Origin: Acidimicrobiales bacterium
Lineage (GTDB): Bacteria; Actinomycetota; Acidimicrobiia; Acidimicrobiales; Iamiaceae
DNA: 36,976 nucleotides
Assembly (NCBI GenBank): GCA_025463365.1
Contig: JAOBWM010000151.1
Location: forward strand, 1 to 36,976
Direction: 5' to 3'
Shown: piece after piece, positions 1-36,976 of the stretch
How the letters are laid out: the number at the start of each line of letters is the position of its first letter
Position numbering within the stretch: the stretch's first letter is position 1
Position numbers and translations under genes: made by a program
Notes under the pieces: model-generated
What the model was told of the DNA's origin: nothing
What the model saw: only the letters and a program-made list of their open reading frames with translations
The model's database searches: none

Positions 1-2051
1 AGCTCCGTGTCGAAGACCATGCCGCGGCCCTCGCACTCGGGACAGGGCGCCGACAGCGATTCGAGCAGGCCTTCGCCGATGCGCTTGCGGGTCATCTCGA
101 CCAGGCCCAGCTCGGAGATGTCGAACACCTGGGTCCGGGTCTTGTCGCGGGCCAGCGCCTGCCGGAACGTGGAGATCACGTCGTCGCGGTTCTTGCGGAT
201 CTCCATGTCGATGAAGTCGATCACGATGATGCCGCCGATGTCGCGCAGCCGGAGCTGGCGCGCGACCTCCTCGGCCGCTTCGAGGTTGTTGCGGTACACC
301 GTCTCCTCCAGGCTCGACTTGCCGACGTTCTTGCCGGTGTTCACGTCGATCACTGTGAGGGCCTCGGTGCGCTCGTTGATGAGCGACCCTCCCGAGGGCA
401 GCCAGACCTTGCGATCGAGGGCCTTGTGGAGCTGCTCGTGGACGTGGTGGGTCTCGAAGATCGGCAGGCCGCCGTGGTCTGCGGGGTCGTAGCGCTCCAC
501 CCGCTCGACGAGCGCGGGCGAGATGCTCCGCACGTAGTCGCGGACCTGCTCGTACACCGTGTCGTCGTCGATCACGATCTGGCGGTAGTCCTGGTTGAAC
601 TCCTCGCGGATCACCCGGACGGCCATCTCGGGGTCGCGGTACAGGAGCGACGGCGCCTGGGACTTGGCGGCCAGCGCCTCGATCTGGGCCCACTGCTCGG
701 CGAGACGCTCGACATCGCGCGAGAGCTCCTCGGCAGAGATGCCCTCAGCCGCGGTCCGCACGATGAGCCCGTGGCCCTTGGGCTTGGCCTTGTCGAGGAT
801 CGCCCGCAGGCGCTTGCGCTCGTTGTCCGGCAGCCGCTTGGAGATGCCGTAGGTGGTGCTGTTGGGCACCAGCACCACGAAGCGGCCGGGGAGCGACACC
901 TCTTGGGTGAGGCGGGCGCCCTTGGCCCCGATGGGGTTCTTGGTGACCTGGCAGAGGATCGTCTGGCGGGGCCGGAGGATCTGCTCGATGCGGAGGTTGG
1001 TGCCCTTCTGCTCGATGTCCTCGGGGTCGTAGCGGGTGTCGCCGCGGTAGAGGACGGCGTTCTTGGGGGTGCCGATGTCGACGAACGCTGCCTCCATGCC
1101 CGGGAGGACGTTCTGCACCTTGCCGAGGTAGATGTTCCCGTGGATCTGCAGGGCTTCGTCGGCGGGGCGCGAGACGTAGTGCTCGATGAGCGAGCGCCCC
1201 TCGAGCACCGCGATCTGGGTGGCCAGAGGCTGGACGTGGACGGCCATCAGGTAGCGGCCGACCGGCTTGCCCTTGCGCTCGCGGCCTCGACGCTTGCGCA
1301 TCGTGGACTCGTCGAGGTCGATCGGCGACTCGTCGGTGATGGCCGTCACGGGCGTGACCGGCGGACCGGCGGATCGACCGCCGCCCTGGCCCTTGCGCTG
1401 GCCACCGCCTCCACCCGACTGGTTGCGGTTCCCCTGGCGCGGCTGGCCGCCCCCGGCGGCCTGACCGCCTTGGCCGCCTTGGCCCGAACCCTGGCCGGAG
1501 CCACCGCCGCGCCCGCGCCCACCGCGCCGGCGCCGGCGCTTGGCCGTGCTCGTGCCATCGGCACCGTCGGGAGCCGGCTCACCGCCATCGGCGGCATCCG
1601 CGGGGGCCGGCCGGGTGTCGCCGACCTGGGGTCGGGAGTCACCGATCTGCGGCTTGCGCACCAGCGCGGCCTCGGCGGCCTCCGCTGAGGGCTTGTTCTC
1701 GCGGTGGCGGTCCGGGAGCTCGGGCATGCGATCGTCGTCGGCAACCCCGTCGTCGACGCCCTCGCCTTCCCCGTCGTCGTCGGTAGATCCCTCGGGTCGG
1801 GGGCGGCTTCGGTTGCGCCCGCCGCGGGAGCCGCGCCGGCGCGAGCGAGCCGCGCCGCCTTCTCCGGATTCGCCTCCATCGCCCGCGTCGGAGTCTGACG
1901 CGCCAGACGCGCCGGCGACGTGCTCCTCGGAGGTCGCGACCCCGCTGGCGGCCGGTTCCGGGCTGGTGGTGGCGAGGTCAGCCGGTGGGGCGGACTCGGT
2001 GGGCGGTGAGGCTGGCAGCACGGGGCGATCCCCGGCGTCGGCGTCGGTCAT
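1..2051 (-). CDS. rne: Ribonuclease E/G, 3' end outside window
   Basis: Endoribonuclease for rRNA processing and mRNA turnover. About 683 codons are visible; the C-terminus lies beyond the left edge. Residues 1-250 are a low-complexity acidic then Arg/Gly/Gln-rich extension, presumably disordered and RNA-binding, as in mycobacterial RNase E. The catalytic part begins near Met251, with an S1-type segment (LIEHYVSRP, QIHGNIYLGKV). The DNase I-like core follows, with GGIIVIDFIDM carrying a metal-binding Asp, then RDKTRTQVFDISELGLVEM. The Zn-link CPECEGRG sits at about 15-40 of the window. It starts with ATG 15 bp after the stop of the radical SAM-linked gene and is the last visible gene of that operon. 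An internal start at Met251 would give a short RNase G-like protein, but the reading frame and bias of the extension look genuine. Family assignment is secure. Confidence 0.95.
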   Translation of the reverse strand, partial: MTDADAGDRPVLPASPPTESAPPADLATTSPEPAASGVATSEEHVAGASGASDSDAGDGGESGEGGAARSRRRGSRGGRNRSRPRPEGSTDDDGEGEGVDDGVADDDRMPELPDRHRENKPSAEAAEAALVRKPQIGDSRPQVGDTRPAPADAADGGEPAPDGADGTSTAKRRRRRGGRGRGGGSGQGSGQGGQGGQAAGGGQPRQGNRNQSGGGGGQRKGQGGGRSAGPPVTPVTAITDESPIDLDESTMRKRRGRERKGKPVGRYLMAVHVQPLATQIAVLEGRSLIEHYVSRPADEALQIHGNIYLGKVQNVLPGMEAAFVDIGTPKNAVLYRGDTRYDPEDIEQKGTNLRIEQILRPRQTILCQVTKNPIGAKGARLTQEVSLPGRFVVLVPNSTTYGISKRLPDNERKRLRAILDKAKPKGHGLIVRTAAEGISAEELSRDVERLAEQWAQIEALAAKSQAPSLLYRDPEMAVRVIREEFNQDYRQIVIDDDTVYEQVRDYVRSISPALVERVERYDPADHGGLPIFETHHVHEQLHKALDRKVWLPSGGSLINERTEALTVIDVNTGKNVGKSSLEETVYRNNLEAAEEVARQLRLRDIGGIIVIDFIDMEIRKNRDDVISTFRQALARDKTRTQVFDISELGLVEMTRKRIGEGLLESLSAPCPECEGRGMVFDTE

Positions 2052-2066
2052 GGGTGCGATCCCTTC

Positions 2067-2798
2067 TCATGACGCACGTGCTTCCACGTGCGGCGCCGAC
2101 GTCGCACCGGGCGGGCCCACGAGGGGCTCGCACCGGGCGCCGTCGAGCAGCGTCCATTGGGTGCGTCGCCGCACGTGGCCCTCTTCGCCGTCGATGCCGA
2201 GCAAGGCGATGAGCTCGCCGATGCGCAGGCCTCGAGGCTGGGTGGCCAGGTGGGCGTCGATCTCGGTGCCGGCGTCGGTGGGACCGACGACCGTCAGGTC
2301 GAGCAGGTACGGGCGGACGTCGTCGGTGACGTCTTTGCCCTTGCGCTGGCGGGTGACCACCAGCTCAGGTGCGGCGAGGCACCGGCCGATGGCCGAGGCC
2401 ACCGTCGCGGGATCCACACCGCGGATCTCGATCCGCCACTCGCAACTCGTGACCGCCTGCTGCAACGACATGGCGTTGCCGGCGATCTCCACCGCCGCGG
2501 TGACCTCGATGCCCGTCGGCAGCAATGCCGACAACTGGGGTACGAGGGCCACGAGCGCGTCGGGCGACGGCAGGTCCGCCGCCTCGTCGTCGAGGTCGAT
2601 GTCGATGTACTCGGCCAGCGACTCGTGGCCGGTCGACAGGGCCAGCCCGAAGTGCACCTTCGGGTGCGGGGAGAACCCCTGGGAGTAGGCGATCGGCAGG
2701 CCGGCGCGACGGATGACCCGCTCCCAGACGCGGGCGATGTCGCGGTGGCTGGTCCAGCGCACCTTGCCGAGCTTGGTGAAACGCACGCGGATCCTCAT
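2067..2798 (-). CDS. Radical SAM-linked protein (TIGR03936/DUF2344 family)
   Basis: 243-aa protein of the family regularly encoded beside, or fused to, the TIGR03960-type radical SAM protein; biochemical function unknown. The N-terminus (RFTKLGKVRWTSHRD, then IAYSQGFSPHPKVHFGLAL) is the conserved signature region. No membrane segment or signal peptide is visible. Its ATG overlaps the stop of the upstream radical SAM gene in an ATGA, so the two are translationally coupled, and rne follows 15 bp later. That context suggests an RNA- or translation-related role, but this is inference from neighbours only. The family call is from remembered signatures, not a search. Confidence 0.85.
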   Translation of the reverse strand: MRIRVRFTKLGKVRWTSHRDIARVWERVIRRAGLPIAYSQGFSPHPKVHFGLALSTGHESLAEYIDIDLDDEAADLPSPDALVALVPQLSALLPTGIEVTAAVEIAGNAMSLQQAVTSCEWRIEIRGVDPATVASAIGRCLAAPELVVTRQRKGKDVTDDVRPYLLDLTVVGPTDAGTEIDAHLATQPRGLRIGELIALLGIDGEEGHVRRRTQWTLLDGARCEPLVGPPGATSAPHVEARAS

Positions 2799-4756
2799 CG
2801 GCTACCGGTACCCACGGAAGCGGCCGGGCGGCTGGGAAGGAGCTTGACGGGCACCTCGCCTCCCACGGCGAGGTCCTGTCCGGTGCCCTGCGAGCCGCCA
2901 GCGGGCGGGACCGCGGAGGCGACGACGTGCTCGATGCCGTAGCCCGTACAGGCGCCGCAGTCGTAGCACGGCGTCCAGCGGCAGTCCTCGAGCCCGACCT
3001 CGTTCAGCGCGTCCCGCCAGTCCTGCCAGAGGAAGTCCTTGTGGAGCCCGGCAGAGAGGTGGTCCCAGGGCAGCGCTTCGTCTTCGTGGCGGTGCCGGTA
3101 GACGAAGTCCTCCTCACGAAGGCCGGCGCGCTCCAGCGCCTGCAGCCACAGGTCGAGGTCGAAGTGCTCGGACCACTCCTGGAACGTTCCCCCGTGGCGC
3201 CACACGTCCTCGATCACCACACCGAGGCGCCGATCGCCTCGGCTGGCCAGCCCCTCGGCCATCGTGGCCTTCGGGTCGTGCCACTTGAGCTTGATGCCGT
3301 GGTCGCGGCGCAGCTCGTCGCGCAGCAGGTAGATCTTGCGTTGGAGCTCCTCGCGCGTGTTCTGGCCGAACCACTGGAACGGCGTGAACGGCTTCGGCAC
3401 GAAGCCACCGAGCGAGACCGTGACCGACGGGTTCTTGTGGTACTCCCGGCCGATCGCGACGCAGTTGCGAGCGAGGGTGGCGATCCCGAGCGTGTCCTCG
3501 TCGGTCTCGGTGGGGAGGCCGGTCAGGAAGTAGAGCTTCATCCGCCGCCAGCCCTGCGAGTAGGCCGAACGCACGGCGGCGTAGAGGTCCTCCTCGCGGA
3601 TCAGCTTGTTGATCACCTGGCGCATGCGCCACGTGCCCGCTTCCGGGGCGAAGGTGAGGCCGGTGCGTCGGGCCTTCTGGATCTCGCCGGCGATGCCCAC
3701 GGTGAACGCGTCGACCCGCAGCGAGGGAAGCGAGACCGAGATCTGACCGCCGCAGGACGGGTCGTTGACGGTGTCGCGGACGACCTGCTCGATGCCGGAG
3801 AAGTCGGCCGTGGACAGCGACGTGAGGGCGACTTCGTCGTAGCCCGTGCGCTTGAGGCCTTCGGCCACCATCGTGCGGACCTGATCGGCCGGGCGTTCGC
3901 GCACGGGGCGGGTGATCATCCCGGCCTGACAGAAGCGGCACCCACGGGTGCAGCCCCGGAAGACCTCTACGTTGAGCCGGTCGTGGACCACCTCGGTGAG
4001 CGGCACCAGTTGCTGCTTGGGGTACGGCCACTCGCCGAGATCGGCGATGGTGCGCTTCTCGATCGTGGCCGGGGCCGCAGGATCGTTCGGCACGACCTCG
4101 ACGAGCATGCCGTCCAGGAACACCGCGTCGTACAGGGCCGGGACGTAGATGCCCTCGATGCCGGCCAGGGCCCGCAGGACCGAGATCCGGTCCGGCTTGC
4201 CGGCCACCTTCCACGCCGCCACCACGGTGGTGATCTCCGACACGACCTCTTCGCCGTCGCCGAGGACCACGAAGTCGACGAAGTCCGCGATCGGCTCGGG
4301 GTTGTAGGTGCAGTGGCCGCCGACGCCGATCAGCAGGTCGGTGGGGGCACGATCGGCACTGCGGACCGGACATGCGGCCAGGTCGATCATGTTCACGAGG
4401 TTCGTGTAGGTCAGCTCGGCGGAGAGGTTGAAGGCCAAGACGTCGAAGTCGGCCGCCGCCCGGTGGCTGTCGACGGAGAACAACGGCAGACCCGCACCGC
4501 GCAGCTCAGCTTCGAGGTCCGTCCAGGGGGCATAGGTGCGCTCGGCGACGCCGTCGGGCTGCTCGTTGATGATCTCGCACAGGATCTGCAGGCCCTGGTT
4601 GGGCAGGCCGATCTCGTAGGTGTCGGGGTACGCGAGCAGCCAGGCGGCCGAATCCGGCTGGTGCTCAGGGGTTGTGGCCCCGTCCTCGCAACCGATGTAG
4701 CGCGCCGGCTTCTGCACCTTGGCGAGCAGTGGCTCAAGCTGGTTCCAGACGGACAT
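2795..4756 (-). CDS. B12-binding/radical SAM protein (TIGR03960 family)
   Basis: 653-aa iron-sulfur enzyme of unknown substrate. Residues 1-250 resemble a cobalamin-binding-like N-terminal domain (LAYPDTYEIGLPNQGLQIL near 41-60, GVGGHCTYNPEP near 144-155). The radical SAM cluster motif CxxxCxxC is C269, C273 and C276, within GCTRGCRFCQAGM. The TIM-barrel core runs to about residue 480 (GLTFAPEAG, KLYFLTGLPTE). The C-terminus holds a second Cys set (CRWTPCYDCGACTGYG), likely another cluster or zinc site. It is first gene of a unit with the TIGR03936 partner (ATGA overlap) and rne. No Shine-Dalgarno precedes the ATG, but a TAGAAT box lies 9 nt upstream, suggesting a leaderless mRNA. The reaction cannot be inferred from sequence. 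Confidence 0.9.
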   Translation of the reverse strand: MSVWNQLEPLLAKVQKPARYIGCEDGATTPEHQPDSAAWLLAYPDTYEIGLPNQGLQILCEIINEQPDGVAERTYAPWTDLEAELRGAGLPLFSVDSHRAAADFDVLAFNLSAELTYTNLVNMIDLAACPVRSADRAPTDLLIGVGGHCTYNPEPIADFVDFVVLGDGEEVVSEITTVVAAWKVAGKPDRISVLRALAGIEGIYVPALYDAVFLDGMLVEVVPNDPAAPATIEKRTIADLGEWPYPKQQLVPLTEVVHDRLNVEVFRGCTRGCRFCQAGMITRPVRERPADQVRTMVAEGLKRTGYDEVALTSLSTADFSGIEQVVRDTVNDPSCGGQISVSLPSLRVDAFTVGIAGEIQKARRTGLTFAPEAGTWRMRQVINKLIREEDLYAAVRSAYSQGWRRMKLYFLTGLPTETDEDTLGIATLARNCVAIGREYHKNPSVTVSLGGFVPKPFTPFQWFGQNTREELQRKIYLLRDELRRDHGIKLKWHDPKATMAEGLASRGDRRLGVVIEDVWRHGGTFQEWSEHFDLDLWLQALERAGLREEDFVYRHRHEDEALPWDHLSAGLHKDFLWQDWRDALNEVGLEDCRWTPCYDCGACTGYGIEHVVASAVPPAGGSQGTGQDLAVGGEVPVKLLPSRPAASVGTGSR

Positions 4757-4765
4757 GACCGACGG

Positions 4766-4771
4766 ATTCTA
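4766..4771 (-). promoter_or_regulatory. -10 element of the radical SAM-rne operon (leaderless)
   Basis: TAGAAT on the minus strand, preceded by GG, ends 9 nt before the ATG at 4756. A start site 6-8 nt below the box falls at or within a few bases of the ATG, and no purine-rich ribosome-binding site is present. No convincing -35 box is seen. Confidence 0.5.
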
Positions 4772-4787
4772 CCGGGCCTGGCTCCGT

Positions 4788-4975
4788 GTCTCGTCACTCG
4801 CTCGCTGCGCTCGCTCCGTTCCTCGAACTGATCGATCGCCTGACGGCGTCCGTCTTCGCTCGTCGGCACGGCTTCGCCGCACCTCCGCGGTCGTCAGGGG
4901 GCGCCGCAAGCTCTGCCCCCCGACACCCCCGAGGCCGCGCCGCTCGAACCCAACCCCAACCCCGGCGTCGGCTTG
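4788..4975. repeat. Repeat-like palindromic spacer after rodA
   Basis: Noncoding stretch between rodA and the radical SAM gene. It contains a GCTCGCTGCGCTCGCTCCG block (from about 4799), GATCGATC, a 7-bp inverted repeat (CCTGACG 4839-4845 / CGTCAGG 4892-4898), a CGGC-TTC-GCCG mini-hairpin between them, and a C-rich ACCCCAACCCC tail. The style is that of REP-like intergenic elements in G+C-rich genomes. Only one copy is in this window, so dispersal is unproven. It may also serve as the rodA terminator. Confidence 0.4.
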
Positions 4976-4980
4976 TTGGA

Positions 4981-6171
4981 TCAGGTGAAGCGGCGCATGT
5001 GGACGCTGAGGACCAATCCCATGCTCAGGAACATCGTCAACAGGGCGGAGCCGCCGTAGCTCACGAACGGGAGGGGGATGCCGGTGATCGGCATGATGCC
5101 CATGGTCATCCCGATGTTCTCGAACGCCTGGACGAGGAACATCACCATCACGCCGGTGCACAGGAGGGTCCCGAACTCGTCGCGTGCCAGCTGAGCGGTC
5201 CGCCACACCCGCCAGACGATCACCCCCAGGAGCGAGACCAGGCCCGCTGATCCCACGAATCCGAGCTGCTCGCCCACCGCCGTGAAGATGAAGTCGGTCT
5301 GCTGCTCGGGCACCTTGCTGAGGCGGGTCTGGGGCCCCTTGAACAGGCCCTTTCCCCACACGCCTCCCGAGCCGATGGCCAGCTTCGCCTGCTCCAGGTT
5401 GAAGCTCGCATTGTCGGACCCCTTGGAGACGTGGTCGTTGTTCTGGTCGATGAACGTGGTCAGGCGGGCCTTCTGGTACGTCTGCAGCACCCCCGATGTG
5501 AGCACCACCGTCGTCCCGAGGATCGCGACGAGGGCGAGGGCCCCGAGGAGGCGCGGCCGAACGCCGACCACCAGGAGGAGGGCGAACGAGACGGCCACCG
5601 AGACCAGCGTCGTGCCGAGGTCGGGCTGCAACATCACGAGGAACATGGGCACGCCGCACACGCCGAGCAACATGGCGACGCGGGTGTTGTCGAGGTCGCC
5701 TCGGAACTGCGAGGCCAGCCCAGCAAAGCCGATGATCAGGCCGAGCTTGGCCAGCTCTGACGGTTGGAGCTGGAACGGGCCGATCTGGAACCAGCCCTGG
5801 GTGCCGCTGACCTTCGAGCCGATGCCGGGAACGAGCACCATCACGAGCAGCAGCAGGCTCCCGCCGTACACGAAGGGCCAGTAGTCCCGCAGCTTGCGGT
5901 AGTCGATCAGGGCCACCGCGGCCATCAGGGCGCCGCCGATGACCAGGAAGACCAGCACCTTCTTCAAGAAGGTGGCGTTGTACGGCTCGGTCGGTCCGCG
6001 GGTGGCGCTGTAGACCATCACCGCCCCGAACAGGCTGACGGCGGCGATGCACATCACCAGCACCACGTCGACGTGGCGGAACGGTGAGGCCGGGTTGCGC
6101 CGGAAGTTCGCCATCGGCGGCCGGACCCGATGGCGCCCGTTCGCGGGGCGAGGACGGTAGGTGGTGGCCAT
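4981..6171 (-). CDS. rodA: Rod-shape SEDS peptidoglycan glycosyltransferase RodA
   Basis: 396-aa multipass membrane protein that polymerises lipid II glycan strands with its partner class B PBP during cell elongation. SEDS motifs are present: GWFQIGPFQLQPSELAK, VMLQPDLGTTLV with the conserved Asp of the family active site, KVPEQQTDFIFTAVGEQLGF, and MPITGIPLPFVSYGGSALL near the C-terminus. About ten hydrophobic segments are visible. An Arg-rich cytoplasmic N-terminus of about 30 residues precedes the first membrane segment. The ATG overlaps the mrdA stop as TGATG, so RodA and its cognate PBP2 are translationally coupled. FtsW is the paralogue alternative, but the mre context favours RodA. Length is typical. 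Confidence 0.95.
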   Translation of the reverse strand: MATTYRPRPANGRHRVRPPMANFRRNPASPFRHVDVVLVMCIAAVSLFGAVMVYSATRGPTEPYNATFLKKVLVFLVIGGALMAAVALIDYRKLRDYWPFVYGGSLLLLVMVLVPGIGSKVSGTQGWFQIGPFQLQPSELAKLGLIIGFAGLASQFRGDLDNTRVAMLLGVCGVPMFLVMLQPDLGTTLVSVAVSFALLLVVGVRPRLLGALALVAILGTTVVLTSGVLQTYQKARLTTFIDQNNDHVSKGSDNASFNLEQAKLAIGSGGVWGKGLFKGPQTRLSKVPEQQTDFIFTAVGEQLGFVGSAGLVSLLGVIVWRVWRTAQLARDEFGTLLCTGVMVMFLVQAFENIGMTMGIMPITGIPLPFVSYGGSALLTMFLSMGLVLSVHMRRFT

Positions 6172-8309
6172 CAGTCGCTTCCCGCAGTGCTGATGCCGTT
6201 GGTCGCCGCCGCGACCTGGGTCGGGTCGATGGCACCCAGGGCCGGGATCATGAACGAGTCGATCGCGTGCGACGCGATCGGCTCGAGGATGAGCCGGATC
6301 GTGGGAGCTGCGGCGTTGGCACCCGAGCCGGCGCCTTCGAGCACCGCGCTGGCGGCCCATGCCGGGTCGGCGCCGAGCTCGAACCCGACGAACAGCGAGT
6401 TCTCCGGCTTCTTGTTGTTCAGCTTGTCGAGGCCGGTCTGCGCGGTGCCGGTCTTGCCAGCCAGCGGGAGCGACGAGAACGGGAAGTTCTGGAACGGCAG
6501 CACGGCGGTGCCCGAGTCGGAGGTCACCGAGTGGTCGACCACACCCTGGAACCCTGCGAGGAACGTGTCCCGAGCCGTGCCCCAGTCGATCCGACGGATG
6601 AGCTTGGGCTTGAACTGGCGAAGGATCTTCGTCGGCTGGCGGGCCGGGGTGGTGTGATCGAGGACCCCGGGCGTCCACAAGTTGCCCCCGTTGGCGAGCG
6701 ACGCGTAGGCGTTGGCGATCTGCAGCGGCGTCGCCGTCACCTTCTGGCCAATGGCGAGGTCGGCGCTGTAGCCGCCGCGCCACCTGCCCGCCGCCTTGGC
6801 CTCGGCGGGATCGTTGCCATAGTTGCCGGGGTCGGCCTTGAAGAGCGCCGTGGCCGTGTCGGCCTCGGTCTTGGGCGTGGGCACGAGCCCGGGAGACTCG
6901 GCCGGGAGGTCGATGCCGGTGCGCGAGCCATACCCGAGCTGCTTGATGTAGCGCTGGAGCCCGTCGTCGCCGATCCGCCCCCGCTGCTTCCAGGCGATGT
7001 CGCCGATCCGGTAGAAGTACACGTCGCTCGAGACGGTGAGCGCCTTGCGCAGGTCGACCGTGCCGTGAGCGGCGTGGCCGGCGTTCCGCTTCAAGCAGCC
7101 CGGCTGCGAACCGGGGCACAAGCGGTACTCGCCGGGGTCCGAGATGGTGTCCTGCGGGGTGATGAGGCCCAGGTTCAGCGCGGCATAGGCCGTCGCCAGC
7201 TTGAAGGTGGAGGCTGGCGCGTAGGCGCCGGCGAGCGCCCGGTTGATCAGCTTCGAGACCGGCCGGGCCTCGGGGGCCATCGCCTTGATCTCGGCATCGA
7301 CGTCCTTGCAGGAACCGGCAGGGTCGAGGCCCTGGAGGTCCCGCCAGACCGGACAGCTGATGCCACCCACGAGGTCGGCGGGGTTGTAGGTCGGGAACGA
7401 TGCCATGGCGCGCACCTGGCCGTTGCGCGGGTCGAGCACCACCACCCCGCCGGACTGTGCCGGCGTGTGGCTGCCCCGCGCCGCGACCAACCGACCCTGC
7501 AGGGCCGCCTCCGCCTTGTACTGGACCCTGGCGTCGATCGACAGGTAGAGGTCGTCACCCGGCTTGGGCTCGACGCGATCCGAGGTGATCTCGCCGACCA
7601 CGCGGTTGCGGCGGTCGACCTCGTACACCCGGCGACCCGGGGTCCCGCGCAGGTCCTGCTCATAGGTCGCCTCGACGCCGGCCTTGCCGACCTCGTCGGT
7701 CTGGACGTACGGCTTGGTCTTGTCGTTGTCCTTCGACAGCTTCTGCCACTGGGTGTCGCTGAGGGGACCGACGTAGCCGAGGAGGTGTGCCGCCAACGAG
7801 CCGTAGGGGTACCGGCGCACGGTCTGGCGGTCGACCGACACCGTCGGGTACTGGTCCGCCTCCTCGCGGAGGATGATCTCCTGGTCGTAGGTGATGTCGT
7901 CGGCCACGGGGACCGGGCGGAAGTGGCTGAACCGAGAGTCGTTCAGTCGGGTGCGCAGGAACTTCGTGGTGACAGCCTGGTCGGGCGTCCGGCCCTTGCT
8001 GAGGGTGGTCGCCAGCTTGGTGAGGAGGTGCCGCTGGACCTCGGGCTTCAGGTCCATGTAGTCCTGCCACGAGATGCTGACCACGATCGACTCGCGGTTG
8101 TCGACCATGACGATGGCGTTGCGATCCAAGATGCGCCCGCGTGGGGCGGGGATCACCACCGTGCGGGTGGCGTTGCGCGCCGCCTGCGCGTCGAGCGACG
8201 GGCCCTCGACCACCTGCAGGAACCAGAGGCGAGCGAAGAGGGCTCCGAACAGGGAAAGGGCCATGACGGCCACGAGCCCGAGCCGATGGCGCCCGTCGTC
8301 ACCGCTCAT
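6171..8309 (-). CDS. mrdA: Penicillin-binding protein 2 (elongation transpeptidase)
   Basis: 712-aa class B PBP that crosslinks lateral-wall peptidoglycan with RodA. One N-terminal membrane anchor (residues about 9-33) is followed by the PBP dimerisation domain starting at APRGRILDRN. The transpeptidase domain carries SxxK as STFK (Ser367, Lys370), SSD near 427 in the SxN position, which accepts Asp as in other PBP2 proteins, and KTGT at Lys619. Two Cys pairs lie in the catalytic half (around CPVWRD/SCKD and CPGSQPGC) and could form extracellular disulfides. The ATG at 8309 was chosen because it makes an ATGA overlap with the mreD stop; upstream frame extension is only Pro/Arg-rich shadow. 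It lies between mreD and rodA. Confidence 0.95.
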   Translation of the reverse strand: MSGDDGRHRLGLVAVMALSLFGALFARLWFLQVVEGPSLDAQAARNATRTVVIPAPRGRILDRNAIVMVDNRESIVVSISWQDYMDLKPEVQRHLLTKLATTLSKGRTPDQAVTTKFLRTRLNDSRFSHFRPVPVADDITYDQEIILREEADQYPTVSVDRQTVRRYPYGSLAAHLLGYVGPLSDTQWQKLSKDNDKTKPYVQTDEVGKAGVEATYEQDLRGTPGRRVYEVDRRNRVVGEITSDRVEPKPGDDLYLSIDARVQYKAEAALQGRLVAARGSHTPAQSGGVVVLDPRNGQVRAMASFPTYNPADLVGGISCPVWRDLQGLDPAGSCKDVDAEIKAMAPEARPVSKLINRALAGAYAPASTFKLATAYAALNLGLITPQDTISDPGEYRLCPGSQPGCLKRNAGHAAHGTVDLRKALTVSSDVYFYRIGDIAWKQRGRIGDDGLQRYIKQLGYGSRTGIDLPAESPGLVPTPKTEADTATALFKADPGNYGNDPAEAKAAGRWRGGYSADLAIGQKVTATPLQIANAYASLANGGNLWTPGVLDHTTPARQPTKILRQFKPKLIRRIDWGTARDTFLAGFQGVVDHSVTSDSGTAVLPFQNFPFSSLPLAGKTGTAQTGLDKLNNKKPENSLFVGFELGADPAWAASAVLEGAGSGANAAAPTIRLILEPIASHAIDSFMIPALGAIDPTQVAAATNGISTAGSD

Positions 8310-8818
8310 CGGGCGAACAACGGGTGTCGGCGGCGGTCGCGCTGATCGGTCCGCGCCCAACGGAGGGCTCGGATCGCGACGGGGGCAAGGACGGCGTTGA
8401 GCACGGCCACGACCACCAGGATGGCCGACAGGGGGGGTCCCTCGAACGACGCCTCCCCCACCACGGTCCCGATCAGGGCGTAGGCCAGCATGCCGAGCGC
8501 GGATGCCGCCGCTGCGACCGCCGGGCCGATCCACCACGAGGTGCGCAGCACGCCCCCGCTGACGGTGCCGACGCCATAGCCGACCAACGTGTAGACGAGC
8601 GCCGAGAGCCCGAGCGGGGTGGTGAGGACGATGTCGAAGGCGACGCCGGCGGCGAAGCCGACGATGGCGCCGCGCTCGGGGCCCGCGACGAACCCGGCGG
8701 CGATGGCCAGGAGGATCATCACGTCAGGCCGGGCGCCCTCGTAGGAGAACTGCGAGAAGAGACACACCTGCAGGACGAGTGTCACCAGGACCACGGCGGC
8801 CACGCGTGCCGCACTCAT
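8306..8818 (-). CDS. mreD: Rod shape-determining protein MreD
   Basis: 170-aa integral membrane protein with about five hydrophobic segments, starting with ARVAAVVLVTLVLQVCLF. It is the membrane component linking MreC to the elongasome. The family is poorly conserved in sequence; size, hydrophobicity, the typical PDVMILLAIAAGFVAGPERG segment and position between mreC and mrdA support the call. It overlaps both neighbours by 4 bp (ATGA on each side), implying coupled translation. Confidence 0.9.
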   Translation of the reverse strand: MSAARVAAVVLVTLVLQVCLFSQFSYEGARPDVMILLAIAAGFVAGPERGAIVGFAAGVAFDIVLTTPLGLSALVYTLVGYGVGTVSGGVLRTSWWIGPAVAAAASALGMLAYALIGTVVGEASFEGPPLSAILVVVAVLNAVLAPVAIRALRWARTDQRDRRRHPLFAR

Positions 8819-9669
8819 CCGGATGCCTGCTTGAACACGACCTTCACGTAGACGGAGTTGAGGTCCACGGTGGGCCGGATCTCGATCGTCTTGGAGTTGC
8901 CATCCGCCGACGTCCGCACCCGCACCACCCGGCCCACCTGGAGCAGCCTTGGGAAGGCCGACTCGGGCAGACCGCTCGTGTCGACGACGTCGCCCCGCTT
9001 CACCTTGGAATCGGCGGGGATGCCGTTGGCGACGAGCAGCTTGTTGCGGCCCTGGCCCTGCGCGGTGGCCGGGTTGTTGTCCTTGAGGCGGACCCCCACC
9101 GCGAACGACGGCTCGGTGAGCAGCTCGACCGTGGACGAGCCGTGCGTGGTGGCGACGATGCGCCCGAGGAGCTGGCCGCCGGACGCATCCGCGGCCGTGC
9201 CCCCTGCGATGACCGGCATGCCCTTCTTGACGCCGTCGCTGCTGCCGAGGCTGATCTCGATGGTGTGGTCGAAGCTGGAGATCGGCCCCGACGTGACCTC
9301 AGCGGTCTTGGTCCGCACACCGACGGCGGTGATCCCTGCTGTCTTCTCCGCGTCAGCGAGCGCACGCTTCAGTTGGGCCACCCGCGCCGACTGGCTCTTG
9401 TCCTCGGCCAGGCGCGCTCGAAGCCGGTCGTTCTCCTTCTTCAGGTCGCCATAGCCGAAGGCGCCCTTCCAGCCGTTCGTGACCGGCCGGAACACGGTGC
9501 TGCCCGCCGAGCGCACGGGACGGAAGACCGCGGCGAGCCCGCTGCGGACCGGATCGAGCGGCCCCGTGCCGGGAAGGTCGAGCACCAGCAAGGTGACCGC
9601 CGTCAGCAGGAGGAGAGCGAGGGTGTAGCGGGATCGCGGCGTGCGAGAGGAGCGACGGGGAAAGGCCAC
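8815..9669 (-). CDS. mreC: Rod shape-determining protein MreC
   Basis: 284-aa bitopic periplasm-facing scaffold of the elongasome, thought to activate PBP2-RodA. A basic N-terminus (RRSSRTPRSR) is followed by one membrane segment (about 16-32), a coiled-coil-like stretch (GDLKKENDRLRARLAEDKSQ, about 91-110), and the beta-rich MreC core (SSDGVKKGMPVIAGG, QLLGRIVATTHGSSTVELL). The start is GTG at 9669, 18 bp after the mreB stop, and the stop overlaps the mreD ATG. Unlike some actinobacterial MreC proteins it has no long Pro-rich tail. Confidence 0.93.
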   Translation of the reverse strand: MAFPRRSSRTPRSRYTLALLLLTAVTLLVLDLPGTGPLDPVRSGLAAVFRPVRSAGSTVFRPVTNGWKGAFGYGDLKKENDRLRARLAEDKSQSARVAQLKRALADAEKTAGITAVGVRTKTAEVTSGPISSFDHTIEISLGSSDGVKKGMPVIAGGTAADASGGQLLGRIVATTHGSSTVELLTEPSFAVGVRLKDNNPATAQGQGRNKLLVANGIPADSKVKRGDVVDTSGLPESAFPRLLQVGRVVRVRTSADGNSKTIEIRPTVDLNSVYVKVVFKQASG

Positions 9670-9687
9670 GAGCCGGGGGTGGGCGGG

Positions 9688-10731
9688 CTAGTTGGCGTGG
9701 TTCGTGGAGAACAGCACGCCCTTGAGGGCTTCGAACTCCTCGAGCGACTGGCCGGAGCCGATGGCCACGCACTCCAGCGGGTTCTGCGCGATCACGATGG
9801 GCATGCCCGTCTCGTGGGTGAGCCGGGCGTCGAGGCCGTGCAGGAGAGCGCCACCGCCGGCCAGGACGATGCCCTGCTCCATAATGTCGGCCGCCAGCTC
9901 GGGGGGCGTCTTGTCGAGGGTGACCTTCACCGCGTCGCAGATCGCCGCGACCGGTTCCTCGATCGCCTCGCGGATCTCCTCGGTGGTGGTGACGATCGTC
10001 TTGGGCAGGCCGGTGACGAGGTCGCGGCCGCGGATCTCGGCATGCAGTTCCTCCTGCAGACGCCAGGCGGAGCCGAGGGCGATCTTCACCTCCTCCGCGG
10101 TGCGCTCGCCGAGGGCGAGGCTGTACTCCTTCTTGATGTACTGGATGATCGCTTCGTCGAGCTCGTCGCCGCCGACGCGGACCGACTGGCTGGACACGAT
10201 GCCGCCGAGCGAGATCACCGCGACCTCGGTGGTGCCGCCACCGATGTCGACGATCATGTTGCCGGTGGGCTCCTGGACCGGGAGCCCGGCGCCGATGGCC
10301 GCCGCCATGGGCTCTTCGATGATGTAGGCGGGCTTGCGGGCGCCGGCGTACTCGGCGGCCTCCTGCACGGCCCGCTGCTCCACGCCGGTGATGCCGGAGG
10401 GGACGCAGATCACCATGCGGGGCTTCACCCATCGGCGCTGGTGCACCCGGTGGATGAAGTAGCGCAGCATCTTCTCGCAGATCTCGAAGTCGGCGATCAC
10501 GCCGTCCTTGAGGGGCCGGATCGCTTGGATGTGCGACGGCGTGCGCCCGATCATGCGCTTGGCCTCGAGGCCCACGGCCAGCGGGCGACCATCCTTCACG
10601 TTGACCGCCACCACCGACGGTTCGTTGAGGACGATCCCGCGGCCCCGCACGTAGACGAGCGTGTTGGCGGTGCCCAGGTCGACCGCCATGTCACGGCCCA
10701 TGATCGAGGAGAGCGGGTTGTCTGCAGACAT
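9688..10731 (-). CDS. mreB: Rod shape-determining actin homologue MreB
   Basis: 347-aa actin-fold ATPase forming membrane-associated filaments that organise lateral wall synthesis. The phosphate-1 motif [11 protein letters not shown] is at about residue 18. Phosphate-2 is [17 protein letters not shown], and the adenosine motif [14 protein letters not shown] is near the C-terminus. The ATG at 10731 is preferred because GGAGGG lies about 7 nt upstream; a GTG five codons earlier (10746) would overlap that site. It is first gene of the mreBCD-mrdA-rodA unit. Presence of the full set predicts a rod-shaped or elongating cell, although mre genes also occur in some non-rods. Confidence 0.97.
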
Positions 10732-10827
10732 CTGGGGGCCCTCCACAGGCCGGACAGCTCGGTCGTCGGGAGGCTACGAGACGTCTTCGACCCCGACAAG
10801 GCGGCCCACCCGTGCGCTCCGGGCGGC

Positions 10828-10857
10828 AGCCTAGCCGTCGTCATCGAACTGCAACAA
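10828..10857 (-). promoter_or_regulatory. Probable mreB operon promoter
   Basis: On the minus strand TAGGCT (10833-10828) is a good actinobacterial -10. Candidate -35 boxes are TTGTTG (10857-10852, spacer 18) or TTGCAG (10854-10849, spacer 15). This gives a leader of about 90 nt before the mreB ATG. Inferred by pattern only. Confidence 0.4.
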
Positions 10858-10895
10858 TCGCCCCCTATCAGATGACCTTCAGGGAGAGGTGGATG

Positions 10896-10909
10896 CTGCA
10901 GATCTGCAG
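10896..10909. promoter_or_regulatory. 14-bp perfect palindrome upstream of mreB promoter
   Basis: CTGCAGATCTGCAG is self-complementary over its whole length and lies about 40 bp upstream of the proposed -35. A dimeric regulator site is possible. An alternative -35 (TTGACC) abuts it on the upstream side. No known operator is recognised. Confidence 0.35.
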
Positions 10910-11027
10910 GTCAACCACACCGTTCGACTCACCCTTCGCCTGAGCCCCAGGTCACCGACGTTCACCCTGAGCTGGCACTTGACCCACCCGACCGGGTGAG
11001 TGGCGCCGCTCCGGATCCGGTCAAACC

Positions 11028-11053
11028 GGAACCGCCGGTGTGAGGCCGGTTCC
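11028..11053 (-). terminator. Hairpin after ndk
   Basis: A 7-bp stem GGAACCG (11028-11034) / CGGTTCC (11047-11053) lies 5 nt beyond the ndk stop codon. It is followed on the minus strand by GGTTTGACC, only a short T run. Weak intrinsic terminator candidate. Confidence 0.4.
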
Positions 11054-11058
11054 GACGA

Positions 11059-11472
11059 TCAGACGGTCGGGAACCAGAGCCCGATCTCGCGCTCGGCCGA
11101 TTCGGGGCCGTCGGAGCCGTGGACGAGGTTCTCGTTGGTCGTGGTCGCGAAGTCGCCGCGGATCGAGCCGGGCTGGGCGTCGGCCACCTGGGTCTTGCCG
11201 ATGAGGATCCGGCAGAGCTCCCACGTGTTGTCGGCCGGGCCCTCGACGATCATGGCGACCACCGGGGAACGCGTGAGGAAGCTCACCAGCTCGCCGTAGA
11301 AGGGCCGCTCGCGGTGCTCCTCGTAGTGCGCCTCGGCCAGCGCGGTGTCGGCGGTGCGCAACTCCACGGCCGCGAGCGTCAGGCCCTTGGCCTCGATGCG
11401 GGAGATGATCTCCCCCACCAGGCCGCGCTCCACGGCATCGGGCTTGCACATCACGAAGGTCCGGTTCGTCAT
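11059..11472 (-). CDS. ndk: Nucleoside diphosphate kinase
   Basis: 137-aa enzyme that transfers the gamma-phosphate from ATP to NDPs, balancing nucleotide pools. The phospho-accepting His118 lies in [16 protein letters not shown]. The N-terminal [16 protein letters not shown] and the RPFYGELV segment are diagnostic, and the length is standard for the short bacterial form. It appears to be monocistronic: a terminator-like hairpin precedes it (after map) and another follows. No Shine-Dalgarno is visible; a TAGCTT box ends 9 nt before the ATG, so a leaderless transcript is likely. Confidence 0.98.
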
Positions 11473-11481
11473 AAGTCGCAG

Positions 11482-11487
11482 AAGCTA
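11482..11487 (-). promoter_or_regulatory. -10 element of ndk (leaderless)
   Basis: TAGCTT on the minus strand, 9 nt before the ndk ATG, in the context CTGGCTAGCTT. It falls between the map hairpin and ndk. No clear -35 box. Confidence 0.5.
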
Positions 11488-11492
11488 GCCAG

Positions 11493-11525
11493 GGCGCCCC
11501 AGCCCGGACGAACCCGCGGGGCGCC
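11493..11525 (-). terminator. Strong hairpin immediately after map
   Basis: Stem GGCGCCCC (11493-11500) / GGGGCGCC (11518-11525) with a 17-nt loop starts directly beyond the map stop codon. No T tract follows, as is common for actinobacterial hairpin terminators. It also sits just upstream of the ndk -10 box. Confidence 0.5.
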
Positions 11526-12521
11526 TCAGGTCGACGGTGCGTTGCCGTCGCCCGACCAGATGCCGTCGGGATGGAGCGTGAGGACCTCGACGCCGTCGTC
11601 GGTGACGACCATCGTGTGCTCGAACTGGGCGGTGCGCTTGCCGTCGACGGTGGAGGCCGTCCACCCGTCGTCCCACAGGCGCTGCTGCCACGCACCGACC
11701 GAGATCATCGGCTCGATCGTGAACGTCATGCCCGGGGTCATGATCTCCGAGGACCGGGGGTGGAAGTAGTGGAGGATCTCGGGCCGGGTGTGGAACTCGG
11801 TGCCGACGCCATGGCCGACGAAGGCGCGCACGACGCTGAAGCCGGCCTCCTCCGCGTGGTCCTGGATGGCTCGGCCGATGTCGGAGACCGGGCGGCCCGG
11901 CTTGACCGACTCGATGCCGAGCTGGGTGCACTCGCGGGTCACCCGGATCAGGCGGAGCGACTCCGGGTCCGTGGTGCCGACGGCCCACGTGGCGTTGGTG
12001 TCGCCATGGACCCCTTCGCGGAAGAGCGTGACGTCGAGGTTGACGATGTCGCCGTCGCGCAGGGCCCGGCTGTCGGGGATCCCGTGGCAGATGACCTCGT
12101 TCACCGACGTGCAGATCGACTTCGGGAACGGCGGGTCGATGCCGTAGTTGAGCGGGCTCGGGTAGCCGCCGGCCTCGATGCAGAGGCGGTGGCACAGGGC
12201 GTCGAGATCGTCGGTCGTGACGCCGGGCGCGATGGCGTCGCCGACCTTGCGCAGGATCTCGGCCGCGGCCTGACCGGTCCGCCGCATGCGCTCGATGGTC
12301 TCGGGCGGCTTGACCATCGGTTCGTCGCGGTCGTCGGTGCCACCGTGCTCGGCGTAGTGGGGGCGCTCGATGTCGGGCGGCACCGGGCGCATCGGCGTGA
12401 TGGCGCCGGCGATCACGCGCTCCATGGCCGAGCGGTGGCAGCGCTTGAACTTGTTGCCGCTCCCGCACCAGCACGGGTCGTTCGGCTTGAGCTTGCTGGG
12501 TGAGATGACAGGAGCGGTCAT
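11526..12521 (-). CDS. map: Type I methionine aminopeptidase with N-terminal SEC-C motif
   Basis: 331-aa metalloenzyme removing the initiator Met from nascent proteins. The five metal ligands are Asp163, Asp174, His237, Glu270 and Glu301, and the substrate-binding His146 is in CHGIP. Residues 11-30 form a SEC-C zinc motif (DPCWCGSGNKFKRCH), a feature of a subset of bacterial MetAPs, often linked to ribosome or SecA-like contacts. A linker of about 40 residues separates it from the catalytic domain. The ATG overlaps the folC stop (TGATG), so map is the second gene of a folC-map pair. A strong hairpin follows. The genome may encode another MetAP without SEC-C; not visible here. Confidence 0.97.
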   Translation of the reverse strand: MTAPVISPSKLKPNDPCWCGSGNKFKRCHRSAMERVIAGAITPMRPVPPDIERPHYAEHGGTDDRDEPMVKPPETIERMRRTGQAAAEILRKVGDAIAPGVTTDDLDALCHRLCIEAGGYPSPLNYGIDPPFPKSICTSVNEVICHGIPDSRALRDGDIVNLDVTLFREGVHGDTNATWAVGTTDPESLRLIRVTRECTQLGIESVKPGRPVSDIGRAIQDHAEEAGFSVVRAFVGHGVGTEFHTRPEILHYFHPRSSEIMTPGMTFTIEPMISVGAWQQRLWDDGWTASTVDGKRTAQFEHTMVVTDDGVEVLTLHPDGIWSGDGNAPST

Positions 12522-13819
12522 CAGGCGTCGACCTCCGAGCGCAGGACGGTGCGGGCCGGGCCCACGACGTAGAGGGAACCGGTGATGACGACGAGGTCGT
12601 CGGCACCGGCGAGGGCCATGGCCCGACGGACCGCGTCGTCAACCGAAGGGGCCGACTCGGCGACGATCCCGAGTTGGTCGGCGGCGGCCACCACCTTCTG
12701 GGCCGGCATGGCCCGAGGCGAGCCGGGCGTACACGCCACGAGCACCCCGGCGTCTGACGCGTTCAGGGCCTCGAGCATCTCGAGCGGGTCGCGGCCCTCG
12801 AGGAACCCCACCACGAACACGATCGTGCCCGACAGGAGGAACTCCTCCTGCAGCGTGTCCGCGCAGGCGCGGGCCCCGTCGAGGTTGTGGGCGGCGTCGA
12901 GCACGACCGTCGGATGCCGGTGCACGATCTCGAAGCGGCCGGGCACCGTGACCTCCGCGAAGGCCTCGCGAACGAGGTCGTCGTCGAGTCGGCGGTCGAA
13001 GAACGCCTCGGCGGCGGCCATGGCGACGGCGGCGTTGTCGCCCTGGTGGGCACCGTGCATCGGGAGGAAGACCTCGTCGACGAGCCCCGACGGGGTGCGC
13101 AGGTCGAGCGACCGACCGCCGAGGGCCAGCACCTGCTGCTCGCAGTCGAAGTCCTCCCCGCGCCACCACGTGCGATCGGCGTCAGTGGCGGCCAGCAGCT
13201 CGCGCAACTCGGGCTCGACCTCGCCGCACACGAACGTGGCACCGGGCTTGACGATTCCGACCTTCTCCCCCGCGATCGCGGCCCGCCAGCCGCGCTTCCC
13301 GTCGGTGTGGTCGTGGCCCACGTTGGTGAGCACGGCGACGATCCCGTCGGCCACGTTGGTGGCGTCGTAGCGGCCGAGCATGCCGACCTCCACGACGGCG
13401 ACGTCGATGGCGATGTCGGCGAACCACGTGAACGCGGCGGCGGTGAGGATCTCGAAGTAGCTCGGGGTGACCCCGGCGACCTCCTCCACCGCGGCGACGG
13501 CTCCGATCGCCTCGCCCAGCGCTTCGTCGGAGATCGGGTCGCCGTTCCAGCAGATGCGCTCGTTGATCGACTCGAGGTGCGGGCTCGTGTAGGTGCCTAC
13601 CGACAGGCCCGATGCCTTCAGCAGCTCCGACACCATCCGCACGACCGAGCCCTTGCCGTTGGTCCCGGTGACGTGGATGACCGGGTAGCTCGCCTGCGGA
13701 TCCCCGAGGACCGCGACCAGCTGGCGCATGCGGTCCAGCGAGACCCCTTCGGCCCGCCCGGCGGTGGCTTCGAGGTTGGTGTGCTGGTCGAGGTAGCGGA
13801 GCGCGGTGTTCAGGTTCAC
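12521..13819 (-). CDS. folC: Folylpolyglutamate/dihydrofolate synthase
   Basis: 432-aa Mur-ligase-family enzyme adding glutamate to dihydropteroate or folates. The P-loop VTGTNGKGS is at residues 50-58. [11 protein letters not shown] and [10 protein letters not shown] mark the folate-binding region, [11 protein letters not shown] the central domain, and [11 protein letters not shown] the C-terminal domain. The GTG start at 13819 gives [15 protein letters not shown], the normal N-terminus. A TAGCGT box lies 9 nt upstream with no ribosome-binding site, so translation may be leaderless. It overlaps map downstream. clpX is 46 bp upstream in the same direction. Whether it carries both DHFS and FPGS activity cannot be told from sequence alone. 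Confidence 0.95.
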
Positions 13820-13828
13820 GGTGCGACC

Positions 13829-13834
13829 ACGCTA
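13829..13834 (-). promoter_or_regulatory. -10 element of folC (leaderless)
   Basis: TAGCGT on the minus strand in the context CCGGTAGCGT, ending 9 nt before the folC GTG. Located in the 46-bp clpX-folC gap, so folC-map can be transcribed independently of clp genes. Confidence 0.5.
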
Positions 13835-13865
13835 CCGGCGCGCCGCAACCATGGACCCAGCCCGG

Positions 13866-15146
<1,281 letters not shown>

Positions 15147-15168
15147 GGTGTCTGACCCCCTGAGGTCC

Positions 15169-15903
15169 TCAGTTGGCGGCCGTGATCGGGCCGCTCTTGT
15201 CGGCGAACTCCCGGGCGGAGATCACCTCGTCGATGATGCCGTATTCCTTGGCCTCATCCGCGGACAGGACGAAATCCCTGTCCGTGTCCTTGTTCAGCTT
15301 CTCTTTCGGCTGCCCGGTATGTTCCGCAAGGATCCCCTCGAGGAGATCACGCATCCGGAGGATCTCCTTGGCCTGGATCTCGATGTCGCTGGCCTGGCCG
15401 CCACCGCTGGCATAGGGCTGGTGGAGCAGGACCCGGGCGTGGGGAAGGGCGAGGCGCTTGCCCTTGGTGCCCGACGCGAGCAGCACGGCGGCGGCCGATG
15501 CGGCCTGGCCGAAGCAGATCGTGGTGATGTCGGGCTTGACGTACTGCATCGTGTCGTAGATCGCGAACAGCGCCGTGATGTCGCCGCCGGGGCTGTTGAT
15601 GTAGACGTTGATGTCCTTGTCGGGGTTCTCCGACTCCAGGTGCAGCAGCTGGGCGCACATGAGGTTGGCGATCGTGTCGTCGATCGGCGTACCCAGGAAG
15701 ATGATGTGCTCCTTGAGGAGCTTGGAGTACAGGTCGAACGCCCGCTCCCCCCGGTTCGTCTGCTCGACGACGGTGGGCACGAGGTAGTTGGAGCCCCGCA
15801 GGTGGGCGGTCGGATCGGGGCGGTCGCGCAGGCCGAGCATGGCGTCGGTCCAGGCCTCCGCGCCGATGGGCACGGACTCGTAGCGGTCGGGGGAGAAGGT
15901 CAC
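15169..15903 (-). CDS. clpP: ATP-dependent Clp protease proteolytic subunit ClpP
   Basis: 244-aa serine peptidase subunit forming the proteolytic barrel of ClpXP/ClpCP. The triad is Ser136 (GQAASAAA), His161 (LLHQP) and Asp210 (DTDRDF), with spacings matching E. coli ClpP. An N-terminal segment of about 45 residues precedes the conserved core ([19 protein letters not shown]), longer than most ClpP N-termini and likely a propeptide or flexible extension. The GTG start overlaps the tig stop in GTGA, which fixes it. Actinobacteria usually have two ClpP paralogues; only one is here. Confidence 0.97.
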
Positions 15904-17279
15904 TCGTCGTCCTCGCTGGCCACGTCGCCAGGAGCGTCCGTGCCGTCGTCTTCGGTGGGCTCGGGCTCCACCTCGAGGCTGGCCCGGTCGATCACGTTGC
16001 CACCCTCATCGACCAGCTCGACGTGCTCGATGAGCCATTCGAGGGCCTTGCGGGTGCGCAGGTCGGAGCGTACCGCCGACACCTGCCCGTTGCGTTCGAG
16101 TTGCTTGCGGACCTGGGCGGTCTTCTGCCCGACCCGCTCGGCGACGGCGGCGTACTCGGCCTCGAGGTCCTCGTCGGACACCTCGATGGCCTCGGCGGTG
16201 GCAACGGCTCGCAGGGCGAGGTCGACCTTGACGCCCTGGGCCGACGTTTGGCGCAGTTCGGTGACGAACGCCTCCTGCTCCTGGCCGGTCGTCGCGAGGT
16301 ACTGCTCGATGCCGATCCCCTGCGCCTCCAGGCGCATGGCGAGGTCCTCGAGGCGCTGCTGCATCTCGTTGGAGATCAACGCGTCGGGGGCGACGTCGTC
16401 CTCGACGAGGTCGGCGAGGGCCTCGGCCGTCTTCTGCTGGATCTGCATCTGGGCCTGGACCTTCTTGACCATGCCCAGGCGCTTGGTGAGGTCGGCGCGG
16501 AGCTCGGCGATGGTCTCGAACTCGGAGGCCTCGGCGGCGAAGGCGTCGTCCTCGTCGGGCAGGACCTTCTCCTTGACCTCCTTCAGCAAGATCTTGAAGG
16601 TGACCGGATCCTCGTCGGGATCCGGGTGGTCAGCGGTGAACTCGAGGATGTCGCCGACCTTGGCCCCGGCGAGCTGCTCGTCGAGCTCGGGGACCACGGT
16701 GGCGCTGCCGACCTCGTAGAGGTAGTCGTCCGCGGTGAGCCCGTCGACGGCCTCGCCGTCCTGGGAACCGGCGACGTCGATCGTGACGTGGTCTCCGGTC
16801 TGGGCGGGCCGCTCCACGGGCTCGAGCTTGGCGAACCCCTCGCGGAGGCGGTCGACCCGGGAGGTGACCTCCTCGTCGGCGACGTCAGGCGAGTCGATGG
16901 TGACGCGCAGCGAGTCGTAGCCACCGAGGTTCAGCTCGGGACGGATCTCGACCACGGCGTCGAAGGCGACGTCGCCGTCTTCCTTGCCAGCCGTGATGTC
17001 GATCTCGGGCGGCGCGATGGCGTCCACCTCGTGCTCGGTGACCGCCTCGGCGTAGTAGCCGGGCAGGGCGTGCTCGAGTGCGTCGCCGCGTGCGGCCTCG
17101 ACCCCGATGCGGGCCTCGAGGAGGCGGCGCGGAGCCTTGCCGGGACGGAAGCCCGGGAGGCGAACCTCGAAGGCGATCCGGCGGAAGGCGGCGTCCACCT
17201 CCTTCTCGAACTCGGCTCCGTCGACCTCGATGGACAGCTTGACCTTGTTGCCCTCGAGGGGCTCGACCGTTGACTTCAT
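15900..17279 (-). CDS. tig: Trigger factor
   Basis: 459-aa ribosome-associated chaperone and prolyl isomerase. The ribosome-binding loop signature GFRPGKAP lies in the N-terminal domain, followed by an FKBP-like PPIase domain ([17 protein letters not shown]) and a helical C-terminal domain (from about 250) that ends in an acidic tail ([22 protein letters not shown] region). The start is taken at ATG 17279, giving the standard [19 protein letters not shown] four codons upstream (17291) is an alternative. A TACAGT box ends 10 nt before the ATG, implying little or no leader. It is first gene of tig-clpP-clpX and is divergent from the mauE-like operon, with both promoters in a 109-bp gap. Confidence 0.97.
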
Positions 17280-17289
17280 GAGATCGCTC

Positions 17290-17295
17290 ACTGTA
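17290..17295 (-). promoter_or_regulatory. -10 element of tig-clpP-clpX
   Basis: TACAGT on the minus strand in the context CCGGTACAGT, 10 nt before the tig ATG. It overlaps the alternative GTG start, which argues for the ATG. Confidence 0.45.
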
Positions 17296-17374
17296 CCGGG
17301 GCGGGGTGTGGTGGCTCGCACCCGGCAGGCCGAGGTGGCGGTCTGCCACGTCGACGGCCCCACCGCTCGACCGG

Positions 17375-17380
17375 TACCGT
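17375..17380 (+). promoter_or_regulatory. -10 element of the mau-like operon (leaderless)
   Basis: TACCGT in the context CCGGTACCGT ends 8 nt before the GTG at 17389. No Shine-Dalgarno is present. It mirrors the divergent tig box. Confidence 0.45.
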
Positions 17381-17388
17381 CGATCGCC

Positions 17389-17925
17389 GTGTCCCCCCTT
17401 GCCGGCCCGCTCTTCGCCGCGGCGCTCCTCGTGGCCCTCGCCGGCATCGCCAAGCTCAGCCGGCCCGCCGCGGCACGGGTCGCACTGCGGACCGCGGGGC
17501 TGCCCAGCACCGCAGTGGTCGTCCGGGCGCTCGGGGCGGGTGAGCTCCTCCTGGCCGGCGTCGTGCTCGCCGTCGGGGGCCGGCTGGGCGGTGCCCTGAT
17601 CGCCGCGGCGTACCTCGCCTTCGCCGCCTTCGCCGCGTTCCTCGCCAGCAGGAGCCGCCGGGCGGTGCCGTGCGGGTGCTTCGGATCGGGCAGCGCGCCC
17701 GTGGGACCGCTCCACGTCGGCGTGAACCTCGCGCTGGCCGCGGTCGGCGCGGCCGCGGTGGTGCGGCCCTCCGACGACCTCGTCTCGGTTGCCCGCGCCA
17801 CCCCACTCGCCGGCATCCCCTTCGTCGGGTTCACCGTGCTGCTCACCTGGTTGCTCCTGGTGCTCCTCACGGCCCTGCCCGAGCTCCTTGCCGCCGCCAA
17901 GCCCACCAAGGCGGCGGCGCGGTGA
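17389..17925 (+). CDS. MauE-like membrane protein (DoxX/MauE fold)
   Basis: 178-aa protein with four or five hydrophobic helices (about 3-20, 42-62, 67-86, 105-120, 145-170). Its Cys95-Gly-Cys97-Phe-Gly sits in a short loop after the third helix. CxCFG is the hallmark of MauE, the membrane protein needed, with MauD, for correct disulfide formation and stability of the methylamine dehydrogenase light chain. The GTG was chosen from the leaderless -10 box just upstream. It overlaps the next gene by GTGA. In context it is probably an electron-transfer or disulfide-handling partner for the downstream thioredoxin-like protein and the Cys-rich Tat protein. Its redox role here is inferred; other CxCFG DoxX-like proteins have unrelated jobs. 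Confidence 0.8.
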   Translation: MSPLAGPLFAAALLVALAGIAKLSRPAAARVALRTAGLPSTAVVVRALGAGELLLAGVVLAVGGRLGGALIAAAYLAFAAFAAFLASRSRRAVPCGCFGSGSAPVGPLHVGVNLALAAVGAAAVVRPSDDLVSVARATPLAGIPFVGFTVLLTWLLLVLLTALPELLAAAKPTKAAAR

Positions 17926-18722
17926 CCGTCCTCGTCGTGGTCGAAGGGGTGGTGATCGCGGTCCTGGCGCTGCTCGTCGTCGGCCTCCTGCGCAGCCACG
18001 CCGAGATCCTCAAGCGCCTCCACGACCTCGGTGCCGGCATCGAAGGCGAGCCGGGGCGGTCGTCGACCATCAGCGAGGCGCACCGACCCGGGAGCCCCGG
18101 CTACCCCTTGATGCCGCAGATGCCGAGCCCGCCCGACCGCGAGGAGTTCGGGGGCGCCGCCGACGTGGTGGGCCTGAGCCCGGGCGGACAGGAACAGGTG
18201 TCGGTGCGCATCACCGGCGTGGAGCACGACACGATCGTCGCCTTCCTCTCCAGCGGGTGCATCACGTGCCAGAAGTTCTGGGACGCGTTCCGCAAGCCCC
18301 GCAAGCTCGGGCTGCCGTCGGGCGCCCGTCTCGTGGTGGTCACCAAGGGCCCCGACGAGGAGAGCGCGTCCGCCGTGGCCGGGCTGGCCCCGCCCGGCAT
18401 CCCCACGGTCATGTCGAGCGAGGCCTACGCCGACTACGACATCCCGGGATCGCCGTACTTCGTGTACGTCCATGGCCCGTCAGGTCGGGTGCGCGGCGAG
18501 GGCACCGGCCCCGATTGGGACCAGGTGTCGTCGCTGCTGTCCCAGGCCACCGGCGATGCTGACCTCGCCGCGACGCTGGCATCCCACGTGGTGCCGAAGC
18601 CCGATGCCGACGCCGAGCGCGAAGCCCGCGTGGACCGCGAGCTGTTCGACGCAGGCATCCTCCCCGGCGATCCGTCGCTGCTCACACCACCGCCCGAGCA
18701 CCCGGGGCACGCGCATGGGTGA
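17922..18722 (+). CDS. Membrane-anchored thioredoxin-like protein, MauD-like
   Basis: 266-aa protein with one N-terminal membrane helix (about 2-22) and a linker of some 70 residues. A thioredoxin fold follows: active-site Cys113-Ile-Thr-Cys116 in FLSSGCITCQKFW and a probable cis-Pro178 before the last strand (GSPYFVYVHGPSGRV). The C-terminus is an acidic, Pro-rich tail. The GTG start overlaps the mauE-like stop (GTGA). MauD-type proteins act outside the membrane as disulfide reductases or isomerases during light-chain maturation. Pairing with a CxCFG protein and a substrate with about 22 cysteines makes a maturation role likely, but this is by analogy. A generic TlpA/ResA function is the alternative. 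Confidence 0.8.
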   Translation: MTVLVVVEGVVIAVLALLVVGLLRSHAEILKRLHDLGAGIEGEPGRSSTISEAHRPGSPGYPLMPQMPSPPDREEFGGAADVVGLSPGGQEQVSVRITGVEHDTIVAFLSSGCITCQKFWDAFRKPRKLGLPSGARLVVVTKGPDEESASAVAGLAPPGIPTVMSSEAYADYDIPGSPYFVYVHGPSGRVRGEGTGPDWDQVSSLLSQATGDADLAATLASHVVPKPDADAEREARVDRELFDAGILPGDPSLLTPPPEHPGHAHG

Positions 18723-18760
18723 GGCGGCGGCGGCGGTCCGTCCGCGATGATGGACGCCTC

Positions 18761-19240
18761 ATGAAGTTGCAGGCGCACGGCATCGAGACGGACCTCCCGC
18801 CCGGTTGGGAGGGTCGGATCGCCCTCCGGAACCCCCCGACCGGCCACACGAGGGCGCTCGGCACCACCGGTGAGGTCCCGAACCCCGTGGTGCACCTCGC
18901 CAACTTCGCGCTCCCCGAGGACCGGGGCGACTTCGGGTCCGGGGCGGTCGACCTGATGGGCGAGCAGCACGTGCTGGTGGTCCTGTTCGAGTACGGCCCC
19001 GAGTGCGCCGGCACCGCGCTCTTCCGCCGCAAGGGCATCCCCACCAAGCTGACCCCGTCGATGTTCTCGGGCTCGGCGCTCCAGCGGACGCTGCCCGATC
19101 AGGCCGGCTGCCAGGTCTTCTTCACCGCTGCCGGCCGGGCATTCTGCTGCTACGCCGTGCTCGGTCGTCAGGCCGCGGCGGCCCGCGTCCTGCCCCAGGC
19201 CAACGCCACGCTCGCCGCCACGAAGATCGGACCGCGATGA
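18761..19240 (+). CDS. Uncharacterised 159-aa protein of the mau-like operon
   Basis: Not recognised. It starts at the ATG giving MKLQAHGIETDLPPGWEGRI; an in-frame extension to 18719 exists but looks like Arg-rich noise. No signal peptide, no membrane helix and no metal motif; three of its four cysteines are in the C-terminal half (AGCQVFF, AFCCYAV). The LPPGWEGRI opening and beta-rich pattern resemble small soluble domains of unknown function. It lies 38 bp after the thioredoxin-like gene, and its stop overlaps the ATG of the Tat protein (ATGA), so it is co-translated with that protein. It may be a cytoplasmic chaperone for the Tat substrate before export; this is speculation from position. 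Confidence 0.75.
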   Translation: MKLQAHGIETDLPPGWEGRIALRNPPTGHTRALGTTGEVPNPVVHLANFALPEDRGDFGSGAVDLMGEQHVLVVLFEYGPECAGTALFRRKGIPTKLTPSMFSGSALQRTLPDQAGCQVFFTAAGRAFCCYAVLGRQAAAARVLPQANATLAATKIGPR

Positions 19241-20928
19241 CCGGGCTCCTCACCCGCCGGCCCCGGGCCTCCGCCTCGACCCCGGCCTCGGCCGCGGCCT
19301 CGGCCTTGGCGCATGCCACCGCCGCCGTCGACCTCGACCTCGACCTCGCGGCTGACGGCATCCACCGCGACCCGGGCACCCACGATCCGATCGCCTCGGG
19401 CACCTTCACGCAACGCCTCGTGAACCGCGCCTCGTCGCTGCTCGGCGGCCGCACCAGCCGGCGCTCGTTCCTCACCAAGACGGCGGTGCTCGGCTCCGCG
19501 CTGGCGGTCGGGCCGATCGACTTCATCCTCAAGCCGGGCACCGCGTACGGCTACCTGTGCGGCTCGTGCGGCGATGGTTGGACCGCCTTCTGCTGCACGA
19601 TCAACAGCGGCCGCAACTCCTGTCCGCCCAACAGCTTCATCGCCGGCTGGTGGAAGGCCGACAACGCGGCCTACTGCTGCGGCGCCGCCCGCTACATCAT
19701 CGACTGCAACGCGACCTGCCCCACACAGTGCTCGTGCCGTTGCGCCGGCGCCTCCTGCGACAACCGCCGCACGTGCTGCAACCAGTTCCGCTACGGCCAG
19801 TGCCACACCGAGATCGCCTGCTACGGACCGGTGGTCTGCCGGGTCGCCACCTGCACGCCGCCATGGCGCTACGACCCGAGCTGCACCACGTCGAGCGCCA
19901 CCGACAACAAGACCCGCGACCACGGCGCCCCCTGCCTCACCACCGACTGCGGCACCCCGATCGCCAAGAAGTACGCCGCCCTCGGTGGCGCGACCGGCAT
20001 CCTCGGCCCGGTCGTCGAGGCCGAACGGGCGCTGGCCGACGGCCGCGGCCGGCGAGCCCGCTACCAGAAGGGCAACATCTACTGGACCTCGGGCACCGGG
20101 GCCCACGAGGTCCACGGTGCGCTCCTCACCGAGTACGGCGCCCAGGGCGGCTCCACCGGCATCCTCGGCTACCCGACCTCAGACGCGATCACCACGTCGG
20201 ACGGCTCGGCCAAGTACAACAACTTCGAGGGCGGCCGGATCTACTACCGCGGATCGAACGGCACGTTCACCGTCCCCAAGCCCTTCTTCGCCAAGCACGA
20301 GAGCGTTGGGGGCGTGCACGGGATCCTCGGTTACCCGAAGGTTGACGTCCGCACGTCCTCGGACAAGCGGAGCACGTTCCAGGACTACGTCGGCGGGCGG
20401 ATCTACCGGCGGGGTTCCAGCCTGGTCGAGATCCACGGCGCGGTCTTCACCCTGCACGAGTCCATCCAGGGCGTCCACGGCGTGCTCGGCTACCCCGTCA
20501 ACGACCTGGCCTCGTGCGGGGACGGCAAGGGCAAGGTCGAGTGGTTCGAGCACGGGTTCGTCTGGTACTCGCCGGCGACGGGCGCCCACGCCCTCTGGGG
20601 CAAGACGGCTGACGGCTACCTCGCCGTCGGCAACGTCGAGAGCTACCTCGGCTACCCGACCAGCGAACCCCAGGCGGTCGGCGACGGGCGCGGCACGTTC
20701 GCCACCTTCGAGAAGGGCCGGATCTACTCGAGCACCACCACCGATGGCTTCGACGTCCACGGGGCCATCCTCACGGCCTGGCTCGACACCTACGGCGGCC
20801 CGCAGGGCTCGCTCGGGTACCCGCTGGGCAACCTCGATCCCCCGGGCACCACCGGCGGCCGGTTCCAGCAGTTCGAGGGCGGCAAGCTGCGCTACAACAC
20901 CAACGGCACGGTCACCCTCGTTCCCTGA
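19237..20928 (+). CDS. Tat-exported Cys-rich protein (methylamine dehydrogenase light-chain-like) with six LGFP repeats
   Basis: 563-aa exported protein. Residues 1-71 are a long Ala-rich leader. SRRSFL (74-79) plus a hydrophobic stretch (82-95) form a Tat signal, with cleavage probably near residue 104. Residues 107-238 hold about 22 cysteines (FCCTINSGRNSCPPNSF, IIDCNATCPTQCSCRC, RRTCCNQFRYGQC), a pattern like the disulfide-knotted MauA light chain. From about 243 to the end there are six LGFP repeats (GILGYPTSD, GVHGILGYPK, GSLGYPLGN and others), which bind actinobacterial cell wall glycans in known proteins. By my remembered alignment the first TTQ tryptophan matches Trp138/139, but the second falls on Ala194 (EIACYG), so canonical TTQ is doubtful. 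It is last gene of the operon, with ATGA overlap. Confidence 0.8.
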   Translation: MTGLLTRRPRASASTPASAAASALAHATAAVDLDLDLAADGIHRDPGTHDPIASGTFTQRLVNRASSLLGGRTSRRSFLTKTAVLGSALAVGPIDFILKPGTAYGYLCGSCGDGWTAFCCTINSGRNSCPPNSFIAGWWKADNAAYCCGAARYIIDCNATCPTQCSCRCAGASCDNRRTCCNQFRYGQCHTEIACYGPVVCRVATCTPPWRYDPSCTTSSATDNKTRDHGAPCLTTDCGTPIAKKYAALGGATGILGPVVEAERALADGRGRRARYQKGNIYWTSGTGAHEVHGALLTEYGAQGGSTGILGYPTSDAITTSDGSAKYNNFEGGRIYYRGSNGTFTVPKPFFAKHESVGGVHGILGYPKVDVRTSSDKRSTFQDYVGGRIYRRGSSLVEIHGAVFTLHESIQGVHGVLGYPVNDLASCGDGKGKVEWFEHGFVWYSPATGAHALWGKTADGYLAVGNVESYLGYPTSEPQAVGDGRGTFATFEKGRIYSSTTTDGFDVHGAILTAWLDTYGGPQGSLGYPLGNLDPPGTTGGRFQQFEGGKLRYNTNGTVTLVP

Positions 20929-20992
20929 CCGGTCCGTTCGGCGGCGCCGGTTCGCAGGCCGAAGGGGTTGCGAGGGCCTGCGGGTCGGGCGG

Positions 20993-20998
20993 TACGGT
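20993..20998 (+). promoter_or_regulatory. -10 element of tRNA-Gly
   Basis: TACGGT in GGCGGTACGGT, 11 nt before the tRNA 5' end. A TTGCGA at 20968-20973 is a possible -35 with a long 19-nt spacer. Confidence 0.4.
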
Positions 20999-21009
20999 TG
21001 CGCTCCCCC

Positions 21010-21083
21010 GCGGGTGTAGCTCAATGGCAGAGCCTCAGATTTCCAATCTGATGACGAGGGTTCGATTCCCTTCACCCGCTCCA
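21010..21083 (+). tRNA. tRNA-Gly (anticodon TCC)
   Basis: Full cloverleaf of 74 nt. Acceptor GCGGGTG/CACCCGC, D arm GCTC/GAGC, anticodon stem TCAGA/TCTGA with loop TTTCCAA (anticodon TCC), and T arm GAGGG-TTCGATT-CCCTT. Discriminator T and CCA encoded in the DNA. Reads GGA and, by wobble, GGG. Confidence 0.95.
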
Positions 21084-21104
21084 ATCGGCTGGACCGTGCG
21101 TCGG

Positions 21105-21716
21105 TCAGGCCGAGCCGAGGCCGGCGTCGTCGGTGATCGACACGCGGCCGGTGGCGAGGTCGTACACGAGACCGACGACGAACGGGGCGAAGCCGTCCGG
21201 CGTCACGAGGTCTCGGTGCTGGCGCAGCTGGGCGACGGTCGCGTCGACGTTGACCACGACGGCGTGGGCGGGGTCCGGGTCGTCGACGAGGCGGGCCGCC
21301 ACCTCGTGCACCAACTGCCCGAGCTCACCATCGGGGATCGACTCGGCCAGCGCGGCCGCCACCGCACCGCAGCCGGTGTGCCCCAGCACCACCACGAGCG
21401 ATAGGCCGAGGGCCCGCACGCCGAACTCGATGCTCCCGAAGGTGGCACCGGTGAGGGCCTGGCCGGCGGTACGGATGGTGAGCAGCTGCCCGGGCACCGC
21501 GTCGAGCACCAGCTCGGGCGGCACGCGCGAGTCGACGCAGCCCACCAGGACCGCCGTCGGCGACTGCCCGTCGACCAGGGCCGCTCGGTCCTGGTCACTC
21601 ACGCCTGCTGGCGGCGACCCCGCGACGAAGCGGCCGTTCCCGGCGAGGAGTGCGGCGAGCGCCGTGCGCGCGGCATCGGTCGCGTCGGTCGGGGGCTGGG
21701 GTGCGGTCGTGCTCAC
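21105..21716 (-). CDS. Beta-class carbonic anhydrase
   Basis: 203-aa zinc enzyme interconverting CO2 and bicarbonate, cytoplasmic. Zinc ligands Cys60, His113 and Cys116 (GHTGCGA) and the Asp62-Arg64 dyad in CVDSRVPPE are all present, as is the IRTAGQALTG segment. The GTG at 21716 is set by AGGAGG 6 nt upstream; longer in-frame extensions lack this site. It is a single gene between tRNA-Gly and the divergent luciferase-like gene. A CAGAAT -10-like and TTGGCG -35-like pair lies in the divergent gap. The family also contains COS/CS2 hydrolases, but the motif set is that of ordinary carbonic anhydrase. Confidence 0.93.
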   Translation of the reverse strand: MSTTAPQPPTDATDAARTALAALLAGNGRFVAGSPPAGVSDQDRAALVDGQSPTAVLVGCVDSRVPPELVLDAVPGQLLTIRTAGQALTGATFGSIEFGVRALGLSLVVVLGHTGCGAVAAALAESIPDGELGQLVHEVAARLVDDPDPAHAVVVNVDATVAQLRQHRDLVTPDGFAPFVVGLVYDLATGRVSITDDAGLGSA

Positions 21717-21826
21717 GAGTCCTCCTGTGGCTGGGCCCGCGCATTCTGGGCAACCGCCGTCGATCGCGCCAACCAGGAGCTCGACGGTGGCGGCGCCGAG
21801 CGGTGGGCAGGTCGTGGGTTCGCCGG

Positions 21827-21832
21827 TACGGT
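21827..21832 (+). promoter_or_regulatory. -10 element of luciferase-like gene
   Basis: TACGGT in CGCCGGTACGGT gives a leader of roughly 30 nt containing GAGG 5 nt before the ATG at 21870. This gene therefore has a conventional leader. Confidence 0.4.
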
Positions 21833-21869
21833 CAGGCGAACGTCGCCCGAACCACCTGACGAGGTCCCC

Positions 21870-22709
21870 ATGCGCTTCGCCTTCAAGACCAGCCCGCAGG
21901 ACACCACCTGGCCGGACCTGTTCACCGTGTGGCGCGAGGCGGACCAGATCGAGCGGTTCGAGTCCGGGTGGCTGTTCGATCACTTCTACCCGATCTTCTC
22001 GGACTCGACGGGGCCCTGCCTCGAGGGCTGGACCACGCTCACCGCCCTGGCACAGGCCACCACGCGGCTGCGACTCGGGACGCTCGTGACCGGCATCCCG
22101 TACCGGCACCCGGCGGTGCTCGCCAACATGGCCGCTGCGCTCGACATCATCTCGGAGGGACGGCTGGAGCTCGGGGTCGGGGCTGGTTGGAACGTCGAGG
22201 AGGCCAGCGCCTACGGGATCCCGCTCGGGTCGCCGAAGGAGCTGAGCGATCGGTTCGAGGAGGCATGCGAGGTGCTCGTCGGCCTGCTGTCGCAAGAGAC
22301 CACCGACTTCGCCGGCGACCACTTCACGCTCACCGGGGCCCGCAACGAGCCGAAGGGACCGCAGCGCCCGCACCCGCCCATCTGCATCGGCGGCAACGGT
22401 GAGAAGCGCACCCTCAAGACCGCGGCACGCTTCGCCCAGCACTGGAACTTCGTGGGGGGATCGCCCGTGGAGTTCGCCCGGAAGCGGGACGTGCTGCACA
22501 GCCACTGCGCCGACATCGGCCGCGACCCCGGCGAGATCCTGCTTTCGAGCCACGTCTGGCTCGACCCGTCCGGCGATCCCGGATCCGTGGTGGACGCGAT
22601 CGCCGCGCTGGCCGAGGTCGGCCTCGACCTGGCCATCATCTACCTCCCGCCACCGCACACCCCCGCCGTGCTCGCCCCACTGGCCGACGCCCTGGCGCCG
22701 CTGGCCTGA
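21870..22709 (+). CDS. LLM-class F420-dependent oxidoreductase
   Basis: 279-aa TIM-barrel oxidoreductase of the luciferase-like monooxygenase superfamily. Typical marks are GWLFDHFYP, RLRLGTLVTGIPYRHPAVLANMAAALD, GRLELGVGAGWNVEEASAYG and PPICIGGNGEKRTLK. The GAGWN...EA[ST]AYG pattern is usual for F420-using members, so F420H2 is the likely cofactor, with FMN as alternative. Substrate unknown. Its 3' end faces a flavin reductase gene across a strong hairpin; the two are convergent, not an operon, so functional pairing is not implied. Confidence 0.9.
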   Translation: MRFAFKTSPQDTTWPDLFTVWREADQIERFESGWLFDHFYPIFSDSTGPCLEGWTTLTALAQATTRLRLGTLVTGIPYRHPAVLANMAAALDIISEGRLELGVGAGWNVEEASAYGIPLGSPKELSDRFEEACEVLVGLLSQETTDFAGDHFTLTGARNEPKGPQRPHPPICIGGNGEKRTLKTAARFAQHWNFVGGSPVEFARKRDVLHSHCADIGRDPGEILLSSHVWLDPSGDPGSVVDAIAALAEVGLDLAIIYLPPPHTPAVLAPLADALAPLA

Positions 22710-22714
22710 GGCGA

Positions 22715-22737
22715 CGGCGCGGCGCGTCGCCGCGCCG
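22715..22737. terminator. Bidirectional hairpin between convergent genes
   Basis: A 10-bp perfect stem (22715-22724 / 22728-22737, all G/C) with loop CGT lies between the stops of the luciferase-like gene and the flavin reductase gene. An alternative stem, GGCGACG/CGTCGCC at 22710-22731, overlaps it. No T tracts, but position and strength suggest a shared terminator. Confidence 0.55.
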
Positions 22738-22743
22738 CGCCGA

Positions 22744-23301
22744 TCAGTCAATCGGGTCGGGTGCCTCGTCGAGGCGGGCAAGGAGGCGGTCGCGGATCGA
22801 GGTCCCTGGTTCGCGGGCCTTGCCGCCGGCGACGCGCCAACCCGCCCGAGACGAGTAGAGCAACGCCGGCTCGTCGAGTCGACCGGTCCCGGCGGCGACG
22901 ACGCGGGCGAAGAACAGGTCGTGGTCCCAGCGGCCGGCGAGCGTCTCCTCCACCTCGCAGGTGAACCAGGCCACGCAGTCGCGGACGACCGGCAGTCCTT
23001 CGCGCTCCTCGAGGTACTCGTCGCCGATGTAGCGGAACCGTCGACCGGGATAGGAGAAGTACTGCCCGGCTTCGATCTGGTCGGCGGCCAGCAGGGAGAC
23101 CGAGAACCGGCCCGAGGCGGCGATGAGCGGGTGGGTGTCGTGCTTGGGCGACACCGACGCCATCACGATCGGCTCGTCGAACGACACCTGACAGACCCAG
23201 TGCGACGTGTACGCCCGCACGATGCCGTCGTGAGCGGCCCCGACCACCTGCACGCCCTTGACCATCCGCCCGAGGGCCTGCTTCAGCTCACGGTCGATCA
23301 C
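22744..23301 (-). CDS. Flavin reductase family protein
   Basis: 185-aa split-barrel FMN-binding protein, like the NAD(P)H:flavin oxidoreductase components of two-component monooxygenases. Recognised by LKQALGRMVKGVQVVGA, the GIVRAYTSHWVCQVSFDEP strand with VMASVSPKHDTHPLI, and the FSVSLLAADQ segment. The GTG at 23301 (reads MIDRELKQALG) with GAGGG just upstream is preferred to an ATG 28 codons earlier, whose extension is Pro/Arg/Gly-rich. It lies just downstream of tRNA-Arg on the same strand. Some members are heme- or F420-binding, so flavin use is probable rather than certain. Confidence 0.85.
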   Translation of the reverse strand: MIDRELKQALGRMVKGVQVVGAAHDGIVRAYTSHWVCQVSFDEPIVMASVSPKHDTHPLIAASGRFSVSLLAADQIEAGQYFSYPGRRFRYIGDEYLEEREGLPVVRDCVAWFTCEVEETLAGRWDHDLFFARVVAAGTGRLDEPALLYSSRAGWRVAGGKAREPGTSIRDRLLARLDEAPDPID

Positions 23302-23404
23302 GCCCTCGATCCTGCCCGACAGGCCGCAGCCGCTCGGAACCCGCCGACGGCCAGGCCCAGGCGCTGGTCGTCCGACGACTCTCATGTGTCGATCGTCCGG
23401 GAAG

Positions 23405-23478
23405 CGCCCTCGGCTGGATTCGAACCAGCGACCGTCGGATTAGAAGTCCGGTGCTCTATCCATCTGAGCTACGAGGGC
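23405..23478 (-). tRNA. tRNA-Arg (anticodon TCT)
   Basis: 74-nt cloverleaf on the minus strand. Acceptor GCCCTCG/CGAGGGC, D arm GCTC/GAGC, anticodon loop CTTCTAA (anticodon TCT), T arm GCTGG-TTCGAAT-CCAGC, discriminator G. The outermost anticodon-stem pair is a C-A mismatch. CCA is not encoded, unlike the nearby tRNA-Gly. Confidence 0.95.
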
Positions 23479-23732
23479 AAGAGAGCCGATACGGAACGAG
23501 GCGCGAAAACCTCCGCGCAACGCCCGCTGCGGCGACCGGCCCATCGTACGGGGCGACCGAGGTTGGCTTGAGCGTCGGTTCCCACCGATTGGGCAGCGCC
23601 CGTGGGTGCTCAGCCCACTGCCACCCGAACTGATCCCGGCCGCCGCGACCGATTCGCGGCTGCGCTGCTCGACCAGACTCGTACCGGTGCGCCGTCAACT
23701 GTGGCGCTCTGGAGACGGGGGCGGGAGCAGCG
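23479..23732. other. Intergenic region tRNA-Arg to lipoprotein gene
   Basis: 254 bp with no credible gene. It must hold the promoters of tRNA-Arg (minus strand; a TATCGG lies a few bases upstream of the tRNA) and of the lipoprotein gene (plus strand; TACCGG near 23682 is the only -10-like box). A small hairpin GTGGG-tgctcag-CCCAC is near 23601-23617. Confidence 0.4.
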
Positions 23733-24332
23733 ATGGGTGTGAGCGGGTTCGTACGGGCGGGGTCGATCGGCGGGGCCGTGGCGGTGGTTGTGGCGGCGAG
23801 CCTCGTCTTCGGTGGTTGCTCGAGTGCTGCGGAGACGGGGCACGTGCCCGACGCACAGCCATGTGCTGACACTCCGTCGACGACCACCACGAGCATGGCG
23901 CCGGGAGGGCCCCGACAAGTGGCGCTCACCGCCGCCTTGGACAGCGCGCCAGACGTGGCGGCGGCGCTCCGGGACGGGCGGGCCAGGTTGGTGGAGCTCG
24001 TCGGATGGTCGGAGGAGGATCGCTCGGTCGGCATCGCCGCGTCCTACGAGTTCGTCCGACCAGTGGACCTGCCAACCGCCTACGGCAAGCCCCACCTGCT
24101 GTTCGACGGGCCCGAGGACCATGACGAGATCGAGTACGACGACGACGGGCTCCCGGTGATGGTCCCGCTCCAGGAGGCGTCTGGCTGGCGCGGTGCCCAC
24201 TCAGCCGTCCTGTTGGTCGCGACCGTCGGCTCCCGAGCCCCGCGCGTCCACCAGGTGCGTCCCGGCTACGAGGTTTCGTGCGTGCCGCCCGCTCCTCCCG
24301 GGATGCCGGCACCCCCGACGCGCCCGAGTTGA
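23733..24332 (+). CDS. Small secreted lipoprotein, function unknown
   Basis: 199-aa protein with a lipoprotein signal peptide (hydrophobic stretch about 12-26, lipobox VFGGC) and a Thr/Ser linker after the Cys. The mature part has no domain I recognise; it includes an acidic run (EDHDEIEYDDDG) and a Pro-rich C-terminus (PPAPPGMPAPPTRPS). The ATG is supported by GGGAG about 6 nt upstream. It stands alone between tRNA-Arg and a gene remnant. Probably anchored on the outer face of the membrane. Confidence 0.75.
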   Translation: MGVSGFVRAGSIGGAVAVVVAASLVFGGCSSAAETGHVPDAQPCADTPSTTTTSMAPGGPRQVALTAALDSAPDVAAALRDGRARLVELVGWSEEDRSVGIAASYEFVRPVDLPTAYGKPHLLFDGPEDHDEIEYDDDGLPVMVPLQEASGWRGAHSAVLLVATVGSRAPRVHQVRPGYEVSCVPPAPPGMPAPPTRPS

Positions 24333-24339
24333 CGAGCCT

Positions 24340-24456
24340 CGAGACATCGGCGACGAGACGCACACCGTGGCGGACTTCGCGGACGCCGTGTGGCGCCACG
24401 AGGTCATCGCCGCCATCGAGCGGTCCGCCGCATCGGGCGAACGTGTGACGGTGTAG
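24340..24456 (+). pseudogene. C-terminal remnant of a Gfo/Idh/MocA-type oxidoreductase
   Basis: A reading frame ending in TAG at 24454 encodes about 38 residues, including HTVADFADAVWRHEVIAAIE and then RSAASGERV. This closely matches the usual C-terminal end of NAD-dependent sugar or inositol dehydrogenases of the Gfo/Idh/MocA family (ADxxxxxxVxxAIxRSAxSG). No matching catalytic part exists upstream; the lipoprotein gene occupies that space in another frame. Read as a deletion remnant. Confidence 0.5.
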
Positions 24457-24498
24457 GACACTGACCCGAGCCACGTGTCAGAGCCCGAGGAGGGTCCG

Positions 24499-25479
24499 AT
24501 GGCGGACACCATGCGAGCGATCGTCCTCGATGCGCCGGGCCCGCCCGACGCGCTGACGATCCGCGAGCTCCCCGTCCCGACGCCCGCGGCCGGTTGGGTG
24601 CTGATCGAAGTCAAGGCGTTCGGGCTCAACCGATCGGAGTTGCACACCCGCCAGGGCCTCGCATCCGGCGTGACGTTTCCGCGGGTCCTGGGCATCGAGG
24701 CCGCTGGCGTCGTCGCCCAGTGTCCGGGCGGGGAGCTCGCCGTCGGACAACAGGTCGTCACGATGATGGGCGGCATGGGCCGAACGTTCGACGGGGGCTA
24801 CGCCGAGTACACGTGCGTGCCGGCGAGTCAGGTGATCCCATTCGCAAGTGATCTCGAGTGGTCGACCATCGGCGCCGTGCCCGAGATGCTGCAGACCGCG
24901 TACGGCTCGCTGACGGTCGGCCTCGACGCACGACCGGGGCAGTCGATCCTCATCCGCGGCGGCACGTCCTCGGTGGGCATGGCCGCAGCAGTCCTCGCCA
25001 AGCAGCGGGACATGACCGTGCTCTCGACCACGCGCCGAGCCAACAAGGCGGCCGCGCTGACGGAGGTCGGCGTGGACCACGTCCTCGTCGACGACGGCAA
25101 CGTCGCCCGGCAGGTCCATGAGATCCTCCCGGCCGGAGTCGACACGGCGCTCGAGCTCGTCGGCACGCCCACGCTGCCGGACACGCTGCGGTCGACTCGG
25201 CAGCACGGGGTCGTGTGCTTCACCGGGATGCTGTCCAACGTCTGGACGGTGCCGGACTTCTACCCGATCGAGTACCTGCCCCGAGGCGTACGCCTGACGG
25301 CGTACCACGGCGAGGCCGAAGACTTGCCCGCGCCGGTCCTGCAGGCGTTCTTGGACACGGTCGCCGCGGGCGAGGCCGTCGTACCGATCGACCGCGTCTA
25401 CGGCTTCGATCAGATCGTCGAGGCGCACGCCGCCCTGGAGGCGGGCGCCGGAGCCGGGAAGCTCGTCATCACGACCTGA
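24499..25479 (+). CDS. Zinc-independent MDR-family oxidoreductase (quinone oxidoreductase-like)
   Basis: 326-aa medium-chain reductase. GroES-like N-terminal half (VKAFGLNRSELHTRQG, VLGIEAAGVV), then a Rossmann half with nucleotide-binding IRGGTSSVGMAAAVLAKQRD. The four-Cys structural zinc lobe of alcohol dehydrogenases is absent and catalytic zinc ligands are not in place, so it belongs with NADPH:quinone reductases or enoyl reductases. The ATG at 24499 was chosen over an earlier frame extension because GAGGAGGG lies about 6 nt upstream. Substrate unknown. Its stop codon directly abuts the stop of the convergent protease gene. Confidence 0.88.
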   Translation: MADTMRAIVLDAPGPPDALTIRELPVPTPAAGWVLIEVKAFGLNRSELHTRQGLASGVTFPRVLGIEAAGVVAQCPGGELAVGQQVVTMMGGMGRTFDGGYAEYTCVPASQVIPFASDLEWSTIGAVPEMLQTAYGSLTVGLDARPGQSILIRGGTSSVGMAAAVLAKQRDMTVLSTTRRANKAAALTEVGVDHVLVDDGNVARQVHEILPAGVDTALELVGTPTLPDTLRSTRQHGVVCFTGMLSNVWTVPDFYPIEYLPRGVRLTAYHGEAEDLPAPVLQAFLDTVAAGEAVVPIDRVYGFDQIVEAHAALEAGAGAGKLVITT

Positions 25480-25484
25480 TCAGG
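25473..25484. repeat. 12-bp palindrome formed by abutting stop codons
   Basis: ACCTGATCAGGT contains TGA of the MDR gene (25477-25479) and the complementary TGA of the protease gene (25480-25482) back to back. There is no intergenic space. Too tight to form a loop, so probably not a terminator. Confidence 0.6.
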
Positions 25485-28400
25485 TTGGGGTGATGCCATT
25501 GGACGCGGACGACAGGGCGCCGGTGCCGATGGCGTTGATGGCCTGGATCTTGAACGTGTAGGCGACGCCGGTCGTGAGGCCGGTCATCACCTGGCTCGTC
25601 GCGGTGGAGTTGAACGTGACCGGGGCCTGGGCCGTGGTGCCGAGGTAGGCGGTGACCACGTAGCCGGTGATGGCGCTGCCGTTGCCGGACGGCGCGGTCC
25701 ACGTGAGCGTCGCCTGCTGGACGCCGGCGGTCGCGTGGACGCCGGTCGGCGCCGACGGCAGCCCGACCTTGACCGAGCCGGTCGTCGAGTAGGTCCCGGT
25801 GCCGATCGCGTTCACGGCGGCGACGCGGAACGTGTAGGTGGTCCCGTTGGCGAGACCGGTCACGGTCTGGCTGGTGGCGGTGGAGTTGAAGGTCTGGGCC
25901 GGCTGGGCCACCGTCCCGATGTAGGGCGTCACCACGTAGCCGGTGATCGGCGACCCGTTGGTCGATGCCGCGCCCCACGCGACCTTGGCCGAGCCGTCGA
26001 GCGGCTGGGCCGACGGGAACGCCGGCTGTCCCGGCGTGCCGACCTTGATGGCCACCACGGTCGTCGACTGCATGCCGGTGCCCACGGCGTTCACGGCTGC
26101 GACCTTGAACGTGTAGGTCGTGCCGTTGGTGAGGCCGGTGACGATGTCGCTCGTGTTGGCGTTGCCGAACGTCTGCGACGGCTGGGCCACCGACCCGATG
26201 TAGGGGGTGACGATGTGGGCCGTGATGGGTGAGCCGTTGGCCGCCGCGGCCGACCAGGCCACCTTGGCCGAGCCGTCGAGGGGCTGCGACTGCGGGAAGC
26301 CCGGGCTCGTCGGGGTGCCCACCATCACCGAGTTGGTCACGGAGTAGGGCCCGGTGCCCACGCTGTTGGTGGCCGACACCCGGAACGAATAGGTGGTGCC
26401 GTTCGTGAGGCCCGTGACCACCAGCGACGTCGCCGACGGGGTGGCGAACACTTGGGCCGGCAGGACCGTGGCACCTTGCACCGGCCAGACCGTGTAACTC
26501 GTGATCGGCGCCGAGTTGACGGCCGGCGTCAAGAACTGGACCTTGGCCGACGCGGCACCCGGCGCCGCGCTCTGGAAGCCCGGGTAGCTGGGCGAACCTT
26601 CGACGATCGGCGTGGTCTGACTCGTCGGGCCCGTGCCGACGTCGTTGAACGCGGCCACGGTGAACGAGTAGGTCGTCCCGCTCGAGAGCCCGGTGATGGT
26701 CTGGACGACCGCGGTCGAGTTGAACGTCACCGGCGTCAGGGCGGTGGTGCCGATGTAGGGCGTGACGATGTAGCCCTTGATGGGCCCCGCGTTCGGGGTC
26801 GGGGAACCCCAGGCCACTCGGGCCGTCGTCGTTCCCGGGAAGCCGCGTGGGAACGCAGGCCCGGTCGGTGCACCGGCGGTGATCGGAGCGGTGGTGGCCG
26901 GGTCGCCGACGCCGTTGCCGTTGATGGCCGACACCTTGAACGAGTAGGCGGTCCCGTTCAGCAAGCCGGTGACGATGACGCTCGTGGCCGCCGAGTTGAA
27001 CGTCGTCGGGGTCTGAGCCGCGGACGCGATGTAGGGCGTCACCACGTACCCGGTGATCGGCGAGCCCCAGGTGTTGCTCGGTGCGAGCCAGGCCACCTTG
27101 GCCGAGCCGTTGCCGGGCGCCGCTGACTGGAACGCGGGGTGAGACGGTGCACCGGCGGTCACCGCGATCGACTCCGCCGACTGGCTGCCGGTGCCTGCGG
27201 CGTTCTTGGCCGCGACCTTGAACGTGTAGGTCGTGCCGTTGGCGAGGCCGGTCACCAACTGGGACGTCGCCGTGGAGTTGAAGGTCTTCGGGGCCTGGGC
27301 GCTCGACCCGATGTAGGGCGTGACGACGTAGCCCGTGATCGCGCTGCCGCCGTTGCTCGACGGAGCCGCCCACGACACCGTCGACGCTCCGTTGCCGGGC
27401 GTGGCGTTGGCGATGGTCGGCGCGCCGGGCGGCGCGGCGAGCGTCACCTCGTTGGACCCGTCGGACTCTGGGCCCGTTCCCACCGCGTTCACCGCCGAGA
27501 CGCGGAACGTGTACGTCACGCCGCCGCTCAGGCCGGTCACGACCAGGAAGGTGGCCGGGGTCCCGACCTCGGTGGTCGTCTGCGCCGTCGAGCCGATGTA
27601 GGGCGTCACGACGTAGCCCGTGACAGCCGAGCCACCGTCGTCGGCAGGGGCGGTCCAGGTCACGGTGGCCTGGCCGATCCCGGCGGTCGCGAGCACGCCG
27701 GTGGGCGCCCCCGGGGCGCCGGCGGGGGTCGCCGGATCCGAGTCGGCCGAGGAGGCACCGGTGCCGATGTCGTTCACGGCCGCCACGGTGAACGTGTAGG
27801 TGGTCCCGTTGTCCAGGCCGATGACGGCCTGGGTGGTGGAGGTGGATGCGAACGGGACCGGCGTCTGTGGCTCGCCACCGATGGCCGGGGTCACGATGTA
27901 GCCGGTGATGGCGGAGCCGCCGTCGTTGGAGGGGGCCGTCCAGGTGAGCACCACCTGGCCGTCGCCCGCGGTGGCCGTGCCGATGGTCGGAGCCTCCGGC
28001 GCCGTCGCCGCGGCGACCGGGGTGACCGGGTCCGACGCCGTGGACTCCGAGCCCGTCCCCGCGCTGTTCACGGCCGCGACCGTGAACGTATAGGCGGTGC
28101 CGTTGTCGAGGCCCGCGAGGATCTGGGTCGTGGAGGTGGCGGCGAAGGGCACCGGGGTCTGGGCGACACCGCCGACCGAGGGCGTCACCACGTAGCCGGT
28201 GATGGGAGCTCCGCCGTCGCCGGCCGGTGCGGTCCAGCTGACCGTCGCCTCACCGTCGCCGGCGGTCGCCGTGACGCCCGTGGGCGCGCCCGGAGCGACC
28301 GCGACCGGTGTGGCTGCGTTCGACGGGTCGGACTCCGCTCCGGTCCCGACACCGTTCAGGGCCGCCACCGTGAAGGTGTAGGTCGTGCCGTTGGCGAGCC

Positions 28401-31400
28401 CCGTCACCGCTTGGATCGTGCTGGCCGACGCAAACGGAACGGCGGTCTGGGCGACGGCACCCACATGGGGCGTCACGACGTAACCGGTGATCGCCGAGCC
28501 ACCGTCCGATGCAGGCGCGGACCACGAGACGACGACCTGGCCGTTGCCGGCCGAAGCCGACACCGCGGTCGGGACACCCGGGGTCGTGCGCGGGGTCACG
28601 GCGTTGGACGCGCCCGACTGCGCGCCCGTTCCGACGGCGTTCACCGCCGCGACCTTGAACGTGTACGCCGTGCCGTTGGTGAGCCCCGTCACCGCTTGGG
28701 TGGTCGCGGTCGAGTTGAACGTGGTGGCGGTCTGGGCGGTCGGGCCCACGTACGGCGTCACCACGTAGCCCGTGATCGCCGAGCCACCGTTGGAGGCCGG
28801 CGCCGTCCACGTCACGGTCGCTTGGGCGTTGCCGGTGGTCGCCGTCCCGATCGTGGGCGCGCCGGGCGCCGTCACTCCGGAGGCGACCGCGAGCGAGTAC
28901 GCCTTGGTGTCGGTCCACCCGGCGGCATCGGTGGCGCGCACGGTGATCGGGAAGGTCCCGGTGCTCGCCGTCGTCCCGCTGATCACCCCGCCGGTGCTCA
29001 GCGTGATGCCCGAAGGCAGGCTGCCGCTCGCGAGCGTCCAGGAGGTGGGCGCGGTCGATCCCGTGTAGGTCATCGTCAACGTCTGCGAGTAGGCGACGGT
29101 CGATGTCGCTTCCGGGAGCGAGGACGGGGAGAACGCGAAGCCGGCGACGGTGAGGGCCAGGGTGGTGGTCGTGGTCCGGCCCGACTGGTCCGTGACCCGC
29201 ACCACCGAGTTGAAGGTGCCGCTCGAGGTCGGGGTGCCGGTGACCGTCCCGTAGTCGTTCACTTGGAGCCCCGGCGGAAGCGAGCCCGACACGAACGCCC
29301 AGATGTACGACGGTCGACCGCCGGTCACCGCGCCGCTGAGGTTGAGCGAGGTGGCGGTCCCCACCTTCGGCGCAGAGCTGGTCAGGGCGGGGACGCTGAG
29401 CGCGGAGGCCGCGGTGAAGGTGACCACCTTGGTCGTCGTCCGAGCAGCCACATCGGTGGCGCGGACCGTGAACGATGTCGTGGCCGCGGTCGTCGGCGTT
29501 CCCGAGAGGACACCCGCGGCCGAGAACGAGATCCCCGCCGGCAGGGAGCCGGAGGCCAGGGCCCACGTGTAGGGGCTGGTGCCGCCGGCCGCAGCGAGCG
29601 GCGTCGAGTAGGCCGATCCGGTCGAGCCTTCGGGCAGGTTCGTCGTCGTGATCGCCACGCCGGCGGTGATGGTGAGCGACCGGCTCGCCGTGCGTGCCGC
29701 GTTGTCGGTCACGGTCGCCGTGAAGGTCGCGTCGGCGGTGCCCGTCGGCGTGCCGGTGATCGACCCGTCGGTGCCGACGGAGAGCCCGGCGGGGAGCGAG
29801 CCCGAGGTGACGGCCCAGGTGTAGGGCGTCGTGCCGCCCGACGCGACCAGGTTCGACCGGTAGCCGACGCCGGTCGCCGAGTTGGGCAGCACCGAGGTGG
29901 ACACCGCCGGCCCAGCCGTCGTGGCGACGGAGAGGGCGTAGCGACCGATCGAGCCGTAGTCGGAGTAGCCCGTGGTGGCCACGTTGCCGGCGCCGACGCC
30001 GTCCACCCCGACGTAGTAGGTACCGGCCGCGAGCGCGCCCGAGGTGTAGGACGCGCCGAGGCCGGTGGCGACGTCGGCCGAGGACATGGCCGAGGCGGGA
30101 TCGGCGGATCCGACGACGAGGCCGCCGGAGTCGTACAGCGTGACCTTGGCGTCGAGGTCGGGCGTCACGCCCGTCGGCGTGACCGTGACGGTGGTCGCGC
30201 CACCGGCGGACGTGAACTTGAACATGTCGACGTCGGCCGCCGTGGTGATCTCCCCGGTCGCCCCGACCGGCAACGACGCCCCGAGGTCGGTGGCCGACGC
30301 GGTCACGTTGGCGTGATCGTCGGCGACGGCAAGTGCGCCGTTGGCCGCGATCACCGAGAAGTCGTTCTCGGTGTTGTTGGCCTTGGCGTACTCGCCCTTG
30401 CTCCACTGCGAGATCGGCTTGTAGTAGCCGACCCCCATGATCGGGGCCCAGGCCCCCGCACCCTGGTAGTAGCCACACGCCGAGGTACCACCGGTGCCGC
30501 AGCCGGTGGTCGTGCCGTCGTGGGAGAGCCCGAGGTTGTGGCCGACCTCGTGCGCGGTGGCCTCCGCGAGGTTCTTGGCCCCGGTGCCGACGCCGGCGGT
30601 GAAGATGAACGCGGGCTGGTAGTAGGCCTGCGCGATCGAGTCGAACACGCCGACGTAGGCGATGCCGCCGCAGCCGCACGGGGTCTGGATGGTGGAGTCG
30701 GGGGTGATGAGGGCGCGGGTGCCGTAGCGCTGATCTGTCGACGACGATCGGTCGATGGCGTCGAAGCCCGGGTCCTCGGTGGTCACGTCGACGTCGAACG
30801 GCGCGTAGTCCTCGGCCACGCGCTGCCACACGCTCTGCACGACGTCGCGCTCGGCGGTGGAGAACGTGCCCGGGGTTCCATCGGTGTCGTAGGCGCCGGC
30901 GGTCCAGGGCAGGCCGTTGGTGTAGGAGGCCGCCCACGCCGTGCCGCTGAGGGTCTGGCCGTCGAAGTCGAGGTAGATCGTGCGCAGCGAATCGGGGCGG
31001 CTGTGGAGCTTGAAGGTCTCCGCCGAGGGCAGGATCCCTTGGGTGTCGCCTGCTGGGCCCTTGGAGGTGGGGCCTTGCGCATCGTCGCCCTCGGCGGCGC
31101 CACCGTGCGAGTGCAGGTCGTCGACCGGTTCGACGTAGTAGGCCCGGCCGCAGCCGTCGATCCACAACGTGTCGTCGGCGAGGAGATCCTGGCGCAACCG
31201 GGATCCGGAGCGGCCGACGCGTGCCGCGGCCCGATCGATGTTGGCGCCGAGGCGGTTCACGGCGGACGCGCCGTGCGAGCGCCGGGCGCCTGTGGCGATG
31301 CAGGGATCACCGGTCGATCCCTCGGCGGGGACCGGCTTCACCGCCCGGGCCGACGCCGGCGGCACCGCGAGGAGCGGCAGGACACCGATCACGAGCCCCA

Positions 31401-31449
31401 CACCGGCCGAGAGCGCGGCCAATCGTCTGCCCGATGCCCGCAAGATCAA
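25480..31449 (-). CDS. Giant secreted metzincin-type metalloprotease with PPC, Ig-like and 12 FN3 domains
   Basis: 1989-aa extracellular protein. Signal peptide about 1-36 (basic start, hydrophobic LAALSAGVGLVIGVLPLLAV). The peptidase domain (about 150-370) carries HExxHxxGxxH (His300, Glu301, His304, His310) and a Met in WAPIMGVGY that could be the Met-turn. A probable PPC domain follows at about 375-495. Four putative Ig-like (He_PIG-type) repeats with TPYTWAVTSGSLPAGLSV patterns span about 515-860. Twelve FN3 domains of about 94 aa run from 861 to the end. No LPxTG or membrane tail, so it is likely released or bound by its FN3 array. The start is TTG at 31449: no ATG or GTG lies between it and the in-frame upstream stop. 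The substrate may be an extracellular polymer or host or prey protein; unknown. Confidence 0.88.
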   Translation of the reverse strand: MILRASGRRLAALSAGVGLVIGVLPLLAVPPASARAVKPVPAEGSTGDPCIATGARRSHGASAVNRLGANIDRAAARVGRSGSRLRQDLLADDTLWIDGCGRAYYVEPVDDLHSHGGAAEGDDAQGPTSKGPAGDTQGILPSAETFKLHSRPDSLRTIYLDFDGQTLSGTAWAASYTNGLPWTAGAYDTDGTPGTFSTAERDVVQSVWQRVAEDYAPFDVDVTTEDPGFDAIDRSSSTDQRYGTRALITPDSTIQTPCGCGGIAYVGVFDSIAQAYYQPAFIFTAGVGTGAKNLAEATAHEVGHNLGLSHDGTTTGCGTGGTSACGYYQGAGAWAPIMGVGYYKPISQWSKGEYAKANNTENDFSVIAANGALAVADDHANVTASATDLGASLPVGATGEITTAADVDMFKFTSAGGATTVTVTPTGVTPDLDAKVTLYDSGGLVVGSADPASAMSSADVATGLGASYTSGALAAGTYYVGVDGVGAGNVATTGYSDYGSIGRYALSVATTAGPAVSTSVLPNSATGVGYRSNLVASGGTTPYTWAVTSGSLPAGLSVGTDGSITGTPTGTADATFTATVTDNAARTASRSLTITAGVAITTTNLPEGSTGSAYSTPLAAAGGTSPYTWALASGSLPAGISFSAAGVLSGTPTTAATTSFTVRATDVAARTTTKVVTFTAASALSVPALTSSAPKVGTATSLNLSGAVTGGRPSYIWAFVSGSLPPGLQVNDYGTVTGTPTSSGTFNSVVRVTDQSGRTTTTTLALTVAGFAFSPSSLPEATSTVAYSQTLTMTYTGSTAPTSWTLASGSLPSGITLSTGGVISGTTASTGTFPITVRATDAAGWTDTKAYSLAVASGVTAPGAPTIGTATTGNAQATVTWTAPASNGGSAITGYVVTPYVGPTAQTATTFNSTATTQAVTGLTNGTAYTFKVAAVNAVGTGAQSGASNAVTPRTTPGVPTAVSASAGNGQVVVSWSAPASDGGSAITGYVVTPHVGAVAQTAVPFASASTIQAVTGLANGTTYTFTVAALNGVGTGAESDPSNAATPVAVAPGAPTGVTATAGDGEATVSWTAPAGDGGAPITGYVVTPSVGGVAQTPVPFAATSTTQILAGLDNGTAYTFTVAAVNSAGTGSESTASDPVTPVAAATAPEAPTIGTATAGDGQVVLTWTAPSNDGGSAITGYIVTPAIGGEPQTPVPFASTSTTQAVIGLDNGTTYTFTVAAVNDIGTGASSADSDPATPAGAPGAPTGVLATAGIGQATVTWTAPADDGGSAVTGYVVTPYIGSTAQTTTEVGTPATFLVVTGLSGGVTYTFRVSAVNAVGTGPESDGSNEVTLAAPPGAPTIANATPGNGASTVSWAAPSSNGGSAITGYVVTPYIGSSAQAPKTFNSTATSQLVTGLANGTTYTFKVAAKNAAGTGSQSAESIAVTAGAPSHPAFQSAAPGNGSAKVAWLAPSNTWGSPITGYVVTPYIASAAQTPTTFNSAATSVIVTGLLNGTAYSFKVSAINGNGVGDPATTAPITAGAPTGPAFPRGFPGTTTARVAWGSPTPNAGPIKGYIVTPYIGTTALTPVTFNSTAVVQTITGLSSGTTYSFTVAAFNDVGTGPTSQTTPIVEGSPSYPGFQSAAPGAASAKVQFLTPAVNSAPITSYTVWPVQGATVLPAQVFATPSATSLVVTGLTNGTTYSFRVSATNSVGTGPYSVTNSVMVGTPTSPGFPQSQPLDGSAKVAWSAAAANGSPITAHIVTPYIGSVAQPSQTFGNANTSDIVTGLTNGTTYTFKVAAVNAVGTGMQSTTVVAIKVGTPGQPAFPSAQPLDGSAKVAWGAASTNGSPITGYVVTPYIGTVAQPAQTFNSTATSQTVTGLANGTTYTFRVAAVNAIGTGTYSTTGSVKVGLPSAPTGVHATAGVQQATLTWTAPSGNGSAITGYVVTAYLGTTAQAPVTFNSTATSQVMTGLTTGVAYTFKIQAINAIGTGALSSASNGITPT
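25510..28868 (-). repeat. Tandem FN3-coding repeat array, 12 units
   Basis: Twelve units of about 280 bp encode FN3 domains with a shared SAITGYVVTPYIG strand and a TGLANGTTYTFKVAAVN strand. Units 1-6 and 12 open with PGAPT and a TVTWTAP strand. Units 7-11 lack this and use PAFxSAxPGxGSAKVAW, a separate subfamily. Units 10 and 11 are the closest pair (both with QPLDGSAKVAW). Confidence 0.8.
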
Positions 31450-31469
31450 TTGCCCCCCACTCGTCGCGC

Positions 31470-31501
31470 GAGCACGCGCGTGCTCCCGTGAGCCCCCTCA
31501 C
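31470..31501. repeat. Two adjacent inverted repeats upstream of the protease start
   Basis: GAGCACGCGCGTGCTC (31470-31485) is a 16-bp perfect palindrome. GTGAG-CCCC-CTCAC (31488-31501) is a 5-bp stem with a 4-nt loop. They lie 20-52 bp upstream of the TTG, below a possible -10 (TAGCCT, 31520-31515 on the minus strand). They could be a leader structure or operator for the protease, or the terminator of the sulfatase unit ending at 31551. Confidence 0.45.
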
Positions 31502-31550
31502 AGAGCCTCGTGTCAGGCTACATCGGACAATTCGCCCGTCAGCTTGACCG

Positions 31551-33812
31551 CTACTGGCGAGACATCGCGCTGCGCTCGTCGGCCGCGGCTTCCTCGGCCG
31601 CTTCGCTCGCCTTCGGGCGGACCAACTGGATGTCCACCCGCCGGAGGTCGCCCTCGAACGGGAACGGCGCCTCGTAGCGCTCGCTGACCGCGGATCCGTG
31701 GTCATAGCCGACGCTCGGCCCGATGCTCGACATCATGAACATGGCGAAGGGAAGCTCCACCGACCCGGCGGGCACATCGTCGATCACCAACGTGGCCGTG
31801 GCCCCGCGGCCTTCGCGCCGGAAGTCCATGCCGATGACCGACGGCCCGGCGGCGACGGGACGCTCCGAGACCACGACACCGTGGTCGCCGAAGCAGTTGT
31901 AGTCGAACACCAGGCGATCGTCCTGGACGAAGAGGCTGAGCCCGGAGTTCTCGGTGCCCGACGCGTAGATCACGCCACCGGCGCCGGCGGGACGGTCGAC
32001 CGTGGCGCGCATGTCCCAGCTCCCGCTCAGCGTCGGCGCCGCCTGGCCCGGCAGTGGGCTCATCGGCGGGTAGTAGGTGTAGTGGCGGTCGGGCCGATGC
32101 GGGGAGCGCTCCCGGTACCGGGTGCCGAACAGTTCGATCATCCGATCGTCGAGTGGCAGCACGCCGTGCTCGGCTGCTTCCTCCCACCACCGCTCGACGA
32201 GCTGGGCGAGGCGTTCGGGCTGCTCCGCGGCGAGGTTCCGACACTCCGACCGATCCTCGGCCAGGTGGTACAGCTCCCAGTCGTCGTCCTCGAACGGCGT
32301 CCCGGACTGGTGCCGGGTGACGGCCTTCCAGCCATCGGCGTAGATGGCGCGATGGCCCATCATCTCGAAGTACTGGACCGTCTTGCGATCGGGCGCGTCA
32401 GGGTCGCCGAAGGAGTAGTTCATCGGCGTGCCGGTCACCGGCAGCTGCTCCAGGCCGCGGTACACCTCTGGCGGGGTCACCCCGGCGGCTTCGTAGATCG
32501 TGGGCACCACGTCGTTCACGTGGTGGAACTGGTGGCGGAGCTCGCCGCCGTCGGGGATCGCCGCCGGCCAGTGCACGATCAGCGGCACGTGCACCCCGCC
32601 CTCGTGGGTGTTCTGCTTGTACCACTTGAACGGCGTGTTCCCCGCCTGGGCCCACCCCCACGGGTAGTTGGTGTGGCTGTGGGGTCCGCCGATGTCGTCG
32701 AGGCGCTCGATGGCCTCCTCGGGGGTTTCGACGATGAAGTTGAAGTACTTCATCTCGTGCATCACCCCGAACGGACCGCCTTCCTGGCTGGCACCGTTGT
32801 CGGACAAGAAGACGATCATCGTGTCGTCGAGCCGGTCGAGGCCCGCCAGCGCGTCCACGAGCCGACCGATCTGGGCGTCGGTGTGCTCGAGGAACCCGGC
32901 GAAGGCCTCCTGCAGGCGGGCCGCGAGGGCGCGGTGCGCCTCGGGCAGTGAGTCCCACGGCTCCACGCCGGGGTTGCGCGGCGCCAGCTCGGTGTCGGCA
33001 GGCACCAGGCCCATCTCGACCTGGCGCGCGAACCAGGCGTCACGTGCGACGTCCCAACCCTCGTCGTAGCGACCCCGGTACTTCTCGAGGTACTCGGCGG
33101 GCGCCTGGTGCGGGGCGTGCATGGCACCGAGGGCGAGGTACAAGAAGAACGGCCGGTCGGGCCGGATCGAGACCGTGTCGTGGATGAAGCCGATGGCGTG
33201 GTCGACGAGGTCCTCGGTGAGGTGGTAGCCGTCCTCGGGCCCCGCCGGCGCCTCGACGTGGTGGTTGTCGTAGACGAGCTCGGGGTGGAACTGGTCGGTC
33301 TCCCCCTCCATGAACCCGTAGAAGCGGTCGAACCCACGCTGGCAGGGCCACTGGTCGTAGGGCCCGGCCGCCGATGCGTTCTCCATCGAGCACAGGTGCC
33401 ACTTGCCGACCGCGAACGTCGTGTAGCCGTCGTCGCGCAGGACCTCGGCGACCGTCGACGCGTGGTGCGACACCTGGCCCCGCAGGTTTGGATAGCCGCT
33501 GCTGAAGTTCGACAGCGACCGCATGCCGACCTCGTGGTGGTTGCGGCCGGTGAGCAGCGCGGCCCTCGTCGGCGAGCAGAGCGGCGTCACGTGGAAGTTG
33601 GTGTAGCGGAGCCCGTTGGCGGCGAGCCGGTCGATGTTCGGGGTGGCCATGTCCGAGCCGTAGCAACCGAGCTGGGCGAAGCCGGTGTCGTCGAGCAGGA
33701 CCACGATCACGTTCGGCGCCTGATCGCCGGGATGCGCCGGGGTCGGCCACCACGGCGTCGACTCCTTCTCGGTACGGCCGATCTCGCCGTGGAACTCCTC
33801 GTGGATCTTCAT
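31551..33812 (-). CDS. Type I (formylglycine) arylsulfatase
   Basis: 753-aa sulfatase. The sulfatase signature CSPTRAALLTGRN gives Cys79 as the residue converted to formylglycine. The metal site DD appears in VIVVLLDDTGFAQLG, and GKWHL, PFFLYLALGAMHAPHQAP, FLSDNGASQEGG and the KWYKQNTHEGGVHVPLIVHWP block complete the fold. A C-terminal region of about 190 residues (after about 560) is beta-rich and typical of the large actinobacterial arylsulfatases. No signal peptide is seen, so it may be cytoplasmic. The ATG overlaps the stop of the upstream lipoprotein gene (ATGA). No formylglycine-generating enzyme is in the window. Substrate unknown; sulfate scavenging is the usual role. Confidence 0.95.
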   Translation of the reverse strand: MKIHEEFHGEIGRTEKESTPWWPTPAHPGDQAPNVIVVLLDDTGFAQLGCYGSDMATPNIDRLAANGLRYTNFHVTPLCSPTRAALLTGRNHHEVGMRSLSNFSSGYPNLRGQVSHHASTVAEVLRDDGYTTFAVGKWHLCSMENASAAGPYDQWPCQRGFDRFYGFMEGETDQFHPELVYDNHHVEAPAGPEDGYHLTEDLVDHAIGFIHDTVSIRPDRPFFLYLALGAMHAPHQAPAEYLEKYRGRYDEGWDVARDAWFARQVEMGLVPADTELAPRNPGVEPWDSLPEAHRALAARLQEAFAGFLEHTDAQIGRLVDALAGLDRLDDTMIVFLSDNGASQEGGPFGVMHEMKYFNFIVETPEEAIERLDDIGGPHSHTNYPWGWAQAGNTPFKWYKQNTHEGGVHVPLIVHWPAAIPDGGELRHQFHHVNDVVPTIYEAAGVTPPEVYRGLEQLPVTGTPMNYSFGDPDAPDRKTVQYFEMMGHRAIYADGWKAVTRHQSGTPFEDDDWELYHLAEDRSECRNLAAEQPERLAQLVERWWEEAAEHGVLPLDDRMIELFGTRYRERSPHRPDRHYTYYPPMSPLPGQAAPTLSGSWDMRATVDRPAGAGGVIYASGTENSGLSLFVQDDRLVFDYNCFGDHGVVVSERPVAAGPSVIGMDFRREGRGATATLVIDDVPAGSVELPFAMFMMSSIGPSVGYDHGSAVSERYEAPFPFEGDLRRVDIQLVRPKASEAAEEAAADERSAMSRQ

Positions 33813-34642
33813 CCGGCCCCCTGGGCATCGATGCGTTGGTACGTGTTCTGCAGTTCGTCCTGGACGACCGTGGCCACGCCCTTGGTGCTGTGCACGTCGA
33901 GATCGGCGGACAGGACCCGCGTGCTGAAGTTCCAGCCGGGCGGTAGGTGGAGCACCGTACCGAGCGTGCCGAGCCGCGCCTCCGTGAGCGTCGGGTCCTT
34001 GATCTGCGCGTACGACTGCATCACGTACGGCCGGCCCTCTGGATCGGTGAGCTGGTACACCCGCCGACCGGCCTTGAACCGGAAGATGGTGTCGCGGACG
34101 ATGCGCCGGCTCAGGTACGGGCTCTGGTCGGGGATCTTGCTGCCGAAGCGGATGGTGGCCGCTTCGAACATCGCGATCGTGCCGAACCGGGTTGTCGGTG
34201 CACCCTTCCGGAGGTTGGAGATGATCTCGTCGAGCATCCAGAACCGGGGGCCGTTCTTGAGCGCGACCACCGCCGCGCGCTCCTTGGCCAGCGCCCCGAA
34301 GTCGATCGCGTTCCACTCCGCTGCGGGGCAGGCGCTCATGCCCAGGGTGTTCCAGACGTGCGCGACGTAGGCCCCGCCTTCCTTCCGTAGCAGCAAGACC
34401 TCGCAGTAGCGGACGCCCCGCAGGCCCTTCGGGTACCGGGCGTACGAGCTCGGCACCGCGGTGGTGGTGGAAGAGGAGGCCTTCGTCGAGGAAGACGGAC
34501 CCGAGCTCGAGCCGCACGCGGTCGCGACCACGACCAGTGCCGTGAGGGCGACGAGTCCGACGAGTCCGCGGGGGCTGTGCGAGGCGGCCCCCGATCGGCG
34601 TCGACCTTGCGGCCGCGAGTCGCTAATCTTTTGTCCAGGCAT
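33809..34642 (-). CDS. Lipoprotein co-transcribed with arylsulfatase
   Basis: 277-aa protein. The N-terminal signal has a hydrophobic stretch (about 25-42) and a lipobox ending in TAC followed by a Ser/Thr linker (GSSSGPSSSTKASSSTTTA). The mature domain (YARYPKGLRGVRYCEVLLL, HVWNTLGMSACPAAEWNAID, NGPRFWMLDEI, LPPGWNFSTRVL) is a conserved-looking unit I know only as hypothetical, often near sulfatases in actinobacteria. Its two mature cysteines (after the lipobox Cys) could pair. It is first gene of the pair, with its stop in an ATGA overlap with the sulfatase start. TAAAGT 8 nt before the ATG and no ribosome-binding site suggest a leaderless mRNA. Possibly a surface binding partner for the sulfated substrate; inference. 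Confidence 0.8.
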   Translation of the reverse strand: MPGQKISDSRPQGRRRSGAASHSPRGLVGLVALTALVVVATACGSSSGPSSSTKASSSTTTAVPSSYARYPKGLRGVRYCEVLLLRKEGGAYVAHVWNTLGMSACPAAEWNAIDFGALAKERAAVVALKNGPRFWMLDEIISNLRKGAPTTRFGTIAMFEAATIRFGSKIPDQSPYLSRRIVRDTIFRFKAGRRVYQLTDPEGRPYVMQSYAQIKDPTLTEARLGTLGTVLHLPPGWNFSTRVLSADLDVHSTKGVATVVQDELQNTYQRIDAQGAG

Positions 34643-34650
34643 GTGCCACA

Positions 34651-34656
34651 ACTTTA
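34651..34656 (-). promoter_or_regulatory. -10 element of lipoprotein-sulfatase operon (leaderless)
   Basis: TAAAGT on the minus strand ends 8 nt before the ATG at 34642. It lies in the 66-bp gap shared with the divergent SDR gene. Confidence 0.5.
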
Positions 34657-34708
34657 CGCCATCGCGGTGGGACCTGCACCGCGGACGACACCTACCTGGG
34701 AGCCCACC

Positions 34709-35455
34709 ATGATCGAGACCCGCCGACGCGTCGCCCTGCTCAACGAAGCCGGTGGCTATGTGGGCCCGGCCATGGCACGCGAGTGGGCCCGCCGCGGCCA
34801 TGACCTCGTGCTCGGACACCCCGCCGACGGCTTGGTCGACGAGCTGCGCGGCCTCGGCGCGGAGGTCGAGGTCGTCGACGACGTGCGCGACCTGTCCAAG
34901 CCCGAGGCCGCCCCCGCGCTGGTGGCCGCGGCGTTGAGCCGCTTCGGGCGGATCGATGCCGCAGCCGCCTTCACGGGCAAGATCATCGGCGGGCGGTTCA
35001 CCAAGTCGTCGCTCGAGGATCTGCAGCGCCTCGTCGTCGGGTGCCTCGAAGCGCCGTACCACTTCCTCAAGGCGGTGACGGAGCCGATGATCGAGCAGGG
35101 TTCGGGCCAGGTCGCGCTCATCACCAGCGCGGCCGGCGCCCGGCCCACGCCGGGGGCGCCGCTGTACTCCTCGGTCCGAGCCGGCGCCACGATGCTCGCC
35201 CGCAACGTCGCGATGGAGATCGCACCGACCGGGGTCCAGGTCAACGCCCTCGGCACGAACTTCATGGACTTCCCCGAGTTCCATGCCGCGGCGGGCACGA
35301 ACGACCCCGAGGTCCGCGCGGCCTACGAGGCCCAGATCCCGATGCGGCGCTTCGGGACCATGGAGGAGTTCGCGGCCTTCTCGATGGCCTTCCTCGACGG
35401 CACGAGCGGCTTCACCACCGGCCAGTTCGTGGCCTACGCCGGCGGCTGGGCCTAG
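34709..35455 (+). CDS. SDR protein with halohydrin dehalogenase-type Ser-Tyr-Arg triad
   Basis: 248-aa short-chain dehydrogenase fold protein. The catalytic set is Ser140, Tyr153 and Arg157: Arg replaces the usual SDR Lys, and the spacing S-x12-Y-x3-R is that of halohydrin dehalogenases (HheC Ser132/Tyr145/Arg149). The TGxxxGxG nucleotide motif is missing; in its place NEAGGYVG (12-19) fits the dehalogenase pattern T-x4-F/Y-x-G except for Asn instead of Thr. Downstream NALGTNFMDFPEF resembles the halide-site region. These enzymes release halide from vicinal haloalcohols, giving epoxides, without NAD(P). The ATG is preceded by GGGAG about 7 nt upstream. The stop overlaps that of the convergent TetR gene. 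An ordinary SDR with an atypical site is the alternative. Confidence 0.7.
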   Translation: MIETRRRVALLNEAGGYVGPAMAREWARRGHDLVLGHPADGLVDELRGLGAEVEVVDDVRDLSKPEAAPALVAAALSRFGRIDAAAAFTGKIIGGRFTKSSLEDLQRLVVGCLEAPYHFLKAVTEPMIEQGSGQVALITSAAGARPTPGAPLYSSVRAGATMLARNVAMEIAPTGVQVNALGTNFMDFPEFHAAAGTNDPEVRAAYEAQIPMRRFGTMEEFAAFSMAFLDGTSGFTTGQFVAYAGGWA

Positions 35456-36102
35456 CCGACGATCTGGGCGTCCGCCGGGGCTGCGGCGCCGACGATCGCG
35501 GCCACCGACCGGCTCAGCACCCGAGCCGTCGCCGACGCGGTCAGCCCGCGGTGGACCCGGAGGTGCTCGATCCCCTCGAAGCCCAACAAGACGTCGATGG
35601 CGGACACGAGGTCGGCTGGCACCGGCGGCACGGCATCCGCGAGCTCGGGGGCGAACATCTCCTCGATCTGGACGCGCAGCGTGACCCGGCGCTCCTCGAC
35701 GCGCCCGGCGATCACCTCGTTCGTGCGGGACCGCTGCACCGCGGCCCGCATGACGGGCGCGACCGCGTCGTAGAGGCGGAGACGCTGGGCGACGAGCCGG
35801 CGGATCCGGGCGTCGAGCGAGCCCTGCCCCGCGTCCTCGATCGCGAACATGGGCTGGATGCGGTCGAGGTGGCGGGCCATGGCCGCCCGGGCCAGCGCCT
35901 CCATGTCCTCGAAGTAGCGGTACACGGATCGCAGCGACACGCCCGAACGCTCGGCCACCTCGGCCGGCGCCGGATAGACGGCGTCCTCACCGAACAGTTC
36001 GATCAGGGCATCGAGCACGGCGTCCCGGTTGCGGTCGCGGCGTGCGGTCCGTCCGTCGCGCTCCCCCGCCTCCTCGACCGGCACCGCACTCGTATCGGTC
36101 AC
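35452..36102 (-). CDS. TetR/AcrR-family transcriptional regulator
   Basis: 216-aa regulator. The N-terminal helix-turn-helix is in the segment AVYPAPAEVAERSGVSLRSV followed by YRYFEDMEALARAAM; the C-terminal half is an all-helical ligand domain with no specific signature. The GTG start overlaps the queF stop in GTGA, so it would be translated from the que mRNA. Its stop (35454-35452) overlaps the stop of the convergent SDR gene at CTAG. The target is unknown: the SDR gene and its promoter lie about 1.3 kb away, and self-control through the que operon is equally possible. Confidence 0.9.
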   Translation of the reverse strand: MTDTSAVPVEEAGERDGRTARRDRNRDAVLDALIELFGEDAVYPAPAEVAERSGVSLRSVYRYFEDMEALARAAMARHLDRIQPMFAIEDAGQGSLDARIRRLVAQRLRLYDAVAPVMRAAVQRSRTNEVIAGRVEERRVTLRVQIEEMFAPELADAVPPVPADLVSAIDVLLGFEGIEHLRVHRGLTASATARVLSRSVAAIVGAAAPADAQIVG

Positions 36103-36500
36103 GAAGACGTCCCGAGCTCGGAGACGGCGCGCAAGGAGATCCCGCCCCTCGCGCTCTGCCGGACGGTCACCCGGACCCAGCGCGGGGCCACCCGGTCCTG
36201 GACCTCCTGGGCGATCTCGGCCGCGAGGGCCTCGGCGAACACGGCCCGGTCCCGGAACTTCCAGAGGTACAGCTTGAGCGACTTGGACTCGATGCACCGC
36301 TCGGCCGGGCCGTAGGAGAGGTCGACGCCGGAGAAGTCGGGCTGGCCGGTGACCGGGCACAGCGACGTCACCTCCTCGGTGGTGAAGTGCACCTCGTTGA
36401 CGCCGGCCGGTGCCGGGAAGGTCTCGACGTGCTCGACCGGTTCGCGAACCTGGCGCCGGAGGAGGTCGAGGCCGTCACCGATCGGTTCGGGTGTGGTCAT
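36099..36500 (-). CDS. queF: NADPH-dependent 7-cyano-7-deazaguanine reductase QueF
   Basis: 133-aa unimodular (YkvM-type) enzyme of the T-fold superfamily, reducing preQ0 to preQ1 for queuosine. Cys48 in SLCPVTGQPDF forms the thioimide adduct, with Asp55 nearby. The QueF signature ESKSLKLYLWKFR spans 71-83. The ATG at 36500 overlaps the queD stop (ATGA). Presence of QueF points to tRNA queuosine rather than to preQ0-based DNA modification or deazapurine antibiotics, which do not need it. Tgt, QueA and QueC are not in the window. Confidence 0.96.
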   Translation of the reverse strand: MTTPEPIGDGLDLLRRQVREPVEHVETFPAPAGVNEVHFTTEEVTSLCPVTGQPDFSGVDLSYGPAERCIESKSLKLYLWKFRDRAVFAEALAAEIAQEVQDRVAPRWVRVTVRQSARGGISLRAVSELGTSS

Positions 36501-36895
36501 CGTGCATCTTCTCCCCAATAGGCGGCGGCACTCGTACAGGTCTCGTGGACGACGACCCGCGACAGCCCACCGAGCTCAGGCTTCAGCCGGTCCCAGATCC
36601 ACACGGCGAGGTGTTCGCTCGTCGGGTTCTCGAGGCCGGCGATGTCGTTCAGGTAGCGGTGGTCGAGCAGGTCGTGCAACGGAGCGAAGGCGCGTGCGAC
36701 GTCGGCGAAGTCCAGCACCCACCCAGATGCGTCGCCGAGCGGACCGGAGACGTGCGCCGACACGCGGAACGAGTGGCCGTGCAACCGCGCGCACTTGTGG
36801 TCCGGCGCCACGTTCGGCAGGAGGTGGGCGGCCTCGAACGTGAAGTCCTTGACGACTTCGGCCACCGGCCAGCGGGGTGCAGCTGCATCGCTCAT
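36497..36895 (-). CDS. queD: 6-carboxy-5,6,7,8-tetrahydropterin synthase QueD
   Basis: 132-aa T-fold enzyme converting dihydroneopterin triphosphate to carboxytetrahydropterin, the second step of preQ0 synthesis. Zinc ligands are His24 (FEAAHLL), His39 and His41 (LHGHSF). Catalytic Cys35 (DHKCARLHGH) and His79 with the D-H-R-Y-L-N motif are present, and Glu119 (HET) is the pterin-anchoring residue. The ATG at 36895 forms an ATGA overlap with the queE stop. A frame extension upstream would run into queE and is rejected. The closest alternative is 6-pyruvoyl tetrahydropterin synthase, but the que context decides. Confidence 0.95.
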   Translation of the reverse strand: MSDAAAPRWPVAEVVKDFTFEAAHLLPNVAPDHKCARLHGHSFRVSAHVSGPLGDASGWVLDFADVARAFAPLHDLLDHRYLNDIAGLENPTSEHLAVWIWDRLKPELGGLSRVVVHETCTSAAAYWGEDAR

Positions 36896-36976
36896 CGGAT
36901 GCCGACCACCTTGTGGGTCTGGACGCTGAGCCGCCACCGCGGGTGGGCCAGGCAGTAGGCGATGGCCTGCTCCGTG
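36892..36976 (-). CDS. queE: 7-carboxy-7-deazaguanine synthase QueE, C-terminal end only
   Basis: The last 27 complete codons before a TGA at 36892-36894 encode EQAIAYCLAHPRWRLSVQTH followed by KVVGIR. The WRLSVQTHKxxGI ending is the conserved C-terminus of the radical SAM enzyme QueE, which contracts carboxytetrahydropterin to 7-carboxy-7-deazaguanine. The rest lies beyond the right edge. The stop overlaps the queD ATG, so queE-queD-queF-tetR is one translationally coupled series. Confidence 0.85.
   Translation of the reverse strand, partial: TEQAIAYCLAHPRWRLSVQTHKVVGIR

Follow-up and report, generated by a model that had tools for sequence, protein, structure and literature searches.

A set of genes present in many actinobacteria appears to serve the export and folding of a cysteine-packed, often wall-tethered protein with the aid of relatives of the Mau helper proteins. 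As judged from sequence comparisons, these genes probably form a dedicated extracytoplasmic oxidative-folding pathway in which relatives of MauF, MauE and MauD have been repurposed for a wall-tethered, cysteine-dense protein (L) and not for an amine dehydrogenase. Four of the genes, termed E, D, X and L, reside in the window, i.e., the complete stretch of 36,976 nucleotides analyzed here, with the following features:

E, 17389..17925, + strand: predicted polytopic membrane protein of the MauE family, 178 aa, with CGCFG (CxC)
D, 17922..18722, + strand: predicted MauD-like protein of the thioredoxin type, 266 aa, with CITC, GTG start
X, 18761..19240, + strand: protein of 159 aa, no sequence family
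L, whole gene, 19237..20928, + strand: predicted Tat-exported, Cys-rich wall protein, 563 aa
L, Tat signal (residues 73-98, TSRRSFLTK...), 19453..19530, + strand: TIGR01409, 8.2e-4
L, Cys domain (residues 108-238, 22 Cys), 19558..19950, + strand: motifs GWWKAD, RYxxDC and FRYGQC; an AF2 model was made
L, C-terminal LGFP repeats in six stretches, 20002..20925 (bounds approximate), + strand: PF08310, best-scoring stretch at residues 256-308

Genes of the cassette and their linkage

All four reading frames described in an earlier note on this DNA were found, with 4-nt overlaps between E and D, where the start of D overlaps the stop of E, and between X and L. The GTG start of E is the one placed in that note, and the frame stays open upstream of it. 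E matches the Pfam family MauE (PF07291) with 1.3e-13 and 51.8 bits at a cut-off of 27, and residues E48, Y71, C91, G92, C93, G95 and H105 are invariant in an alignment of 23 sequences; by this measure, E is a member of the MauE family. For D none of the Pfam cut-offs, including the curated thioredoxin ones, was reached. A single hhalign comparison of the D family profile with Paracoccus MauD gave prob 95.4 and E 2e-8 with the CxxC motifs aligned, C111 and C114 are invariant in 24 sequences, and the N-terminus is hydrophobic as judged by eye. On these grounds D is MauD-like, and the assignment of E and D to the MauE and MauD types made earlier is thus upheld.

X, described before as a 159-aa protein of no known kind, indeed reached no Pfam or NCBIfam cut-off. 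Its predicted fold is Mog1/PsbP-like (pLDDT 94.6), a moderate match with Z at most 6.8, and by eye an export signal was not seen. Because of this fold, its strict co-occurrence with L and the seeming absence of an export signal, we propose that X may act as a cytosolic chaperone of L. Searches of PDB sequences with the profiles of L, D and X returned nothing below E 0.3.

L conforms to its first description as a Tat substrate with about 22 cysteines and six LGFP repeats: a TIGR01409 signal is present, 22 cysteines are clustered between residues 108 and 238, with one more at position 427, and the six LGFP stretches match PF08310 with 7.7e-59 and 196 bits at a cut-off of 22. Of 108 distinct L loci, 96 have an RRx[FLV]L motif at most 45 aa ahead of the Cys domain. 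In an alignment of 106 relatives (L residue = alignment number + 95) 19 Cys positions are kept in at least 70% of the sequences, while W43, W44, R57, Y58, D61, F89, R90, Y91 and G92 are invariant throughout. The sole other well-conserved Trp beside W43-W44 is W115, with Trp in 92 and Tyr in 11 of the 106 sequences. Disulfides in L are assumed from the number and context of its cysteines. L also matches Protein PS1 (6swz) with 1e-27, and no relative of L was found in the plasmid collection. Selenocysteine in L was considered on account of an in-frame TGA and rejected, since this codon is an ordinary stop directly after the Cys domain (loci L106, L115 and L104 were read).

Among 396 genomes sampled from the phylum, the profiles of L and X match an identical set of 31, including G379 with an L match that is only a 32-residue fragment; co-occurrence of X and L is far beyond chance. 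At the phylum scale, the test of co-occurrence covered X and Y. Of 56 L loci flanked by 4.5 kb or more on each side, 52 contain all four genes, two have none of the three other genes and two are without E. The earlier note had regarded absent co-occurrence as fatal to a Mau-like export and maturation operon for a wall-tethered protein; with these 52 loci, the operon is supported. Gene order in 87 complete loci is EDXL (59), ELDX (18), DXEL (7) or other (3).

A fifth member of the cassette, Y, as well as its probable selenocysteine form had been missed by the earlier note. In an hhalign comparison Y matched MauF with prob 98.9 and E 2.9e-17 over 168 columns, with the WSPCG motif, which is found in Paracoccus MauF, aligned; by homology, Y is a MauF relative. 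None of four members tested exceeded the cut-off of an NCBIfam model. Y lies outside the window; the genome to which the window belongs encodes a Cys-type Y on a different contig, and SelA was not detected in it. In many relatives, Y is located inside the operon and has TGA in frame at WSP[U/C]G, an invariant site. Kineosphaera limosa and Piscicoccus intestinalis are cultivated relatives with a Y of the TGA type. Out of 54 known L genomes 52 entered the searches for Y, SelA and SelB, and Y is present in 51 of these; a TGA-type Y together with a SelA match is present in each of the two genomes outside the searches, G175 and G379. In more distant form Y also occurs in 36 genomes of the phylum without L match.

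In the proposed pathway, X would hold newly made L in the cytosol, and the Tat system, for which L carries the signal, would export it. The membrane trio of Y, E and D, recognized by homology, would then oxidise and shuffle the disulfides of L, with Y as a MauF-type, DsbD/CcdA-like carrier bearing Sec or Cys in WSPxG, E as the MauE with its CxC and D as the thioredoxin-like CxxC protein. Finally, the LGFP repeats, going by their family, would tether L to wall glycan.

Nature of the target protein

The known MauF/MauE/MauD systems serve a quinone-bearing subunit. L might be a redox protein that carries at its invariant GWW another protein-derived cofactor, e.g., a tryptophylquinone or Cys-Trp quinone, the formation of which would be permitted by the Mau helpers. 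We regard this as unlikely. The nine residues from W43 to G92 that are invariant in all 106 relatives are more than a disulfide scaffold alone would need, but no accessory oxygenase or MauG was recognized in the cassette, and mapping of L onto a TTQ site is uncertain. A light-chain map of the Cys spacing drawn by eye (12 Cys, Asp76, Trp108) was discarded because some shuffled gap orders do equally well (the score was equalled in 164 of 3000 shuffles with 18 positions and in 354 of 3000 with 21 positions) and, for the second half, the best map in the permutation test was another one.

DsbD/CcdA proteins as a rule transfer reducing power to the outside. Together with the 19 conserved Cys positions, this would fit a metal-binding or metal-storage protein with cysteines kept as reduced thiolates by the Mau trio, a function that we consider improbable, as an exposed site at the wall favours oxidation and MauE is proposed, in a passage of PMC7794033 that calls the role of MauD unclear, to take part in forming the disulfides of the methylamine dehydrogenase beta-subunit.

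That L represents a new amine dehydrogenase subunit of the light-chain type with standard TTQ is very improbable, even though homologues of MauF, MauE and MauD accompany it and it exhibits an invariant Trp pair and an Asp-Cys. The methylamine dehydrogenase light chain family (PF02975) was matched by none of 27 L-family members at E<=10; it gave no hit in the window's own genome either, where the control search was also silent. A profile-profile comparison of L with PF02975 scored 20.0, which is not above the control, as three of 60 column shuffles reached 20.5-21.2, and a weaker alignment of the L and light-chain profiles had prob 2.4 and E 0.02. The comparison of L with two light chains from Thermomicrobium roseum by hhalign, one comparison without control, was weak as well (prob 19.7, E 0.0012). 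Foldseek with the L model produced nothing significant. In a structure comparison nine of 71 chains had Z>=2, and the matches listed, seven entries, are all chains of aromatic amine dehydrogenase with the size of a light chain (105-126 residues), at Z 2.3-2.7 with 67-72 residues aligned and 3.1-3.3 A. The claim of a light-chain fold is weak, as is light-chain homology of L: these low-Z matches are its sole support, and it finds no backing in PF02975 or in the profile score.

The remaining components of such an enzyme were sought in 31 of the L genomes. The heavy chain (PF06433) was found in none of them with a control search that was silent too, whereas the search for MauG (PF03150, CCP_MauG), with a positive control, gave no hit in the window genome (G000) and matches in just four of the 31. 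TTQ requires two Trp residues; W43/W44 are invariant, and W115 falls beyond the alignment range of the structural match (20-113), its alignment to W108 being uncertain. A standard TTQ dehydrogenase was hence rejected as leading reading because of the missing PF02975 match, the absence of MauG from the window genome and the lack of a clear second Trp. The caution that the product may not be an amine dehydrogenase, expressed already at the outset, agrees with the same MauG result and the conserved Trp residues as well as with the heavy-chain count under its silent control. Most likely, L is a structural or redox wall protein and not an amine dehydrogenase.

Probable selenocysteine in the MauF homologue

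With any residue allowed after WSPxG, 62 distinct Y genes have TGA and 25 have Cys at the site; the T. roseum gene stands outside the TGA set, which drops to 55 if duplicates are defined over 30 nt rather than 60. Among 56 Y genes with a GES motif 54 carry TGA and two TGT. Codon +8 is AGC in 62/62 TGA genes vs. 3/25 Cys genes. A conserved hairpin follows the TGA, its 6-bp stem being perfect in 52 of the 62 TGA genes and in three of the 25 Cys genes; synonymous resampling of the TGA set (300 times) gave an expectation of 7.07 and a maximum of 15 perfect stems. In the remaining ten TGA genes, one or two pairs of the stem do not match, and in seven more distant genes the stem is retained with one C-G pair changed to G-C, i.e., in a compensatory manner. 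Rfam SECIS models at the gathering threshold detected none in the seven loci tried.

SelA was found over cut-off in 30/30 TGA genomes vs. 1/19 stop-free genomes, counts that are not independent since a quick Y tree shows only about three switches of the Sec/Cys label. SelB was over cut-off in 26/30 vs. 0/19, the TGA genomes without it being G012, G041, G397 and G406. Among the 19 stop-free genomes, which do not comprise G246 and G322 (Y match misses the Sec site), the site was read in 15, all Cys, the others being G007, G008, G021 and G023; G016 and G020, with SelA below cut-off (E 8e-4 and 6e-4), were counted as SelA-negative. The Cys count of the phylum table omits G322, G246, G341, G099 and G167 (site not covered) as well as G271 (E 7e-4), and G158, which has both Y types, is counted as TGA.

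As the in-frame UGA is followed by a SECIS-like hairpin, the TGA-type Y of relatives very probably contains selenocysteine. In genome annotation, genes of this kind are likely to appear cut short at the UGA. That the TGA is an ordinary stop with translation restarting at an ATG four codons on, a codon present in 61 of the 62 TGA genes, is scarcely credible given the conserved RSxWSP segment before the TGA, Cys at the site in relatives and Paracoccus MauF, the AGC, hairpin and SelA distributions, and the replacement of this Met by Ile in the Cys-type locus L188. Literature searches, with limited coverage of subscription journals, found no description of a Sec-type MauF or of the cassette.

Comparison with known systems and biological meaning

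The mau cluster of Paracoccus denitrificans (L057) resembles the cassette in its MauF, MauE and MauD homologues, in the order of E, D and target, into which X is inserted in the window, and in a Tat-type leader on a Cys-rich target. It differs in that the cassette has no recognized heavy chain, amicyanin, MauJ or MauG and adds X, that the cassette target bears LGFP repeats and no PF02975 match, and that the MauF-like gene is often TGA-type or encoded elsewhere. In the plasmid cluster of Thermomicrobium roseum (L068), Cys-rich genes resembling MauA are likewise accompanied by MauE, by a MauD-like protein and by a MauF-like one whose WSP-U-G site has TGA, but the targets there lack an LGFP tail and match a light-chain profile of methylamine dehydrogenase, and no X match occurs within the 16 kb read. 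With respect to DsbD/CcdA transmembrane reductases (PF13386/PF02683), one of four Y proteins tested exceeded the DsbD_2 cut-off (8.1e-7) and three stayed below; Y differs by the invariant Sec/Cys at WSPxG and by being kept with MauE and MauD. Protein PS1, which carries a mycolyltransferase domain, shares C-terminal LGFP repeats with L (6swz, 6sx4), where a Cys domain takes the place of the former. TsoB, a rhodanese/DsbD fusion-like selenoprotein, is also Sec-containing and DsbD-like, but has two Sec and a rhodanese fusion according to Table 1 of PMC13188914, while Y has one TGA and no rhodanese match.

It is unlikely that a Sec-based MauF/MauE/MauD pathway matures L with a new protein-derived redox cofactor at its invariant Gly-Trp-Trp; if true, L would be distantly related to the quinone-bearing light chains, but bound to the wall and with a cofactor chemistry of its own. 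The established role of MauF, MauE and MauD is to assist one enzyme subunit. X and L constitute strictly linked protein families without a Pfam model, and the MauF member would, on sequence evidence, represent a selenoprotein family that was not found among those tabulated in Table 1 of a 2026 catalogue counting 119 (PMC13188914). As the relatives of MauF, MauE and MauD have been kept phylum-wide with one exported target and X, a wider role of these proteins in the folding of exported cysteine-dense proteins becomes testable.

Conservation of the four-gene cassette

The four genes regarded in the earlier note as a Mau-like maturation cassette are all present with the reading frames claimed:

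17389-17925, + strand, E, MauE-like protein
17922-18722, + strand, D, MauD-like protein
18761-19240, + strand, X, 159-aa protein assigned to no family
19237-20928, + strand, L, cysteine-rich LGFP protein

E and D as well as X and L overlap by 4 nt. E matches Pfam MauE at 1.3e-13. L carries a twin-arginine signal, 22 cysteines within residues 108-238 plus one at 427 and six LGFP stretches recognized by Pfam. No Pfam family scores above its cut-off for X or for the cysteine domain of L. Immediately upstream and divergently oriented, clpX, clpP and trigger factor are probably encoded on the minus strand (13866-17272; identified by eye from translations). ARAGORN places tRNA-Gly(TCC) at 21010-21083 downstream of L and tRNA-Arg(TCT) at 23404-23478 further on.

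E, D, X and L are strongly linked. When 396 genomes sampled from the window's phylum were searched, profiles for X and for the L domain matched the identical 31, with the L match in one of these (G379) being a 32-residue fragment. A GTDB genome scan counted 254 relatives, and the best 80 of these were returned, all but one labeled as actinobacteria (Acidimicrobiia, Nitriliruptorales, Frankiales, Nakamurella, Kineosphaera, Piscicoccus and others). The remaining one, labeled Candidatus Melainabacteria (locus L157, contig CAJCIY010000052.1), contains a complete EDXL cassette and a TGA-type Y gene (see below); the label probably stems from a binning or labeling error, or else reflects transfer. 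Of 108 distinct L loci, 56 are flanked on either side by 4.5 kb or more, and all four genes are present in 52 of these, so that the co-occurrence by which the earlier note proposed to check its reading is borne out. The exceptions are L133 and L189, where L stands alone, and L139 and L145, where E was not found. Genome YX2bin23 has two L genes (L130 and L133:8001-8423), the L133 copy being devoid of E, D and X across the 16 kb read. Gene order in 87 complete loci is EDXL in 59, ELDX in 18, DXEL in seven and different again in three, and retention of the set while its order was shuffled points to a shared function.

A MauF-like fifth member with probable selenocysteine

Many relatives carry a fifth gene between D and X. 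This gene, Y, encodes a membrane protein of 209-254 aa. One of four Y members tested passed the DsbD_2 cut-off (8.1e-7), and the Y profile aligned with Paracoccus MauF over 168 columns (probability 98.9, E 2.9e-17), including the WSPCG motifs. A search of 52 L genomes found Y in 51, the one lacking it (G004) being 79% complete; a phylum search added a TGA-type Y each for G175 and G379, L genomes outside the 52. The window's genome encodes a Cys-type Y (WSPCG) on a separate contig (G000:C58:27710-28372). As Y is a MauF homologue that accompanies L, the full set consists of MauF-, MauE- and MauD-like proteins together with X and L. Y genes of a more distant kind are also present in 36 genomes of the phylum for which L gave no match.

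At the WSPxG site, 62 distinct Y genes contain TGA, very probably specifying selenocysteine (Sec), and 25 contain Cys when any following residue is allowed; a stricter GES motif, which favors the TGA type, yielded TGA in 54 and TGT in two of 56. SelA exceeded its curated cut-off in 30/30 genomes with TGA-type Y vs. 1/19 (G022) whose Y extends across the site with no stop, and SelB in 26/30 vs. 0/19. In the phylum sample, where the SelA background is 235/396, SelA matches are present in 25/25 main-family TGA genomes, 26/28 genomes with a more distant TGA-type Y (weakly in G257, 2.4e-12; the two genomes lacking a match are 68% and 73% complete) and none of eight stop-free genomes, in seven of which Cys was read at the site. 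These counts overstate independence, since a quickly built tree (94 rows) requires only three changes of the Sec/Cys label and has one 23-member Cys clade (support 99). In all 10 of the 28 distant genes in which the TGA position was read, the context is P-U-G, and a Thermomicrobium roseum MauF-like gene, located in a cluster with recognizable light chains, has TGA at WSP-U-G.

Nucleotides 12-17 downstream of TGA pair with 22-27, all six pairs being whole in 52/62 TGA genes vs. 3/25 Cys genes; when the TGA set was resampled synonymously 300 times, intact stems averaged 7.07 and never exceeded 15. Codon +8 is AGC in 62/62 vs. 3/25 genes, the other Cys genes using different serine codons, threonine or alanine, and AGC accounts for 37% of serine codons in D genes. 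Seven distant Y genes encode different amino acids in this region and retain the stem, one of its C-G pairs being G-C instead. Rfam SECIS models gave no hit at gathering score in seven loci tried. L138, L144 and L194 combine a Cys-type Y with AGC at codon +8 and a SECIS-like stem and possibly represent recent Sec-to-Cys changes. L226, L227, L228, L230, L231, L235 and L238 contain MauF-like genes of the distant kind, in which TGA stands at (F/Y)(S/G)P-U-G and the hairpin GATGGT-ACCATC keeps the same register; six of the seven loci, L226 being the exception, also show MauE-like and MauD-like matches. No MauF-type selenoprotein appears in Table 1 of PMC13188914 or in the tables of PMC9312934, the nearest tabulated one being the rhodanese/DsbD fusion-like TsoB, and the words 'MauF' and 'methylamine' do not occur in the main text of PMC13188914.

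Possible relationship of L to light chains

The proposal that L adopts a methylamine dehydrogenase light-chain fold fared less well: homology is not evident from sequence, and structure prediction says perhaps. None of 27 L members matched the light-chain family PF02975. With hhalign, L scored 20.0 against the light-chain family, and 3/60 shuffled-column controls scored higher (20.5-21.2); probability was 2.4 (E 0.02) against ten light chains and a weak 19.7 (E 0.0012) in an uncontrolled comparison with two from T. roseum. The AlphaFold2 model of the L domain is of moderate confidence (pLDDT 74.9, pTM 0.73), and Foldseek returned no significant match for it. Re-alignment of 71 chains to the model gave Z of at least 2 for nine. 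Each of the seven entries listed is a chain from an aromatic amine dehydrogenase with the size of a light chain, aligned over 67-72 residues at 3.1-3.3 Å with Z of 2.3-2.7, values that may be chance.

Invariant across 106 L sequences (alignment numbering; add 95 for L residues) are W43-W44, R57, Y58, D61, F89, R90, Y91, G92 and nine cysteines (24, 34, 52, 62, 79, 94, 106, 111, 121). As W115 (92/106) is the only other well-conserved Trp, a second Trp for TTQ, the cofactor of standard light chains, is doubtful, the residue mapping itself being uncertain. CCP_MauG is absent from the window's genome and occurs in 4/31 L genomes searched; a heavy-chain search in which the control stayed silent found 0/31. 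In 62/108 loci the tail of L resembles that of the window protein and is on this basis classed as LGFP-like, while the rest have other sequence or no tail; L ends at most 15 residues past the domain in 8/95 loci not at a contig edge.

Putative maturation route and possible further targets

For X, the structure prediction is of high confidence (pLDDT 94.6), and its structural neighbors include Tse3-Tsi3 complex, BT_1490, LpqN, MTC28, PsbP, RseB, EagT6 and Mog1 entries, with a best Z of 6.8, a level chance can give. EagT6 is a cytosolic chaperone. At the sequence level, E, D and Y are homologous to MauE, MauD and MauF, L has a Tat signal and LGFP repeats, the genes are strictly linked, and UGA, hairpin and SelA form a consistent pattern. 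We propose that X may act as chaperone of L, that L would be exported via Tat, that the MauF/MauE/MauD-like trio would form or shuffle its disulfides and that LGFP would bind it to the wall. According to the relevant passages of PMC7794033, MauE and MauD are required for methylamine metabolism and MauE has been proposed to function in disulfide formation (van der Palen, 1997, as cited there), and homologues of both occur in Streptomyces clusters in genomes without other mau orthologues.

On the T. roseum plasmid (L068; NC_011961, reverse complement of 473850-490068), we noted MauA-like cysteine-rich genes at ~1953-2414, 2717-3166 and 7371-8312, a further one at ~5667-6596 with matches split over two frames, MauE, a MauD-like protein and the MauF-like gene with its in-frame TGA at ~10744; the gene table names one light chain and MauE only. 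A second type of Tat-exported cysteine-rich protein, VCGQSG...CWYA[ST]GCCADGALKKICDCC, is encoded at L232:4601-5992, L233:4482-5990 and L239:4607-6004, adjoining more distant, TGA-type MauF genes with a hairpin of their own seen by eye. The Mau-type module may therefore act on several different targets.
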